DNA of 64,000 nucleotides from Mesohalobacter halotolerans (lineage in GTDB: Bacteria > Bacteroidota > Bacteroidia > Flavobacteriales > Flavobacteriaceae), in contig NZ_SWMU01000003.1 in NCBI RefSeq assembly GCF_006120725.1, forward strand, positions 248,001 to 312,000. The letters are read 5' to 3'. The notes beneath the pieces are model-generated. The model saw only the letters and a program-made list of their open reading frames with translations, had not been told where the DNA came from and searched no databases. Of the stretch, positions 1 to 64,000 are shown piece after piece (positions within the stretch are counted from its first letter, which is position 1; each line of letters begins with the position of its first letter). Made by a program: the position numbers and the translations under genes.

Positions 1-1592
1 TTATTTTTAAAAGCTCGCCGTTTTAATGTGCTAGATTGTTTTGTAAAAATACTTTTTGTCAAATCTAAGCTGTCAAATTGTATGGCATTAAGCTCAGAAA
101 ATGTGTGTATAAAGTTTTTTAGATTATAAGGATTTTTAGGTAAATATTGAGTAGAAAAATCTCTTTTAAACCTGTCATTCATCCAGATAAAAAAGGGAAT
201 TTCAAGCATTGCCTTTGTAGGGTTTTCTTCAGCATGACCAGAAAAATCAATACTTTCATAAACTTCGTCTCCATGATCAGAAAAATACAGGATATAACTA
301 GAGTGGTCAATTTTTGCTATTTCTTTAAATACTTGTTTAAGAAAGAAATCGTGATATAATACCGCGTTATCATAGGCATTTGAACGTTGGTGAGCTTGTG
401 GATGGTCAAAATTTGATGGACTTTTCCCATCAAATGTATTAAACTTTTCAGGGTAACGGTCACTGTAAAGCAAATGGGTTCCAAGTGGATGCAAAACGAT
501 AAACTTTTTAGCTGCGTTATGATTTAACGCCTTTTTAAATGCTGGTAACAAAACCTCATCATAAGGAGTAATCGTTCCATCTGAAGCTGTATTTTTTGTA
601 ATGTATTTATCGCTACTTCTAGCAATGAGTGTAACTAGACTTTCGTATTGTCCTATTGGTCTTTGGTTTGATAACCAAAAGGTTTTGAAACCAGCTTGAT
701 TCATCATTTGAATAATTGAAAAATCTTTGTCACCCGACAAACTGTTTAGGGTTAGAGCATCCTTTAAAGCGCCAATTGTATGGGCATGTGAACTAATAAC
801 ATCTTCATAAAGCCATAAGTCTGATTTTAGACTATCTAAAAAAGGTGTGGTTTTACGTTTATAACCATAAACACTCATTCGCCGTCTTGTGGTAGATTCA
901 CCTATAATTAAAACATAAGTCGCGGTATCAACAGATTGTTTGAGCTTAAAACCATCAATATCAGAGATTGGTTTATCGATATTGTATTGTTGCATTTTTT
1001 TTTGCTCTTCAACGTATTCAAAAACAGACGACACACTAAGGTATAGAAAATTGTATTGCTGAAAACCTCTGTAAATCATTAGACTGAGCGGAATCAATAT
1101 ACCTAGAAAGTACAATAAAGTCTGATATTTATGGAACTTCGGTAGGCTAAAAACAGGTCGTTTTAAAAAGTAGTACACAAACAAAATTAGATATGAAATA
1201 ATCATTAAGACAATAAAGGGGTTTAAGTAGAATTCAACGAATTCACGGGCCTCGGCAAGATTGGTTTCTAATAAAATAAAGATTGAAGACGCACTAATAT
1301 TTGCTTTAAATAAATAGTAATAAATACTTTCAAACAGATTATTAATCACAAATATGAAATAGCCAAAAAACTGAAATAAGTACTGCCATTTACCTTTAAA
1401 TATTAAACTAAAAGAGATGATGATAACTAGAATAGCTGAGTTTTCTACAAAATTTCTAGGTAAAATGCGATTTAAACCAAAACCATACGCCTGAAAAACA
1501 AAAGCCAAAAATAAAGGTAAAAGCCAAAATGTGATAGCTTCCTTATTTTGCCTTACTAAGCCTTTTATAGTCTTGAATAGCGTTGACGCCAT
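1..1592 (-). CDS. EptA-type phosphoethanolamine transferase, C-terminus cut by window edge
   Basis: The frame is open from an ATG at 1590-1592 to the left edge with no stop, so 530 residues are visible and the C-terminus is missing. The N-terminal part is hydrophobic with about five membrane helices. The rest is an alkaline-phosphatase-superfamily (sulfatase fold) domain. Motifs seen are IIGESTTRRRMSVYGYKR, whose Thr234 aligns with the metal-binding nucleophile, LHPLGTHLLYSDRYP, and YFSDHGDE with the metal-ligand pair Asp439/His440. Known relatives transfer phosphoethanolamine from phosphatidylethanolamine to lipid A or surface glycans on the periplasmic side of the inner membrane. The start overlaps the upstream glycosyltransferase by 50 nt, and the gene closes a polysaccharide-type operon. 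Substrate is not predictable; family assignment is confident. Confidence 0.85.
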   Translation of the reverse strand, partial: MASTLFKTIKGLVRQNKEAITFWLLPLFLAFVFQAYGFGLNRILPRNFVENSAILVIIISFSLIFKGKWQYLFQFFGYFIFVINNLFESIYYYLFKANISASSIFILLETNLAEAREFVEFYLNPFIVLMIISYLILFVYYFLKRPVFSLPKFHKYQTLLYFLGILIPLSLMIYRGFQQYNFLYLSVSSVFEYVEEQKKMQQYNIDKPISDIDGFKLKQSVDTATYVLIIGESTTRRRMSVYGYKRKTTPFLDSLKSDLWLYEDVISSHAHTIGALKDALTLNSLSGDKDFSIIQMMNQAGFKTFWLSNQRPIGQYESLVTLIARSSDKYITKNTASDGTITPYDEVLLPAFKKALNHNAAKKFIVLHPLGTHLLYSDRYPEKFNTFDGKSPSNFDHPQAHQRSNAYDNAVLYHDFFLKQVFKEIAKIDHSSYILYFSDHGDEVYESIDFSGHAEENPTKAMLEIPFFIWMNDRFKRDFSTQYLPKNPYNLKNFIHTFSELNAIQFDSLDLTKSIFTKQSSTLKRRAFKN

Positions 1593-2325
1593 ATTTCCAA
1601 AATTGTAATATTTGAGAACAACTGATAACTCTACGCTTTATCAATATCCAAATATAACGTATCAACCAAAGATAAATTAGATTTTTGTATTGTAAATATT
1701 TCTGCGCAGTTAGAGCTTGTGTATATGCTTTTGAATCTTCATTGGGAACAGATGTTTTGCCATAATGCTTTACAATAGGTTTTGGGACAAATGCTACTTT
1801 TAAACCCGCACGGATAACATCATCTCTAAACACAGCTTCTTCGAACCAATGAAATCGTTCACCAAAACTAAAAATCGTATTAAATCTTATTTCAGCTTTA
1901 TTAATTTTTTGAGAGTTAAATGTGATTTCCATCGATGTTAAAGATTGTTTATGAAGTAATTTATTTTGATAAGCAGCTTTTTCTTGATAAGTCTTATAAA
2001 TCTTATCGTTTTCTCTCAAATATTGAAAAGAGATCAATGCCGCTTCAGGAAAATCTCTATAAGCTTTTATGACGATATCAATAGCATTTGGTAAGTACTC
2101 GATATCGTCATCTGCAATAAAACATATATCGCCAATAGCGTTAGTTATAGCTAGATTACGACTTTTACTTAAACCTCTCTCAAAGGCATTGATAACTCTA
2201 ATATTGTTTTGATCGGATTCTAATAATTTATCTCTTGAGGTTTGGTTAATTATCAAAACATGAACATCGTTTAAGTTATAATGCTTAAACATAGGGCTCA
2301 GAAAGTCTAAATCTGTGCGATTCAT
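1543..2325 (-). CDS. Family 2 glycosyltransferase (N-terminus uncertain)
   Basis: GT-A fold glycosyltransferase of the surface-polysaccharide type. The motif RGLSKSRNLAITNAIGD is followed by the acidic IADDDIEY (residues 72-74 DDD), which binds metal and sugar nucleotide. The first ATG (2323-2325) falls inside the expected first beta strand: the same frame continues upstream with KVEFLIAT before it, back to a TAA at 2377-2379, without any ATG, GTG or TTG. An ATG at 2393-2395 overlaps the stop of the preceding gene as ATGA but is one frame away. So either a one-base insertion lies between 2350 and 2377 or an unusual start is used. It sits between DUF1569 and the EptA-type gene. Confidence 0.75.
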   Translation of the reverse strand: MNRTDLDFLSPMFKHYNLNDVHVLIINQTSRDKLLESDQNNIRVINAFERGLSKSRNLAITNAIGDICFIADDDIEYLPNAIDIVIKAYRDFPEAALISFQYLRENDKIYKTYQEKAAYQNKLLHKQSLTSMEITFNSQKINKAEIRFNTIFSFGERFHWFEEAVFRDDVIRAGLKVAFVPKPIVKHYGKTSVPNEDSKAYTQALTAQKYLQYKNLIYLWLIRYIWILIKRRVISCSQILQFWKYGVNAIQDYKRLSKAK

Positions 2326-2391
2326 GGTAGCAATTAAAAATTCTACCTTAGGCTGATGTTGTGTCGATTCGATAGATTATGATTTTAATGT

Positions 2392-2844
2392 TCATACCCC
2401 AAACTGTCTAAAGTGATGATCGAGATGTTTATAAGCCGACTGACCCCACATCCAATATTTCATTTCCCCAAAAATAGGATGCGTCCTCGAAGGTTCAAAA
2501 TAAGATTTTGAGTTGTGCATTCGTTCAATAAGAAGGTATAATTTTGATTTTTCATTGTCAAAACCTTGTTCATTTTTTATGACAAATGACTTTGCAGTAG
2601 GCAGGCCTTGCTTCCATAATTTATCGTTATATAAAGTAGGTTTCATCAACTTTATCATGAGTCGCATCAAAATATTTGGCAGCTTTACTTTTTCTTCGCC
2701 AAATGCCAGCTTGATGGGTTTTTGACAATGCTTAAGCATCTGGTTAATATTCATTTTACCCCATCTTGCCTGACTATCCGGAGATAATTTATCAAGCCTG
2801 TTTAAAACTTCATGATAAGCATTATTTTCAAAAATAGATTTCAC
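2392..2844 (-). CDS. DUF1569 family protein
   Basis: A 150-residue protein of the DUF1569 family, related to the DinB four-helix bundle. Recognisable blocks are WGKMNINQMLKHC near residues 28-40 and, at the C-terminus, HPIFGEMKYWMWGQSAYKHL followed by HHFRQFGV. The spaced histidines are the presumed metal ligands. No enzymatic function is established for the family. It lies 11 nt downstream of the flippase gene and its TGA stop overlaps an ATG (ATGA) that probably started the next gene, so it is inside the polysaccharide operon although nothing in it suggests a glycan role. Confidence 0.8.
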   Translation of the reverse strand: MKSIFENNAYHEVLNRLDKLSPDSQARWGKMNINQMLKHCQKPIKLAFGEEKVKLPNILMRLMIKLMKPTLYNDKLWKQGLPTAKSFVIKNEQGFDNEKSKLYLLIERMHNSKSYFEPSRTHPIFGEMKYWMWGQSAYKHLDHHFRQFGV

Positions 2845-2855
2845 CAGTTTATTTT

Positions 2856-4166
2856 TTAATTATCATTAGTTGATTGAAAATTCACTTTAATGTTAAGAAT
2901 TGACTTCCTAAAAATAAATAAAATTATCAGAAAGTAAACGACATAAGTGAAAGCATGACCTATGACAACTCCCGTTATATCAAAATATTGTACGCCTAGT
3001 ATGGCGCTGAAATAAAGCCCAATAGCTAAAAACAAATCCGTTAGAACGTAGTGCCAAACCATTTTTTTGGCGTGAAATTGATAAACCAGCACTAAAGCTG
3101 AAATTCTAAAAAAATCTCCAATCATCTGCCATCCTAAAATAGAAGTTACCGGCATAAATTCTTCAGAAAATACAATTAAGACAAGGTATTTTCTCAATAG
3201 AAATAAAATTATTAAACCAAATGCAAATAGTGGTAAAATTTGTTTGTAAAAACCCATAGCAATACCTCTAAATTCTTTTAAGGATTTAGCTTGAACGTAT
3301 TTTGGAAGAATATAAAGATTTAAAAGCGATTGCATAAATATCAAATAAAATGTAGAAAGCCTAAAGTTGGCTTCCCAGTAACCGGCAGCGTCAATGTTGA
3401 TTTGTGCGGTTAAATACTGTCGGATACCGAGATAAACTAAAGGAAAACTTATAGCTGATATCATAGTCATAAATGCGTATTGACCAAAGTTTTTGACTTG
3501 AAGGGTTGTCCACAATTTCAAATCTATCTTAAAAACTTTGAGATGCTTTCTTGCAATGATACATGTTAAGACCAAACTTGCTGATGGTAATATAATTATA
3601 GCCATCAATGCACCGTTAAGACCATAAAAATACAAACAATACCCAAAGAGTAAAAGGTTTAAAATATGAGTAAATAAATTGATTTTGATCACTTTTTTAA
3701 AATGGTTGAGTCCATTTAATACAGAAAGCATAAAGGCATTCATTCCATAAATTGGTAGCAAAACTGATAACCACTTAAAGACAAAACTATAAGAGGGTTG
3801 ATCAAAAACAAGATTAGAAAGAGATTCTGAAAATCCGTATACTAAAATAAAGACTACAAGGCTGAGAAAAATAAGAACCCAAAGCAAAGTTGAAATAAAT
3901 GTTTTAAACCCAAACTCGTCATGTTTATTCTCACCACTATACCGCACAGCAGCTTTGACTAAACCGCCCGTAATAAAGTTTTGTAATACTGATAATGCAT
4001 TTCTTAAATTACCAATATAAGTCAACCCTGAAGGTCCTAAAAACAGTGCTATAAGTTTGGATACTGCAAAGCTTGTGATAAGCTTTACAACAATACTAAA
4101 ACTATTAAAGCTAGTAACCTGAAGTAAAGGTGACTGAGCAACAATTTTTTTGATATGTTTTAGCAT
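2856..4166 (-). CDS. O-antigen translocase / Wzx-type flippase
   Basis: A 436-residue integral membrane protein with about twelve predicted helices. The N-terminal segment (QVTSFNSFSIVVKLITSF then LIALFLGPSGLTYIGNLRN) is characteristic of the WzxE/O-antigen translocase branch of the MOP flippase superfamily. These proteins move undecaprenyl-linked oligosaccharide repeat units from the cytoplasmic to the periplasmic leaflet. The neighbouring glycosyltransferase and EptA-type transferase support a surface-glycan role. It starts 23 nt after the S41 protease stop and so may be co-transcribed with it. The transported glycan cannot be inferred. Confidence 0.85.
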   Translation of the reverse strand: MLKHIKKIVAQSPLLQVTSFNSFSIVVKLITSFAVSKLIALFLGPSGLTYIGNLRNALSVLQNFITGGLVKAAVRYSGENKHDEFGFKTFISTLLWVLIFLSLVVFILVYGFSESLSNLVFDQPSYSFVFKWLSVLLPIYGMNAFMLSVLNGLNHFKKVIKINLFTHILNLLLFGYCLYFYGLNGALMAIIILPSASLVLTCIIARKHLKVFKIDLKLWTTLQVKNFGQYAFMTMISAISFPLVYLGIRQYLTAQINIDAAGYWEANFRLSTFYLIFMQSLLNLYILPKYVQAKSLKEFRGIAMGFYKQILPLFAFGLIILFLLRKYLVLIVFSEEFMPVTSILGWQMIGDFFRISALVLVYQFHAKKMVWHYVLTDLFLAIGLYFSAILGVQYFDITGVVIGHAFTYVVYFLIILFIFRKSILNIKVNFQSTNDN

Positions 4167-4189
4167 TAAAAAGAATTAAGCTTCAAAAA

Positions 4190-5590
4190 CTAAAATTTTG
4201 TGTCTGTTTTAAAATACATCCTTTGATAATTTGGTAAGTACATACCATCTTCTCCAATTTTTAAAGTTTGAAAGCTAGTCTGTTTTTGTAGGGGTTTGCC
4301 TTGTACACCAGCTCCAATTTGTTGTAAAGCCAGAGATAAAAGTGGTTCTGATGGATTTCCAAGTACACCTAAATTAAAAAAATCTTCGGCAAGTTCTATT
4401 TCAGGATCAAAACCGTCTGTAAAACCTGTAAAGCCTTCAACATTTTCTATTTCAAGTATAAGTGGCTGTAAGGCATAAAAATGATTCGGATTGGCATTTT
4501 GACGTCTAAAGTCAGGCGAATCGTATAAAGTCGTAGATCCTTGAAATTTTCCCGTTGTTGTAGTGCCAATTTGTGTTACAGTAATGTAGGGATCCAAAGC
4601 ATTTATAACCAATTCACTAGCCGACGCAGTCGATCCTGTTGTTAACACAAAAACTCTATTCAAATTAAGGTTGTTGATGTTTTCCCCTTCGGCTGTTTGG
4701 TCATCAAATAATAAAACTTCTTCTTCAAAATTGTCATTAAACTTTTCTCGAGCAAAAATTTCACCCTCAAATTGACCGGTTATCATAGAAGCTAAGTCTT
4801 TTGCTGTTTCAATACTACCACCTCCATTGTACCTTAAGTCCAAAACTAAATCTGTAACCCCATCAGACACAAATTGAGCAAAGACCTGGTTAAGCTCCGA
4901 TTCAAAATTAGAACGAAAACCATTATACATTAAATAGCCTATACTCTGCCCATTTATATCAAGTGTGTTTGCAATGTGAATAGGGTTTTCTGTTAAAACA
5001 GCTTTGTTGAGTAAGATGGTTTGTCCTGTTGTTATCAATTGTCCATCTTGTAATTCTGCTAGTCCTATACTGTATTGTTCCGGAGAAAGCAACTCATTAA
5101 AATTGGTATCGCTCAATGGTGTGCCGTCTATTTCAGTAAAAATCATTCCACGTTCAACCCCTTGAAGGTCAGCTGAAGAATCTGGTACCACATATCTTAC
5201 ATACCCAAAAACTTGTGTAGTATTTTCAATTAAGACGAGTCCAAACCGCATACCGTTACTTAAAGTTTGTCCTTGTATTGCCGCTTCTAGTTCTCTAAAG
5301 TCACTTACGATGACGCTAAACCTATCATCTTCGCGTATTAAATTGTCAAACAAACTCTCGGGTGTATCAAAACTACTAATAAAATCATCAAAATCGCTAT
5401 CAGTTGAACTCCGTTGACTGAGGTCTGGGACGTCACTGCGATAGAGATAGAAAACATTCATCGCCTCCCAAACAAAGTTTTGTATCTCAATATTACTAGA
5501 TGGTGAGATAACATCATCGAGATCATCTTGACATGACACTCCAATAAATACTATTAGTAATAAGGCATAAAAGGACTTTCTATTTAACAT
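4190..5590 (-). CDS. S41 family peptidase, lipoprotein
   Basis: C-terminal-processing-type serine protease of 466 residues. The N-terminus is a lipoprotein signal with the lipobox ending at Cys20 (FIGVSC), followed by acidic residues. A PDZ-like segment runs from about 115 to 165 (ENTTQVFGYVRYVVPDSSA, GVERGMIFTEIDG). The S41 catalytic core has DLRYNGGGSIETAKDLA (251-267), the catalytic Ser323 in TASASE and the general base Lys348 in TTTGKFQGS. The 25-residue Ser-Lys spacing matches the family. Probably active in the periplasm or at the cell envelope. No substrate is indicated; it may head the polysaccharide operon by proximity only. Confidence 0.9.
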   Translation of the reverse strand: MLNRKSFYALLLIVFIGVSCQDDLDDVISPSSNIEIQNFVWEAMNVFYLYRSDVPDLSQRSSTDSDFDDFISSFDTPESLFDNLIREDDRFSVIVSDFRELEAAIQGQTLSNGMRFGLVLIENTTQVFGYVRYVVPDSSADLQGVERGMIFTEIDGTPLSDTNFNELLSPEQYSIGLAELQDGQLITTGQTILLNKAVLTENPIHIANTLDINGQSIGYLMYNGFRSNFESELNQVFAQFVSDGVTDLVLDLRYNGGGSIETAKDLASMITGQFEGEIFAREKFNDNFEEEVLLFDDQTAEGENINNLNLNRVFVLTTGSTASASELVINALDPYITVTQIGTTTTGKFQGSTTLYDSPDFRRQNANPNHFYALQPLILEIENVEGFTGFTDGFDPEIELAEDFFNLGVLGNPSEPLLSLALQQIGAGVQGKPLQKQTSFQTLKIGEDGMYLPNYQRMYFKTDTKF

Positions 5591-5784
5591 AGTGGTTTAA
5601 TTTTATTTTTAAACGGTACACAAAGTAAACAAATTGTACGAACCTTTAAAGTTAAATTATAAAAATCAATAAGCATTGAGGGTTGTGTTATCACTTGATA
5701 AAAATACAATTTGTACTTTACAAATCGGTTCATCACTAAAACGTTAAATATTAACAAAATAAAAACTAAATATTTAGTTTGTTA

Positions 5785-5792
5785 TATATTTG
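5785..5792 (+). promoter_or_regulatory. Putative -7 promoter element of the M16 protease gene
   Basis: TATATTTG matches the Bacteroidota -7 consensus TAnnTTTG. It lies 23 nt upstream of the ATG at 5816, and this placement supports that ATG over an upstream in-frame ATG at 5711. I do not see a clear -33 TTG at the usual distance. Confidence 0.45.
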
Positions 5793-5815
5793 ATACAATC
5801 ACAAAATTTTTATCT

Positions 5816-8635
5816 ATGAAAACTGCATTCAAAACAATTATGTTGTTTATGTGGGTTAGCTTTATTGGCCTAGCACAAACAACTGAGAAGACTCAACAGC
5901 TCTCACTTGACGAAAGTGTGAGGACAGGCGTACTCAAAAATGGGATGACCTATTACATTAAAAACAACAAAAAACCTGAAAATGAGGTAATTCTTCGCCT
6001 TGTTGTGAAAGCAGGTTCAATTTTAGAAACCGAAAAACAACTCGGTCTGGCGCATTTTATGGAGCACATGAATTTTAATGGCACCAAAAACTTTCCTAAA
6101 AACGAATTAGTAGATTACCTTCAAGGCATTGGCGTAAAATTTGGAAATGACCTGAATGCTTACACCAGTTTTGATGAAACAGTCTACTTTCTTCCGATTC
6201 CATTGGATGATCCCGAGAATTTACCCAAAGCTATGGACATCATGGAAGACTGGGCCTTTAACGCCACGCTAGAACCAGAAGAAATAGACAAAGAACGCGG
6301 TGTTGTCTTAGAAGAACTACGTTTAGGTCTAGGCGCTTCAGAACGAATGCGTAAAGAATATTTTGACAAACTCCTCTACAAATCCAGATATGCAAAACGC
6401 TTGCCTATAGGCAAAAAAGAAATTTTAGAAAATTTTGATTATCAAGATCTTATAGATTATTATGAAACCTGGTATAGACCTGATTTAATGGCTTTTATTG
6501 CCGTTGGTGACATCGATGTCGACAAAATGGAGAAAGATATTAAAAAGCGTTTTTCAAAATATAAAAATCCAAAAAAAGCTCAAGAACGCAAAGAATATGA
6601 TGTTCCGGATCATGAAGAGACATTTGTAGCAATTGCCACAGACAAAGAAGCCACTTCACCACAAGTGTCTATTTATTATAAAAATCCTGAAGAGCGACAA
6701 CCCAATACAACTTACCAAACTGCTGAGGCCAATCTTGAAAGCCAATTGTTTTCGAGCATGTTAAACAATAGGTTACGAGAGTTGTCAAACTCTCCTAATC
6801 CACCTTTTACATACGGTTATACCTATTATGGTAGTTTGGTCAATAACAAAAAAATGGCATTCACTTCATTTGCTGTACCCACCAATGATAACCAACTAAA
6901 AGCCCTTGAAGTGCTATTAAGAGAAAATGCCCGAGTTAAGAAATATGGTTTTACAAAATCTGAATTTGACAGGGCTAAAAAAGAGATATTAACACGACTA
7001 GAAAGTCAATTTAAAGAGAAAGACAAAACTGAATCTAGAAGATACGTTAGCCAATTGCAAAATCAATTTACTAGTGGTGATATCTATACAGGTGTAGAAT
7101 GGCGTTACAATTTTACTAAAGAAACTTTACCAAAAATACAGCTTTCAGATATCAATGCCATGATAGATAAATATATAAGAGATGAAAGTCGTGTCGTTAT
7201 TTTTACAGGACCAGAATATGAAGATGAAAGTCAAAAACCTAGTGAAGAAGACGTTTTAGCAATAGTCGACAATAGTTTTGATGACGTTGAAGCTTACCAA
7301 GAAACTAAAATGAGTGAAAGCTTAGTCCGAGAAAATTTGCCTCAAGGCAAAATTGTTTCTGAGAAACGCAATGAAGAGCTGGGCACAAACACCCTAAGCC
7401 TATCCAATGGTGCTAAAGTCACATACAAAACAACTGATTTTAAAGAAGATCAAATTTTGTTCAGAGCCGTCAGTTACGGAGGTTCAAATATGCTAGACAA
7501 TGAAACTTATCAAAAAGTAAGATGGGCCATGAGAGGATTGTCTGAAGCAGGATACTCAGGATTGGATAAAAATGAAATCTCCAAGTTTATGAGCGATAAA
7601 ATTGCCAATCTTAATTTTTCTTTATCAAGTACATCAGAACGCTTTAGAGGCCAGGCAGCACCAAAAGATTTAGAATATATGATGCAAATGTTACAGGCCC
7701 ATTTTACAGATTTGAATTATAACGAAGAGGCTTTTAATGGCTACAAAGCCAAACAACAAGCCTTTATGGGTAATATGTTGGCCTCACCTAGGTTTTACTT
7801 TTTAGATAAAACATTTGGGTTTATAAACGAAAACAATCCAAGATGGGGTGGTATTTTGCCTGATGACGAAGATTGGGCTAAAACTGATTATAAATTGGCT
7901 TATGAAAAATATAAGGAACGCTTTAGCAATGCTGCAGATTTTCACTTTTTCTTTGTGGGTAATATCGACGAAAAAGTCCTTCGCGATTTGAGTGAAAAAT
8001 ATATTGCCGCTTTACCATCTGACCCTAGCCAAAAAGAAAAAGTAAAAGATCTTGGGTTTAGACAAAAGAAGGGAGACTTCAAAAAGATATTTTACAAAGG
8101 CAATGATCCTAAAAGTCAAGTCAGAATTTCTTTTTATGGAGAAACCGAATACGACAAAAAAGAAGCCATGGCAATGGATGCTTTAGGTGAAGTTTTAAGC
8201 ATTAAATTGATTGAAACTTTAAGAGAAGATGAAAGCGGAGTTTACGGTGTTAGTGCCAACGGTGGGATGAATAAACGTCCTTACGGCAGCTACAGATTTT
8301 CAATACAGTTCCCGTGTGGGCCTGAAAATGCAGAAAATTTAGCAGATGCTGCTCTAGCTGAACTTCAAAAAATTATAGATAATGGTCCAACTCAAGAAGA
8401 TCTAAATAAATACAAAAAAGCCCAAAAAGTAGATTATGATGAAAATTTAGAAAAAAATGATTGGTGGATTGATCAAATGACCTCAGCTTATTATAACCAA
8501 ATGAATCCAGAACGGGCGTTAACTTATATGGATAGAGTGAATGCGGTGACGGCTGAAGATGTTCAAGCTGTCGCTAAAAAATATCTTTCCGGTGATAAGT
8601 ATATTGCGATTTTAATGCCCGAGTCTCAACAGTAA
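5816..8635 (+). CDS. M16 family zinc metallopeptidase (two-domain, periplasmic)
   Basis: A 939-residue pitrilysin-like peptidase. The start at 5816 was chosen because it opens a normal signal peptide (MKTAFKTIMLF...GLAQ, residues 1-21) and lies just behind a TAnnTTTG element; the frame stays open 35 codons further upstream but without signal-peptide character. The inverted zinc motif HFMEH occupies residues 80-84 (ligands His80, His84) and the third ligand is likely Glu167, seven residues after Glu160 in DKERGVVLEELRL. A second M16 domain pair fills the C-terminal half without the zinc motif, as usual for the non-catalytic half of the clamshell. Flavobacterial homologues are periplasmic and degrade peptides. 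Monocistronic; ends in a shared terminator with rny. Confidence 0.9.
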   Translation: MKTAFKTIMLFMWVSFIGLAQTTEKTQQLSLDESVRTGVLKNGMTYYIKNNKKPENEVILRLVVKAGSILETEKQLGLAHFMEHMNFNGTKNFPKNELVDYLQGIGVKFGNDLNAYTSFDETVYFLPIPLDDPENLPKAMDIMEDWAFNATLEPEEIDKERGVVLEELRLGLGASERMRKEYFDKLLYKSRYAKRLPIGKKEILENFDYQDLIDYYETWYRPDLMAFIAVGDIDVDKMEKDIKKRFSKYKNPKKAQERKEYDVPDHEETFVAIATDKEATSPQVSIYYKNPEERQPNTTYQTAEANLESQLFSSMLNNRLRELSNSPNPPFTYGYTYYGSLVNNKKMAFTSFAVPTNDNQLKALEVLLRENARVKKYGFTKSEFDRAKKEILTRLESQFKEKDKTESRRYVSQLQNQFTSGDIYTGVEWRYNFTKETLPKIQLSDINAMIDKYIRDESRVVIFTGPEYEDESQKPSEEDVLAIVDNSFDDVEAYQETKMSESLVRENLPQGKIVSEKRNEELGTNTLSLSNGAKVTYKTTDFKEDQILFRAVSYGGSNMLDNETYQKVRWAMRGLSEAGYSGLDKNEISKFMSDKIANLNFSLSSTSERFRGQAAPKDLEYMMQMLQAHFTDLNYNEEAFNGYKAKQQAFMGNMLASPRFYFLDKTFGFINENNPRWGGILPDDEDWAKTDYKLAYEKYKERFSNAADFHFFFVGNIDEKVLRDLSEKYIAALPSDPSQKEKVKDLGFRQKKGDFKKIFYKGNDPKSQVRISFYGETEYDKKEAMAMDALGEVLSIKLIETLREDESGVYGVSANGGMNKRPYGSYRFSIQFPCGPENAENLADAALAELQKIIDNGPTQEDLNKYKKAQKVDYDENLEKNDWWIDQMTSAYYNQMNPERALTYMDRVNAVTAEDVQAVAKKYLSGDKYIAILMPESQQ

Positions 8636-8659
8636 ATTATGCTTTTGTATACTTAATAT

Positions 8660-8687
8660 AAAAAGCCTCGAAATATCGAGGCTTTTT
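8660..8687. terminator. Bidirectional rho-independent terminator
   Basis: The inverted repeat AAAAGCCTCGA / TCGAGGCTTTT with an AATA loop is flanked by A-run and T-run on opposite sides, so it can terminate both the M16 protease transcript (plus) and the rny transcript (minus). Confidence 0.8.
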
Positions 8688-8711
8688 TAATGCATATGCT
8701 TGAGATGTCAA

Positions 8712-10274
8712 TCACTTTGCTATGTTGACAGCTCGAGTTTCTCTTATGACTGTTACTTTAACTTGACCTGGATAAGTCATATCAGTTTGAATTTTTTGAG
8801 ATATCTCAAAAGACAATTCTGAAGCCTTTTCATCTGGTACTTTTTCACTTTCTACTATAACACGCAATTCTCTGCCAGCCTGAATCGCATAAGCCTTTTG
8901 TACACCATTGAAGCCAAAAGCTATATCTTCAAGATCTTTAAGGCGTTTGACATAAGAATCTAAAACTTGTCGTCTGGCGCCTGGTCTTGCTCCACTTATC
9001 GCATCACAGACTTGGACGATAGGAGAAAGTAAGGATGTCATTTCTATCTCATCATGATGTGCTCCAATGGCATTACACACCTCATCTTTTTCGCCATATT
9101 TTTCAGCCCACTGCATACCCAAAATGGCATGTGGTGTTTCTGTTTCTTCTTCAGGTACTTTACCAATATCGTGCAATAAACCAGCTCTTTTGGCTAATTT
9201 TGGGTTTAAACCTAGTTCTGAAGCCATAATGCCGCATAAATTACTGACCTCTCTTGAGTGTTGTAAAAGGTTTTGCCCGTAAGATGAACGGTACTTCATT
9301 CGGCCTACAGTTTTAACGAGTTCTGGTTGCAATCCGTGAATTCCCAAATCAACAACAGTTCGCTTACCAATTTCTACAATTTCATCCTCTATTTGATTTT
9401 TGGTTTTTCTCACAACATCTTCTATACGTGCTGGATGAATTCGGCCGTCAGTTACAAGTTTGTGTAAAGATAGCCTGGCTATTTCTCTTCTAACCGAATC
9501 AAAACAAGACAATATGATGGCTTCCGGGGTATCGTCGACAATTATTTCGACACCAGTTGCCGATTCTAAGGCTCTAATATTTCTTCCTTCTCTCCCAATA
9601 ATTCGACCCTTTACGTCGTCGTTTTCGAGATTAAAAACAGAAACACAATTGTCTACAGCTTCTTCTGTACCTACACGTTGTATGGTATTAATTACAATCT
9701 TCTTGGCTTCTTGCTGTGCTGTCATTTTGGCCTCTTCTACTGTATCCCTAACAATAGCCATAGCTTCAGACTTCGCCTTTTCCTTGAGGGATTCCATGAG
9801 TTGCGCTTTAGCATCTTCAGCACTAAGACCACTTATGACCTCAAGTTGTTGTATTTTCCTTTGCAGGATTTGATCAATTTCTTCTTGTTTTTTAAGTATA
9901 CGCTCTTTCCGCTGTTTGACTTCTTCAAGCTTCTCTTCTAGTTCTTGGCCTCTTTTTTTGTTTTGACCCAACTCACTTGAGACCTTTGACTCTTTGTCTT
10001 TAATTCGCTTTTCTGCTTCAGATATTTTGTTATCTCTCGATAAAATCACTTTCTCGTGCTCTGCTTTAAGCTCTATAAATTTTTCTTTTGCCTGTAATAT
10101 TTTGTCTTTTTTTATGCTTTCTGCTTCCTTTTCTGCTTCAGCGATGATGCGTTTACTTTCATTTTTAGCTTGCTGAACTGCACTTTTAGAACTTTTGCTT
10201 TCAATTGCTTTTGAAATAAAAAATCCGATGACTAATGCGACTACGGCTGTTATAATTATTGGTAATATTTCCAT
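8712..10274 (-). CDS. rny: Ribonuclease Y
   Basis: Membrane-anchored endoribonuclease of 520 residues, the family's usual length. Residues 4-22 form the single transmembrane anchor, residues about 25-200 a charged coiled coil, then a KH RNA-binding domain ([15 protein letters not shown]) and an HD domain with the metal motif HDIGK. It initiates mRNA decay at 5'-monophosphorylated transcripts. The gene lies downstream of zapA and a 6S RNA gene on the same strand, an arrangement also known in other flavobacteria. Confidence 0.95.
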
Positions 10275-10293
10275 AAGATTGATTTTAATTTAT

Positions 10294-10480
10294 AAAAAAA
10301 GCCTGTATTAGTTTTTGTTTTGAATTAAACTCCTATAAAACAGGATTAGGGCTACATGACTGATCAAACTTCCGTCTAATGTTTTGAAACATAACGGCAT
10401 GTTTTAGCAACCAAAACTCACCCTTTCTAATTGTAAAGTGTTGAGTTTATCAAAAAGAAAAACAACTAATACAGGCAGTA
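10294..10480 (-). ncRNA. ssrS: 6S RNA (flavobacterial type)
   Basis: The 230-nt space between zapA and rny contains a perfect 13-bp inverted repeat 150 nt apart: GCCTGTATTAGTT at 10301-10313 and its complement at 10464-10476. On the minus strand this closes a long rod of about 180 nt, and the 3' arm runs directly into a seven-T tract (10294-10300), giving a rho-independent end. Size, closing stem, internal partial pairing and the location immediately downstream of zapA all fit 6S RNA, which binds RNA polymerase holoenzyme and mimics an open promoter. Identification rests on structure and synteny; the 5' end is approximate. Confidence 0.75.
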
Positions 10481-10505
10481 TTAATATTTTTATTTAAAGA
10501 ACGTT

Positions 10506-10796
10506 TTAATTTATCTGGTCAACTAACTTTTCGTTTAAATCGATTAAACGCTGTTCTATTTCTTCATCGGTCTTATCGTCATTCAGTTGCATTTGTTCAA
10601 CTTTTGATGCAAATTGTAATGCACTCATGGCCAATACATCTTGTTTATCTCTAACAGCGTAATTTTCTTCAAAATGTTTTATGACATTATTAATTTTTTG
10701 AGCAGCTAATCTTAAACTTTCCTCTTGTTCAGGAAAAACATTCATCGGATAGACTCTATCCGCAATTGAAATCTTTATTTTTAGCTGTTTCTTCAT
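10506..10796 (-). CDS. zapA: Cell division protein ZapA
   Basis: A 96-residue ZapA: N-terminal beta-alpha head (KKQLKIKISIADRVYPMNV, EQEESLRLAAQKIN) followed by a C-terminal coiled coil. It cross-links FtsZ filaments at the division ring. The start at 10796 was preferred over an in-frame ATG 12 codons upstream because the ZapA fold begins here and the longer version would overlap the preceding gene. It is 4 nt downstream of a small coiled-coil gene and upstream of the 6S RNA. Confidence 0.9.
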   Translation of the reverse strand: MKKQLKIKISIADRVYPMNVFPEQEESLRLAAQKINNVIKHFEENYAVRDKQDVLAMSALQFASKVEQMQLNDDKTDEEIEQRLIDLNEKLVDQIN

Positions 10797-10800
10797 CGTT

Positions 10801-11091
10801 TTATTTAGATAATTGAACAATACAACTATCAACTTCTCTTATTAATCGATTTATTTTAAGTTTAGTTTCCTTTTTATAATTTTTACTGCCTAAAATAGCA
10901 TTGGCTGTTTTGAGTTGTTCATTTTCGGTCGTTAAAATTGAAATTTGATGCTTGAGCGTCTTGATTTTGTCTTTTAATTTTTGGTTTTCCGATTCTGAAG
11001 TGTTTAAATCTTCTTTTAAGGTATCAAATTTATTAACAAGTTTAAATACATGACTCTCCAATTGTTTAACAACTTCCAATGTTTGACTCAT
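10801..11091 (-). CDS. Small coiled-coil protein upstream of zapA
   Basis: A 96-residue protein that is almost entirely heptad-patterned and rich in Lys, Glu, Leu and Asn (for example NQKLKDKIKTLKHQISIL). No enzymatic motif is present. Small coiled-coil proteins encoded directly before zapA are common in flavobacteria, and by size and composition it resembles ZapB, but homology to ZapB cannot be claimed by eye. The 4-nt spacing to zapA implies co-translation and a division-related role is an inference from context. Confidence 0.75.
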   Translation of the reverse strand: MSQTLEVVKQLESHVFKLVNKFDTLKEDLNTSESENQKLKDKIKTLKHQISILTTENEQLKTANAILGSKNYKKETKLKINRLIREVDSCIVQLSK

Positions 11092-11259
11092 AAACCTACT
11101 ATTAAAAGCAAATTTAGGTTTTTAATTTTAAAAAAACAATCTATTGAAAATTAAATCTACTTTTATTACTGGGTATAATCTTCAATTAAGTTAAGCCCAT
11201 CTTCTTACAAGGTCTTAATCATTTTCGATAAATTACCTCTACATCATCTGTTAAAAACT

Positions 11260-11439
11260 CTACTGAATTGGCTCTGCTACAAAATCGTTGATAGTATTCT
11301 CTACACAATGAACGCTGATTTGTATGGGTCTACAACATACTTCACAATCTTCAATATAGCTTTGCTGTCTTATAGAAGTATCTATCAACATGCTAATAGT
11401 TTCCCAGCAATAGGGGCATTGAAAGAAATGTTCATTCAT
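11260..11439 (-). CDS. CPXCG-motif cysteine-rich protein
   Basis: A 59-residue protein starting at the ATG 11437-11439 and ending at TAG 11260-11262. It carries the CPYC motif at residues 8-11 and, after a QSYIEDCEVCCRPIQ block, a second cysteine cluster (Cys32, Cys35, Cys36), with Cys45 further on. This is the layout of the CPXCG-motif cysteine-rich family, presumed zinc-ribbon proteins of unknown function. It stands alone between the TolC-type gene and the zapA block, transcribed in the same direction. Confidence 0.8.
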   Translation of the reverse strand: MNEHFFQCPYCWETISMLIDTSIRQQSYIEDCEVCCRPIQISVHCVENTINDFVAEPIQ

Positions 11440-11443
11440 AGCC

Positions 11444-12769
11444 TTAAAATTTTACATTGAGAAGTTGACCTGTAAGTTGCAAGAGTTGAATTTCAGCAAG
11501 TTTAGCATCATATTTGGCTAAACTATAACTGGTTTGGGCATTTTGCAAATTAATTTGCGCTTGTCTAAACTCAACAGAAGTAATTTGACCTAATTCAAAC
11601 TGGTTTTCGGTTCGCTTGAAGTTATCTTGGTTTGTTTTTACGTTTTGCTCTTGCAACTCATAGATATACAAACGCGTTTTATAATTATTTAGTGCATTTT
11701 GAATATCTCTATCAACTTGAACTTGAATTTGCTGTTTTTGAAGGTTTTGGTTTTCGTAATTAATTTTAGCATTTTGAATCCTTACTGCTGTTTGTCCAGC
11801 ATCAAAAAGGTTCCAGTTTAAGCTTAAACCAGCAGAGATTGTAGTAGAGGTTTGGGTAGAACCCGGAAAAAATGGTGTTTCTGGACTTATATTTCGATTC
11901 CATCCGTAGGAGCCTATTAAATCTAAAGTTGGCAAATAGCCCGTTTTACTTATTTTTTGGTCGTATGCACTGATTTCTAAACTTTTTTCAATTTGTAATA
12001 ACGATGCATTGTTAAGTTCGTGCTCCTCAACAAATTGTTGTATTTTTAACATTGGTGTAAAGTTAACTGTAGTATCTACGCTAAAGTTATTTGAATATTC
12101 TGAATTAATGATTACTTTCAAATCTCGTTTTGCATTGTCTAAACTTTGATTTTCATTCACCAAATTTATACTATCGTTAGAAACATCAACTTTAGCATTA
12201 AGTACCTGTAGTTTATTAACTTGGCCATAATCAAAAAGATACTCAACCCGCTTTAATCGATCTTTAGATAAGGAAAGCGTCTGTTTTAAAACTTCAACGT
12301 TTTCAACACGTCTGGCCACCTCATAGTAAACACTAAACAACTGAACTAATGTGTTTTCTATAGTTTCTCGGGCTTGTAGCTCTGAGAGGTTGTATTCTTC
12401 TTTTAAACGCTTGTAATTGTAGAGTCGACCAAGACCATCAAACAAGGTGTAATTGAGGTTTAAACTTGCATTGTAATTTTCGCTATCCAAATTATTTTGG
12501 TCCAAGGGGTCTTGACCGGCAACTTCAGCTAGTCGATCTTGAGTACTAAAATTACTACCAGCTTGAGCATTAAGGCTTGGTAAATATCCGGAGTTGAGAA
12601 TACCAGCATTGTTTTCAGCAATTTCTAAGTTATTATTGGCAATTTGAATTCCGAAATTTTGCTCTAAGGTAAGCGCTACAGCTTCTGTCTTTGTCAATAG
12701 GTCTTGAGCGTTACAAAATGTAAAGCTCAAAAACCCAATCCATAAAATGAACAACTTATTCTGCATCAT
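11444..12769 (-). CDS. TolC-family outer membrane efflux protein
   Basis: A 441-residue outer membrane factor with an N-terminal signal peptide (ending near FCNAQ) and two tandem OEP repeats of long alpha-helical, Gln/Asn-rich segments (for example NTLVQLFSVYYEVARR and DIQNALNNYKTRLYIYELQ). It forms the trimeric outer-membrane channel of a tripartite efflux pump. The start overlaps the RND pump's 3' end by 14 nt, so it is translationally coupled as the last gene of an adaptor-pump-channel operon. Confidence 0.9.
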   Translation of the reverse strand: MMQNKLFILWIGFLSFTFCNAQDLLTKTEAVALTLEQNFGIQIANNNLEIAENNAGILNSGYLPSLNAQAGSNFSTQDRLAEVAGQDPLDQNNLDSENYNASLNLNYTLFDGLGRLYNYKRLKEEYNLSELQARETIENTLVQLFSVYYEVARRVENVEVLKQTLSLSKDRLKRVEYLFDYGQVNKLQVLNAKVDVSNDSINLVNENQSLDNAKRDLKVIINSEYSNNFSVDTTVNFTPMLKIQQFVEEHELNNASLLQIEKSLEISAYDQKISKTGYLPTLDLIGSYGWNRNISPETPFFPGSTQTSTTISAGLSLNWNLFDAGQTAVRIQNAKINYENQNLQKQQIQVQVDRDIQNALNNYKTRLYIYELQEQNVKTNQDNFKRTENQFELGQITSVEFRQAQINLQNAQTSYSLAKYDAKLAEIQLLQLTGQLLNVKF

Positions 12770-15700
12770 AATTCTCTAATTCTTTTTGTTCTTTAATGGC
12801 GCGCTCTACTTCCTCTTTTGAGATACGCTTTCCTGAAACTAGCCAAGCTGTTGTCGTCTTTAGGGTATTGAATATTGATAGACTTACCGGTAATAGTACT
12901 AAAGTTAAAACTGTTGCAATACCTATTCCATAAGCAATCGAAATGGCCATAGGAATTAAAAACTGAGCTTGACGACTCTGTTCAAAAATAAGTGGTGCTA
13001 AGCCGGCTATTGTGGTTAGTGATGTTAAAAATATAGCTCTAAACCTCGATTTACCAGCTTGATAGAGAGCATCATCAAATTTTAGACCCGACTTGAGGTT
13101 TGCATTGAGTTTTGTAATTAACACAAGTCCATCATTGACCATAATTCCTATAAGTGCAATAATACCAAGAGCCGATAAAACATTAATGGCAAATCCGTGA
13201 ATAAAATGGCCCCAAGCCACACCAATGGCACTAAAGGGAATCAACAATAGTAGTAATAAGGGTTGTGAATACCCCCTAAAAGTAAACGCAATAACTACAA
13301 AAATTAAAAATAAAATAACAGGCAACACCTTTTGGGCTGAAGACGAAATCTTAGAAGCTTCTCGGTTTTGACCTTCATATGAAACCGATAAGCTTGTGTA
13401 TTTATTTAAGATTTCAGGCATTACGTTGTTTTGAATATCAGTCAAAATATCGGTAGCACTTTCATTAGGATCTGACAGATCTGCTGCAACGTTGATTTCT
13501 CGCATACCATTGAGAAAACTGATGGATTCTGTTCCTCTCACAATTTGATAATTGGCTATTTCGTTAAAAGGCACACGCATACCGTTTGGGGTGATAATTC
13601 GCATATCATCCAAGTCTTTAATAGAAGATCGATTATTAAGGTTGTATCTTACCCAAACTCTAATTTCATCTTTTCCGCGTTGAAATCGTTGAGCTTCAGC
13701 GCCAAAAAATCCATTACGGACTTGCCGCATCACCTCACCAACATCTAAGCCCAAAGCAAAAGCGTTGGCTTTAAGGTCAATTTCAATTTCTTTGATGCCT
13801 TTGGGGTCATTGTCCACAACATCTTTAAGTAAATCGTTGTTTTCCATCCAAGTTTTGAGTTCGACTTTAGCTTGTTGCAGTTCATTCAGATTATTCCCAA
13901 GAAGCGAAACTGAAACAGGTGAACCTCCAAAATTACTTCCCGAACCAAAGGTGATACTTTCAACACCATAAATCGGTCCAGATTCTTCTCGAATGGCATT
14001 GGTGATTTCGGCTGCGCTAAAATCTCGCAATTCACCGGGAAGCAAATTCACTTGTAAAGAAGCCTTGTTATTGCCTGGGCCAACACGTTTTATGGTATTT
14101 TCAACCACTTGAAGATTGTCAGTCTGTTGTTTTGTAAACTTATCATTGACTCGCCAAGCGGCATCTTCGACAATAGAAATAATAGAATCTGTTTTTTCAG
14201 GGTTAACCCCTTCTGTCATCAATAGGTCTATGCTAGCTCTATCACTAGCGATGCTTGGAAAAAGCGTAACACGAATAATTTTTCCACCAATGGATCCAAT
14301 GGTTAAAATTAATAGAGATATAAAAATCATGACAACAAAAAAGCGATTCTTTAAAGCAAACTTTAAAAAAGGTGCATAAGATTTGTCCCTTAAAAAGCGC
14401 ATAACTTTATCTCCAAAAGCATTGACATTTCGCATTTTGGCAAAAAACTTTCCTAAGATGGTTTTAGGTGGTTTCTTCTTTTTGGCACTTTGTCTTAAAG
14501 CTTTTGAATGTGCGATATGAGCGGGTAAAATAATAAAAGCCTCAACCAAAGAAATAGATAGCGTTAAGAGAACTACAACAGAAACTTCGCTAAAGAAAGT
14601 CCCTATTCTACCATCGATAAAGAAAAAAGTTGAAAAAGCTAAAATCGTTGTCAATATCGCTGAAATGATAGGTGGAAAAACTTCTAAAACACCATCAATT
14701 GCTGCACGAATAGGTTTTTTACCACGCTCGTAATGTTGATATATATTTTCTGAAACTACAATACCATCATCTACCAAAATACCAATCACGATTATCATGC
14801 CAAATAGCGATAGCACATTGATGGTTACCCCAAAAGAGTTGGCAAACACAAACATGCCAAGAAATGCAATAGGTAATCCAAAAGAAACCCAAAATGCCAA
14901 TCTCGTATTTAAAAAAATAGATAAGAAGGTTAATACTAAAGTTATCCCAATCAATCCGTTTTCAAAAAGTAATTTAGTTCTTTGATTTAATGTGATAGAG
15001 GAATCACTAATCACGTTGAGTTCAATATTATTATTTTTGGCGTTAAATTCTTTAATATAGTCTTTTACCTTTTCTGCAGTGGGAATCAGGTCTTCATCAT
15101 TAGTATTCGTCACGATGACACTCACAGCTTTATCACTATTGTAAAATAAAGCATTGGGTGTTTCTTCAAATTGATCTTTGACCTTGGCTAAATCGCTAAG
15201 CCGCACTTGAGTGCCATCAGCTAAAGTTTTAATGACAATATCATTAAGATTGTCAGCATAATAGCTTCGTTTATCAGCTCTAATGAGATAATCTTCAGAT
15301 TGTGTTTTTATAGTTCCTCCAGTGGCCAAAATATTTGATCCTCTTACTTTTTGAGCAACCTCTTCAAATGAAATATTGTAGGCTAAAAGTTGGTCTTGAC
15401 TTAGGGCAATTTCAATTTCTTCGTTGGGGAAACCTCGAAGCTCTATTTGTGATATTCCATCAATTTGCCTCAAATCTGTTTCAATTTGATAGGCTATATC
15501 TTTTAAGGTTTCTAAATTGATATCTTTTCCGGAAATCGCAAAATCTATGGTTTGCCTTGAGGTTTCTTGTTTTGACACCACGAGCGGTTCCATACCAAGT
15601 GGAAAATTTGGCACACGATCTACCGCGTTTTTAACTTCGGTCAACATCACATCTACATTGCGGTCGTCTTCAATCTCAACAGTGATTGAACCTCCATTTT

Positions 15701-15959
15701 CTCGAGCTACAGCAGTTGTTCTGTCAACACCTTCTAGACCTTTTAAGTTTTCTTCTATTTTAATTATAACACCTTCTTCTATCTCTTCCGGTGAAGAACC
15801 CGGATAGGTGATGTTGATATTGATTATTTTAGAATCTTGAAGCGGAAAGAAAGATGATTTTAAGCTAAAATATCCAACAATACCAAAGATAAAAAACGCT
15901 AAAATCACGACATTGACTGCAACATCGTACTTGATGAAATATGTAATGATTTTTTTCAA
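12756..15959 (-). CDS. RND-family efflux transporter permease (AcrB-like)
   Basis: A 1067-residue RND pump with the family's 12-helix, two-large-periplasmic-loop layout. Recognised segments are the N-terminal FFPLQDSKIININITYPGSS and the proton-relay helix GIIVVIGILVDDGIVVSENI with adjacent aspartates, plus the matching half GIIALIGIMVNDGLVLI in the second repeat. Sequence character places it in the HAE-like group that exports drugs or hydrophobic compounds rather than metals. It is driven by the proton gradient and works with the adaptor encoded 11 nt upstream and the overlapping TolC-type protein. Substrate unknown. Confidence 0.92.
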   Translation of the reverse strand: MKKIITYFIKYDVAVNVVILAFFIFGIVGYFSLKSSFFPLQDSKIININITYPGSSPEEIEEGVIIKIEENLKGLEGVDRTTAVARENGGSITVEIEDDRNVDVMLTEVKNAVDRVPNFPLGMEPLVVSKQETSRQTIDFAISGKDINLETLKDIAYQIETDLRQIDGISQIELRGFPNEEIEIALSQDQLLAYNISFEEVAQKVRGSNILATGGTIKTQSEDYLIRADKRSYYADNLNDIVIKTLADGTQVRLSDLAKVKDQFEETPNALFYNSDKAVSVIVTNTNDEDLIPTAEKVKDYIKEFNAKNNNIELNVISDSSITLNQRTKLLFENGLIGITLVLTFLSIFLNTRLAFWVSFGLPIAFLGMFVFANSFGVTINVLSLFGMIIVIGILVDDGIVVSENIYQHYERGKKPIRAAIDGVLEVFPPIISAILTTILAFSTFFFIDGRIGTFFSEVSVVVLLTLSISLVEAFIILPAHIAHSKALRQSAKKKKPPKTILGKFFAKMRNVNAFGDKVMRFLRDKSYAPFLKFALKNRFFVVMIFISLLILTIGSIGGKIIRVTLFPSIASDRASIDLLMTEGVNPEKTDSIISIVEDAAWRVNDKFTKQQTDNLQVVENTIKRVGPGNNKASLQVNLLPGELRDFSAAEITNAIREESGPIYGVESITFGSGSNFGGSPVSVSLLGNNLNELQQAKVELKTWMENNDLLKDVVDNDPKGIKEIEIDLKANAFALGLDVGEVMRQVRNGFFGAEAQRFQRGKDEIRVWVRYNLNNRSSIKDLDDMRIITPNGMRVPFNEIANYQIVRGTESISFLNGMREINVAADLSDPNESATDILTDIQNNVMPEILNKYTSLSVSYEGQNREASKISSSAQKVLPVILFLIFVVIAFTFRGYSQPLLLLLLIPFSAIGVAWGHFIHGFAINVLSALGIIALIGIMVNDGLVLITKLNANLKSGLKFDDALYQAGKSRFRAIFLTSLTTIAGLAPLIFEQSRQAQFLIPMAISIAYGIGIATVLTLVLLPVSLSIFNTLKTTTAWLVSGKRISKEEVERAIKEQKELENYDAE

Positions 15960-15970
15960 TCTAAATGTAT

Positions 15971-17083
15971 TTAATTTTTTGGCCTGACAAGCATTCCTGG
16001 ATAAGCGCTTGATAAATTTGAGGTCATAATCGTTTCACCATCATTCAATCCTTTTACTAGGGCTTTATCTTCTGTAAAATAAATCGGGGTTACGGTCCTA
16101 TAGTCAAGTATGGAATCTTTAACGACAAAAACCTGATTGGCGTTATTCAGCAAAGAGCGGTTGATAGAATAAGCATTTTGTATGGTTTGACCTTCTATTT
16201 CAGCTTGAAGGTACAATCCTTCTTTTACATTTTGATCTTTTGTCTGTACAAATACTTGTATAGTTTGTGTTTGCGCATCTATCTGTTTGTTAATACGACT
16301 TATTTTCCCTAAAGCCAAAAAATTTGCATCTAAACTTTTAAGTTGAACTGAATCGCCAACAGACAGATATGGGATCATTGATTTTTGTAAGGCTATTTGA
16401 ATTTCATAAACTGACGGGCTTATAAACTCACCTAAACGTTGACCTGGCCTAACCAATGTGCCCAAATTAATCGTAGCTTCAGTCAATACACCGTCAAAGG
16501 GAGCCCGAATGGTAAACTTGTTGAGTCGGGTTTCTAAATTTTTAATGTTATAGTACGAACTCAATATCCCACGACCTGTGATAAAGTATTTAAGTTGTTT
16601 GGATGGCTCTGGAAGTTCTTGCAAGGGTTCTTGAACGTCAAACTCATTTATATAAGTTTGCCACTGCTCAAATTCTTGTGGGTAATCTATCTTAATGTCC
16701 GGCATTAGGGCTACTAAAAGATTAAAAAAATCACTTTTAGCAGAAATAACATTGGCCATAAATTCTTCATTGTTTATCTTGAGAAGTATTTGACCTTTAT
16801 CATAAGTCTGTCCTGCTCTAAAGTCTTTAGAAGAATATTGAAAAACCCCTTGAACTTCACTAAACAATTCAAACTTTTTGAGGGCTTCTGCTACACCGTT
16901 GGTCTTGACAACAATAGGAATATCGCTATTAGTTATTGTGTCTATCGCAATAGGCTTATAGATATTTTTATTGGCTTTGTTAGCCTCTTTTGGAGCATTT
17001 ATTAACAAAAAAGCGATATATGAGGCGCCTCCTAAAATAATAATCCCTAAAATAACCAGTAATACTTTTCTCATTGTAATCAT
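15971..17083 (-). CDS. RND efflux periplasmic adaptor (membrane fusion protein)
   Basis: A 370-residue HlyD/AcrA-like adaptor. One N-terminal membrane anchor (VLLVILGIIILGGASYIAF) precedes a lipoyl-like half-motif (GVFQYSSKDFRAGQTYDKGQ), a short helical hairpin, the second lipoyl half (APFDGVLTEATINLGTLVRPG) and a beta-barrel domain. It bridges the inner-membrane pump and the outer-membrane channel. First gene of the three-gene efflux operon; no dedicated regulator gene is next to it. Confidence 0.9.
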   Translation of the reverse strand: MITMRKVLLVILGIIILGGASYIAFLLINAPKEANKANKNIYKPIAIDTITNSDIPIVVKTNGVAEALKKFELFSEVQGVFQYSSKDFRAGQTYDKGQILLKINNEEFMANVISAKSDFFNLLVALMPDIKIDYPQEFEQWQTYINEFDVQEPLQELPEPSKQLKYFITGRGILSSYYNIKNLETRLNKFTIRAPFDGVLTEATINLGTLVRPGQRLGEFISPSVYEIQIALQKSMIPYLSVGDSVQLKSLDANFLALGKISRINKQIDAQTQTIQVFVQTKDQNVKEGLYLQAEIEGQTIQNAYSINRSLLNNANQVFVVKDSILDYRTVTPIYFTEDKALVKGLNDGETIMTSNLSSAYPGMLVRPKN

Positions 17084-17131
17084 AAAAGTTGTAAAACTAA
17101 AAACAATTGAAATACAAGTAGGTTAAGCTTT

Positions 17132-19039
17132 TCACAAATCCAATTCATCAATTTGAGATTGAATCTGTTCCCACTCTTTCATCAGTTTGTCTAAATTATT
17201 TTTCTTAGTGTTATATTTATCAAAAAAATTATCTTCGGCAATAGTTTTGTCATAATCATAAGCCAATTTTTCATCTATGCTTTTAATTTCCTTTTCATGT
17301 TGTGTAATTTTAGACTCGACTTTGCTCAATTTGTTGCACAATGATTTGTATTTCTTTTGGCACTGGTAGTCATTGGGTTTGCTGCTTTTTTTAGTTTTAC
17401 TTTCAGAACGTTTTTCAATACTCCTAAAGTCTTCAGCTTCTCTCGATTTTAAATAGTCTTCAATGCTGCCTAAGAAGGTGTTGACTTTTGAATCTTTAAA
17501 TTCTAAAATAGTTTCAGATAAACCTTGAAGAAAATCTCGGTCATGAGAAATCAAAATCAAAGTGCCATCAAAAGCTTGTAGGGCTTGTTTGAGCACCAGT
17601 TTAGATTGCATATCCAAATGATTGGTGGGCTCATCCATAATTAAAACATTAAACGGATTAAGCAACATTTTTGCCAGTGCCAGTCTATTTCGCTCACCAC
17701 CAGATAAAACTTTGACATATTTGTGCACATCATCGCCACTAAACAAAAATGACCCGAGAATGTCTCTGACTTTGGGTCGAGTCAGAGCATTAGCGGCATC
17801 AATCATAGTGTCTAAAACGGTTTTATTTTCATCGAGGTATTCGGCTTGGTTTTGAGCAAAATATCCAATCTCGACGTTATGACCTATTTCTAGATGGCCT
17901 TGGTATGAAATTTCATTCATGATAATTTTAGCTAAAGTCGATTTTCCTTGACCATTTTGACCTACAAAAGCAAGTTTATCACCGCGGTCAACGGTGAAAC
18001 TGATATCTTTGATCACTTGGTTATCTTTATAAGATTTAGAAATATGTTCGGCTTTGATAATCACTTTTCCGGCTCTTTTTGAAACTGGAAATCTAATGTT
18101 CATTGTCGCCGTATCTTGATGTTCTACTTCAATTCTATCAATTTTGTCTAGTTTTTTGATGAGGGATTGCGCCATAGACGCTTTGTTGGCTTTGGCACGG
18201 AATTTATCAATCAGCTTTTCGGTATGTTCAACTTCATTTTGTTGATTTTTTTGAGCCGCTAATTGTTGTTCGCGTAGTTCTTCGCGGTGAATTTTAAATT
18301 TTGAAAAAGGCTTATTGAAGTCGTAAATTTTTCCAAGTGAAATTTCAATCGTGCGATTTGTGACATGATCTAAAAACATTTTATCATGTGACACAATAAC
18401 GACACAAGCCGAAGATTGATTGAGGAATTTTTCTAACCAAATGATGCTTTCAATATCCAAGTGATTGGTAGGCTCGTCGAGCAACAAAATATCATTCTGT
18501 TGCAGTAAAAGTTTAGCTAATTCGATGCGCATTCGCCACCCACCAGAAAACGTATTGGTCAAATTGTTTAATTCTTCTTCTTTGAAGCCTAATCCTTTTA
18601 AAATGCGTTCAGTTTCTCCTTGATAATTATAACCACCTTGAATTTCATACTGCTGTTGATAGGTGTTTAAGTCAATCATCAGTTGATTGTAAGCTTCAGA
18701 CTCGTAATCTTCACGTTCTGCAAGTTGCGTATTGATATGCTCGAGTTTTTGCTCTATCGTTTTGATGTCTTCAAAAGCCTGATATGCCTCTTCTAAAACT
18801 GTACGTCCTTCTTCAAAATCAATATCTTGTTTAAGAAATCCTATAGAGACTTCTTTATCTTTAGAGATTTGACCGTCATCATACTCTTGCTCACCCGCAA
18901 TGACTTTAAGTAAAGTCGACTTACCGGCACCATTTTTACCGATTAGACCGATGCGTTCATTGGCGCCAAGTCTAAAGCTGATATTTTTAAACACATATTC
19001 GCCACCGAAAGACAAAGAAAGTTCTGAAGTGTGTAACAT
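17132..19039 (-). CDS. ABC-F family ATPase
   Basis: A 635-residue soluble protein with two ABC domains and no membrane segment. Walker A motifs are GLIGKNGAGKST and FVGQNGQGKST, the signatures FSGGWRMR and LSGGERNR, and the Walker B motifs ILLLDEPTNHLD and VLIMDEPTNHLD. A charged linker separates the domains and a C-terminal coiled coil (from about residue 560) resembles the Uup/YheS type. ABC-F proteins act on the ribosome E site to rescue or tune translation. The exact subtype and any antibiotic-protection role cannot be assigned from sequence alone. Confidence 0.92.
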   Translation of the reverse strand: MLHTSELSLSFGGEYVFKNISFRLGANERIGLIGKNGAGKSTLLKVIAGEQEYDDGQISKDKEVSIGFLKQDIDFEEGRTVLEEAYQAFEDIKTIEQKLEHINTQLAEREDYESEAYNQLMIDLNTYQQQYEIQGGYNYQGETERILKGLGFKEEELNNLTNTFSGGWRMRIELAKLLLQQNDILLLDEPTNHLDIESIIWLEKFLNQSSACVVIVSHDKMFLDHVTNRTIEISLGKIYDFNKPFSKFKIHREELREQQLAAQKNQQNEVEHTEKLIDKFRAKANKASMAQSLIKKLDKIDRIEVEHQDTATMNIRFPVSKRAGKVIIKAEHISKSYKDNQVIKDISFTVDRGDKLAFVGQNGQGKSTLAKIIMNEISYQGHLEIGHNVEIGYFAQNQAEYLDENKTVLDTMIDAANALTRPKVRDILGSFLFSGDDVHKYVKVLSGGERNRLALAKMLLNPFNVLIMDEPTNHLDMQSKLVLKQALQAFDGTLILISHDRDFLQGLSETILEFKDSKVNTFLGSIEDYLKSREAEDFRSIEKRSESKTKKSSKPNDYQCQKKYKSLCNKLSKVESKITQHEKEIKSIDEKLAYDYDKTIAEDNFFDKYNTKKNNLDKLMKEWEQIQSQIDELDL

Positions 19040-19067
19040 AAATTACATTAATTTGTGCAAAGATTGG

Positions 19068-19075
19068 TAATTTTG
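19068..19075 (+). promoter_or_regulatory. Putative -7 promoter element of the DUF983 gene
   Basis: TAATTTTG matches TAnnTTTG, 26 nt upstream of the DUF983 start codon in the short divergent gap shared with the ABC-F gene. No convincing -33 element. Confidence 0.4.
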
Positions 19076-19101
19076 TATTTATAATCTAACAAAACATACA
19101 A

Positions 19102-19491
19102 ATGCTGAAAGGAATTAAAATATATAGTATCATTACAGGGAGTTGCCCTGTTTGTCACGAAGAAAGTATGTATAAAGAAAGTAATCCATACAAGTTAAAT
19201 CACATTCATGATATGCATGAGCATTGCTCAAATTGTGGAACAAAATATCAAATTGAACCTTCGTTTTTTTACGGCGCCATGTATGTGAGTTATGCTTTAG
19301 GTGTAGCAGTAGCAGTGGCTACTTTTATTATCACTTATTTTTTCATGGGCTTAGAGGTTTTTGCTTCATTTATGAGTATAATTGGAGTTTTAATTTTGCT
19401 GATGCCCGTCATGATGCGTTTATCGCGAAATATTTGGATAAATCTCTTCTTCAGTTACAAACCTAAATCTGAGCGTCAAAACGACGTATAG
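19102..19491 (+). CDS. DUF983 family membrane protein
   Basis: A 129-residue protein with an N-terminal zinc-ribbon-like region (CPVCHEES ... CSNCGTKY, two CxxC pairs) and two transmembrane helices (about residues 55-80 and 88-108). This is DUF983, common in Bacteroidota and Alphaproteobacteria; its function is unknown. Transcribed divergently from the ABC-F gene. Its last 29 nt overlap the 3' end of the convergent FAD oxidoreductase gene. Confidence 0.85.
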   Translation: MLKGIKIYSIITGSCPVCHEESMYKESNPYKLNHIHDMHEHCSNCGTKYQIEPSFFYGAMYVSYALGVAVAVATFIITYFFMGLEVFASFMSIIGVLILLMPVMMRLSRNIWINLFFSYKPKSERQNDV

Positions 19492-20497
19492 ATATTTCGG
19501 GGTCAAGTTTTTCGTCTGTGAGAATATGTTTAACAAGCTTTTGACCAAGTTTAGGACTTGTCATCACACCACGACTTCCAAAACCATTGAGGATGTGAAT
19601 ATTTTTGTGTTTTTTATGTGTGCCTACAACAGGTCGTCGATCTTTTGTAGTTGGTCTAATACCGCAAACTTGTCTTACAATTTTATAGGGTACACTAATC
19701 ATGTTATCTAGAGCTTCCATCATTTGTGACCTAGCCTCATTGGAAGGCTCATGATTTAAGGGTTTACGCTGATAAGTTGCCCCAAATTTATAAAGGTCCT
19801 TACTGAGAGGAATTAAAAAATATTTAGCCTTATAAAGTTCTTTAATTTGAAGTGCCTTAGATTTAAAAATAAGGTAATCGCCCTTGTTGCCATATATCCC
19901 TAAATGATTAAAAAAGGGATTTTGAGTCACGCCAAATCCTTCACAAAAAACTATATGCTTATAAGACACATTTTGATAAGTTAAATAACTTTCATTTATT
20001 TCTAATTTATCATGTTTAAATGTTTCGCTTACCCATTGTTTTTGATAATGGTGCTTTAAACATTGATATAGAGTAGTTAAATGGATGATTCCAGCTTTAA
20101 TTTTGCCAATTTTACCAATATTTAAATTTTGATTTTTATTCTTAAAAACTTGTGAAGATATGAAGGATTTTAATCGTGCTTTATCATAAGCTTGATACCA
20201 GTTGTTTTCTTGTTCGATATCGTGCACGAAAACGTTGAGGATTTTGCGGCTATATATTTCCTCTTGAAAGGCATTATTTATTGACTGATAAAATGTCTTT
20301 GCATAAGGTAAATACTCTTCGACTTGCCATGCTGGCTTCATCCGCTTTACAGCAACGGGATTTATAATTCCTCCTGCGATTCTAGATGATTGTTGGGTGG
20401 TGTCAGAAATAATATCAAAGCTAGCATTTTTAAACTCTAAATGTCTTGCAACAGACAATCCTGCCAAACCAGAACCTACTATTAGAAAGTCTTTCAT
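19463..20497 (-). CDS. NAD(P)/FAD-dependent oxidoreductase (DAO family)
   Basis: A 344-residue flavoprotein of the D-amino-acid-oxidase fold. The Rossmann dinucleotide motif IVGSGLAGLSVARHLE is at the N-terminus, and the C-terminal FAD-contacting block reads GIRPTTKDRRPVVGTHKK followed by ILNGFGSRGVMTSP. The family includes glycine/amine oxidases and the MnmC oxidase domain; which substrate applies here is not visible. Convergent with DUF983 (29-nt overlap) and separated from the gliding operon downstream terminator by a short gap. Confidence 0.8.
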   Translation of the reverse strand: MKDFLIVGSGLAGLSVARHLEFKNASFDIISDTTQQSSRIAGGIINPVAVKRMKPAWQVEEYLPYAKTFYQSINNAFQEEIYSRKILNVFVHDIEQENNWYQAYDKARLKSFISSQVFKNKNQNLNIGKIGKIKAGIIHLTTLYQCLKHHYQKQWVSETFKHDKLEINESYLTYQNVSYKHIVFCEGFGVTQNPFFNHLGIYGNKGDYLIFKSKALQIKELYKAKYFLIPLSKDLYKFGATYQRKPLNHEPSNEARSQMMEALDNMISVPYKIVRQVCGIRPTTKDRRPVVGTHKKHKNIHILNGFGSRGVMTSPKLGQKLVKHILTDEKLDPEISIRRFDAQI

Positions 20498-20506
20498 AAG
20501 TTTAAA

Positions 20507-20538
20507 AATAAAAAACGCCTCTTACAAAAAGAGGCGTT
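20507..20538 (-). terminator. Terminator possibly shared after gldN
   Basis: The inverted repeat AACGCCTCTT (20514-20523) / AAGAGGCGTT (20529-20538) continues, reading on the minus strand, into a T-run at about 20507-20515. It ends the gldKLMN transcript before the FAD oxidoreductase gene. Confidence 0.75.
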
Positions 20539-20562
20539 GTTAAAATTAGTATTTATACATGT

Positions 20563-21576
20563 TTAATAGGCCCATAAATCAAGTTCAAAATTTCTGATTT
20601 CGTCCTTGATTCGTCTTGCCTCTAAGAGTTGCATTAATGCATTGTCCTGAATATAATTTTCAATTTCTCTGTCTTCATAGATATTTTGTGTCTTGTATAT
20701 TACAGCATCAAATCTTCTAGAATTTAATAAATGGTCAAAAGTAAGAGGTTTTGCGCCATTTTCAGAATTCAAGACCTTTGCTTGATGTAAAGCATTTCTG
20801 GCATCTTTATACCATACCCAGAAATAAGGGATAACTTTAGGATCACCTGAATAAGTTGGATTTTGAGTTTGTATGTCATATCCTGCAGGTGCAATACCAA
20901 TCAGGCGGTATTTTAAAGCACCTTGACGTTTGTCAAAATACCAAATACCTTTTATTAAATAAGCTGTAATATCAGCTCCAGTGATTTCAGTTGGTATAAC
21001 ATAAGGTTTCATTTGATTAATCAAATCCTCTGAATATAAATCCGGATAATTGCCTAATTCATCAGCTAATGCACGATTTAAAAACAGTTGAACGTTTTCT
21101 GTTCCTGTTATGCCGTATTGACCAAGAAGATCTAATGCAACGTCTGGTAAAAATATAGCTTTCAAAGAGTTTTGTATCTCATCATAATCCTTTTTCTGCT
21201 GAAAATAACTTGTTGAATAAACTTCAGTGATAGCATCTTCTGCATCTGGTTCTGTAGCACCTTTTTTGATACAGTTTATCAAAACCTGAAATAAAGATTG
21301 TCTATCTTCTCCAAGTCTGTTTGAATCTAAAGGATAGAGTAATGGGTAATTGAGTTTCTGGTTGAGATCTATTTTTTCCCAAACAATTTTAGACCACATG
21401 ATGTCACGTTTATCCACATAACCATAAGGCAAGGGCTTACTGTCATCAAGTTCTTCTTGTTCTTTATTTATTCTATCAATATCATCTGGAGAACTTGCGT
21501 TTAATATATTAGATTGAGCAAAACTCAAACTCATACTGAATAAAAGAACAAAACAATAAATAAAACGACTTGGCAT
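20563..21576 (-). CDS. gldN: Gliding motility / T9SS protein GldN
   Basis: A 337-residue periplasmic protein with an N-terminal signal peptide ending near LSFAQ. The GldN (PorN) pattern is seen in PLPYGYVDKRDIMWSKIVWE near residues 48-67 and in GIWYFDKRQGALKYRLIGIA. It binds GldK to form the periplasmic ring associated with the outer membrane in the type IX secretion system and contacts the GldM shaft. Last gene of gldKLMN, 18 nt after gldM. Confidence 0.93.
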   Translation of the reverse strand: MPSRFIYCFVLLFSMSLSFAQSNILNASSPDDIDRINKEQEELDDSKPLPYGYVDKRDIMWSKIVWEKIDLNQKLNYPLLYPLDSNRLGEDRQSLFQVLINCIKKGATEPDAEDAITEVYSTSYFQQKKDYDEIQNSLKAIFLPDVALDLLGQYGITGTENVQLFLNRALADELGNYPDLYSEDLINQMKPYVIPTEITGADITAYLIKGIWYFDKRQGALKYRLIGIAPAGYDIQTQNPTYSGDPKVIPYFWVWYKDARNALHQAKVLNSENGAKPLTFDHLLNSRRFDAVIYKTQNIYEDREIENYIQDNALMQLLEARRIKDEIRNFELDLWAY

Positions 21577-21594
21577 ATATAAAGTATTTAAATT

Positions 21595-23169
21595 TTAGTT
21601 TGTAATTTGTACAAGTAAAGCAGGCATACTTTTGACGTTAACCTGGGCACCTGGAACATCTGCACGAATATCAAAAAATTGAATGATATCGCCAGTTTTA
21701 GCTAAAGCCAATGTCTTTTTAGCTTGAGCATTCAATCTGTCTCCATTTACCACAACAGAGGCTTGGCCTGGTACACTCATTGTAAATCTCTTGACCACTG
21801 GTGAAATATCAAAATCAAAATCTTCAAATATGGCTCCAACTGGAGAGATTTCTACAGCTTTACGAGGCAATTTAATTGCACCACCTTGAGCCACCTGACC
21901 GCGAATAGTGGGCGTAGGTCTCGGAAGAGATTTAATTCTAAATTTGGTTGTATTGCTAAAGGTTTCACCTTCGATAGTACCATTAACTTTTACTCCTAAT
22001 TCTTTACCAGCTCCAGGCTTTAATATATAAGTAGTCCCAGATTTTTTTCTGAATGTGTGTCCTGGTGCTGATGCAGAAATATTATTTTCTGGCACACCTG
22101 GCATAGAAACGGTAATTGGATTATCAATACCACGATATACAACATTCATTTTATCAGCAGAGACTATAGCTTGGTTTGGTTTTGGTATCACTTGAAATGT
22201 CTGTTCCACTGGAACTTCAATATCTTCGGCATCTTCTTGTGCAAAAACAAGTTTACCTTCTACTGTGTGCTCCCCTGGATTTCCGGCGGTAATATTTAAT
22301 TTTACCTTTCCACCAACGATATCAAAATCTTTGCCTTTTTCCAGTTGACGTCCATCAATTTTTAAGTCAACCTCAGATGGTACTGTTGTAGAGTCAGTAC
22401 GTCCAAGTACAATCTTACCGTCAAATTTATTCCCTGGATAAACGGCGCTTCTTTCCGTTTCTAAAAGTGTAGAGTAATTGTCCATTGAAGCAATCTCAAC
22501 TAGCTGTCCAGAAAACATTTGAGAAAGCACCTCATTTTCATTGATTTTAATGTTATTTTGAAGTGTAGACAATTTGGTAATAGTAGATATAAGTGGATAT
22601 CCTATGTAGTGATAGCTTATATAATCCATTTTCTTCCCGTCATTATCAGTTATAACGACATCACTTTCCTTGAAAGTTTCTTTAACATTACTGATAACTT
22701 TGGGGTAAGAACTGCCTATGAGTTGATTCATTTGATTGCGATAATCTTCCATTTTTTGCATAAATTTTTGTCCTGCTTTTGTCAATTTACCACTGATCAT
22801 AAATTTCTCATTGACGTAAGAATCTTTATCCATTGATTCGTAATCTTTAGGGTCCTCTACAGAACCTTTAAACTCGCCATTTAAGCCATCTAAGTATGCG
22901 TAATAATCGTTTGAAATACTAGATACTTGCGCAGCTACTTTGGCAATACTATCAAATTGTTCAGGGGATTCGATAGCTTTCTTTTTTAAGCCTTCTAGAG
23001 CAATTTTATTTTTCTCTTCAAAAGTTTCATTGGTTGCTGTAACTGTTTCATTAACAATACCGAAACCCGTTAAAACCTCCTTAGACATATTTAAGGCTAA
23101 CATAGCAATGAAAACCAAATACATCAGGTTTATCATTTTCTGCCTTGGTGATAATTTTCCTCCTGCCAT
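21595..23169 (-). CDS. gldM: Gliding motility / T9SS motor protein GldM
   Basis: A 524-residue single-pass protein. The N-terminus AGGKLSPRQKMINLMYLVF with the following hydrophobic stretch is the inner-membrane helix that packs against the GldL pentamer; the long remainder is the periplasmic beta-domain shaft. The GldL-GldM complex converts proton flow into rotation that powers T9SS export and gliding. Positioned between gldL and gldN as in other flavobacteria. Confidence 0.95.
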   Translation of the reverse strand: MAGGKLSPRQKMINLMYLVFIAMLALNMSKEVLTGFGIVNETVTATNETFEEKNKIALEGLKKKAIESPEQFDSIAKVAAQVSSISNDYYAYLDGLNGEFKGSVEDPKDYESMDKDSYVNEKFMISGKLTKAGQKFMQKMEDYRNQMNQLIGSSYPKVISNVKETFKESDVVITDNDGKKMDYISYHYIGYPLISTITKLSTLQNNIKINENEVLSQMFSGQLVEIASMDNYSTLLETERSAVYPGNKFDGKIVLGRTDSTTVPSEVDLKIDGRQLEKGKDFDIVGGKVKLNITAGNPGEHTVEGKLVFAQEDAEDIEVPVEQTFQVIPKPNQAIVSADKMNVVYRGIDNPITVSMPGVPENNISASAPGHTFRKKSGTTYILKPGAGKELGVKVNGTIEGETFSNTTKFRIKSLPRPTPTIRGQVAQGGAIKLPRKAVEISPVGAIFEDFDFDISPVVKRFTMSVPGQASVVVNGDRLNAQAKKTLALAKTGDIIQFFDIRADVPGAQVNVKSMPALLVQITN

Positions 23170-23203
23170 AATTTATTTTTTAGTTTTTTATAGTTAAAAC
23201 GAA

Positions 23204-23833
23204 TTAGGCTTTAGGTTGCATAGCACTTAACATACCGCCGTAAACTCCATTTAGGGAATTTAAATTTTGCGTTAACGATTCCATTTGTTCTCTTAACTTA
23301 CCGGCATTATCAGCAACTGCTTCATTGATTTCTGCTTGTTTAGATGCAGATTCAACCTGTGCTTTATATAAGTTGTTTAAAGATTCCATTTGCGCAGCAG
23401 CTAAAGTTAACTCTTCGCTGTACTTTTTTTGAGAATTCAAACCGTCTGTAGTAGGAGATAAGTTTTTGGCAGCTCCTTCAAAGCTTCTTATGCTTTCACC
23501 TAAACTTTCCATAAGACTTGAATCAATTCTTGCTTCTTTTAGCATTTCATCTAATTTTTCAGAAAGCATACCTTTTTCTTCAGATGTTCCATCAGAACCG
23601 TAGCTATCTTCTCCGGCTAATTCTGGATAAACTTTTGACCAATCCAGCTCTGTATCTACAGGTTCAAATGCAGATACTACAAAAACACCTGCTTCGGTTA
23701 CAAGACCAACGATAAGCATTAAATCTCCATAGGGCCAGTGCATGATTTTAAATAATGCTCCTACAATAACTACTGCAGCTCCGAGACCATATACCATGTT
23801 CATTCCTTTCTTAAAAGTATTTGACTTTGCCAT
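23204..23833 (-). CDS. gldL: Gliding motility / T9SS motor protein GldL
   Basis: A 209-residue protein with two N-terminal transmembrane helices (about residues 13-29 and 36-54) and a cytoplasmic, largely helical tail. Glu47 in the second helix (IVGLVTEAGVFVV) corresponds to the buried glutamate implicated in proton coupling, and the HWPYGD turn joins the helices. Forms the stator-like pentamer around two GldM helices. Complete, second gene of the operon. Confidence 0.95.
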   Translation of the reverse strand: MAKSNTFKKGMNMVYGLGAAVVIVGALFKIMHWPYGDLMLIVGLVTEAGVFVVSAFEPVDTELDWSKVYPELAGEDSYGSDGTSEEKGMLSEKLDEMLKEARIDSSLMESLGESIRSFEGAAKNLSPTTDGLNSQKKYSEELTLAAAQMESLNNLYKAQVESASKQAEINEAVADNAGKLREQMESLTQNLNSLNGVYGGMLSAMQPKA

Positions 23834-23885
23834 AATTTAAAGTTTAAAAATTTTTGTTGTTTTGATTGATTTTATTGTTGATTGT

Positions 23886-25316
23886 TTAATTTCTTGTGTT
23901 TTGATTTCTAGTAATTCCATTCCCTAAGTAATCTTGTACCATTCTCAGGCCTATGTAACTTCTTGCAGAATCTGCATATTCGTAATCTCTAGTGCTGACT
24001 CTCATATAATAACTCACGTCTTTCCAAGACCCACCACGTATAACTTTTCTGTTATTCTCCTTGTTATTTACATTAGGATTCATTGAAGACATATATTCGT
24101 AAGCTGCAGGATCATAAGACGTGTTGACCCATTCAGCAACGTTACCAGACATGTTGTAGAGACCGTAACCATTAGGTCTATATGCATCAGCTTCTACAGT
24201 ATAAAGCGCTTCATCTGCTGCATAATCTCCTCTTAATGGTTTAAAGTTTGCAAGATAACAAGCTCTATCATCTTTTGTGTAAGGTCCACCCCATGGAAAA
24301 GTAGCTGATTCTAAACCACCTCTAGCGGCATATTCCCATTCTGCTTCAGATGGTAATCTGAACGCCGGAGATCTACTTTTATCTGCTTCTTTGTTGTATT
24401 TGTTTAGATGCTGAGTTCTCCAGTTTGCAAAAGCTTTGGACTGAACCCACGACACTCCAACTACAGGATAATTATCAAAAGCTGTATGATAAAAATAATT
24501 ATTATGCATCGGTTCATTGTATGAATAGTTGAAATCTTTAATCCATACCGTAGTATCTGGGTACACAGGTACATTTTTCTCTACGATTTGAGTAGATAAT
24601 TTTTTGTTGGAACGCGCAGCTTTTTCTAAATCTACAGTTTTGTAACTGTAAACAAACTTTTTGACATCTAGCATTCTCTCTCCGTTATAAGAATCTTCGT
24701 TGTCTAGGTAAAATTCATCCATCACATATACGTAGTTCTCGTCAGGATACTGCGAAGGTTTCCATATAATATCTACATCCCAATTTAAGGTTCTATCCAT
24801 AGGATCGTAATGTCTTGAAAATTCCTGAAAAGGTGTTTGTTGATTCTGGTTTTGGTTATTATTATTTCCACCACCAAACAAACCGCCCTTTTGGGCTCCA
24901 GCCTCAGGTTTAAACGCGAAATCTTGTATGCTTCTACCATTGTTTCCACCACCTTGGTTGGTATTTGCGTTATTGCCACCTCCGGCTAGATCTGCTTCTT
25001 CGGCTAATTTTTGTCTTACCACTGAATCTCTGACATTGTAAACAAACTCTCTGTATTCAGCATTTGTGATTTCAGTTTCATCCATATAAAAAGATGTGAC
25101 TGTAACTGTTTTGATGGGTGCATTTTTTAAACCAGCAATATCATAATCAGATTTACCCATCGTGAAGGAACCTCCTTCAACTTTAACCATTCCGTAGGGT
25201 CTTTCAGAAAACCACTGTTTCCCTTCAACTCCTACAAGTTGTCCCTTGTTGTTGTTTCCGCAACTTGCCAGAACAGCAACAACAAAAAATAAATTTACTA
25301 AAATCCTAAATTTCAT
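23886..25316 (-). CDS. gldK: Gliding motility / T9SS lipoprotein GldK
   Basis: A 476-residue lipoprotein (lipobox cysteine Cys19 in VLASCGNN) with a formylglycine-generating-enzyme/sulfatase-modifying fold: VKVEGGSFTMGKSDYD, DETEITNAEYREFV, FRLPSEAEWEYAARGG, NMSGNVAEWVNTSYD and VIRGGSWKDV. In GldK this fold is structural. It forms the GldKN ring beneath the outer membrane. An Asn/Gln/Gly-rich low-complexity insert occupies roughly residues 110-165 (about 24820-24985). First gene of gldKLMN. Confidence 0.93.
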   Translation of the reverse strand: MKFRILVNLFFVVAVLASCGNNNKGQLVGVEGKQWFSERPYGMVKVEGGSFTMGKSDYDIAGLKNAPIKTVTVTSFYMDETEITNAEYREFVYNVRDSVVRQKLAEEADLAGGGNNANTNQGGGNNGRSIQDFAFKPEAGAQKGGLFGGGNNNNQNQNQQTPFQEFSRHYDPMDRTLNWDVDIIWKPSQYPDENYVYVMDEFYLDNEDSYNGERMLDVKKFVYSYKTVDLEKAARSNKKLSTQIVEKNVPVYPDTTVWIKDFNYSYNEPMHNNYFYHTAFDNYPVVGVSWVQSKAFANWRTQHLNKYNKEADKSRSPAFRLPSEAEWEYAARGGLESATFPWGGPYTKDDRACYLANFKPLRGDYAADEALYTVEADAYRPNGYGLYNMSGNVAEWVNTSYDPAAYEYMSSMNPNVNNKENNRKVIRGGSWKDVSYYMRVSTRDYEYADSARSYIGLRMVQDYLGNGITRNQNTRN

Positions 25317-25399
25317 ATAAAATTGTTTAGTTCACGTTTATTTCAGTTTCACAAAAAAACAATATTTTTATTAATAAAGCCTTAAAATTTGAAAAAAAA

Positions 25400-26548
25400 T
25401 CAAAATTCGTTCTTTTGCTTGGCTTTGAGCCACCTTTCAGGTAACTCTTGATTACATGCAGAAAGGTAGTTTTCTTTATCACATGGTAATAACGTATGTT
25501 GTTTTAGTTTATTATTAACGTTATTCAAATTTGAAGGAATTTCTATCCACCACCGTCTTGAAACTTGACTCTCGTAAAAGATTAAGGTTTCATTATCTAC
25601 AGGAACTTGATATTTTATAAAGTTAGGGTTATTGACATCTGCAATTTCCTTTAGTCTGTATTGCGTCCCTTCTACAAAATACCATAAAATTTGACCAAGA
25701 AGTTTTTTTGAGGTTTGAGAATGTAAATACTGCAATTCATAGATTCCAAAAGAACTCACTTTATCACTAAGACCGGCATATCTTGACAAACCACATATTT
25801 CTCTATTGTTAAAACCGTTAGGCTGCATTTCATCTTGTAAAACCGATTGGCTTTCTATGCATCTTACATCTAGAGCTGCAATATCTGCATCTCTTAAAAC
25901 AGGTTCTACGATTTTAATGTCGTTGACTATATCTCCTAGACGATAAGCTTCAAAAAACATTTTATCTAAAAGATGAATTTCTTCCTGTGTGTTGTAAAAG
26001 GTTTGATATCCAATATTGGCATAATTAAATAAATTGTAAGGCTTATTAACGACCATATGACTGAGGTAAGATTCGTGATTTAAAGTGGCGTTAGAATCCC
26101 CTAAATCAAATTTAAAGTCAATATTTGCAATGTTAATCATATACTTAACACCGTCATAAGCGCGATATTGCGAGTAAAGTATGTCTTGTGAGCCACCAAG
26201 TATTATTGGTAAGGTGTGATGCTCTAAAGCAAAATTAACCACTTGTCTAAGCGCATAAAAAGTATCAGATATCTCATTTCCAGGTTTGATGACACCTAGG
26301 TCTAAAATAGATATCTCCCAATTACCCAATTGAAGCTCATAAAACGCATATTTAATATGTTCAAAATCTATGCTTGTATTATTGTCAGGGTTTCCTCGGC
26401 TTTCATCGACACAAATCACGACAAAATCAAAATCTTTAATATCGTCAACTTGATTATAAAACGTCACTTTAGATCCAACTTGAGTTGTTTCTAATTGTTG
26501 GACAGCTTCGGAAAAATCAGTTGGGTTATCAATTAAAAAGTCAAACAC
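25400..26548 (-). CDS. Arginase-fold protein (formimidoylglutamase-like), probable metal site loss
   Basis: A 382-residue protein of the arginase/ureohydrolase superfamily; annotated flavobacterial relatives are usually called formimidoylglutamase. The core strands align: LPIILGGSQDILY (115-125), NIANIDFKFDLGD (139-151) and AALDVRC (225-231). The canonical Mn ligands read here Gln121 for His, Asp144-x-Lys146-x-Asp148 for DxHxD, and Asp228-x-Arg230 for DxD, so three of six ligands are replaced by residues that do not bind Mn. I infer no binuclear centre and no hydrolase activity. It lies between topA (5 nt) and gldK (83 nt) on the same strand. Confidence 0.75.
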   Translation of the reverse strand: MFDFLIDNPTDFSEAVQQLETTQVGSKVTFYNQVDDIKDFDFVVICVDESRGNPDNNTSIDFEHIKYAFYELQLGNWEISILDLGVIKPGNEISDTFYALRQVVNFALEHHTLPIILGGSQDILYSQYRAYDGVKYMINIANIDFKFDLGDSNATLNHESYLSHMVVNKPYNLFNYANIGYQTFYNTQEEIHLLDKMFFEAYRLGDIVNDIKIVEPVLRDADIAALDVRCIESQSVLQDEMQPNGFNNREICGLSRYAGLSDKVSSFGIYELQYLHSQTSKKLLGQILWYFVEGTQYRLKEIADVNNPNFIKYQVPVDNETLIFYESQVSRRWWIEIPSNLNNVNNKLKQHTLLPCDKENYLSACNQELPERWLKAKQKNEF

Positions 26549-26553
26549 CTTTA

Positions 26554-29055
26554 TTATTTTTTAGCAGACTTTGATCTAGATTTAGATTTTGTCTTTCTTT
26601 TGGTTTTTTTGGGTTTCTTTTTCTCCAACATAGCTTTGACTTCTTCAAGGGTCAAAGCCTTTGCATCTGTAGATTTAGGTAATTCTATTTTAGTTTTACC
26701 TTGACTGACTTTAAATCTTCCCCAACGGGCTTTTTCGACTTTAATGCCTTCATCTTCCCAATGGTGGATAAGTTTATCTTTTTCTTTTTGAATTTTATCA
26801 TCGATAAGTTCTATAATATCAGCTTCAGATAGATTTTCAAAATCATATTTTTTATTGACATTGATGAACATCCCATCCCATTTTAGGAACGGTCCAAAAC
26901 GACCTTTTCCTTTTTGGACGCCTTCACCTTTATAAAAATATATTGGTTCATCGGCTTTTTCTTTGGCTTTTATAATTTCAACCGCTCTGTCATAATTGAT
27001 TTCTAAAGGATCTTCACCTTTGGGTATAGAAGCAAATTTTTTACCAAATCTTATATACGGTCCATAGCGACCAACATTGGCTTCTACTTTTTCTCCCTTA
27101 TATTCTCCTAAATGTTTAGGAAGCTTAAAGAGATCCATAGCTTCTTCGAAGGTGATCGAGTTTAATGTCTGGTTAGGTCTGAGACCCGCAAATTTAGGTT
27201 TTTCGTCATCCTCTACAGACCCAATCTGAACCATAGGACCATATTTTCCTAACCTTGCACTTACAGGTTTCCCAGTTTTAGGATCTTCTCCTAATATGCG
27301 TTCTCCGACTTCTCTTTCAGCATTTTTAGCGACGTCTTCAACGTTAGGGTGAAATTTGTTGTAAAAATCTTGAATAACTTCAGTCCATTTTTCCTCACCT
27401 TGTGCAATTTCGTCAAAGTTCTGTTCTAATTTAGCTGTAAAATTATAATCTAAAATCCCCTCAAAATGATTGACCAAAAAGTCATTGACAACCATCCCTA
27501 CATCAGTGGGGATTAATTTACCCTTGTCTGCACCTGTGGTTTCAGGTAGGGTCTTTTCTTTGATCTGATTGTTTTTGAGAATCAATTTTTTATAAGGTCG
27601 CTTTTGACCTTCAATATTTGATTTTTCAATGTATTTTCTATTTTGAATAGTAGAAATAGTTGGAGCATATGTTGAAGGTCGACCAATACCTAGTTCTTCA
27701 AGTTTTTTGACTAGCGATGCTTCTGTGTAGCGGGAAGGCGGACGTGTAAAGCCTTGAGTCGACTCTATAGCAATTGGGTCAAGTTGATCGCCTGTCATAA
27801 TTTTTGGCAGCATACCAGCTTGCTCTTCGTCTTCTTCATCTTTGCTTTCCAGGTATACTTTTAAAAAACCATCAAACTTAATCATCTCACCTTTAGCTAC
27901 AAATGTTTCTTGATGTTTATCGGCTTTAATTTTTACGTTGGTTCTTTCCAGTTGCGCATTACTCATTTGAGAAGCAATAGCTCTTTTCCATATTAATTCG
28001 TACAACCGTTGTTGGTCGCGCTCGGCTGGAACCTCATGTTTTGAAAAATCTGTTGGTCTTATTGCCTCATGAGCTTCTTGTGCACCTTTAGACTTTCCTT
28101 TGTAGTTTCGACTTTGGTGATATTTTTTGCCATATGCAGATGTAATCTCTGCTTCTGCACCAGCTCTAGCCTGATTTGACAGGTTAACACTGTCTGTCCT
28201 CATGTAAGTAATGTGACCAGCTTCATAGAGCCTTTGTGCCATTGACATGGTTTTGCCTACAGGAAAGTACAATTTTCTAGCAGCTTCTTGCTGAAGTGTA
28301 GAGGTCGTAAAAGGTGGCGCAGGTTTCTTTTGAGCAGGTTTTTTATCAAGGTCAGCAACTTTAAAATGAGCATCTACACATTGCTCTAAAAATGCTTTAG
28401 CTTTTTCAAAGGCATCAAATCGCTTTGGCAGTCTTGCTTTAAAAGATGACCCTGCTTGTGTCTTAAATTGAGCCTCTACTTTATAAAATGTTTTGGTTTT
28501 AAAATCTCTAATTTCTCGCTCACGTTCAACGATAAGTCTAACAGAGACAGATTGGACACGCCCAGCAGACAGACCTCCCTTAACCTTTCGCCATAAAACC
28601 GGTGATAATTCGTAACCCACAAGGCGGTCTAGAACTCGCCTGGCTTTTTGGGCATTGACTAAATTATAATTAATACCTCTTGGGTTTTCTATAGCTTTTT
28701 GAATCGCAGGTTTTGTAATTTCTGAGAATACAATGCGCTTGGTTTTTGTATCATCAAGTTTGAGTTCGTCGTACAAATGCCATGCAATAGCTTCACCTTC
28801 TCTATCTTCATCACTGGCTAGCCATACAGTATCTGATGATTTTGCGGCTTTGTTGAGCTTTGATACAACAGATTTTTTATCAGAATTGACAACGTATTTA
28901 GGTTGAAAATCATTTTCTACGTCTACCCCAAGTTCTTTTTGCGGTAAATCTGCTATATGACCATAGCTCGATTCTACTTTATAATCTTTACCAAGAAATT
29001 TTTCTATGGTTTTAGCTTTTGCCGGTGACTCTACAATAACTAAATTTTTGGGCAT
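26554..29055 (-). CDS. topA: DNA topoisomerase I
   Basis: An 833-residue type IA topoisomerase. The Toprim domain starts directly (NLVIVESPAKAKTIEKFLG, acidic DEDREGEAIAWHL), the catalytic tyrosine lies in ITYMRTDSVNLS, and the C-terminus has repeated TopA-C domains and a Lys-rich tail. Relaxes negative supercoils. The start at 29055 was preferred to an ATG eight codons upstream since the Toprim strand begins here and a TAnnTTTG element lies just upstream (29077-29084), which would overlap the longer version. Unlike enterobacterial TopA, no tetracysteine zinc ribbons are evident. Confidence 0.95.
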   Translation of the reverse strand: MPKNLVIVESPAKAKTIEKFLGKDYKVESSYGHIADLPQKELGVDVENDFQPKYVVNSDKKSVVSKLNKAAKSSDTVWLASDEDREGEAIAWHLYDELKLDDTKTKRIVFSEITKPAIQKAIENPRGINYNLVNAQKARRVLDRLVGYELSPVLWRKVKGGLSAGRVQSVSVRLIVEREREIRDFKTKTFYKVEAQFKTQAGSSFKARLPKRFDAFEKAKAFLEQCVDAHFKVADLDKKPAQKKPAPPFTTSTLQQEAARKLYFPVGKTMSMAQRLYEAGHITYMRTDSVNLSNQARAGAEAEITSAYGKKYHQSRNYKGKSKGAQEAHEAIRPTDFSKHEVPAERDQQRLYELIWKRAIASQMSNAQLERTNVKIKADKHQETFVAKGEMIKFDGFLKVYLESKDEEDEEQAGMLPKIMTGDQLDPIAIESTQGFTRPPSRYTEASLVKKLEELGIGRPSTYAPTISTIQNRKYIEKSNIEGQKRPYKKLILKNNQIKEKTLPETTGADKGKLIPTDVGMVVNDFLVNHFEGILDYNFTAKLEQNFDEIAQGEEKWTEVIQDFYNKFHPNVEDVAKNAEREVGERILGEDPKTGKPVSARLGKYGPMVQIGSVEDDEKPKFAGLRPNQTLNSITFEEAMDLFKLPKHLGEYKGEKVEANVGRYGPYIRFGKKFASIPKGEDPLEINYDRAVEIIKAKEKADEPIYFYKGEGVQKGKGRFGPFLKWDGMFINVNKKYDFENLSEADIIELIDDKIQKEKDKLIHHWEDEGIKVEKARWGRFKVSQGKTKIELPKSTDAKALTLEEVKAMLEKKKPKKTKRKTKSKSRSKSAKK

Positions 29056-29076
29056 ACTGGTGTTATTTTGTCTTTG

Positions 29077-29084
29077 CAAAAGTA
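29077..29084 (-). promoter_or_regulatory. Putative -7 element of the topA promoter
   Basis: Read on the minus strand, TACTTTTG matches TAnnTTTG and lies 21 nt upstream of the chosen topA start. The -33 TTG is not at the ideal distance. Confidence 0.45.
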
Positions 29085-29330
29085 GGCGAAATTTTGAACA
29101 AAAAAATTGAACAGCGTTTTTATCTCAATAAAACATGCTACTAAAATAAATCAAAAGATATATAAATATTTGTATTTTAGTATTTTACACTGATTCTCAA
29201 ATAAGAAATTTTTTTATTTGTTAAATGATAAAAAATTGAATTTAACACCTGTTTAAATAATCTTTGAATTTAAACTTAAATTTAAACATCTATACTTAAA
29301 AATACTCATCTTTGTAAAAACTAAATACGG

Positions 29331-30770
29331 GTGAAAAAAATTGAATGTATCAGTGTCTTTGATATGCTAAAAATTGGTGTTGGGCCATCAAGCTCACACA
29401 CGCTTGGACCATGGAGAGCAGCACAATTTTTTGTTGAAGAATTAAAAGCATTGAAGGCTCTACAAAATATTGACGCAGTCAAAGTAGAACTTTACGGATC
29501 TCTTTCTCTTACAGGCAAAGGTCATGCTACAGATGTGGCAATTGCGTTAGGTTTAATGGGCTTTGATCCCGTAAAAATGCCTATAAAAACCATCGATTCT
29601 GAAATTAATACCTTAAAATCCCAATCTAAACTAATTTTGGGTCAACAACAGTCTATAGATTTTGTTTTTCAAAAAGATATAGAGTTCAAAAGTGAATTTT
29701 TAGATTTTCACCCTAATGGGATAATTTTTAGGGCATTTAAAAACCAAAGACCTATACATCAAGACGCATTTTATTCAATTGGTGGTGGTTTTGTTGTCAA
29801 AGAGGAAAGAAAAAAAGCCAAACAAAAAATAGAAAATTTTAAACATTTTCCATTTTCTATTCAATCTGGTGAAGAATTACTGGCTTTTTGTTCAAAAGAA
29901 AAGAAGAACATTGCTGAAATAGTGCTTGAAAATGAAAAGTCGCTCAGATCTCCAGATGAAATTAATCAAGGCCTGAAGGATATTTGGGATGTAATGTTAG
30001 GTTCTATGTACGTCGGATGCCACACAGGTGGTGAGCTGCCAGGTGGTTTAAATGTTTCGCGAAGAGCTTTAAAAATGAACCAAAATCTATTGGGTGAGCA
30101 TTTTGACACTTACAATGACGCCCAAGAATGGTTACAAACCATAAGACAAACTGAGGTCAAGTTTAGACAAATTTTAAAATGGGTCAGCTGTTTTGCGATT
30201 GCTGTCAATGAGGTAAATGCTTCGTTAGGCCGAGTGGTCACGGCTCCAACAAATGGAAGTGCCGGTACAGTTCCTGCAGTGATGATGTACTATATGACTA
30301 TAGAAAACCATCAAGCCTCTTTTGAGGATCTTAAAGAATTTATGCTTGTTGCCGGTGAGGTAGGCAGTTTGTTTAAAAAAGGAGCAACAATATCTGCAGC
30401 TATGGGTGGATGCCAAGCAGAGATAGGTGTATCTTCTGCTATAGCTGCTGCTGGTTTAACACACGTTATGGGTGGTTCTCCAGAGCAAGTTTTGATGGCT
30501 AGTGAAATAGCCATGGAACATCACTTGGGTTTAACCTGTGACCCTATTGCAGGTTTGGTTCAAATCCCCTGTATAGAACGCAATGCCATGGGTGCTATTA
30601 AAGCCATAAATGCTGCTGAAATTGCAATTGAATCTGATGCTACTAAAGCAAAAGTCCCACTAGACAAAGTCATTAAAACTTTGTGGGAAACAGCTCAAGA
30701 CATGAATCATAAATACAAAGAAACTTCTGAAGGCGGTCTTGCAGTTCAAGTTAATATGAGCGATTGTTAA
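29331..30770 (+). CDS. sdaA: L-serine ammonia-lyase, single-chain iron-sulfur type
   Basis: A 479-residue L-serine dehydratase with both domains in one chain. The N-terminal motif [18 protein letters not shown], the middle [17 protein letters not shown], and the C-terminal cluster-binding cysteines in [18 protein letters not shown] and [16 protein letters not shown] are diagnostic. It carries an oxygen-labile [4Fe-4S] cluster and converts serine to pyruvate and ammonia. A GTG start at 29331 is used: the conserved sequence begins within five residues and no ATG precedes it in frame. Confidence 0.93.
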
Positions 30771-30784
30771 GATAGCTGTTTTGA

Positions 30785-31210
30785 CTAAGGTTTAATCCTT
30801 GTATCTGCAATATAACTTATCATCCATTGATTGTCTTTCTTTATTAAAGTCAAAACATTAGTGCCAAAATGAGACAATTCACCATTAATGAAAAATTTGT
30901 ATGGAACAGTATATTGAGCAAGATACTCCGTTTCTATAGATTTTATATCAAATATTTTTTCTTCAAAACTCATATTTGCCGGTATAGCTTTTAGCCCATC
31001 AATGAAATCTTTTTTTGTAGAAGTATTAAATGAAGGCACTGTCTCTGGTTGAAAACTATGCAATTTTAAATCATCTATTGTAACACTATCAATAGCTTGT
31101 ATGTCTTTTTGATTGAGGGCTTTAAAAAAATCATGGACTACTTCTTCAGAGGATTGTTCATAAAATGTTGCGGGTATGCTTAATAAAGCTAAAAGGATAA
31201 GAAATTTCAT
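30785..31210 (-). CDS. Secreted NTF2/SnoaL-like small protein
   Basis: A 141-residue protein with a short N-terminal signal peptide and a cone-shaped NTF2-like pattern: EEVVHDFFKALNQKDIQAID at the start and paired strands such as LAQYTVPYKFFINGELSHFG and WMISYIADTRI at the end. Members of this fold in the periplasm of flavobacteria are often annotated as nuclear transport factor 2 family or DUF4440-like. No catalytic residues can be assigned. It ends 15 nt from the convergent serine dehydratase gene. Confidence 0.65.
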   Translation of the reverse strand: MKFLILLALLSIPATFYEQSSEEVVHDFFKALNQKDIQAIDSVTIDDLKLHSFQPETVPSFNTSTKKDFIDGLKAIPANMSFEEKIFDIKSIETEYLAQYTVPYKFFINGELSHFGTNVLTLIKKDNQWMISYIADTRIKP

Positions 31211-31346
31211 ATAACATGTATTAAAGGAATAATCGATTATTATTAATACAATCTAATCTTGAGTAGGTCGATGACTAACCTTAATCAAGGTGTAATTCAA
31301 AACAATAGATTTTGGATTAAAGAGAATTATTTAAAAGTTTAAATCA

Positions 31347-31386
31347 TTAAAAATGCTATCCAAATATACAATATTCGGATAGCATT
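31347..31386 (-). terminator. Rho-independent terminator of the isocitrate dehydrogenase gene
   Basis: AATGCTATCC (31352-31361) and GGATAGCATT (31377-31386) form a 10-bp stem with a 15-nt loop; on the minus strand the stem is followed by TTTT. It lies 20 nt past the stop codon of the gene. Confidence 0.75.
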
Positions 31387-31405
31387 CATTTTATATGTAA
31401 CTTAA

Positions 31406-32839
31406 TTATTGGCCTTGGCCTAAAGAAAAACCGGGTTTGTCATCAAAATAATACAGGTTTTCTGTTTTAATCACATCAAAGCCTTTTGAGATGCATGATG
31501 AATACAGCGCAACCAAGTCGTGAGGGTTTATGTCATCTCCTTCATCACATACAAATCGACAACGCCAATGGTCTGTGCAAAATGTTTGTTTGAAACCTTT
31601 TGGCCAAACTTTTACACCTCTATTGGTGATCATAATTAATTTTAAAACATCGGTTTCTGCTTTAGCGAGCGCATTACCAAACTGTTCAGCATCTGTGTCT
31701 TTCCAATGTATGAAAATATCAACACCTACACTTTTCTTATCATAGGTTTTTCGTTTGTAAGGATGGAATTTAATTTCTGAATTTTGGCTGTAATCTGCTT
31801 TCTTTAATTGTTTTGGCGTTTTACCTAGATTTTTACAAATTTCTTCTGCAAATTCACCAGTATTCACAAGTTTTTTGCTGAGCTTATCTTGATAAATATC
31901 TTTGGTATGGTAGCCGTCTTCCAATGTTTTCAATAAGGTATTTTCTATTTTTTGAGCGATATCTCCATAACCGATATGGTTAAGCATATGAACAGAAGCC
32001 ATGATTAAACCTGAAGGATTGGCAATACCTTGTCCAGCGATATCAGGAGCCGATCCGTGAATGGCTTCAAACATTGCGCATTTTTCACTAATATTACTAG
32101 TCCCACATAAGCCGACAGAGCCTGAAATTTGAGCTGTGACGTCTGATATGATATCGCCATATAGATTTGGTGCAACTATAACATCAAAATCCTCTGGTCG
32201 TTCAGCAAGTTTGGCTGTTCCAATATCGACAATCATGTTGTCACTTTCAATTTCTGGATAGTCTTCTGCTACTTCGTTAAAAACCTTGTGAAACAATCCA
32301 TCGGTTTGTTTCATGATATTATCTTTTGTAAAACAGGTTACGCGTTTTCTGTTATTAGACTTAGCATATTCAAAAGCATAACGACTTATTTTTTCACATC
32401 CCGGTCTAGTGATTAATTTCAGGCATTGCTCGACTTCATCAGTTTGCCGATGCTCGATACCCGCATAGAGATCCTCCTCGTTTTCTCTTATGATGACAAC
32501 ATCCATTTCTGGATGCTTGGTTCTAACATAAGGATGAAAACTCTTACAAGGTCTAACGTTGGCAAACAAATTAAGTGTTTTTCTTAAAGTTACATTCAGA
32601 CTTTTATAACCACTCCCTTGAGGTGTAGTTATTGGTGCTTTAAGTAATATTTTATTGTTTAAAATGGTTTGCCAACTCTCTGGTGCTATGCCTGAAGTAT
32701 TGCCCGCTAAGTATTGTTGTTTTCCAATACTGATTTCCTCGTACTTAAGGGGTGCTTTGACATAATTTAAAATTTTTAATGTGGCATCCATTATTTCTGG
32801 GCCAATGCCATCGCCCTTTGCAATTGTAATTGGTGTCAT
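31406..32839 (-). CDS. icd: NADP-dependent isocitrate dehydrogenase, Thermus/Rickettsia-type
   Basis: A 477-residue member of the isocitrate/isopropylmalate dehydrogenase family. The N-terminal ITIAKGDGIGPEIMDATL, the substrate-binding ANVRPCKSFHPYVRTKHP and ENEEDLYAGIEHR, and the metal/cofactor region DVIVAPNLYGDIISD and EAIHGSAPDIAGQGIANPSG are clear. The extra C-terminal domain of about 140 residues (DIFIHWKDTDAEQFGNALAK onward) places it in the longer Thermus/Rickettsia-like group rather than the E. coli type. It makes 2-oxoglutarate in the TCA cycle. Monocistronic with its own terminator; a LysR gene lies upstream. Confidence 0.88.
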   Translation of the reverse strand: MTPITIAKGDGIGPEIMDATLKILNYVKAPLKYEEISIGKQQYLAGNTSGIAPESWQTILNNKILLKAPITTPQGSGYKSLNVTLRKTLNLFANVRPCKSFHPYVRTKHPEMDVVIIRENEEDLYAGIEHRQTDEVEQCLKLITRPGCEKISRYAFEYAKSNNRKRVTCFTKDNIMKQTDGLFHKVFNEVAEDYPEIESDNMIVDIGTAKLAERPEDFDVIVAPNLYGDIISDVTAQISGSVGLCGTSNISEKCAMFEAIHGSAPDIAGQGIANPSGLIMASVHMLNHIGYGDIAQKIENTLLKTLEDGYHTKDIYQDKLSKKLVNTGEFAEEICKNLGKTPKQLKKADYSQNSEIKFHPYKRKTYDKKSVGVDIFIHWKDTDAEQFGNALAKAETDVLKLIMITNRGVKVWPKGFKQTFCTDHWRCRFVCDEGDDINPHDLVALYSSCISKGFDVIKTENLYYFDDKPGFSLGQGQ

Positions 32840-32930
32840 GGTTTAGTTTTTCAGCAAAACTAAAAATAAATAACAATAAGTTTTTATTTATATATACAAA
32901 CATATATATTAATATATTTTATATAATTGC

Positions 32931-33863
32931 TTAAAGTGAGCTTATATAATCTTCATACCAATTGAATTTATTGTCGATGATATCATGTTTTTCTTTTTTG
33001 ATAAAATCAAGGTAAGCCTGAGCCACAGGTGAAAGCTTTTTACTTTTTAACCAAATTAAATTCCACTCTGTTGTAATGGGACATTTTTTTGAGGGCACAA
33101 CTTTAACAATGTTGTTTAGCAGTGCATTCTTCAAGCCAATTATTGGCATCAATGACACTCCAAGTCCTGCGATAACGGCTTGTTTTACAGCTTCATTAGA
33201 GGTTAATTCAAGCCTTTTACCGACTGGAAAATCATAAGATTTCATATAAGTCTCCATGGCATGTCGTGTGGCAGAGCCATATTCTCTAAAGATAAGTGGT
33301 ACCTTCTTTAAGGCGTTGAGGTTGTTTTTGTATTGGAAATCATAGTCTTGATTTGCTACCCATAAAAGTGTATTTGGCATTAGAGGTTCACTTTTTACGT
33401 CTATGTGAGATGGCAGTGTAGAAACCAAAGCAAAATCTACAGCATTATCCTCTAAAGATTTGACAACTTTAAGTTTATTGGTCACGTCCATATTCAATTC
33501 TATGCCAGGGTGCTCATTTACAAATTCATTTAAGAAATAAGGCATGACGTATTTTCCGGTGGACACTACAGATATTTTTAACTGACCTACCAACTGTCCT
33601 TTAAAGGCAAGAGTTTTGTAATTAATATCATTGACTTCCTTGAGAATTTTTTTTGAAGATTCTACAATTTCATGACCAAACTCAGTAATATGTATTTGGC
33701 GACCAATGACTTCTATTAGAGGTATTTCAAATTGATCTTGGAGATTTTTAAGCTGAATAGAGACCGCAGGTTGAGACAAATGCAAAGCTTCGGAGGCTTT
33801 TGTAACACTTTTGAGTTCGGCGACTTTTACAAATACTTGTAATTGATGTAAAGTATAATTCAT
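32931..33863 (-). CDS. LysR-family transcriptional regulator
   Basis: A 310-residue LysR regulator. The winged helix-turn-helix is at the N-terminus (LHQLQVFVKVAELKSVTKAS, LHLSQPAVSIQLKNLQ), and the periplasmic-binding-like effector domain follows (LKISVVSTGKYVMPYFL, NEAVKQAVIAGLGVSLMPI). The overall look is of the CbbR/CysB-like branch. It is divergent from the hypothetical gene at 33943, which is therefore its most likely target by the usual LysR arrangement. Effector unknown. Confidence 0.88.
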   Translation of the reverse strand: MNYTLHQLQVFVKVAELKSVTKASEALHLSQPAVSIQLKNLQDQFEIPLIEVIGRQIHITEFGHEIVESSKKILKEVNDINYKTLAFKGQLVGQLKISVVSTGKYVMPYFLNEFVNEHPGIELNMDVTNKLKVVKSLEDNAVDFALVSTLPSHIDVKSEPLMPNTLLWVANQDYDFQYKNNLNALKKVPLIFREYGSATRHAMETYMKSYDFPVGKRLELTSNEAVKQAVIAGLGVSLMPIIGLKNALLNNIVKVVPSKKCPITTEWNLIWLKSKKLSPVAQAYLDFIKKEKHDIIDNKFNWYEDYISSL

Positions 33864-33942
33864 TGTGTTTATTTATGCTCTAAATTAAAAGTATAAATAT
33901 AATTAAATGCTTTAAATGTTACAAATTTGTGATTAAAAATTT

Positions 33943-34434
33943 ATGGCTTGGTTATTCAAATTTAGATCTACAAAACGACTTTTTCTGTTATGTCCAACAT
34001 GGTTCTTAGAGCCTAAGTTAAGAAAGGAATATAAAGATAATCCCTTTTTTCTCACCTCTCTTGGTGGTTCATTCTCTTTCGATAGAATACAAATTCAACA
34101 AATTAAATCTCTGGTATGTGACAAAGGAGTCCGAAAAATTTGTATTGTCGCCAATCCTCAATGCAAGTTTATACAAAATATCATAAAACCAGAGTCATTG
34201 TATAGTACAACAACAGAAGAACTATTGGCTAAAATATACCATAAAAAATATGACGATATTCAAAATGAAAAATCTTTTAAGGATAAGTGTCTAAGGTTGT
34301 CTATTTTACATGCTGAATTCCAAATAGCTGTTTTGAGGAGTAAGCCCGACATTTCATCTTTATTTGAAGATTACAATTTGGAGATATCAATCGTCATCAA
34401 CCATACACCTGAAGTTACTCGAACCAAAGGATAA
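33943..34434 (+). CDS. Hypothetical protein, weakly carbonic-anhydrase-like
   Basis: A 163-residue cytosolic protein with no signal peptide. I do not recognise the family with confidence. The order SLGGSFSFDRIQIQQIKSLV then KGVRKICIVANPQCKF resembles the core of beta-carbonic anhydrases (a GG-S turn, a helix, then a strand ending in a His-x-x-Cys zinc site), but the histidine position is Asn and no other zinc ligands are apparent. It is divergent from the LysR gene and precedes the hemolysin III-like gene. If related, it has probably lost zinc. Confidence 0.5.
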   Translation: MAWLFKFRSTKRLFLLCPTWFLEPKLRKEYKDNPFFLTSLGGSFSFDRIQIQQIKSLVCDKGVRKICIVANPQCKFIQNIIKPESLYSTTTEELLAKIYHKKYDDIQNEKSFKDKCLRLSILHAEFQIAVLRSKPDISSLFEDYNLEISIVINHTPEVTRTKG

Positions 34435-34529
34435 TTTTTTTGAGGACTTTATCATTCATTTAAAATCAACCGCTTTTTATAGAAGGTTTGGTATGACTAT
34501 AATTTAAAGTATTTTCGCTGAAAAAATTT

Positions 34530-35156
34530 TTGAGCGCAATTCAGTCTAAACACGAAGAGTTTCTAAACACATTTACGCATGGTTTAGGCATTGTATTATC
34601 TTTTTTGGGTCTCCTCGTTTTAGTCTCAAATTATGATGAGGAAAAAATAGATTTTTTATATGTATTAATTTATGGATTAAGTTTGATATTGCTCTACAGT
34701 GCTTCAACAATATACCATAGCGTAAATCATAAAGCCTATAAAGCATTATTGAGAAAACTTGACCATATCAGCATTTATATTCTAATATCAGGAACTTATA
34801 CACCCATTTGTACTTCAGTTTTAAAAGATAGCTATGGATTATTAATATTAAGCATAGTCTGGTCTTTAACATTACTTGGGCTCATATTAAAACTATTTTT
34901 TACCGGAAGATTTGAAAAAATATCGCTTCTACTCTATCTAATTATGGGTTGGCTCATAATTATAGATATTGATGTGTTTTATCAAAATGTAGAGGGCATA
35001 ACTTTATGGTTTTTGGGCTTAGGAGGATTTTTTTATACCTCTGGAATTTTATTTTATGTGATGCATAATCTAAAATATCATCACGTCATTTGGCATGTGT
35101 TTGTTTTATTGGGCAGTTTCTTTCATTACTTAATGGTGCTGCAAGTCATTACTTAG
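34530..35156 (+). CDS. Hemolysin III family (PAQR/YqfA-like) membrane protein
   Basis: A 208-residue seven-helix membrane protein. Conserved PAQR/hemolysin III residues are present: EEFLNTFTHGLG near the N-terminus, SASTIYHSVNH, LDHISIYILISGTYTP and, at the C-terminus, YHHVIWHVFVLLGSFFHY, providing the Ser/Asp/His zinc-site residues. Function in bacteria is uncertain (membrane-lipid or fluidity sensing has been proposed). The start is a TTG at 34530; the conserved region begins within ten residues and there is no in-frame ATG nearby. The last 8 nt overlap the convergent gene. Confidence 0.88.
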   Translation: MSAIQSKHEEFLNTFTHGLGIVLSFLGLLVLVSNYDEEKIDFLYVLIYGLSLILLYSASTIYHSVNHKAYKALLRKLDHISIYILISGTYTPICTSVLKDSYGLLILSIVWSLTLLGLILKLFFTGRFEKISLLLYLIMGWLIIIDIDVFYQNVEGITLWFLGLGGFFYTSGILFYVMHNLKYHHVIWHVFVLLGSFFHYLMVLQVIT

Positions 35157-35808
35157 AATCTTTAATCATATTTATAGCTTGCGTAAAATTTTCTTCAAAC
35201 TTGTATTGAAACAAATTTGGGAAAGTTGGAGTAGGTTTTATAATATCTATGATCTTTTTTTCTGCATTGGTCAAAATTATAGTTGGCAGACCAAGTGCAT
35301 GCTTAAGCATTCTGACCGTATGTTCATCCCGATTTCGCAATTCATTGACATAGAGTATTTCAGTTTTTTTATGAAACAACTTTCTCATGCGACGCGCTTT
35401 TTTTCTACTGCCCCAAATGAGACACAAAAAGTCAATTTTGTCGTGAAGTACCTCAACATAACTATTGTAAAGCTCAATTTCTTCTTGAATTGGGCCTGAC
35501 CAATCCGCATAAGTCAAAAGAACTAAGGGTTTCTCAAAATCTCCTAAGTTGTTTTTTTTGCGATTAAAGCAATCAACATTAAAGTCATCGAGATACGAGC
35601 CAATCAGTTTTTGATTTATAAAATCTTTATACAGTCTTGCAACTTCAGGATAATCATTTGCAGCTTTAGCTTTCTTGATCTTGTACTTATAATGGTTAAT
35701 GTTTGTAGCTATCTGTTCTGAAAAGTAAACTTTAGATGAAAATTGATTTTGAGAATAGCTTTGACAAAAACTCCATACAAGAATACATATGAAGAAAATT
35801 CTTTTCAT
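35149..35808 (-). CDS. Secreted thioredoxin-fold protein lacking the active-site cysteines
   Basis: A 219-residue protein with an N-terminal signal peptide (ending near SYSQ). The segment KPLVLLTYADWSGPIQEEI (93-111) aligns with the active-site strand and helix of periplasmic thioredoxins, but the WCxxC motif reads Trp103-Ser104-Gly-Pro-Ile107. The cis-proline region is kept (HALGLPTIILTNAEKKII). The only cysteine outside the signal peptide and the core is Cys80, plus one in strand FLCLIWG. So the fold looks intact and dithiol chemistry lost. Role unknown; possibly a chaperone-like or binding function. Confidence 0.65.
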   Translation of the reverse strand: MKRIFFICILVWSFCQSYSQNQFSSKVYFSEQIATNINHYKYKIKKAKAANDYPEVARLYKDFINQKLIGSYLDDFNVDCFNRKKNNLGDFEKPLVLLTYADWSGPIQEEIELYNSYVEVLHDKIDFLCLIWGSRKKARRMRKLFHKKTEILYVNELRNRDEHTVRMLKHALGLPTIILTNAEKKIIDIIKPTPTFPNLFQYKFEENFTQAINMIKDSK

Positions 35809-35858
35809 CTTAGGTTGGTTTATTTCAAATGTAATAAAAAGAAACAGTAAAAGTCTTA

Positions 35859-36914
35859 TTATTGCTCTTCTTTGTTAAAATAGACTAAATAGTAATACAT
35901 CTGACGGTCTTCATCCCAGCCTTTTTCAATGTATTTTTCTGCCGTTTCTGAATTGACAAAATCCATTTTGATTTGCACATTGGTATCGAGATTGATAACG
36001 TTTTTCATCTTTTTACGGGCTGAAGTCACCGCGGTATTTGAAATAGGAAAATTAGATAAATCTTCAATATTATATTTTGGGGCTTTATCGGTTTTGTAGT
36101 TTTTAAATTCCGGATGTAATTGTGGATTGTCTAAAACTTCGTTGAGAAATTTAGACTCTTCAAAATCTTCATTGCTCGCAAAATGGTTGACGGCTTTATT
36201 CATAAACATCATTTCTTGTTGCTTATCTTCTGCAGGTCTTACGACATCTTTGGCAAAATTCTCACAGAACTTAAGATACTTTTTGGTATAGAAATTTTCG
36301 TCAGCGAAAAAGTCAATCCCAAGAAATTCTTCTAACCAATATTTGGTGTCGTATTTATTAGAATCTATCGATAATACTTTATAGCCTGTTTCTTTTTCTA
36401 CGTTTAAAATCAATGCGCCTTTGTCTAATTTATTAAGGTGAACGCCTTGCTCAAGTCGAGGTTTTAAGTTGTCTTGATTTTTATCAAACTGCAAAAAATC
36501 GTGTTTTAATTCGCTTTTAAAAATCCCAATAGCTTCAACTTTTTGGTTATCAACCAACACATTTTCAAGATAAGTTACGTAAACTTCTCCGCTCTTGATG
36601 TGCTGATGTTTAGATTGTTCAAATAAATATTTGGTGATCTGTTTTGAAATGTCGTGAAGTTCTAAAGGATTATTAAATCCCTTACGAATCATTTGGTATA
36701 AATCGTGAAATTCTAAATCGGCTTCGTGCTTAAATTGATAGTAATTTTCTTCTTTATCTCTAAAAGGTTTAAAAAAATATTCTTTTAATAGAGGCATTAA
36801 TTCATCATCGACTGTAAAAGGATCTTTAGACAAAAAATAGTTTTCATTACGGCTTTTGTTGCCAACGCGATGAATTGATAAGTGCTCGATTTGAGCAGAA
36901 TACAGATTTAACAT
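35859..36914 (-). CDS. Nucleoid-associated protein (NdpA/YejK-like)
   Basis: A 351-residue member of the nucleoid-associated NdpA family (Pfam PF04245), frequent in Bacteroidota. The pattern includes IEHLSIHRVGNKSRNENYF at the N-terminus, SGEVYVTYLENVLVDNQKVE and ALILNVEKETGYKVLSID in the core, and NFAKDVVRPAEDKQQEM further on. E. coli YejK is found on the nucleoid; a function in flavobacteria is not known. It lies 9 nt downstream of yidC. Confidence 0.8.
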   Translation of the reverse strand: MLNLYSAQIEHLSIHRVGNKSRNENYFLSKDPFTVDDELMPLLKEYFFKPFRDKEENYYQFKHEADLEFHDLYQMIRKGFNNPLELHDISKQITKYLFEQSKHQHIKSGEVYVTYLENVLVDNQKVEAIGIFKSELKHDFLQFDKNQDNLKPRLEQGVHLNKLDKGALILNVEKETGYKVLSIDSNKYDTKYWLEEFLGIDFFADENFYTKKYLKFCENFAKDVVRPAEDKQQEMMFMNKAVNHFASNEDFEESKFLNEVLDNPQLHPEFKNYKTDKAPKYNIEDLSNFPISNTAVTSARKKMKNVINLDTNVQIKMDFVNSETAEKYIEKGWDEDRQMYYYLVYFNKEEQ

Positions 36915-36923
36915 GAAAGCATT

Positions 36924-38813
36924 TTATTTGTTGTTCAACTTTTTGCGTTCTTCAGCTTGCTTCATCATTTCCTGCATCTTCTTCGCAAATTTTCCTTTTT
37001 TCTTAGGCTTCTTTTTATTGGCTTCAATCTTGGCCAAAATTTTCTTATCGTCAATAATGTAATTTTTTATGACCAGCATAATGCCGATGGTAATTAGATT
37101 TGAGATGAAGTAATATAAAGAAAGACCACTGGCATAATTATTAAAGAAAACCAGCATAACTACCGGAGAAATGTACATGATCACTTTCATGTTGGGCATA
37201 CCGGGCTGAGAAGTTTGCATGTTTTGACCTGTAGTCATCGTCATATAAAAGAAAATCGCAATCGAGGCTAAAATTGGAAATAAACTTATATGATTTCCAT
37301 ATACCCAAGATATCAATGGTATGTATGTATCCCATTCATAAATGGTATCATAACTAGATAAATCTTTTGCCCAAAGAAAACTTTTTTGCCTTAATTCAAA
37401 AGCACTTGGGAAAAATTGAAACAAAGCATAAAACACTGGGATTTGTAATAAAGCCGGCAAACACCCACTCATCGGACTCACGCCGGTTTTACTGTAAAGT
37501 GCCATCGTTTCTTGTTGACGTTTCATGGCATTGTCCTTATGCTTTTCATTAATCTCATTGATTTCAGGTCGCAAGACTTTCATTTTAGCCTGAGAGAGAT
37601 AGGACTTGTACAATATCGGCGAAAGCACTATTCTCACCACGATGGTCATCAAAATAATGGCTAAACCATAATTCCCTAAAAATCCACTTAGGATCCCAAA
37701 AAATGGAATAAAAATATTTTCGTTTATCCAACCAAAAATTCCCCAGCCTGTAGGCACAATTTCGTTTAAATTTCTATCGTATTGTTTAAGAACTTTATAA
37801 TCTGCCGGTCCGTAGTAAAAGTTCATAGACTCAGCAATTTCACCATTTTTGAATTTGATAGGCATTTGAGATTCAAAAGATTTGGTATAAAGCGTATCTA
37901 CTTGTTCGTCTTGAACTAAATTTTTTGATATCATTTTAGCTTTTTCAAAAGGCTGGTCATTGAGCAAGATACTGGTGAAAAAGTGTTGTTTATAAGCAAT
38001 CCAATCTACATCCGAATCTTCTTCTTCAGCCACATCGCCCTGACCAGTATAGTCGTCTTTATCACCTTCGTATTGATAAACAATCTCTGTATAACGATTT
38101 TCATAGGAAATACTTTTAGCATGACGAAATCCTTTTAAAAACCAATTCAGTTGAGGTTCTTGAGGGGAGTTAACCACTTCCTTTAAGCCCTGTGAGTAAA
38201 TATCAAAATCCAACATATAATCGTTAGAATTCATCTGATAAACATATTCAAGATATTGATCTTCTGAAACTTTAAGTTTCATTGATAAGCGTTGACCGTT
38301 ATCGGTTTGGGTCAATTCTGGTGTAAAATAGTAATCTGTTGTATTTATAATACGACCAGACTTGTCTTGAAATTGGATATTGAATTTTGTATTGTTGTCT
38401 TTGACTAAAAAGACGGGATCTCCTTTGTAGGTATCAAATTGTTTCATTTTAGCCTCCACAACTTGACCGCCTTTGTTGGCAATTTTAAGTTGTAAAACTT
38501 CATTTTCAATAGTTGTTATCTCATCATTGGCATTGATATTGGCATAATCAAAACTGCCTTTTAAATTTTGAAGTTGATTATTTTTTATTGAATCGATCTG
38601 AGGTATTTTTTGCTCCTGACTTTCAGAAGGTTGTGCTATACTGGATTTGTCTTGAGACTGCGGTTGAACTTCTTCGGTTTGCTTAGGTTCTGCTTTAGGC
38701 GTATCTTCAGTGAGATTATCTTGTTGCGTATAAATCATCCAAAAGAGCAAGCCAACTATCAATACATACCCTATAATAGTATTTATATCTACTTTTTTAT
38801 TTTTCATTTTCAA
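36924..38813 (-). CDS. yidC: Membrane protein insertase YidC
   Basis: A 629-residue YidC/Oxa1 insertase of the long Gram-negative type: an N-terminal membrane helix (residues about 10-27), an Asp/Gln-rich linker, a periplasmic beta-sandwich domain (about 90-350) and the five-helix insertase core starting with WGIFGWINENIFIPFFGIL. The hydrophilic groove residue is in MTIVVRIVLSPILYKSYLSQ. A Lys-rich tail (KKPKKKGKFAKKMQEMMKQ) follows. It inserts and folds inner-membrane proteins, alone or with SecYEG. A start two codons later is equally possible. Confidence 0.95.
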   Translation of the reverse strand: MKMKNKKVDINTIIGYVLIVGLLFWMIYTQQDNLTEDTPKAEPKQTEEVQPQSQDKSSIAQPSESQEQKIPQIDSIKNNQLQNLKGSFDYANINANDEITTIENEVLQLKIANKGGQVVEAKMKQFDTYKGDPVFLVKDNNTKFNIQFQDKSGRIINTTDYYFTPELTQTDNGQRLSMKLKVSEDQYLEYVYQMNSNDYMLDFDIYSQGLKEVVNSPQEPQLNWFLKGFRHAKSISYENRYTEIVYQYEGDKDDYTGQGDVAEEEDSDVDWIAYKQHFFTSILLNDQPFEKAKMISKNLVQDEQVDTLYTKSFESQMPIKFKNGEIAESMNFYYGPADYKVLKQYDRNLNEIVPTGWGIFGWINENIFIPFFGILSGFLGNYGLAIILMTIVVRIVLSPILYKSYLSQAKMKVLRPEINEINEKHKDNAMKRQQETMALYSKTGVSPMSGCLPALLQIPVFYALFQFFPSAFELRQKSFLWAKDLSSYDTIYEWDTYIPLISWVYGNHISLFPILASIAIFFYMTMTTGQNMQTSQPGMPNMKVIMYISPVVMLVFFNNYASGLSLYYFISNLITIGIMLVIKNYIIDDKKILAKIEANKKKPKKKGKFAKKMQEMMKQAEERKKLNNK

Positions 38814-38925
38814 TAATTAATTAACAACCTGCAAAAATCAACAATTTGTTTGAAATAAGCAGGATTTAAGGTTTAAATCTTCAGATAAAGAATGTTGAGA
38901 TAAATTTTAAAATCATGATATAGTA

Positions 38926-39381
38926 TCAAAATAGTTTAGGTAAAAACCGCCCGGTGTTTTGTTTATAGCGTTTGTAGTTAGGAAATTTATGTTGAAGCTG
39001 CGCTTCTTCATATTTTGATTTGAAATAAAATAAAACAACTAAAATCAAAGCAATACACAATTGAAAAATAGAGTTTTTGTAAAGGCTCCAGGATAATAAT
39101 CCCAACATTATAGAAGTATAAATGGGATGTCTAATGTATTTAAAAATGCCATGGGTTATCAATTTAGAATCGGTTTTTGGAGTGGGAAATGGAGACAAAT
39201 TTGTGTTTAGTACTAAAATACTCAAGACAAATATCACAATTGCAAGTGCTAAACAAATACCTAAAACAAAATCTGGTAATACTGGCGGAAGCGTATAAAA
39301 TTTAAGATCAATTATAAAAGCAAAAAACAAAAGAAACTGCAGTCCAACAAAAAGGAGGTCTTTTTTGGTTTTAGGCCTCAT
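38926..39381 (-). CDS. Isoprenylcysteine carboxyl methyltransferase-family membrane protein
   Basis: A 151-residue protein with about four transmembrane helices. The SAM-binding signature of the ICMT/PEMT family is at the C-terminal half: GIFKYIRHPIYTSIM and KSKYEEAQLQHKFPNYKRYK. Bacterial members methylate unknown, probably lipid or small-molecule, targets. The start overlaps the Crp/Fnr gene stop by 4 nt, so the two are translationally coupled. Confidence 0.82.
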   Translation of the reverse strand: MRPKTKKDLLFVGLQFLLFFAFIIDLKFYTLPPVLPDFVLGICLALAIVIFVLSILVLNTNLSPFPTPKTDSKLITHGIFKYIRHPIYTSIMLGLLSWSLYKNSIFQLCIALILVVLFYFKSKYEEAQLQHKFPNYKRYKQNTGRFLPKLF

Positions 39382-40010
39382 AAGTCAATGACTTCTATAG
39401 AATTACGATGTAACTTAATCTTATTGTCTATTTCAAGTTTTTTTAATAACCTGGATATGACAACACGAGACGTGTGCAATTCATAAGCAATTTGTTGATG
39501 GGTAATTTTTAGGGTTTCATTTTGGTTTATTTTTGCCTTGTCTCTTAAATATTTCATCAACCGTTCATCCATTTTTAAAAAGGCAATCGTATCCAGTGTA
39601 TCTAACATTTCGCTCAATCGATTTTGATAGCTTTCAAATACAAACTGTCGCCAAGAGGTATATTTTGCGGTCCATTCTTCCATTTTTTGGACTGGAATCA
39701 TCAATAATTCGGTATCGCTTTCAGCTATGGCACGAATTTCACTTTGCGCATTGCCGATACAACAAGTTAAAGTCATGGCACAGGTATCGCCACGTTCCAA
39801 AAAATAGAGTAAAAGTTCGTCACCATCTTGATCTTCTCGCAATACTTTTATAGCTCCAGAAATGAGCAAAGGCATAGATTTGAGGTAATCGCCAATTTCT
39901 ATAATAGTATCGTTTTGTTTAAATTGTTTGTAAATACCAACCTTATGGATTTCATCTATCAATTCGTCTTCAAAAATAAATCCATAAGCGTCTTGTAAAA
40001 GTGCTTTCAT
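39378..40010 (-). CDS. Crp/Fnr-family transcriptional regulator with a cysteine cluster
   Basis: A 210-residue regulator: N-terminal cyclic-nucleotide-binding-like barrel (about residues 25-125) and a C-terminal winged helix (recognition helix around LHTSRVVISRLLKKLE). In the barrel the segment RGDTCAMTLTCCIGNAQSE carries Cys77, Cys83 and Cys84 where CRP binds cAMP. This cysteine set recurs in a Bacteroidota Crp/Fnr group and suggests redox, metal or sulfur sensing; that is inference. The recognition helix keeps Ser and Arg of the FNR-type helix but not its Glu. Encoded between ruvB (13 nt upstream) and a methyltransferase. Confidence 0.88.
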   Translation of the reverse strand: MKALLQDAYGFIFEDELIDEIHKVGIYKQFKQNDTIIEIGDYLKSMPLLISGAIKVLREDQDGDELLLYFLERGDTCAMTLTCCIGNAQSEIRAIAESDTELLMIPVQKMEEWTAKYTSWRQFVFESYQNRLSEMLDTLDTIAFLKMDERLMKYLRDKAKINQNETLKITHQQIAYELHTSRVVISRLLKKLEIDNKIKLHRNSIEVIDL

Positions 40011-40023
40011 TATAAATCAATAA

Positions 40024-41043
40024 TTAAAATAAGGAATTGCCCTTAGAAGGCATTTTTCCCAAATGTGAAAATGCTAATTCTGTCACCTGTCTTCCGCGAG
40101 GTGTACGATGAATAAATCCTTTTTGAATCAAAAATGGTTCGTAAACTTCTTCTATAGTTTCAGCATTTTCTGAAACTGCTGTTGCGAGTGTAGACAGACC
40201 AACTGGACCACCTTTAAATTTATCAATAATGGTCGTTAAAATTTTATTGTCCATGTCATCTAAACCGTAAGCATCGACATTTAGAGCTTTTAAACCGTAT
40301 TTGACAATCTCAATATCAATTTTACCGGAGCCTTTAATTTGTGCAAAGTCTCTAATTCGTCTCAATAAGGCATTGGCTATTCTTGGTGTCCCTCTGCTCC
40401 TACCGGCAATTTCTATAGCTGCTTCGAGCGAAATTGGCACATTGAGAATAGCAGCACTGCGTTGAATGATGTCTGATAATAATTCAGTTGAATAATATTC
40501 TAATCTATTTGAAATTCCAAATCTAGCACGCATTGGCGAAGTCAATAGTCCAGAACGTGTTGTCGCACCAATTAAGGTAAAAGGATTAAGTTCGATTTGA
40601 ACACTTCGCGCGTTGGGACCACTTTCAATCATGATATCAATCTTGTAGTCTTCCATTGCAGAGTATAAATACTCTTCAATCACAGAACTCAACCGGTGAA
40701 TTTCATCGATAAACAACACATCTCTAGGTTCTAGATTGGTTAATAAACCTGCTAAATCACCGGGTTTATCAATGACTGGCCCTGAAGTGACTTTGATGTT
40801 TGAGTTTAGCTCATTGGATAATATATGCGCTAAAGTTGTTTTACCCAACCCTGGTGGTCCGTGTAACAAGGTGTGGTCTAAGGCTTCGCCACGTTGATTT
40901 GCTGCCTTAACAAAAACATCAAGATTTTCTAAAATTTTGTCTTGACCAGCAAAATCATCAAAACTCAGCGGTCTTAATGCGCGTTCAATATCTTTTTCTT
41001 CCGATGAAAAAGAATCTCCTGTTGGGTCTAAATTTTCATTCAT
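40024..41043 (-). CDS. ruvB: Holliday junction branch migration helicase RuvB
   Basis: A AAA+ ATPase of 339 residues from the chosen Met. Walker A is [12 protein letters not shown], Walker [10 protein letters not shown], sensor 1 [13 protein letters not shown], and the C-terminal winged helix is complete ([16 protein letters not shown]). It drives branch migration with RuvA and RuvC during recombination and repair. The start at 41043 (MNENLDPT) was preferred because it matches the conserved flavobacterial beginning; another ATG is two codons upstream. ruvA and ruvC are not in the window. Confidence 0.95.
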
Positions 41044-41112
41044 ATACAAACATTAACTTCGGGTAAAGATAATGAAAGCAAAAAAGTAAATCCAATATTA
41101 TCTAAAATTTCA

Positions 41113-42078
41113 TTATCCGTCAAACTTAATACTCACTTTAGGTTTCAGGCCTTCTATCATCTCTTCAGCAATTTGTTCCAAATTGTATTGGTGTTGCCAA
41201 CCCCAATCCTTTCTGGATGAAGAATCATCAATACTCGTTGGCCAGGACTCTGCAATGGATTGCCTAAAGTCTGGTTGATATTTGATCTCAAATTCCGGAA
41301 TATAAGCCTTAATCAATTCTGCAATTTTTTTTGGAGTTACACTTAAAGCCGAAAGGTTGTAGGATGACCTTAACTTGATGTTTTTCTCGGGTGCTGACAT
41401 AATCTGTATAGTGGCCTCAATAGCATCGTCCATATACATCATAGGTAATGCTGTATCAGCTTTTAAAAAACAGGTGTATTTTTTGTGTTTGAGAGCATCT
41501 CTAAAAATTTCAATGGCGTAATCTGTAGTGCCACCACCGGGCTGCGTTTTATGACTTATAAGTCCTGGATAACGCAAACTTCTTACATCGACGCCGTATC
41601 GATTATGATAATAGGCGCACCAACGTTCACCAGTTTGTTTACTGATACCATAAACCGTAGTGGGTTCCATAATGGTTTGTTGCGGTGTTTGATGCTTTGG
41701 TGTAGATAAGCCAAAAACTGCTATACTTGATGGCCAAAATATTTTTTGGATTTTTTGGTCTTTAGCTAAATTTAAAACATTAAATAAAGTATCCATATTG
41801 ATTTGCCAGCCTTTCATGGGAAATTTTTCTGCAGTAGCACTTAACATAGCCGCCATGAGATAAACTTGGTTGATATCGTAATGTAAAATCACATCTTCAA
41901 GCTCTGAAGAATTTGTAGCGTCTAAAATTTCAAACGGCCCGGAAGACATTAATTCACCTTCGCCTTCTCTTATATCACTCGCGATGACTTGTGAGCGACC
42001 ATATTTTTCTCTTAATTTTAATGTTAATTCGCTTCCGATTTGTCCGCAAGCTCCAATAATTAATATCTTTGGACTCAT
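41113..42078 (-). CDS. Short-chain L-threonine 3-dehydrogenase (UDP-galactose-epimerase-like)
   Basis: A 321-residue extended SDR enzyme. The Rossmann motif ILIIGACGQIGSEL is at the N-terminus, the catalytic YxxxK is in TTVYGISKQTGERW, and the substrate-side block RSLRYPGLISHKTQPGGGTT is typical of the short-chain threonine dehydrogenases described from Flavobacterium and Cytophaga. The reaction is NAD-dependent oxidation of L-threonine to 2-amino-3-oxobutyrate. A 2-amino-3-ketobutyrate CoA ligase gene, its usual partner, is not in the window. Monocistronic. Confidence 0.82.
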   Translation of the reverse strand: MSPKILIIGACGQIGSELTLKLREKYGRSQVIASDIREGEGELMSSGPFEILDATNSSELEDVILHYDINQVYLMAAMLSATAEKFPMKGWQINMDTLFNVLNLAKDQKIQKIFWPSSIAVFGLSTPKHQTPQQTIMEPTTVYGISKQTGERWCAYYHNRYGVDVRSLRYPGLISHKTQPGGGTTDYAIEIFRDALKHKKYTCFLKADTALPMMYMDDAIEATIQIMSAPEKNIKLRSSYNLSALSVTPKKIAELIKAYIPEFEIKYQPDFRQSIAESWPTSIDDSSSRKDWGWQHQYNLEQIAEEMIEGLKPKVSIKFDG

Positions 42079-42207
42079 ATTGATGGTAAAAATTTAAAAT
42101 TACATATTTGACAATTATCGACCTTAAAAGTAAAATATTTATAACTATGTAAATAAATTTTGGCTGTTTTTTGTCAATATTTTATTATTATATTTTTTAA
42201 CTTGCTG

Positions 42208-42723
42208 ATGAACACAATTTTAAAACTATTTTTTGTCTTATTTTTTAGCTGTTGCGTATTGGCTTGCCATAATCAAACAGACCGTAAAACACTTAGTCAA
42301 GCAGAAAAAGCACGAGAAGACAGCTTAAAGATAGCCTTAAACCTCAAACCTTACCAAGCTACAAAACTCATTCCGCGAGCAGATTCTGTAGTCAAATCTT
42401 GGCCGATATATGAAGAATTAGAAATTGAAGTTAATCGATTGGAAAATTACACTCTTCAAGATGTCTTATCTAATATATCTACACTTCATAGTGTTGTAGA
42501 TTCTTTACAAGAAACTATCCCAAAAGCTGTTGATACTTTTCCTGTAATATCACGAGTAAATGTATTGAATACTAAAGCTAAACACCTCATGCTTTTAAGC
42601 GAAAAGCAACGACCCAAGCTTCGAGATATTAAAAAAATGGCTGAAGAATATCCTTTTGAATTTAATAACTTAAAAATTCAACTCAATGAGGTTTTTATAG
42701 TGTTGCCTGAGTTTGGTAATTAA
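42208..42723 (+). CDS. Hypothetical lipoprotein
   Basis: A 171-residue protein with a lipoprotein signal whose lipobox cysteine is Cys20 (VLFFSCCVLAC). The start at 42208 was chosen because it gives a normal signal; the frame remains open 16 codons upstream. The mature part is helical and charged (EELEIEVNRLENYTLQDVL, EKQRPKLRDIKKMAEE), with no motif I recognise. A single gene divergent from the threonine dehydrogenase. Confidence 0.65.
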   Translation: MNTILKLFFVLFFSCCVLACHNQTDRKTLSQAEKAREDSLKIALNLKPYQATKLIPRADSVVKSWPIYEELEIEVNRLENYTLQDVLSNISTLHSVVDSLQETIPKAVDTFPVISRVNVLNTKAKHLMLLSEKQRPKLRDIKKMAEEYPFEFNNLKIQLNEVFIVLPEFGN

Positions 42724-42875
42724 TGAATTCAATGACACTGTATCAAAGTGATTTCAAACAAATCAAATCTGAAAATCTCTTGTAGTTTTGAAATCGCCTA
42801 AAATGTTATACTTTTATATTTGAATAAGATTGATCTCTGTAATATTGATTTCAAACAATCGCATTACGTAATTTT

Positions 42876-43739
42876 ATGGAACAACACATTATCCAGACCG
42901 ATAATTTCATTTTAGGCTATAATCACAAAAAAGCCATTATTGGTGATCTTACCTACAAAGAAACCGATTATGCACAACCTCTTATAATATTCTGCCATGG
43001 CTATAAAGGTTATAAAGACTGGGGAGCCTGGCATTTAGTGGCTAAAGCTTTTGCAGAATCGGGATTCATTTTTCTCAAATTCAACTTTTCTCATAACGGT
43101 GGCACATTTGAAAATCCTATTGATTTTCCCGATTTAGATGCTTTTGGGCAAGATAATTTCAGCAAACAGATGCAGGATTTGAAGCAGGTCATCAACTTTG
43201 TAAAAAGCCAAAAAGCCCCTTTACCTCAAGTCAACATCTCTAAAATCTCCGTACTCGGACACAGTCGTGGTGGCGGTATAGCCTGTTTGATGACTTATGA
43301 GAATCAAGATATTGATAAACTCGTGACATGGTCGTCTGTTTCAAATTATAAAAACCGATTTCCAAAAGGTAAAGATTTAGAAGCATGGCAAAACAAAGGC
43401 GTTTATTATGTCAAAAATGGACGCACAAAACAAGATATGCCACATTATTACCAGTTTTACGAAGATTTCTTAAAAAACCAAGACCGATTTGATATTCAAT
43501 ATGCTGCAGAACATCTGAAACAACCTTTTTTGATCATTCATGGTGAAGATGATGAAACGGTAAAACTTGAAGAAGCTAAAAAACTTAAGAATTGGTGTGA
43601 ACACGCCGAATTAAAAATTATTTCCAATGCCACGCATACTTATAACACCAAGCAGCCTTGGGATAAGGCTGAGCTTTCTAAAGAATTAAAAGCAGCAGTT
43701 GAAGAAAGTATTGCGTTTTTAAAAAAACTTAAACCATAG
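42876..43739 (+). CDS. Alpha/beta hydrolase
   Basis: A 287-residue cytosolic alpha/beta hydrolase. The oxyanion-side turn is FCHGYKGYKDWGAW, the nucleophile elbow GHSRGGG places Ser130 as the nucleophile, the acid is likely in the FLIIHGEDDETV strand end and the base is the His in ISNATHTYN. The dienelactone-hydrolase/serine-aminopeptidase look fits an esterase or acyl-peptidase, but no substrate can be assigned. Stands alone between two unlinked genes. Confidence 0.82.
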   Translation: MEQHIIQTDNFILGYNHKKAIIGDLTYKETDYAQPLIIFCHGYKGYKDWGAWHLVAKAFAESGFIFLKFNFSHNGGTFENPIDFPDLDAFGQDNFSKQMQDLKQVINFVKSQKAPLPQVNISKISVLGHSRGGGIACLMTYENQDIDKLVTWSSVSNYKNRFPKGKDLEAWQNKGVYYVKNGRTKQDMPHYYQFYEDFLKNQDRFDIQYAAEHLKQPFLIIHGEDDETVKLEEAKKLKNWCEHAELKIISNATHTYNTKQPWDKAELSKELKAAVEESIAFLKKLKP

Positions 43740-43951
43740 TGTAATATCAAAAAACATAGGTCCCATCGAGTGAATTTCTATAAGAAATTTATATTGAGAG
43801 CATTATTTTTGTTAAACGAAATCTTATTCTCGATTCACTTTGGTTATTCTCAGTGCAATGCAATTTTTTTCGCTTTAGCATCAAAAAATCACTTGAATTG
43901 ACAGATTTTGTTTATCAATTTAATTTAATAATAGGTAAAACTTAGCCTAAT

Positions 43952-44617
43952 ATGCTGAAATATAAAACTTTATTTATTTTACTCAATTTGAACTTACAAC
44001 TTATGGCACAACAAACCTACCTCGCTCTTGGTGACTCTTACTCTATTGGTGAAGGTCTTAAAATTGAAAAATCTTGGCCTTTTCAATTGGTTAAGAGTCT
44101 AAACTCAAAAGGATTTAATTTTGACTCTCCAAACATTATAGCCAAAACCGGTTGGCGCACCGACGAACTTATTCAGGCTATTGATGAAAAACTTGATGAT
44201 GAAAAACAATTTGACTTGGTGTCTTTATTGATAGGAGTCAATAATCAATACCAAGAAAAATCATTGGGTCAATATAAAAGAGAATTTAAAGAGCTTTTAG
44301 AAACCGCAATTTTAAAATCTAAGCATAAAAAAAAAGGCGTTTTCGTCGTCAGTATTCCCGATTATGGAGTTACGCCGTTTGCCAAAGAAAAAGAAAAAAC
44401 CAATGCCATTGAAGATTTAAAACGCTATAACAAATTTGCTCAAAAACAATGTCAAAAATATGGTGTGGCTTTTTATGATATCACGGAGTTGTCAGCTGAA
44501 TTGAGTCAAAATGATGATATGCTTATCGAAGACCGCTTACATCCCAATGCTAAGCAATACGGCGCTTGGGTGGATTCTTTTTTGGGTAATGTTTTAGAGC
44601 AAATGAATAATGAGTAA
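43952..44617 (+). CDS. SGNH/GDSL-family esterase or lipase, secreted
   Basis: A 221-residue SGNH hydrolase with an N-terminal signal peptide (ending near LMAQ). Block I is LALGDSYSIGEG with nucleophile Ser29, block III is LIGVNNQYQ (Asn) and block V is DRLHPNAKQYGAW (Asp and His). The order and spacing are those of GDSL arylesterases/lysophospholipases such as TesA. Probably periplasmic. Preceded by a 212-nt gap that shows only a weak inverted repeat. Confidence 0.85.
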   Translation: MLKYKTLFILLNLNLQLMAQQTYLALGDSYSIGEGLKIEKSWPFQLVKSLNSKGFNFDSPNIIAKTGWRTDELIQAIDEKLDDEKQFDLVSLLIGVNNQYQEKSLGQYKREFKELLETAILKSKHKKKGVFVVSIPDYGVTPFAKEKEKTNAIEDLKRYNKFAQKQCQKYGVAFYDITELSAELSQNDDMLIEDRLHPNAKQYGAWVDSFLGNVLEQMNNE

Positions 44618-44674
44618 GATAATTTTTCTTTTACATTTGATGCAATACGTATTTTATATTAGATTTTTAACACG

Positions 44675-44682
44675 TATATTTG
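44675..44682 (+). promoter_or_regulatory. Putative -7 promoter element of the toxin-antitoxin pair
   Basis: TATATTTG matches TAnnTTTG and lies 18 nt before the antitoxin start. An ATACGTAT palindrome at 44645-44652 overlaps the expected -33 to -35 region and could be an operator, since such pairs usually autorepress; this is inference. Confidence 0.45.
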
Positions 44683-44700
44683 TTGTAAAAAGATACATAA

Positions 44701-44955
44701 ATGAATACTAAATTAACTTTAACTCTAGAAAAAAAAGTTATTAAAATCGCCAAGGCTTATGCCAAAGAAAAAGGCCAAAGCTTATCTGAAATAGTCGAAA
44801 ATTATTTTAAGTTTATTGTTGAAGATAAAGTAGCAAAAAGTGAAAAACAACTTTCACCAAAAGTTAAGAAGCTAAGAGGAATTATAAAAACTAATCAAAA
44901 TTTAGATTATAAGGAAATTTTAACCGAAGAACTTTCAAAGAAATATGGATTATAA
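44701..44955 (+). CDS. DUF6364 family antitoxin
   Basis: An 84-residue protein. The N-terminal half (NTKLTLTLEKKVIKIAKAYA, KGQSLSEIVENYFKFI) has the beta-strand-helix-helix look of a ribbon-helix-helix DNA-binding antitoxin; the C-terminal half is charged and would wrap the toxin. The DUF6364 family is regularly found in front of PIN-domain genes. Its end overlaps the toxin start by 11 nt, so the two are translationally coupled. Confidence 0.8.
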   Translation: MNTKLTLTLEKKVIKIAKAYAKEKGQSLSEIVENYFKFIVEDKVAKSEKQLSPKVKKLRGIIKTNQNLDYKEILTEELSKKYGL

Positions 44956-45385
44956 ATTGTTTGTTGATTCAGATGTTGTGATTGACTATTTTACAGACAG
45001 GGCGCCCCATGCTAATCCAGCTAGTGAACTTTTTGAACTTAATGAACAAGGACATATTAAGCTATATATTTCAGCAGTCAGCATTAATAATATTTATTAC
45101 ATCGTAAAACGATTTTTGGGACATAAAAAGACTATTGAAGTTGTTGAGTTATTGACAGAAATGACAGAAATTGTCGGAACAACCAAAAAAGAAATATTAC
45201 AAGCATTAAAAAACAACTTCTCTGATTTTGAAGACTCTATTCAATATTCTACAGCACTAAATATCAGAGATTTAGATGCTATAATTACAAGAAACATAAA
45301 CGATTATAGAAATTCATCTATTGCTGTTATGACCCCATTAAATTTTTTAAAAACTAAAAACTTAAGTAATAAAAAGGATAAGTAG
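44945..45385 (+). CDS. PIN-domain toxin (VapC-like)
   Basis: A 146-residue PIN-domain ribonuclease. Acidic residues expected for metal binding are in KLFVDSDVVIDYFT (Asp8, Asp10 and Asp14) near the N-terminus and in the later segments FSDFEDSIQY and IRDLDAIITRN. The usual activity is metal-dependent cleavage of tRNA or other RNA, neutralised by the preceding DUF6364 protein. With that gene it forms a type II toxin-antitoxin module in otherwise core DNA. Confidence 0.82.
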   Translation: MDYKLFVDSDVVIDYFTDRAPHANPASELFELNEQGHIKLYISAVSINNIYYIVKRFLGHKKTIEVVELLTEMTEIVGTTKKEILQALKNNFSDFEDSIQYSTALNIRDLDAIITRNINDYRNSSIAVMTPLNFLKTKNLSNKKDK

Positions 45386-45389
45386 GATC

Positions 45390-46676
45390 ATGCAAGAAGA
45401 TTTTTTACATCATGTATGGCAATATCAAAAGTTCAAGTCTTCTCATGAACTCAAAACCAATCAAGGTGAAAATCTTCAAATCCTTTCTGTTGGTCAACAT
45501 AACCAAAACCAATCCGGACCTGATTTTTTTAATGCTAAAATTAAAATTGGCACGCAAACTTGGGCAGGTAATGTAGAAATTCATCTTAAATCCTCAGATT
45601 GGTATGCCCATCAACATGAGAATGATCCCGCTTACGACAATGTCATTTTGCATGTGATTTGGGATGACGACATCGAAATATACCGTAAGGATAATTCAAT
45701 AATTCCAAGTTTGTCTTTAAAAGATATTGTCAATTCTGATGTTTTTGACCGCTACGAACAGCTTTTGAAAATCAAACCACAGCAAATAAATTGTGAAAAA
45801 AATTTCGCCAATTTTGATGATTTTATTTTACAAAACTGGCTTGAAAGGGTTTATGTTGAACGATTAGAACGAAAATCAGAATTAATTTTAAAGCTACTCC
45901 ATCAAAATCAAAATAATTGGGAAGCTGTTTTGTTTCAACTCTTATGCAAGAATTTTGGGTTAAATGTCAATGGCTCAGCATTTTTAGAACTATCTAAAAC
46001 TATACCTTATATTGTTATTGCTAAACACTATCAAAAAATTGAAGATTTAGAAGCTTTACTTTTAGGGCAAAGTTCGCTGTTATCCATAGAAACTGAAACC
46101 CAATATATAAAAACTTTGCAGCAGCGGTATCAATATTTAAAACACAAATATCAACTCCGGCCTGCAAAAGAAAAGCCACAGTTTTTTAGGTTGAGACCGG
46201 ACAATTTCCCGAGTTTAAGATTAGCAGAATTGGCAGCTGTATATCATCGACAGCCACAATTATTTCAAAACCTGATAGCCACACAAGATAAAAATGAAAT
46301 TTATAAATTATTTGATATAGAATTACCAGAGTTTTGGAAAACACATTATAGCCTTACCAAAAAAAGTAAACCTAAGCCGAAACGATTGAGCCAAAACTTC
46401 ATCAATCTATTAATAATCAATACAATAGTTCCATTAAAGTTTTGTTATCAAAAACAAACTAAAAATCAATTGAATTATGATAATCTCTTTAATTTGATTA
46501 GTGATTTAAAATCCGAACACAACAGCAAAGTTGAGGTATTTGAAAACTTACGTCCAAATACCAATCAAAATGCCATGTATTCACAAGCTTTGCTCCAACT
46601 TAAAACTGAATATTGCGATAAAAATTACTGCTTAAAATGTCACCTAGGCAAACGCATTCTAAACCAATCAGTCTAA
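45390..46676 (+). CDS. DUF2851 family protein
   Basis: A 428-residue protein of DUF2851, a family widespread in Bacteroidota. The N-terminal block has the signature HNQNQSGPDFFNAKIKIG followed by WAGNVEIHLKSSDWYAHQH and ILHVIWDDD; the C-terminus ends with a CDKNYCLKCHLG cysteine cluster. The N-terminal block with its conserved Asp, Glu and His looks like a nuclease-like fold, but no activity is established. It begins 4 nt after the PIN toxin and overlaps the end of aroQ by 9 nt on the other strand. Confidence 0.82.
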   Translation: MQEDFLHHVWQYQKFKSSHELKTNQGENLQILSVGQHNQNQSGPDFFNAKIKIGTQTWAGNVEIHLKSSDWYAHQHENDPAYDNVILHVIWDDDIEIYRKDNSIIPSLSLKDIVNSDVFDRYEQLLKIKPQQINCEKNFANFDDFILQNWLERVYVERLERKSELILKLLHQNQNNWEAVLFQLLCKNFGLNVNGSAFLELSKTIPYIVIAKHYQKIEDLEALLLGQSSLLSIETETQYIKTLQQRYQYLKHKYQLRPAKEKPQFFRLRPDNFPSLRLAELAAVYHRQPQLFQNLIATQDKNEIYKLFDIELPEFWKTHYSLTKKSKPKPKRLSQNFINLLIINTIVPLKFCYQKQTKNQLNYDNLFNLISDLKSEHNSKVEVFENLRPNTNQNAMYSQALLQLKTEYCDKNYCLKCHLGKRILNQSV

Positions 46677-47084
46677 AAAACTCTGGATAGCTAAGTTGTA
46701 ACTTCTCAACCCAAAACCACTAATGCTTCCAAAAACTACAGGGCTGATGTAAGAATGTTTCCTAAAATCTTCACGAGCAAAAACATTGGAGATATGCACT
46801 TCTACAACTGGCGTTTCTAAAGCTTTAATCGCATCGGCAATAGCAATTGACGTATGCGTATAAGCAGCAGCGTTGAGCAGGATGCCATCAACATTATCAT
46901 CAGCCTCGTGGAGTTCTGATATAATTTCTCCTTCAATATTTGAGTGAAAATAGGAAAGTTCAACACTTTTAAATTGCATTTGCATTTCTGAAAAATAATC
47001 CTGAAAACTGGTTTTCCCATAAATTTCCGGCTCACGTTTGCCGAGCAAATTTAGGTTAGGCCCGTTGATAATGTGAATTTTCAT
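46668..47084 (-). CDS. aroQ: Type II 3-dehydroquinate dehydratase
   Basis: A 138-residue type II dehydroquinase of normal length. Motifs: INGPNLNLLGKREPEIYG with the active-site Arg and Tyr, SNIEGEI, NAAAYTHTSIAIADA with the catalytic His region, and VEVHISNVFAREDFRKHSYI. It converts 3-dehydroquinate to 3-dehydroshikimate in aromatic amino-acid biosynthesis and forms a dodecamer in known examples. No other shikimate gene is adjacent. Confidence 0.95.
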   Translation of the reverse strand: MKIHIINGPNLNLLGKREPEIYGKTSFQDYFSEMQMQFKSVELSYFHSNIEGEIISELHEADDNVDGILLNAAAYTHTSIAIADAIKALETPVVEVHISNVFAREDFRKHSYISPVVFGSISGFGLRSYNLAIQSFLD

Positions 47085-47448
47085 AAATAAAGTTTTTATA
47101 AAAGTAAATATAATTTTGATAAGTTTCTGTATTAGCCATTCAAAAATAAAACCGACTTTACGTTAAGAGACTATACTCAATTCATTGTTCAAATAAGTCA
47201 TTTGAATAATATCTAGTCGAAATTTAATCGTATCATTCTTTAAGATCACACGAAAAGGATTCATCTTAAAGCCTTATTCAGATCAAAAGTTAATGCATAT
47301 TACTTAAAGCTAATGTGACGATGAATCTAGCGTGATAGAAATTATTAGATTTGCAAAATATTTTAACCTAAAAACTTGAAATATAAATTTATAATTGTAA
47401 ATTTGCACCCATTTTAAAAGAACTAGTTTTAATTTTAAATACATTGAA
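47085..47448. other. Intergenic gap between divergent aroQ and rplM
   Basis: A 364-nt stretch without a credible gene. It holds two inverted repeats, TTCAAAT/ATTTGAA (47188-47206) and CTTTAAGAT/ATCTTAAAG (47238-47271), neither followed by a T-run, and near its right end a strong rplM promoter (listed separately). I see no tRNA, riboswitch or small protein in it. Confidence 0.6.
47376..47405 (+). promoter_or_regulatory. Promoter of the rplM-rpsI operon
   Basis: TTG (47376-47378), a 19-nt spacer and TAAATTTG (47398-47405) give a full match to the Bacteroidota housekeeping sigma consensus TTG-N19-TAnnTTTG. The start site is expected about 47410, giving a leader of roughly 40 nt before the GTG start of rplM. 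Confidence 0.75.
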
Positions 47449-47904
47449 GTGGATACATTGAGTTACAAAACCGTTTCGGCAAATACACAAACTGTTGATA
47501 AACAGTGGGTTTTAGTCGATGCCGAAGGTCAAACCTTAGGAAGATTATCATCTGCAGTTGCCAAAATTTTAAGAGGTAAAAATAAACCTAATTATACACC
47601 TCACGTTGACTGTGGTGACAATGTCGCAATCATTAATGCCGATAAAATTGAATTGAAAGGTAAAAAATGGGACGATAAAGTCTACATCAGTCACACTGGT
47701 TATCCTGGTGGTCAACGCACTAAAACGGCTACTCAAATTTTTGAAAAACATCCTGAACGCTTAATCGAAAAAGCAATTAAAGGTATGTTGCCAAAAAATA
47801 AACTAGGCGCTGATTTATTTACAAACTTACGTGTATTTACAGGTGAAGAACACAACCTAGAAGCTCAAAAACCCAAAAAAATTAACTTAAACGAATTATT
47901 GTAA
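47449..47904 (+). CDS. rplM: 50S ribosomal protein L13
   Basis: A 151-residue L13 with the family blocks WVLVDAEGQTLGRLSSAVAK, NYTPHVDCGDNVAIINA and VYISHTGYPGGQRTKT. The start is GTG at 47449, giving DTLSYKTVSANTQ, the usual flavobacterial beginning. Binds 23S rRNA early in 50S assembly. First gene of rplM-rpsI. Confidence 0.96.
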   Translation: MDTLSYKTVSANTQTVDKQWVLVDAEGQTLGRLSSAVAKILRGKNKPNYTPHVDCGDNVAIINADKIELKGKKWDDKVYISHTGYPGGQRTKTATQIFEKHPERLIEKAIKGMLPKNKLGADLFTNLRVFTGEEHNLEAQKPKKINLNELL

Positions 47905-47907
47905 TCC

Positions 47908-48294
47908 ATGGACACAATTCATAAAATAGGTCGTAGAAAAACATCAGTTGCCCGTATTTACATGTCAAAAGGTAAAGGTGATGTTATGGTTAATGGAAAA
48001 AAAGTAAATGAATACTTTACCACTGGACCTCTATTATACAAAATCAATCAAGCTTTTGAACTCACCGAAACTGAAAAACAATATGACCTCAAGGTCAATG
48101 TTTTAGGTGGAGGCATCACTGGTCAAGCAGAAGCCATCCGAATGGCTATCGCAAGAGCGCTTTGCGAAGTTGATGCAGAACACCGTACTACGCTAAAACC
48201 AGAAGGATTGCTTACAAGAGACCCAAGAATGGTTGAGCGTAAGAAATTCGGACAGAAAAAAGCGAGAAAGAAATTCCAATTCTCAAAACGTTAA
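47908..48294 (+). CDS. rpsI: 30S ribosomal protein S9
   Basis: A 128-residue S9 with IGRRKTSVARIYMSKGKG at the N-terminus, GGGITGQAEAIRMAIARAL in the middle and the Lys/Arg-rich tail KKARKKFQFSKR that reaches the decoding-site tRNA. It begins 3 nt after rplM, so the pair is one operon. Confidence 0.96.
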   Translation: MDTIHKIGRRKTSVARIYMSKGKGDVMVNGKKVNEYFTTGPLLYKINQAFELTETEKQYDLKVNVLGGGITGQAEAIRMAIARALCEVDAEHRTTLKPEGLLTRDPRMVERKKFGQKKARKKFQFSKR

Positions 48295-48424
48295 TCAAAT
48301 TTTATATCAATCACATTTTTGTTGTTAAGCGCTTAACCGCGTGAATTAGTTTAGCATCTAAACAACCAAGGCTTAAAAACCACTTGATTGTTGCTATACC
48401 AACAGAACGTAAACTACTAAAAAA
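48295..48424 (+). promoter_or_regulatory. Structured leader upstream of rpsB (putative)
   Basis: The 130-nt gap before rpsB contains the perfect palindrome GTTAAGCGCTTAAC (48324-48337), then a hairpin GTTTAG/CTAAAC with a CAT loop (48349-48363), and a third possible pairing between CAACCAAG (near 48361) and CTTGATTGTTG (near 48383). No T-run follows. S2 represses its own operon through the leader in other bacteria, so an autoregulatory or processing role is possible, but that is inference. Confidence 0.4.
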
Positions 48425-49528
48425 ATGGCAAAACAAACAAAAGTTAAAGAATTACTTGACGCAGGTGTACATTTTGGTCACCTCACCAGACGATGGAATC
48501 CCAACATGGCGCCCTACATTTATATGGAGCGTAATGGCATTCACATCATCAACCTTTACAAAACCGCAGCAAAATTAGATGAAGCCACACAAGCTTTGAC
48601 CAAAATTGCTGCAAGTGGAAGAAAAATCTTATTTGTTGCGACCAAAAAACAAGCTAAAGAAATTGTCGCTGAACAAGCCACTAAAGCTCAACAGCCATAC
48701 ATTACAGAACGCTGGCCTGGTGGGATGCTCACAAATTTTGTGACCATCAGAAAATCGGTCAAAAAGATGGCTGCTGTAGATCGCATGAAAAAAGACGGTA
48801 GTTTTGATACCCTTTCTAAAAAAGAAAAATTGCAAATCAACCGTATGCGTGCAAAGCTTGAAAAAAACTTAGGCTCGATTTCTGATATGACCAGACTTCC
48901 GGGAGCATTGTTTGTGGTGGATATCATCAAAGAGAACATCGCAGTAAAAGAAGCTCAAAAACTTAATATTCCAGTTTTTGCCATGGTTGACACAAATTCT
49001 GATCCTCGTGAAGTCGATTATGTCATTCCAGCAAACGACGATGCGTCTAAGTCAATTAACAAAGTCGTTAGCCACGTAGCCGACAGTATTGTTGGAGGAC
49101 TTGAGAAAAGAGAAACTCAGAAAAAAGAAGACGCTGCTAAAAAAGAAGCTGAGAAGAAAGCTAAAGAAGAAGCCAAATTAGAAAAAGCTAAAAAAGCTGA
49201 AGAAGAGAATAAGGCTGAAGAATCTAAAAAGGCTGAAGAAAAGAAAGCTTCTGCAGCAAAAAAAGACAAAAAAGCTTCTGCAGCAAAAAAAGACAAAAAA
49301 GCTTCTGCAGCAAAAAAAGACAAAAAAGCTTCAGAAGAGAAAAAAGCTGAAGACAAAAAAGATTCAGAGGACAAAAAAGCAGCTGAGGACAAGAAAAAAG
49401 AAACAAAATCGGAACCAAAAAAAACAGCTGAAAAAAAATCTACAGATACAAAAGATAAAGATGAGGTTAAAAAAGACACCTCTGCTAAAGCTAAAAAGAA
49501 ATCAACTACGAAAGAATCTAAATCATAA
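48425..49528 (+). CDS. rpsB: 30S ribosomal protein S2 with long charged C-terminal extension
   Basis: A 367-residue S2. The S2 core occupies residues 1 to about 230 (TKVKELLDAGVHFGHLTRRW, TERWPGGMLTNFVTIRKS, ALFVVDIIKENIAVKEAQ, VDTNSDPREVDYVIPANDD). About 135 further residues are almost only Lys, Glu, Ala, Asp and Ser, including three identical nine-residue units KKASAAKKD. Ordinary S2 proteins are close to 235-260 residues, so the extension is large and low-complexity, probably disordered. Some Bacteroidota S2 proteins have shorter tails of this kind. Cotranscribed with tsf. Confidence 0.95.
   Translation: MAKQTKVKELLDAGVHFGHLTRRWNPNMAPYIYMERNGIHIINLYKTAAKLDEATQALTKIAASGRKILFVATKKQAKEIVAEQATKAQQPYITERWPGGMLTNFVTIRKSVKKMAAVDRMKKDGSFDTLSKKEKLQINRMRAKLEKNLGSISDMTRLPGALFVVDIIKENIAVKEAQKLNIPVFAMVDTNSDPREVDYVIPANDDASKSINKVVSHVADSIVGGLEKRETQKKEDAAKKEAEKKAKEEAKLEKAKKAEEENKAEESKKAEEKKASAAKKDKKASAAKKDKKASAAKKDKKASEEKKAEDKKDSEDKKAAEDKKKETKSEPKKTAEKKSTDTKDKDEVKKDTSAKAKKKSTTKESKS
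49247..49327 (+). repeat. Three 27-nt tandem repeats inside rpsB
   Basis: Three in-frame copies of a 27-nt unit starting GCTTCTGCAGCAAAAAAAG (at 49247, 49274 and 49301) with a partial fourth at 49328. Each encodes nine residues (ASAAKKDKK). The identity suggests recent slippage or unequal exchange, and copy number may vary between strains. Confidence 0.9.
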
Positions 49529-49558
49529 TTTTACCCAACGATCAATTTTTAAATAATC

Positions 49559-50380
49559 ATGACAAAAATAACTGCTGCAGACGTTAAAAAACTTAGAGAG
49601 CAAACTGGTGCTGGTATGATGGATTGTAAAAAAGCCTTGGTTGAAACCGATGGCGATTTTGACAAAGCCATTGAAGCACTGAGAAAAAAAGGTCAAAAAG
49701 TTGCTGCCAAGAGAGCTGATCGCGAATCCTCTGAAGGTGTTGCCATAGCTCTTGTTAATGATGACAGTTCAAAAGGTGTTATCATTTCACTCAACTGTGA
49801 AACTGATTTTGTGGCTAAAAATGAAGATTTTATCAAATTAGCACAGAGTTTTGCTCAAAAAGCGCTTCATGTTTCCTCAAAAGATGAACTTTTAAAACAA
49901 GATTTTGAAAACATAACAGTTGAGGAAAAGTTGATAGAGCAAACCGGCGTTATTGGTGAAAAGATCGAACTCGGTGCGTTTGAAACTTTAGAAGCACCGT
50001 TTGTAGGCTCTTACATTCACGCAGGTAACAAAATTGCTGTCTTAAGTGGTTTGTCAAATGCTGTTGATAAAGCTGATGAGTTAGCTAAGGATGTTGCTAT
50101 GCAAGCTGCTGCTATGAATCCCGTAGCTTTAAATGAAGATGGCGTCGATCAAGCTACAATAGACAAAGAAATTGAAATAGCTAAAGATAACCTAAGACAA
50201 GAAGGTAAGCCTGAAGAGATGCTTGACAAAATTGCTCAAGGTAAATTAAAACGTTTCTTTAAAGACAACACTTTAGTAAACCAAATGTTTATTAAAGACA
50301 ATAAAACTTCTGTTGCTCAATATGCTAAGTCTTTTGGTGACGTTGAAGTTGTTGGCTTTAAGCGTGTGGCTTTAGGTTAA
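49559..50380 (+). CDS. tsf: Elongation factor Ts
   Basis: A 273-residue EF-Ts. The N-terminal domain (VKKLREQTGAGMMDCKKAL), the core with VIISLNCETDFVAKN and the C-terminal PVALNEDGVDQ and LRQEGKPEEMLDKIAQGK are all present; length is close to the E. coli protein. It regenerates EF-Tu-GTP. It begins 30 nt after rpsB and is followed by a strong terminator. Confidence 0.96.
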   Translation: MTKITAADVKKLREQTGAGMMDCKKALVETDGDFDKAIEALRKKGQKVAAKRADRESSEGVAIALVNDDSSKGVIISLNCETDFVAKNEDFIKLAQSFAQKALHVSSKDELLKQDFENITVEEKLIEQTGVIGEKIELGAFETLEAPFVGSYIHAGNKIAVLSGLSNAVDKADELAKDVAMQAAAMNPVALNEDGVDQATIDKEIEIAKDNLRQEGKPEEMLDKIAQGKLKRFFKDNTLVNQMFIKDNKTSVAQYAKSFGDVEVVGFKRVALG

Positions 50381-50414
50381 TTGACTTTAATCTAAGCTTT
50401 TACAAAATAGAATT

Positions 50415-50488
50415 AAATCATCTAGGATTATTATAAATGTTACGTTGAAATCGTTTCAACGTCTCGTATAGTCCTAGATGATTTTTTT
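50415..50488 (+). terminator. Large two-part terminator hairpin after tsf
   Basis: Outer arms AAATCATCTAGGA (50415-50427) and TCCTAGATGATTT (50472-50484) enclose a second hairpin ACGTTGAAA (50442-50450) / TTTCAACGT (50454-50462), and a T-run follows (50482-50488). The 13-bp outer stem plus T-run marks the end of the rpsB-tsf transcript. The inner hairpin is unusual for a simple terminator. Confidence 0.8.
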
Positions 50489-50529
50489 AAGTCAAAAGAA
50501 AGACATTATTAGAAAATGTAGCTTTTTAA

Positions 50530-51405
50530 TTAAAGCAATACTTTACGCCAAATTTGTCTCCAGCGGTATCGTCTTAAAAATTGTCCTTCTTCTTCAGTTA
50601 ATAAATAATTGATCTGTTGTTTTTTAGATTGTCGATATGATTTTAAAACAATCTTAAATTTTAATAACTGATTTCTTTGTTTTGAAATTTTTAAAGCAGC
50701 TATGGCGGTGAGTAAATAATCATAACGCAAGGCATAAAATACGTGACCTTGTTTTTCAAAATAGGCATCTTGATAGGCTTCAGCTGTGGGCTTTAAATGT
50801 TTAACATTTAATTTTGTAATCACTTTTACCTTCCAATTTTTAAACCTTAATTTAAACTCGTCAGCTGTATCCCAACCCATCTGAGATTGTAGACTATCGA
50901 TATCCCTAAAAGCTCTTACCCGATAGGCTTTTAATGCCCCTCGAACATGATCGGCGTTTGTGAGTTTCTCTTCAATCCAATTGCCATGTTTATTAATAGT
51001 ACAAACACCTCCACAGAGTCCAAGCGTTGCATCTTTTAAAAAAGCCTGATTAATGCCACTTAAATAATTTGGAGGAAAGATTAGATCAGCGTCAAATTTA
51101 CAAATGATGTCAAAATAATGGAGATCGATACTCTGTAATCCTTTATTAAAGGCACTAATCACTTTTTGACCGGGTAAATGTTTTTGATCTGAAAAGTTCC
51201 GGACATAAGTTATAGACGGATGTTTACGTTCAAACCCTTTTATCAACTTTGCTGTATCATCAATAGAAGAGTCGTCAACAACGATGATTTTTTGGGGTTT
51301 CAAATTTTGTTTAACTAGTGAATCTAAGCATTGGGAAATATTCTTTTCTTCATTATAAGCAGGTATAATGATGCCGAATTTCAATTGATTCAAAAAATCA
51401 GGCAT
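50530..51405 (-). CDS. Family 2 glycosyltransferase
   Basis: A 291-residue GT2 protein with the full N-terminal signature FGIIIPAYNEEKNISQCLDS, IIVVDDSSIDDTAKLIK and the DXD-like ICKFDADLIFPPNYL, then WDTADEFKLRF in the acceptor region. The C-terminal part is basic and rich in Gln. Cytoplasmic glycosyl transfer to a glycan or lipid acceptor; acceptor unknown. It is separate from the polysaccharide block at the left end and has no glycan neighbours here. Confidence 0.85.
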   Translation of the reverse strand: MPDFLNQLKFGIIIPAYNEEKNISQCLDSLVKQNLKPQKIIVVDDSSIDDTAKLIKGFERKHPSITYVRNFSDQKHLPGQKVISAFNKGLQSIDLHYFDIICKFDADLIFPPNYLSGINQAFLKDATLGLCGGVCTINKHGNWIEEKLTNADHVRGALKAYRVRAFRDIDSLQSQMGWDTADEFKLRFKNWKVKVITKLNVKHLKPTAEAYQDAYFEKQGHVFYALRYDYLLTAIAALKISKQRNQLLKFKIVLKSYRQSKKQQINYLLTEEEGQFLRRYRWRQIWRKVLL

Positions 51406-51508
51406 AATAAGACTTGATTTATCCGTATATAATTAAAAATCAAATAGTTTTAAAACTAAACACTAAATATAAATAGTGTACATAAAATGTTGAATTTTAA
51501 AATATAGT

Positions 51509-52570
51509 TTAGATTTGGTAAGTCATGGCATTAATATTCATACCGGCACCAACGCTGGCAAACATAATGACATCACCTTTATCAAGGGTTTGGTCTTCAA
51601 AATGTCCTTTGAGGAATAAATCATATAAAGTCGGAATGGTAGCCACACTACTGTTACCAAGTTTATCGATACTCATTGGCATAACCTGCTCGGGCATTTC
51701 CATCTCATAAAGTTTATAAAACCGTTGAACAATGGCTTCGTCCATTTTTTCATTGGCTTGATGAATGAATATTTTTTTCAATTGTCTAATATCTTTTCCT
51801 GACTGGTCAAAACAAGATTTCATCGCCTTTGGCACGTTGGATAACGCAAAGTTGTAAATCTTACGCCCGTACATCTTAATGTAACCGGTTGTGTCGCTGA
51901 CATTGGCTTTATTCGTTTCCCCAAAGAAAATAAAGTGAGACTCGTTTTCTGTGAATGTTGCTGACTCGTGTGAAAGCACTCCTGTGTTTTCGTCATCAGA
52001 TTTTTCAAAAATGGTTGCTCCTGCCCCATCGGAATATATCATGCTGTCTCTGTCGTGAGCATCAACTACTCTAGATAGAGTTTCTGCACCAATAACGAGA
52101 CATCTTTTAGCTATACCACTTTCTATAAAAGCTTTAGCTTGAATACTGCCTTCTAACCACCCTGGACAACCAAATATGATGTCGTAAGCTACTGTTTTAG
52201 GATTTTTAATTTTCAAAAAATGCTTTACACGAGAACCTATACTTGGCAAAATATCAGTTTGCGTTGTGCCGTGTTTGACGTCACCGAAATTATGCGCAAC
52301 GATGATATAATCGAGTGTTTCCGGATCAATTTCAGCGTCTTTAATAGCACTTTGAGCGGCGATGGTGGCAATGTCTGATACATTGAGTTCTTCGCTCACA
52401 TATCTTCTTTCTTTAATACCTGTGATATGTTGAAATTTTTTGATGATCACCTCGGGGTGGTCATCGTAACCTTCGCCTGTTTCTGTATAAAATTTGTGAT
52501 TTAAAAAATCTTCATTTTTCCTTACTATTTCGGGAATATAGCAACCTACTCCAGTAATTTTTACAGCCAT
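51509..52570 (-). CDS. 3-oxoacyl-ACP synthase III (FabH)-like enzyme
   Basis: A 353-residue thiolase-fold condensing enzyme. The catalytic triad of KAS III is visible: Cys135 in IIFGCPGWLEG, His270 in KIFIHQANEKMD and Asn306 in KLGNSSVATIPT. The start at 52570 (MAVKITGVGCYIPE) was chosen over an upstream ATG since the fold begins here. It is longer than housekeeping FabH (about 320) and belongs to the FabH-like side branch, so a role in special lipid synthesis is as likely as fatty-acid initiation. It follows the 45-residue protein and the sulfide:quinone-oxidoreductase-like gene in one direction. Confidence 0.85.
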   Translation of the reverse strand: MAVKITGVGCYIPEIVRKNEDFLNHKFYTETGEGYDDHPEVIIKKFQHITGIKERRYVSEELNVSDIATIAAQSAIKDAEIDPETLDYIIVAHNFGDVKHGTTQTDILPSIGSRVKHFLKIKNPKTVAYDIIFGCPGWLEGSIQAKAFIESGIAKRCLVIGAETLSRVVDAHDRDSMIYSDGAGATIFEKSDDENTGVLSHESATFTENESHFIFFGETNKANVSDTTGYIKMYGRKIYNFALSNVPKAMKSCFDQSGKDIRQLKKIFIHQANEKMDEAIVQRFYKLYEMEMPEQVMPMSIDKLGNSSVATIPTLYDLFLKGHFEDQTLDKGDVIMFASVGAGMNINAMTYQI

Positions 52571-52645
52571 AATTTTTGTGTTAAAAAGATTATGCAATTT
52601 AATAAACATCTTTAACAAATTGGCCTAATATATAGAATAAAGTCT

Positions 52646-52783
52646 TTAAGATGTTCTCGTGCCATCATGACCACCAGCGACAATAATCATAACTTTCAAG
52701 CTGATATAGACAAATTTTACAAACTGAATAATTGGATTACGCATGACAAATTTCTGCCAATTTGATATTCGTGTTGTTTTCAT
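52646..52783 (-). CDS. Small 45-residue single-pass membrane protein
   Basis: An ATG at 52781-52783 opens a 45-codon frame that ends at TAA 52646-52648. The protein has a polar start (KTTRISNWQKFVMRNPI), one hydrophobic helix (about residues 19-36) and the tail VAGGHDGTRTS. It begins 11 nt after the end of the flavoprotein gene and ends 75 nt before the FabH-like start, on the same strand. Spacing and composition suggest a real gene co-transcribed with both; I do not know a named family. Confidence 0.6.
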   Translation of the reverse strand: MKTTRISNWQKFVMRNPIIQFVKFVYISLKVMIIVAGGHDGTRTS

Positions 52784-52794
52784 GATTAAGAATT

Positions 52795-54251
52795 TTATTC
52801 TGGTATAAGCCACAAAAAGGGTTTCATTTTTGCTTTATAAATAAAGGCGTGATGCAGCAACAACTTCAACCAATGCCCCGCTAAACCAATGGTCCCAAAA
52901 GTCTTTCCTAGTTTTCTACCTTGAGTTTTCGCATATTTTTTATTGTCAGGCACAATTGGAAATGTAGTAATTGAAATTCCACTTCCCGACGTCAAACCAT
53001 ATCCTGCAGAAGTAATACAAGCCGCACCCATGTTGCACAGTGATCCTTTATGATGTAAGGTTTTAGATTTGGTTTTGATTTGATCAATTATATTATCGGC
53101 GACCAATTTTGCAGTAATTCCTGATGGCATTCCTATTCTAGGTGGCGAAGGAAATATAGGGTTGCCGTTTTTACTATTTCTAGGTCTGGATATTGAATGC
53201 GGAGGTGCAAAAGCGATACCTGGAGCAAAAATATTGGAATAGCTCGGGTTTTGATAGGTTTCTGGCCAGTCCTGAACTGTCCATTCTTCATAGGGTTTTG
53301 AGGTGTAATCTGCATCTACAAGCATAAAGCCTCTAAAAAGCTTGTCTGTGATATCTTTATTGTTTTTGTCATAAGCTTTGAATCCGTGACCTGAGAAAGA
53401 CGGAATTAACATTGAAAAATCAAATTCTTCTTTGTGATATTCACCATCAAGGGTTTCGTAGTGAGCAACACCGTCTTCAATTTTATTGACACCGGCTTTT
53501 AATATCCATTCTATACCGCGATCTTCAAACACCATTTCTATCATGTCTTTTGATTTCATGATGTGACTTCCATAGCTCAACAACATCCCATCCATACCAA
53601 AATCTCCGAGTTCATTTTCATTAGAAATCCATTTGATTTCAGCCATATCTCTCACTTTATGCCGCCTTAATTCCTTTTCTACATTGAGTATATATTCAAA
53701 TGCTGCGCCTTGACAAGTAGATTTAGCATGACCTGTGCCAATCAAAATTTTGGTCTTGAAGCCCTTTTTCATTTTTTGAATGAGCTTTTCTAAATTTTGC
53801 CAAGCGTGTTCTGCATGGGTATAAGTGCAAACAGAATTACATTTATTTTGACCTGGAATTAAGCCTGGTGTAGCTTCAAAATTGAGTTTTGGTCCTGTGG
53901 CATTGATCAAATAATCATAAGTGATTTTTGAAGTTTTATTTTTATCATCATTACTCACATATTCCACTTCAACAAAAGACTGGTCTACTTCTGCATCACC
54001 TTCGGGAAAAAACTTTTCGCTTTAGCTTGAATGAAATCAATTTTTTTCTTTTTGTAAAGTGGTTTTAAAGGAAATAGGATTTTTTTAGAAGGCATTCTTC
54101 CTATACCAACCCATATATTTGAAGGAATCCATTGATAAATTGAATTGGGAGAAACAACGACAACCTGATGCGGTTTACCTAATTTTCTTCTTAAATGTGA
54201 AGCAGCAACATGGCCAGAAATGCCAGCACCGAGAACTACAATCTTTGACAT
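52795..54251 (-). pseudogene. Sulfide:quinone oxidoreductase-like FAD protein, one frameshift
   Basis: Two frames together encode one flavoprotein of about 485 residues. The N-terminal part (start 54251) has the FAD motif IVVLGAGISGHVAASHLRR and runs to KSFFP; the next frame continues as PEGDAEVDQSFVEVEYVS to the stop at 52795. The break is at a T6-C3 run (54004-54012 on this strand's complement): one extra C would restore the frame. Cysteines in KSTCQGAAFEY and SLCNMGAACITSAGYG and the C-terminal amphipathic region fit the sulfide:quinone oxidoreductase family, which feeds sulfide electrons to quinone. Either a real inactivation or a consensus error. It has its own operator-promoter. Confidence 0.8.
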
Positions 54252-54267
54252 GATAACATAATTTTAC

Positions 54268-54311
54268 CAAATGTAGAACTTCACATAAAAATTATAAGTA
54301 ACTCAAGTTAC
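54268..54311 (-). promoter_or_regulatory. Operator plus promoter of the flavoprotein gene
   Basis: On the minus strand the palindrome GTAACTTGAGTTAC (54298-54311) is followed after exactly 22 nt by TACATTTG (54268-54275), a perfect TAnnTTTG, and the ATG is 16 nt further on. The same layout stands before cydA. The palindrome centre would lie near -41 relative to the expected start site, the position of a class II Crp/Fnr activator. Confidence 0.7.
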
Positions 54312-54340
54312 ATAGCTTTGGAATTAGATTTCAAATTAAT

Positions 54341-54515
54341 CCCGGCTTAGGGATAGGAGCGGCACCCTTTTGGTGATGTAGCTTAGCGAAGTTGTCATAC
54401 TGGTGTGCCGCCTATTAGGCACACCGGTATGACTTACTGAGACTTGCTACAGCACCAAAATGTATAGTGGATAGCCCGACACTGACAAACGCACAGCGTT
54501 GTCAGTGGAAGCCTC
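54341..54515. repeat. Multi-hairpin structured intergenic element
   Basis: Between cydB and the flavoprotein gene. A base stem TTTTGGTG..GTAGC (54368-54382) pairs with GCTAC..CACCAAAA (54446-54460). It encloses a 16-nt hairpin GTCATACTGGTGTGCC (54394-54409) / GGCACACCGGTATGAC (54418-54433). A third hairpin ACTGACAA / TTGTCAGT (54481-54506) lies beside it. The flanks GGGATAGGAGCGGCACC and GTATAGTGGATAGCCCGAC resemble inverted-repeat elements that recur in flavobacterial genomes. It is GC-richer than its surroundings. Not a simple terminator: no T-run follows. Confidence 0.7.
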
Positions 54516-54520
54516 ATAAA

Positions 54521-55558
54521 TTAATAACCTTGTTGATCTAATTTGACTTTACCCCAAAATGTCCTGTAGACAAAATAGCTGTAAAGCAGAACTAATGGGC
54601 CACCAACAGCGACAAAACCCATCATGATTTTCAAGGTCTTAATGGACGCGGCTGCATTGTAAATGGTTATGCTATTTTGTATTTCTGGATTGGATAAGAG
54701 TAAACGTGGATATAATTCAAAAGCTACAACTACAAGTAAAAGCGCAATTGTAATACTCGTAAAAATAAAAGCCCATCCATACTGCTTTTTGCTGGCTAAT
54801 CTTGGGACATTGGCAATACTGAGAAAAACTAATAGTGCCACGATAAATAAAACTTTATTCTCTTCAAAAACTACCAGTAAATGATCTAGGTAAATCAAAC
54901 CGTAAGCCGTTGTGACGATATAAGAAATAATAAAAAAGGCCATTCCTTTTCTTAAAAATCCTTGAATTCTATCGTAGAGTTTTCCTTCAGTCTTTAAAAG
55001 TAAGTAAATGGCACCATGCATCATAAATAATGCGAGACTAGTCACTCCAACTAATATTGAAAAGGGGTTTAAAAAATCAAAAAAACCACGCCCCACATAT
55101 TCGTAATTGTTGTCCAAAGGCATGCCATTTAAAATGTTGCCCAAAACCACTCCCAATAAAAAGGCAAGCATAATACTTGAAATAGAATAACTCCAGTCCC
55201 ACATTCTTCTCCACCACAGCATGTCTTCCATATTTCTGAATTTGATGGAAATTCCTCTGAAGATGATGAATAGTAAAAATAAAATGAACGGTGTGTACAT
55301 GGCAGAAAATAGTGTACCATAAAACACGGGGAAACCAGCAAACAAAGTGCCTCCACCAATGACTAACCACACTTCGTTACAATGCCATGTTGGGTCTATG
55401 GCTTTTAAAGCGGTCTCTCGACTGGTATTTTTCCTAAAAAACATGTGCCAGGCACCAGCGCCAAAATCAAAACCATCTAAAATTGCGTAACCTGAAAAAA
55501 GACCACCAACTATTAAAAACCACCAAGTTGGATAATCTATACCTAATAATGTATCCAT
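54521..55558 (-). CDS. cydB: Cytochrome bd quinol oxidase subunit II
   Basis: A 345-residue membrane subunit with about eight to nine helices. The N-terminus shows GYAILDGFDFGAGAWHMFF and WHCNEVWLVIGGGTLFAGFP, typical of CydB. It pairs with CydA to form the proton-motive, high-affinity quinol oxidase that works at low oxygen and tolerates sulfide. It begins 8 nt after cydA. Confidence 0.94.
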   Translation of the reverse strand: MDTLLGIDYPTWWFLIVGGLFSGYAILDGFDFGAGAWHMFFRKNTSRETALKAIDPTWHCNEVWLVIGGGTLFAGFPVFYGTLFSAMYTPFILFLLFIIFRGISIKFRNMEDMLWWRRMWDWSYSISSIMLAFLLGVVLGNILNGMPLDNNYEYVGRGFFDFLNPFSILVGVTSLALFMMHGAIYLLLKTEGKLYDRIQGFLRKGMAFFIISYIVTTAYGLIYLDHLLVVFEENKVLFIVALLVFLSIANVPRLASKKQYGWAFIFTSITIALLLVVVAFELYPRLLLSNPEIQNSITIYNAAASIKTLKIMMGFVAVGGPLVLLYSYFVYRTFWGKVKLDQQGY

Positions 55559-55566
55559 AAATATTT

Positions 55567-56943
55567 TTATTTTGAAACAACTTTAGCTATTTGCTTATTT
55601 AAACTTCCATCATCGAAATCTATGTCTGAATTTGGACCATTTTGTATCTTTTTATTCATCAAATACACAAAAAGAAGAAATAGCACTAAGTAAACGATAA
55701 AAAACAAAATCAAAGAAAACAAGACTTGATTGGCTTGAACGCTTTTTGATAGGGCATCTGAAGTCCTAAGCAATCCATATACTACCCAAGGTTGGCGTCC
55801 CATTTCTGCGGTAAACCATCCAAATTGATTTGCTATTTGTGGAAGTAAGGCTGTGAATACAAAAGTCCACAACAACCATTTTTTCTCAAATAATTTGCCA
55901 CGCTTCCATTGCCATAAGGCAAATAAACTCAGAGCGATTAAAAACATACCGATAGCGACCATGATGTGGTAAAACTGAAAAATAGCATTGATTTGAGATG
56001 GCCGGTCTTCTTCTGGAAAGGTATTTAAACCCGTAACTTCTTCATCTAAATCCTGATACAACATAAAAGACAATCCACCAGTTAATTTTAAACCAGTTAC
56101 TTTTTGATTTTCCTTGTCAACCCAACCAAACAGATAAAGATCAGCTGGTGCTGATGCTTCAAAATGTCCTTCCATAGCAGCTAGCTTCGCTGGTTGATTT
56201 TCTGAAACGCCTTCAGCAGATTGATGACCAGTAAATAATTGAGCTAGAGAACAAATAGCCGCAACAACTAATGTAATTTTAAAGGCTTTTTTAGACAAGA
56301 CCACATAGCGACCTTTTAAAATATAATAGGCGTGAACACTTAAAATTAAAAAGGTTCCGGCCAGAAAAGCACCGAGCCAAACATGTGTTAACCGGTCAAC
56401 AGAAGAAGGATTAAATACCATTGCCCAAAAATCAACAATCTCAGCTCTGGCTTGCATACCTTCGCCAACAATATGATAACCAGCGGGCGTTTGTTGCCAG
56501 GAATTGGCCACGACAATCCAAACCACAGAAAACATCGATCCTAAAAAAACCGCCCATGTAGCAACTAAATGCACCCAAGGTTTGACACGGTTCCATCCAA
56601 ACAACAAAACCCCCAAGGCACTGCTCTCTAAAGCAAATGCAAAAATACCTTCAGCGGCTAAGGCGCTACCAAAAATATCACCGACATACCTGGAATACGT
56701 CGCCCAATTGGTGCCGAATTCAAATTCCATGACGATTCCAGTGACCACACCAACCCCGAAAGTAATTGCAAAAATTTTAGTCCAGAATTTTGCTAAAACT
56801 TCATATTTTTTCTTTTTTGAGCGCAGATACATACTTTCAAAAACTACCATAATCAATCCAATACCTATGCTTAATGGTGGATAGATGTAATGAAAAGCAA
56901 CTGTGAAAGCAAACTGGATACGGGAGAGAATTTCTACATCCAT
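55567..56943 (-). CDS. cydA: Cytochrome bd quinol oxidase subunit I
   Basis: A 458-residue haem-bearing subunit. The axial haem ligand region is [15 protein letters not shown] (His18), the quinol-site Q-loop part is [18 protein letters not shown], and the periplasmic Glu-rich helix [19 protein letters not shown] is present. The protein is of the short-Q-loop form. The promoter shares its operator and spacing with the flavoprotein gene 2.7 kb away. No cydX or cydDC is adjacent. Confidence 0.94.
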
Positions 56944-56956
56944 AAGCTTTTTTTTA

Positions 56957-57000
56957 CAAAGTTAATAGATGTAGTAAAGAGACAATGCAACTCAAGTTAC
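56957..57000 (-). promoter_or_regulatory. Operator plus promoter of cydAB
   Basis: On the minus strand GTAACTTGAGTTGC (56987-57000) is followed after exactly 22 nt by TAACTTTG (56957-56964), a perfect TAnnTTTG, 13 nt before the cydA start. One base differs from the palindrome before the flavoprotein gene. The centre falls near -41, which fits an activating Crp/Fnr dimer. Confidence 0.7.
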
Positions 57001-57024
57001 AAACCAATGTTAAATATGAATTGT

Positions 57025-57753
57025 TTAATCATTAATCTTAAAATTAATCGGCAAGCCAAAAATCACATCGACGGGTTGTAAGCGTTGCTTACCGGGAATC
57101 ATTTTAGGAAGTTTTTCTATTACCCGTTGCGCCTCAGCTTTAAGTTTGGGGTGTGATGTTCGAGCGCCCATAAAAATAACTTCACCTGTACGTGAAACCT
57201 TAAACTGAGTAAATATTTTGTGTTGCCCTTCCAAGCCTAATTCTGATGCGAGTTGAGTATCAAAATGTTTGCCTATAAATTTAAATAACTTTCGACTCAT
57301 ACAGGCTTTTCTGTTGTCGTTGTCTTTGTATTTTTCGCAACCGGGAAATATGGGTACGTCCTGGACAATATCAAATGGAAGTTCTTTGGGGTCTTCGTTT
57401 ATGATAGTATCTAATTCTTTTAAAACTGTATCCGGGTCAAAATCCGTTTTTGGCTCTTCAAATAAAGGTTTGTCTGGGGTCTCTGTGTTGTCATCAACTT
57501 GTTTAAATTGATATATTGGCTTTCTTTGTTTTGTCTGAGATACCGGTTCAAGTTCCTTTTTGGGTAACTTAACCACAGGCATTTCTTCAAAAAACATGAC
57601 TTCAGTTTTTACTTTTTCATCCTTTATCGGTTTGGTATAAGATTTCCATTCTACAGAAATGAGTAATAAGACTAAAACGATACTCAATCCGATTTGGAAA
57701 TATAGGATTCGGTTTTTGTTTAAATTCTTATTAGGATTCTTTTTGACTTGCAT
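57025..57753 (-). CDS. Energy transducer TonB-family protein
   Basis: A 242-residue protein with a basic N-terminus, one membrane helix (about residues 17-36), a Pro/Lys/Glu-rich periplasmic spacer and a C-terminal TonB domain (FTQFKVSRTGEVIFMGARTS, AQRVIEKLPKMIPGKQR, PVDVIFGLPINFKI). The FPGCEKYKDNDNRKAC block is typical of flavobacterial TonB proteins. It transmits the proton-motive force of ExbBD to TonB-dependent receptors. No exbBD is adjacent, so it probably is one of several copies. Confidence 0.85.
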   Translation of the reverse strand: MQVKKNPNKNLNKNRILYFQIGLSIVLVLLLISVEWKSYTKPIKDEKVKTEVMFFEEMPVVKLPKKELEPVSQTKQRKPIYQFKQVDDNTETPDKPLFEEPKTDFDPDTVLKELDTIINEDPKELPFDIVQDVPIFPGCEKYKDNDNRKACMSRKLFKFIGKHFDTQLASELGLEGQHKIFTQFKVSRTGEVIFMGARTSHPKLKAEAQRVIEKLPKMIPGKQRLQPVDVIFGLPINFKIND

Positions 57754-57969
57754 AATATGTAATTTTTAAAATTAGACAATATTGTATCTCAGTGCGTGAG
57801 CACTGTTTACATTCAACAAGCCATCCGGATAGCTTTAGTAATTATTTAACAATAACGATGCCATACCTATATTTAAATTGCTATTTGCTGATTTACTGAA
57901 TTTTACGAATGCGGTATTAATGCCTAAAATTTTGTATTTTTAAATAATACAACCAACCATTGTTTTTCT

Positions 57970-58476
57970 ATGGATATCGATAAAACCGTTAAACTCAGAC
58001 CGAGATTTAGATATTACACAGATAAAAAGAAAACTGTCCTACTTGAGCGTATTAAAAAATTAAAGACAGAATACAGCTCAAAGTTTAGAGTCAAATTATC
58101 TGGTAATCATATTTGGATTCATCATGCTAGATCTCGAGAAAAAATATTTACACCTCACTTACACTTAGAATTGGTTGAAGGTGACTATGAACTACCTAAC
58201 AAACTCTTGGTTAAAGGACTTTATAGCCCGAACTCGTCATATTGGACGATGTTTATGTTTTTACATTTTATTTTGGCAGGTTTGTTTATAGTATTTGCGA
58301 TAATGGTGTATACGAAATCTGTTTTAGATGAAAACTATGCACTTTATGTGTATTTAATGGGTTTTGTCGTTTTAGCTTGGCTAGGTCTTTATGTTTTTGC
58401 TCGGTATAATAGAAAACGCGGCTTATCACAAGCCTATGAGCTGGAAAAAGTTTTTAAGGAATGGGTGAAAAAGTAA
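57970..58476 (+). CDS. Hypothetical protein with two transmembrane helices
   Basis: A 168-residue protein. The soluble N-terminal half (KTVKLRPRFRYYTDKKKT, KLSGNHIWIHHARSREKIFT) is basic with a strand-rich pattern, and two hydrophobic helices follow at about residues 91-112 and 122-143. The C-terminus is charged. I do not recognise the family. It starts 25 nt before the broken CPBP gene and shares its direction. Confidence 0.6.
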   Translation: MDIDKTVKLRPRFRYYTDKKKTVLLERIKKLKTEYSSKFRVKLSGNHIWIHHARSREKIFTPHLHLELVEGDYELPNKLLVKGLYSPNSSYWTMFMFLHFILAGLFIVFAIMVYTKSVLDENYALYVYLMGFVVLAWLGLYVFARYNRKRGLSQAYELEKVFKEWVKK

Positions 58477-58500
58477 TAATTTTATTGAAATAATCAACAA

Positions 58501-59298
58501 ATGACAATTCTGAAAGGGTTTTTATTGACTTTGTTGCTATTCCTAATAACCGGTTTCTTGCAAATTGGATTAACATATACGTTAATTCTTTTCGATAATT
58601 ACTATGAATTTAGTTCTATCCACAATGCCATAGTTTCAATTATATCTTACTTAACCGCTTATTTATTGATTTTTAAATTTTTCTGGAAAGAAAAACTAAA
58701 ATTAAAGGAGACGTTAAATTTCTGTCATATAGAACATGATACACTTTTATATATAGTTCTTATTATTTTTGGATTAAATCTATTCGATAAACCGTTTTGG
58801 GATATAAATAATATTTACGACTATTTCATTTACAGTGAAATAAAACTTTCTGCTAAAAATTATGATGGTTTCAGCGTTTATCATTCAATAAGATTAGTTC
58901 CCATTCTAATTATTTCTCCAATTTTTGAAGAATTATTTTTTAGAAAATTTTTCTCAAGAAACTATTCGAAAAATACAGTTTGAATATTAGTATAGTTCTT
59001 TCGAGTCTATTGTTTTCACTAATACATTGGGAAAAGCTAAATAATTTAATACCTACTCTTTTATTCGGTATAATTAGTGGTTTAATCTTTATAAAAACCC
59101 AACGAATAGTTTATTCAATTTTGATGCATTTTTTATTCAATTTAAATCATACAGCTTTTATACATCTCTGATTTTCCACTTGACTTCTACCTTGATAATT
59201 TGCAGTTTAATAGCAGTTATTGGTTGATTTCACTTTTTGGCGGATTTTTGGCATCTTTTGGAGTTTACAGGATATTAAAGAAGACATCTAAACATTAA
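58501..59298 (+). pseudogene. CPBP-family intramembrane protease, two frameshifts
   Basis: Three frames together encode one CAAX-protease-like membrane protein of about 265 residues. Frame one carries the helices and motif one EELFFRKFF and stops at TGA 58981. Frame two continues with ISIVLSSLLFSLIHWEKLNN (motif two, FxxxH) and the motif three helix LMHFLFNLNH, then stops at 59169-59171. The third frame gives SDFPLDFYLDNLQFN and ends at TAA 59296-59298. The breaks fit loss of one T in a T-run near 58980 and loss of a CT unit near 59166. Either a decayed gene or consensus errors. Confidence 0.75.
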
Positions 59299-59397
59299 GA
59301 AGTTAAGCCAATTAAGACTATCATTAAGTACTAATATTGTGAATCGAAAACCGATATTTTAAAAAGGCCAAAATTTTAAACTTTAAACTTTTTAACC

Positions 59398-60555
59398 CTA
59401 TTTAGAAATTACCTTAATCAAGCCCTTTACTTCTTCTGCGGTTTGTCTGGCAGTATTTAGATTTTTGTCGACAATGGTGACGTGCCCCATCTTTCTAAAC
59501 GGACGCGTTTGTGCTTTACCGTAGATATGTGGAATGACTCCTTTAAGTTCGAGAATTTTTTCAATGTTTTCATAATAGACATTGCCTTCATGATTTTCAT
59601 CACCAACCAAATTGACCATGACTGCGCCTACTTTGGATTCTGTAGAGCCTAAGGGTAAATCTAATACAGCTCTAAGATGCTGTTCAAACTGATTGGTAAA
59701 AGCACCTTCTATGCTGTAATGCCCGGAATTGTGTGGTCTTGGCGCAACTTCATTGACTAATATTTCATCATCTTGTGTTTGAAACAATTCAACTGCTAAC
59801 AAACCAACTTGTTCAAAAGCGTTAGAAACTTTTCTTGCCACCTCTTGAGCTTGTTTTGAAACATGATCATCAATTCTTGCAGGGCAAATGACATACTCTA
59901 CTTGATTGGCTGTTGGGTGGAATTCCATTTCAACCACAGGATAAGTTTTGGTTTCACCACTGACTGAACGGGCTACTATCACAGCTAATTCATTTTTAAA
60001 ATTAATTTTTTGTTCCAACAGACAAGGTGTATCCGGCAAGCTATCTATATCTGCTTCGGTTTTTAAGATGCTCACTCCACGACCATCATAGCCACCGGTT
60101 CGGCTTTTCCAGACGATAGGAAGTTGTATTTCCCCTTGTGTAAAATCTTTTAAAAGTTCTGATTTGTTGTCGTATAGTTTAAAAGGTGAAGTAGGTATTC
60201 CACTATCTTTGTAAAATTGCTTTTGAATACCTTTATCGCGTATACGTTTAAGTGTTTTGGCTGAAGGAAATACTTTTTTTCCAAGATTTTCAAGCGTTTC
60301 AAGAGCATCTACATTGACGTTTTCGATTTCAATAGTCAGCACATCAACGTCTTCAGCAAAATTGATGACGGTATCATAATTCATCAAATCACCTCGTACA
60401 AACTCATTACACGCTATTTTACATGGGGCTTCCGGATTTGGGTCAAGAACTTTGGTTTGGATATCAAACTTGCGCGTTTCGTATAATAGCATTTTGCCAA
60501 GTTGGCCGCCGCCAAGGATACCAAGTTTAAAATCTGATGAAAAATAATTAGGCAT
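59398..60555 (-). CDS. purK: 5-(carboxyamino)imidazole ribonucleotide synthase
   Basis: A 385-residue ATP-grasp enzyme. The N-terminal LGILGGGQLGKMLLYE, the ATP-binding IVWKSRTGGYDGRGVSIL, and ILVNEVAPRPHNSGHYSIEG are diagnostic of PurK. It makes N5-CAIR from AIR, ATP and bicarbonate in purine synthesis. The partner purE is not in the window. Complete. Confidence 0.95.
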   Translation of the reverse strand: MPNYFSSDFKLGILGGGQLGKMLLYETRKFDIQTKVLDPNPEAPCKIACNEFVRGDLMNYDTVINFAEDVDVLTIEIENVNVDALETLENLGKKVFPSAKTLKRIRDKGIQKQFYKDSGIPTSPFKLYDNKSELLKDFTQGEIQLPIVWKSRTGGYDGRGVSILKTEADIDSLPDTPCLLEQKINFKNELAVIVARSVSGETKTYPVVEMEFHPTANQVEYVICPARIDDHVSKQAQEVARKVSNAFEQVGLLAVELFQTQDDEILVNEVAPRPHNSGHYSIEGAFTNQFEQHLRAVLDLPLGSTESKVGAVMVNLVGDENHEGNVYYENIEKILELKGVIPHIYGKAQTRPFRKMGHVTIVDKNLNTARQTAEEVKGLIKVISK

Positions 60556-60681
60556 GTCTGGATTGATTAGTTTAAAAGTTAGTATTTAAAAAAGTCACTG
60601 TATAAATTGAAGCCACTATTTAATCTCATGTACCAAATTTTTTAAATATAGTTATGGTTAAAAAATATATACCATCTACAT

Positions 60682-60729
60682 TTCGACTCCGCTCAATGTT
60701 CAAAAAATTCTTCGACTCCGCTCAATGTT
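60682..60729. repeat. Two direct copies of a 19-nt intergenic repeat
   Basis: TTCGACTCCGCTCAATGTT occurs at 60682-60700 and again at 60711-60729, upstream of purK and downstream of the E1 gene. The reverse complement (CATTGAGCGGAGTCGAA) is a short sequence I know as widespread between flavobacterial genes. Function unknown. Confidence 0.75.
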
Positions 60730-60737
60730 TAAGGCAA

Positions 60738-63149
60738 TTAATAGAGTTTAGGATACTTAGCTGGTTTAAATTCATGCATTATAGCGTAAACTTTTTCAAA
60801 AATATCTTCAGTTGAAGGTTTTGAAAAATAATCGCCGTCTGTCCCGTATGCTGGTCGATGTGCATTGGCTGTTAAAGTTTGGGGTTGGCTGTCCAAATAG
60901 CGATAGGCGTTTTGTTTGTCGATAATATTTTGTAAAATGTAAGACGAAGCCCCACCGGGAACATCTTCATCAATAACCAATAACCGATTAGTTTTTTGAA
61001 CACTTTTTACAATATCGTGATTCAGATCAAATGGTACTAATGACTGAATATCGATAACTTCTGCATCAATATCTACTTCCTGTAACTCTTTTGCGGTTTG
61101 TTCAACTAGTCTCAGTGTTGATCCATAAGACACCAACGTAATATCTTTGCCTTCCTTTATGGTTTCTACAACTCCGACTGGGGTTTTAAACTCACCGAGA
61201 TTGTTTGGCATTTTTTCTTTGAGTCGATAGCCGTTTAGACATTCTACAATGAGAGCGGGTTCATCACTTTCTAAAACTGTATTGTAAAATCCTGCAGCTT
61301 GGGTCATATTACGAGGTACGAGAACATTCATACCTCTTATAAGATTCATGACTCCACCCATTGGTGAACCGCTATGCCAAATGCCCTCAAGACGATGACC
61401 ACGAGTTCGGACAATAAGAGGTGCTTTTTGTTTACCTTTTGAGCGATAATGAATCGTAGCTAAATCATCACTCATCGTTTGTAAGCCGTAAAGTAAATAA
61501 TCTAAATATTGTATTTCAGCAATAGGCCTAAGACCTCTTAAGGCCATACCAATACCTTGACCAATAATTGTTGCTTCTCGAATACCGGTGTCAGAAACTC
61601 TTATTTTACCATATTTTTTTTGAAGGCCTTCCAACCCTTGATTGACATCGCCAATTTCACCTGAATCTTCTCCAAAAACTAGGGTTTCCGGTCGAGTTTC
61701 TAATATTTTATCAAAGTTATCTCGTAATACAACCCTACCGTCAACCTCTTTAGTGTTGTCATCATAAGCAGGTGCTACTGCATCAATATTTGTTGCTTTC
61801 CATTCAGAATGGCTGTATAGATGGCTACTGTAATCAGGTTTAACTTCATTTGAAAAGCCATTGATCCATTGCACAAGTTCTGCTTTTACTTCATGCTTTT
61901 CGTGTCGGAGATAGCGTAAAACTTTTCGTGCAGAAGCAATAATAATTGATTTTAAAGGCTCGTCATTAGATTTTAATTCTGCTATAACAGGTTTGACAAA
62001 CGACCCGTTTTCAGATGTTTTTACAAGGCGTTCTAAAACAGAAATCAATTCTTGACTTGCTGTTTTTGCCCTCTTTCCAAAAGCCTTCCATGCGGCTTGT
62101 TTTCCTTTTCTGACTTTACTCTTAATTTCTTTTTCTAACTGATCTAAATCTTCTTCAGTTGCAATTCCATTTGAAATCATCCATTGTCTCATTTGAAGAT
62201 TACAATCGTGTTCGCGCTCCCAATTGAGTCGCTCTTTAGATTTATAACGTTCATGAGAACCCGACGTAGAATGTCCTTGAGGTTGGGTCACCTCAATAAC
62301 GTGAATTAAAACAGGGACATGTTGCTCTCTAGCAATGGTTTCTGCTTTTTGGTAAGTTTCAATCAAATTTACATAATCCCAACCTTTAACCACTAAGATT
62401 TCATAGCCGTTTGTTCCTTCTTCTTTTTGAAAACCTTGGAGTATTTCAGAGATATTTTCTTTAGTTGTTTGATATTTGGCAGGTACTGATATACCATAAT
62501 CATCATCCCAAACGCTTATCACCATAGGCACTTGCAAAACACCGGCAGCATTGAAGGTCTCCCAAAACAAACCTTCACTTGTACTTGCATTTCCTATGGT
62601 TCCCCAAGCTATTTCGTTACCGTCTCGAGAAAATTTTTGGGCATCAATATTTTTTTCTTCTCGATACACTTTTGACGCTTGAGCCAGACCCAATAATCTT
62701 GGCATCTGACCTGCGGTTGGTGAGATATCCGGGCTAGAATTTTTTTGTTCGTTCAAGTTTTTCCATTGACCTTTTTCATCTAAACTGTGGGTCATAAAAT
62801 GCCCACCCATTTGACGCCCGGCAGACATAGGCTCTTGTTCAATATCAGTATTGGCGTACAATCCGGCAAAAAATTGTTCGATAGTCAAATGTCCAATAGC
62901 CATCATAAAGGTTTGGTCACGATAATAACCTGATCGCCAATCTCCATTTTTGAAGGCTTTGGCCCAAGCAATCTGTGGTACTTCCTTTCCATCTCCAAAT
63001 ATTCCGAATTTGGCTTTACCTGTTAAAACCTCTCTTCGGCCCAGTAGACTGCACTCTCTACTCGTTACTGCTATTTTGTAATCTTCTACAACTTGTTTTT
63101 GAAATTCTTCAAATGACAGTTCTTTATCTTGTACTTTTACTTGCGACAT
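60738..63149 (-). CDS. Fused 2-oxoacid dehydrogenase E1 (alpha-beta) component
   Basis: An 803-residue thiamine-diphosphate enzyme in which E1-alpha (about 1-380) and E1-beta (about 460-803) are fused. The alpha part has the cofactor motif region WGTIGNASTSEGLFWETFN and QPQGHSTSGSHERYKS; the beta part has VFGEDSGEIGDVNQGLEGL and TRGHRLEGIWHSGSPMGG. Flavobacteria use this fused form for branched-chain or related 2-oxoacids, decarboxylating the substrate and acylating the E2 lipoyl group. E2 and E3 are not nearby, and the exact substrate is not given by the sequence. Confidence 0.88.
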   Translation of the reverse strand: MSQVKVQDKELSFEEFQKQVVEDYKIAVTSRECSLLGRREVLTGKAKFGIFGDGKEVPQIAWAKAFKNGDWRSGYYRDQTFMMAIGHLTIEQFFAGLYANTDIEQEPMSAGRQMGGHFMTHSLDEKGQWKNLNEQKNSSPDISPTAGQMPRLLGLAQASKVYREEKNIDAQKFSRDGNEIAWGTIGNASTSEGLFWETFNAAGVLQVPMVISVWDDDYGISVPAKYQTTKENISEILQGFQKEEGTNGYEILVVKGWDYVNLIETYQKAETIAREQHVPVLIHVIEVTQPQGHSTSGSHERYKSKERLNWEREHDCNLQMRQWMISNGIATEEDLDQLEKEIKSKVRKGKQAAWKAFGKRAKTASQELISVLERLVKTSENGSFVKPVIAELKSNDEPLKSIIIASARKVLRYLRHEKHEVKAELVQWINGFSNEVKPDYSSHLYSHSEWKATNIDAVAPAYDDNTKEVDGRVVLRDNFDKILETRPETLVFGEDSGEIGDVNQGLEGLQKKYGKIRVSDTGIREATIIGQGIGMALRGLRPIAEIQYLDYLLYGLQTMSDDLATIHYRSKGKQKAPLIVRTRGHRLEGIWHSGSPMGGVMNLIRGMNVLVPRNMTQAAGFYNTVLESDEPALIVECLNGYRLKEKMPNNLGEFKTPVGVVETIKEGKDITLVSYGSTLRLVEQTAKELQEVDIDAEVIDIQSLVPFDLNHDIVKSVQKTNRLLVIDEDVPGGASSYILQNIIDKQNAYRYLDSQPQTLTANAHRPAYGTDGDYFSKPSTEDIFEKVYAIMHEFKPAKYPKLY

Positions 63150-63168
63150 TCTATGTTTCTTTAGGTTA

Positions 63169-63176
63169 CAAATATA
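63169..63176 (-). promoter_or_regulatory. Putative -7 promoter element of the E1 gene
   Basis: On the minus strand TATATTTG matches TAnnTTTG and lies 19 nt upstream of the E1 start. A TTG is present upstream but closer than the usual spacing. Confidence 0.45.
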
Positions 63177-63319
63177 CTATTTTTCAATCAATTTGTTATG
63201 TTGTGAAATGACTTCAAAATTAGATATTCTACAATTGAAAGTATATTCTTTCTATATTATTTATTATATTTTTAATTAAAATGGAAAAAACTGTTTTTTA
63301 TTTAATGATTTAATCTCAT

Positions 63320-64000
63320 TTATTGCTTTGCTAAAGCCTTTAAAAATGATCTGACTTCCTCTACGTGTTTTACATAATATTTGGCGTTGGTTTTTCTAAT
63401 TCCAACTTTAATCGTATGCGCCTCGTCAGGCAAATCTTCAAACATATATTCATCGGTCCAGTCGTCGCCAATAGCTATGATGTTATCAAAGGTTTTTTCC
63501 TTAAGCACCTGCAAAGCTGCGTAACCTTTACTAACTTTTGTACTCTTAACTTCGACTACTTCCTTTCCATGAAAGACAGATAAATCTGTATTTGAGGTTA
63601 AACTTGTTAAAACGGTATTGATTTCAGTTACCCGTTTTTCGCCCATTTCTATATCTGCAGCACCATAATGCCATGCTAGCGAAAATCGGTTCACATCTAA
63701 ATACGATCCCGGTGTTCTGTCCACAAAAGTTTCCAATACCGGTATAACATCTTCCATCCAATCTGTTTTTAGAGCTTCAAGCTCTGTCCAAATGTTGTGT
63801 TTTCGATAAAATGCCCCGTGGTCTGATATCAGTCTATAATCGGTATCAGCAAACCATTTTTGAAAATCTTCATTTTTACTACAACTCGTAATACATATTT
63901 CTAGTTTAGGGTTTTGAGAAACATTTGATAAAATTTCATAAAGCGCCTCATCTGGCTTTTTGTCTTCAACATTGTCCTTATAATCTACCAAAGTACCGTT
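63320..64000 (-). CDS. Trehalose-phosphatase domain (HAD family), N-terminus cut by window edge
   Basis: The frame is open to the right edge, so only the C-terminal 226 residues are seen. HAD features: the start of motif I reads Asn-Gly-Thr-Leu-Val (63986-64000), then ITSCSKN, SDHGAFYRK, KSTKVSKGYAALQVL and IAIGDDWTDEYMFEDL. These are typical of trehalose-6-phosphate phosphatase, which in Bacteroidota is often fused behind a trehalose-phosphate synthase; the upstream synthase part would lie outside the window. It would make trehalose as compatible solute. The Asn in motif I is unusual (see findings). Confidence 0.8.
   Translation of the reverse strand, partial: NGTLVDYKDNVEDKKPDEALYEILSNVSQNPKLEICITSCSKNEDFQKWFADTDYRLISDHGAFYRKHNIWTELEALKTDWMEDVIPVLETFVDRTPGSYLDVNRFSLAWHYGAADIEMGEKRVTEINTVLTSLTSNTDLSVFHGKEVVEVKSTKVSKGYAALQVLKEKTFDNIIAIGDDWTDEYMFEDLPDEAHTIKVGIRKTNAKYYVKHVEEVRSFLKALAKQ

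Follow-up and report, generated by a model that had tools for sequence, protein, structure and literature searches.

The 64,000-nt window of Mesohalobacter halotolerans DNA analyzed here (the whole stretch) contains two genes or operons with closely matching upstream regions, which raises the questions of whether this resemblance is accidental or marks a regulon and, if it does, which protein reads the sites and in response to what signal. One of the two is a sulfide:quinone oxidoreductase (SQR)-like flavoprotein gene (52795..54251, minus strand) that is broken into two frames in this sequence (88 aa, 54251-53985, and 390 aa, 53967-52795), compared with one frame in the relatives G003 (485 aa) and G027 (484 aa), and whose 390-aa piece is similar to sulfide-quinone reductases of known structure (best E, 5.2e-24). 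The other is cydAB, encoding cytochrome bd oxidase subunits I (cydA, 55567..56943, minus strand; PF01654, E 2e-163) and II (cydB, 54521..55558, minus strand; PF02322, E 6.4e-91). On the minus strand, the promoter of the SQR-like gene consists of the operator GTAACTTGAGTTAC (54298..54311), 22 nt, the sigma-A −7 box TACATTTG (54268..54275), 16 nt, and the ATG at 54251. In comparison, that of cydA comprises the operator GTAACTTGAGTTGC (56987..57000, with one arm imperfect), 22 nt, the box TAACTTTG (56957..56964), 13 nt, and the ATG at 56943. The palindrome coordinates and distances given in the preliminary description proved exact on re-reading.

Transcription start mapping in Flavobacterium psychrophilum places the sigma-A box TAnnTTTG at −12 to −5 (PMC9723704). 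With the box position borrowed from that species, a 22-nt gap means that the operator spans −48 to −35 and has its center at −41.5, i.e., at the class II position. A Crp/Fnr class II architecture had already been suggested for the two promoters, and it is sustained not only by this center but also by the strict gap in relatives, by the match of Val or Glu in the regulator to GTAAC or GTGAC in the operator, and by one Crp/Fnr gene that tends to occur together with the sites and next to them (see below).

We found that the palindrome GTAACN4GTTAC, when mismatches are allowed, occurs at background frequency. Specifically, with ≤1 mismatch it is present at 49 places in the genome (the 5 exact ones included) versus 161 for a reversed-pattern control; the full pattern with ≤3 mismatches yields 45 genome matches versus 76 for the control, i.e., no excess; and the window holds 13 matches with ≤2 mismatches versus 9.1 expected. 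Two window sites alone would therefore not settle the matter, and the evidence lies in the fixed geometry and its conservation rather than in the palindrome by itself. The exact palindrome is found at only five places in the 2.65-Mb genome, including GTAACTTGAGTTAC, and all five are outside the listed ORFs of at least 80 aa. When the GTAAC operator is combined with the box at a gap of 22 nt (≤1 mismatch), eight genome sites remain, each 4–24 nt from a start codon, and these precede genes for SQR, CydA, TauE, a 1-Cys peroxiredoxin, TolC, a rhodanese, a cytochrome c carrying a Tll0287-like domain, and a fatty-acid-hydroxylase-like protein. All eight belong to gene types that carry sites in relatives as well, although for the SQR of this genome this holds only in the form of another SQR type.

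The geometry is rigid among relatives. Leaving the gap free between 10 and 34 nt in the genomes of 60 relatives gave 117 exact matches, 93 of which had a gap of 22 nt (21 nt in 6, 23 nt in 5, and another length in 13); by taxonomic rank, the share with a gap of 22 nt was 81/97 in the own genus, 10/16 in other genera of the family, and 2/4 in the order, and the reversed control pattern produced 9 matches in the same 60 genomes. A similar picture emerged from 80 named Flavobacteriaceae loci, which were chosen by the presence of a regulator orthologue (see below) and not by the motif. These loci hold 87 sites with a gap of 22 nt and no more than one site at any of the remaining gaps between 8 and 40 nt, and they contain 173 palindromes with a half-site spacing of 4, compared with ≤3 at any other spacing from 0 to 10. 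Replacing the half-site with 59 permutations of the same composition reduced the number of gap-22 sites to a mean of 0.05 (highest, 3). The pattern is not universal, as G012, a complete genome from the same genus, has the regulator and no exact site. A coincidental origin of the window pair could draw on the background frequency of the mismatched palindrome in both window and genome, but the rigid gap, the half-site specificity in relatives, and the conservation of the cydA site contradict it, so that we regard chance as an extremely improbable explanation; the original judgment that such a pair is unlikely to arise by chance is upheld on the same grounds.

Conservation differs between the two promoters. 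In the family, cydA was searched in the own genus, where an orthologue is present in 12 of 24 genomes (85–100% identity, own genome included), and 14 of the 22 cydA matches were scanned for sites. The operator is kept before all 12 genus orthologues (0–2 mismatches; gap of 22 or 23 nt), as well as before a 43%-identical cydA paralogue in G003 with the same tolerances, while the only match scanned from another family (G037) has no site. The own type of SQR is present in 3 of 37 family genomes, and its orthologues in G003 and G027, as well as two orthologues in another family, lack a site before the gene. Thus, the expectation that the motif recurs in orthologous promoters was borne out for cydA and failed for SQR, which makes cydAB a stable member of the set in this genus, whereas this particular SQR gene belongs to it only locally. 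A second type of SQR, close to the mitochondrial enzyme (best E, 8e-91; one member analyzed), lies behind five sites in the genus and is a regulon member in other species.

Further analysis of the genes behind the sites was based on 93 distinct gap-22 sites, a set that takes in all 92 distinct gap-22 sequences of the free-gap search and in which 91 sites have an ORF behind them. Genes were grouped by BLAST clustering, with one member per named group identified by Pfam or PDB search. The first genes after these 91 sites encode TolC-type efflux proteins (19), TauE/SafE transporters (17), rhodanese and metallo-β-lactamase (MBL)-rhodanese proteins (12), peroxiredoxins (8), cytochromes c (6), SQR (5, plus the different SQR of the own genome), and thioredoxins (5). 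Smaller groups comprise fatty-acid-hydroxylase-like proteins (4), proteins with a heavy-metal-associated domain (3), one protein without a Pfam match (3), and SulP, Sulf_transp (YeeE-like), DsrE-like, and CydA proteins (2 each), the DsrE-like group matching Pfam only at its cut-off. Among the 87 sites of the 80 named loci, 84 have an ORF behind them and 3 do not; the genes are those for TauE (27), rhodanese or MBL proteins (22), SulP (7), TolC and a small CxxC membrane protein (6 each), and cytochrome c (4), the rest falling into smaller groups. For several members, namely the TolC efflux proteins, the fatty-acid-hydroxylase-like proteins, and the unassigned ones, no role connected with sulfur is evident, which counts against a sulfur reading of the set. 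Many of the genes that follow the sites deal with sulfide or its products, and the two window promoters belong to a larger Flavobacteriaceae set of sulfide- and persulfide-handling genes.

Next, we consider the protein that may act at these sites. The own genome encodes four Crp/Fnr homologues, one of which, P0001 (210 aa; 39378..40010, minus strand), lies inside the window. P0001 belongs to the Crp/Fnr superfamily, with PF00027 above the cut-off and matches to CRP, NtcA, and the structure 3dv8, and the best fold matches of its predicted structure are Crp/Fnr structures. Across a sample of 299 family genomes (orthologue threshold, E ≤ 1e-50; motif gap, 20–24 nt; counts tallied by hand and eye from per-genome tables), the motif is present in 207 of the 240 genomes with a P0001 orthologue and in 7 of the 59 without one (Fisher p, 8e-28). 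As to the exceptions, 33 of the 240 orthologue-bearing genomes have no exact motif, and four of the seven motif-only genomes are assemblies that are 73–87% complete. Where the best match is only at the level of a paralogue (E 1e-30 to 1e-50), the GTAAC motif is found in 3 of 15 genomes (hand tally), and genome size does not appear to be the explanation, since 7 of these 15 genomes measure 4.2–5.4 Mb. Adjacency points in the same direction: 41 of the 80 named loci have a same-strand site ≤150 nt past the regulator match, and 7 have a site ≤700 nt before it. Counting against P0001, the own genome has no site beside the regulator gene. In those loci of relatives that were read, the regulator has SulP, MBL-rhodanese, Sulf_transp, TauE, rhodanese, and heavy-metal-associated genes as neighbors. 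On the basis of co-occurrence, adjacency in relatives, and fold, P0001 is the likely activator of the GTAAC promoters.

The recognition helix of the regulator varies together with the operator. Alignments with orthologues, CRP, and NtcA place codons 181–187 of P0001 (SRVVISR; 39450..39470, minus strand) in this helix, with Val183 at the position of Glu181 in CRP. This residue is Val in all 25 rows of one alignment (A2; P0001 and 24 of the 80 named loci) and in 29 of the 31 rows of another (A1; P0001 and 30 chosen orthologues), the remaining 2 rows (L094 and L100) having Glu. The link between CRP position 181 and the operator base was described by Rodionov et al. in 2005 (PMC1274295). We compiled regulator genes from loci found via the regulator search together with loci found via a GTGAC-site search, keeping rows unique by their last 60 residues. 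Among genes with an adjacent site, 51 pair Val with GTAAC and 15 pair Glu with GTGAC (L358 counted twice among the latter), with no crossed pairs (66/66), and a further 68 genes have no such site within reach. Both in the own genome and in relatives, GTGACN4GTCAC stands behind a Glu-helix paralogue, again 22 nt from the box; the own-genome site was left out of the 15, as its box, TATTTTTA, ends in A. However, the code is not perfectly clean, given that L094 carries a mixed site, GTGACTTTGGTTAC, right behind the regulator in addition to a GTAAC site 3.7 kb away.

These pairings also bear on whether another factor reads the GTAAC sites, for which the Glu-type Crp/Fnr paralogue (C1:44450-45028) and a response-regulator/Crp fusion (C5:117337) come into question as proteins of the same family as P0001 encoded in the same genome. 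Immediately downstream of the Glu-type paralogue lies a GTGACN4GTCAC site of its own, none of the 23 Glu-type genes in the compilation is followed by a GTAAC site, and the genomes with only paralogue-level matches seldom contain the motif (see above). We consider a reader other than P0001 very unlikely. The operator, its geometry and conservation, the gene content, and the pairing with the regulator are all seen directly in the sequences.

We then turned to the signal. FNR senses oxygen through an N-terminal cysteine cluster that holds a [4Fe-4S] center; P0001 has no such cluster and possesses just three cysteines in its 210 aa (C77, C83, and C84), and FNR-type oxygen sensing was rejected for it. 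CRP contacts cAMP through the motif GEL…RSA in its sensor loop; the corresponding loop of P0001 reads GDTCAMTLTC…QSEI, as opposed to GDFIGELGLF…ERSA in CRP, and cAMP-dependent control of the CRP type was rejected on account of the missing contact motif. All three cysteines of P0001 fall within the loop that aligns with this cAMP-binding loop, at codons 77–84 (CAMTLTCC; 39759..39782, minus strand), a proposed thiol sensor. In alignment A1, C77 is present in 31/31 rows, and C83 and C84 are each present in 28/31 (C83 is replaced in L060, L093, and L101; C84 in L093, L094, and L101), and all three are found in 25/25 rows of A2. In the predicted structure, the loop is the least certain part (confidence of <50 for residues 78–86). 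The conserved cysteines as such are merely compatible with a regulator responding to sulfide or persulfide; taken together with the gene content, they suggest a thiol-based sensor of sulfide or sulfane sulfur as the likeliest reading.

Alternatively, the regulator may be correctly identified and the signal be nitrosative (as for HcpR2) or oxygen limitation, with the sulfur genes a by-product of life at low oxygen. cydAB is a low-oxygen gene pair in many bacteria, and the operator is identical to the HcpR2 consensus, GTAACnnnnGTTAC (PMC1274295). Nevertheless, hcp (PF03063) is absent from all 37 family genomes examined (2 of 60 genomes overall have it), P0001 carries Val at the place where most HcpR2 proteins have Pro, none of its three cysteines is N-terminal, and the target set is sulfur-centered, and we consider a nitrosative or low-oxygen signal rather unlikely. 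Of the joint sulfide or low-oxygen response put forward in the preliminary description, the sulfide part is supported by the regulon content, while the low-oxygen part as such finds no support in the cysteines or in the sulfur-centered genes.

Collectively, we hold with considerable confidence that the two promoters belong to a P0001-type regulon with class II activation and a sulfide or sulfane-sulfur signal, in which the binding of the operator, its effect as an activating and not a repressing one, the signal, and the chemistry at the cysteines are predicted from sequence comparison. A dimer of the Crp/Fnr-family protein encoded at 39378-40010 would bind GTAAC-N4-GTTAC centered at −41.5 and activate sigma-A RNA polymerase at the TAnnTTTG box that follows after exactly 22 nt, a class II contact that may stand in for a −33 element. 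The regulon would take up, oxidize, and clear sulfide and its products. Its members would be SQR, rhodanese, persulfide-dioxygenase-like MBL-rhodanese, peroxiredoxin, and thioredoxin proteins, transporters of the TauE/SafE and SulP types, an efflux operon, and a cytochrome c, joined in this genus by cytochrome bd oxidase, and the signal, most probably sulfide or sulfane sulfur, would be read by C77, C83, and C84. We lean only slightly towards a broader proposal, namely that the sensor of sulfide or sulfane sulfur in Flavobacteriaceae is an as yet unnamed Crp/Fnr activator in which a thiol loop replaces the cAMP pocket, and that the Glu-helix paralogue runs a sister regulon from GTGACN4GTCAC, giving two parallel sulfur regulons that are one residue and one base pair apart and both act from −41.5. 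Flavobacteriaceae abound in both marine and fresh waters, and the regulon offers a single promoter rule for them (operator, 22 nt, TAnnTTTG) together with a named candidate activator, while Val/Glu versus GTAAC/GTGAC constitutes a natural one-residue/one-base specificity pair. If the regulon is as described, cytochrome bd oxidase would be tied to sulfide defence in this genus.

Parts of this arrangement are already known, namely the operator and the position-181 rule from HcpR2 and the outer triplets from NtcA. HcpR2 resembles P0001 in its family, in its operator, and in the change at CRP position 181 that goes with the operator base (PMC1274295). In contrast, hcp is a target of HcpR2, most members of which have Pro at position 181, whereas the present system has Val, sulfur genes, and no hcp, and membership in HcpR2 was rejected on these grounds despite the shared operator. 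NtcA-activated cyanobacterial promoters have GTAN8TAC centered at about −41.5 (PMC3898017), a sequence contained in GTAACN4GTTAC and placed alike, and NtcA has Val at the position of CRP Glu181 in the alignment; however, NtcA governs nitrogen control via 2-oxoglutarate, occurs in another phylum, and is distant from P0001 (E 2.9e-12). The accessible part of a paper on the CRP/FNR meta-regulon (PMC8510549) treats flavobacterial homologues as MalR-like and mentions neither GTAAC nor sulfide, and those of PMC10434189 and PMC9478572 contain nothing on a GTAAC or sulfide regulon in Flavobacteriaceae. More generally, searches of an open-access literature collection turned up neither a Crp/Fnr sulfide regulon in Flavobacteriaceae or other Bacteroidetes nor any regulator of sulfide handling in Flavobacteriaceae. 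By sequence, the best PDB match of P0001 is 3dv8, a Crp/Fnr structure from Eubacterium rectale (E 1e-18) with cysteines that align with C77 and C83, but it has Glu in the helix and is titled merely a putative regulator. By function, there is a likeness to SqrR/BigR, CstR, and FisR, which belong to the ArsR, CsoR, and sigma-54 activator families, respectively, and control a similar gene set of SQR, persulfide dioxygenase, rhodanese, and a TauE-type exporter. Whereas those regulators come from other protein families, a Crp/Fnr protein placed as a class II activator would fill the role here and, if this is true, Crp/Fnr activators would join the list of sulfide-responsive regulators.

Between cydB and the operator of the sulfide:quinone oxidoreductase (SQR)-like gene, RNA folding revealed a long intergenic hairpin (window 54338–54520) that is very stable (−76.6 kcal/mol, z −6.2), and a search of the window found one copy of a 31-nt part of it. 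It may be a terminator, or else a palindromic element of mobile origin. The SQR-like gene itself is interrupted at window 53967–54251, where an 88-aa frame is followed by a 390-aa frame; its orthologues in two relatives are single unbroken frames of 485 aa (G003) and 484 aa (G027). This split may reflect a pseudogene or a sequencing error.

In four loci (L239, L242, L243 and L264), a GTAAC site precedes a gene for a membrane protein of 132–147 aa with CxxC pairs (around 7530–8010), and the regulator gene follows it directly; a Pfam search with the L239 membrane protein returned no match. This arrangement suggests positive autoregulation of the regulator in these species.

The fourth Crp-like stretch of the genome (L018, G000:C4:461132–461386) contains an internal stop codon and is possibly a decaying regulator, with neighbors that we take to be a DsbD-like gene and a pirin-like gene. 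Directly 3′ of the Glu-helix Crp/Fnr gene (L019:1426–2334, G000:C1:44450 onward) follow GTGACCTTAGTCAC, 22 nt, TATTTTTA and a 69-aa YgaP-like gene, whose transmembrane product was assigned to PF11127 by Pfam search. MBL-rhodanese genes lie downstream of some GTGAC sites. In other genera, a Crp gene of this kind adjoins the GTGAC site in 9 of 30 GTGAC loci retrieved. The Glu-helix Crp/Fnr gene and its GTGAC site are a putative sister system to the GTAAC regulon.
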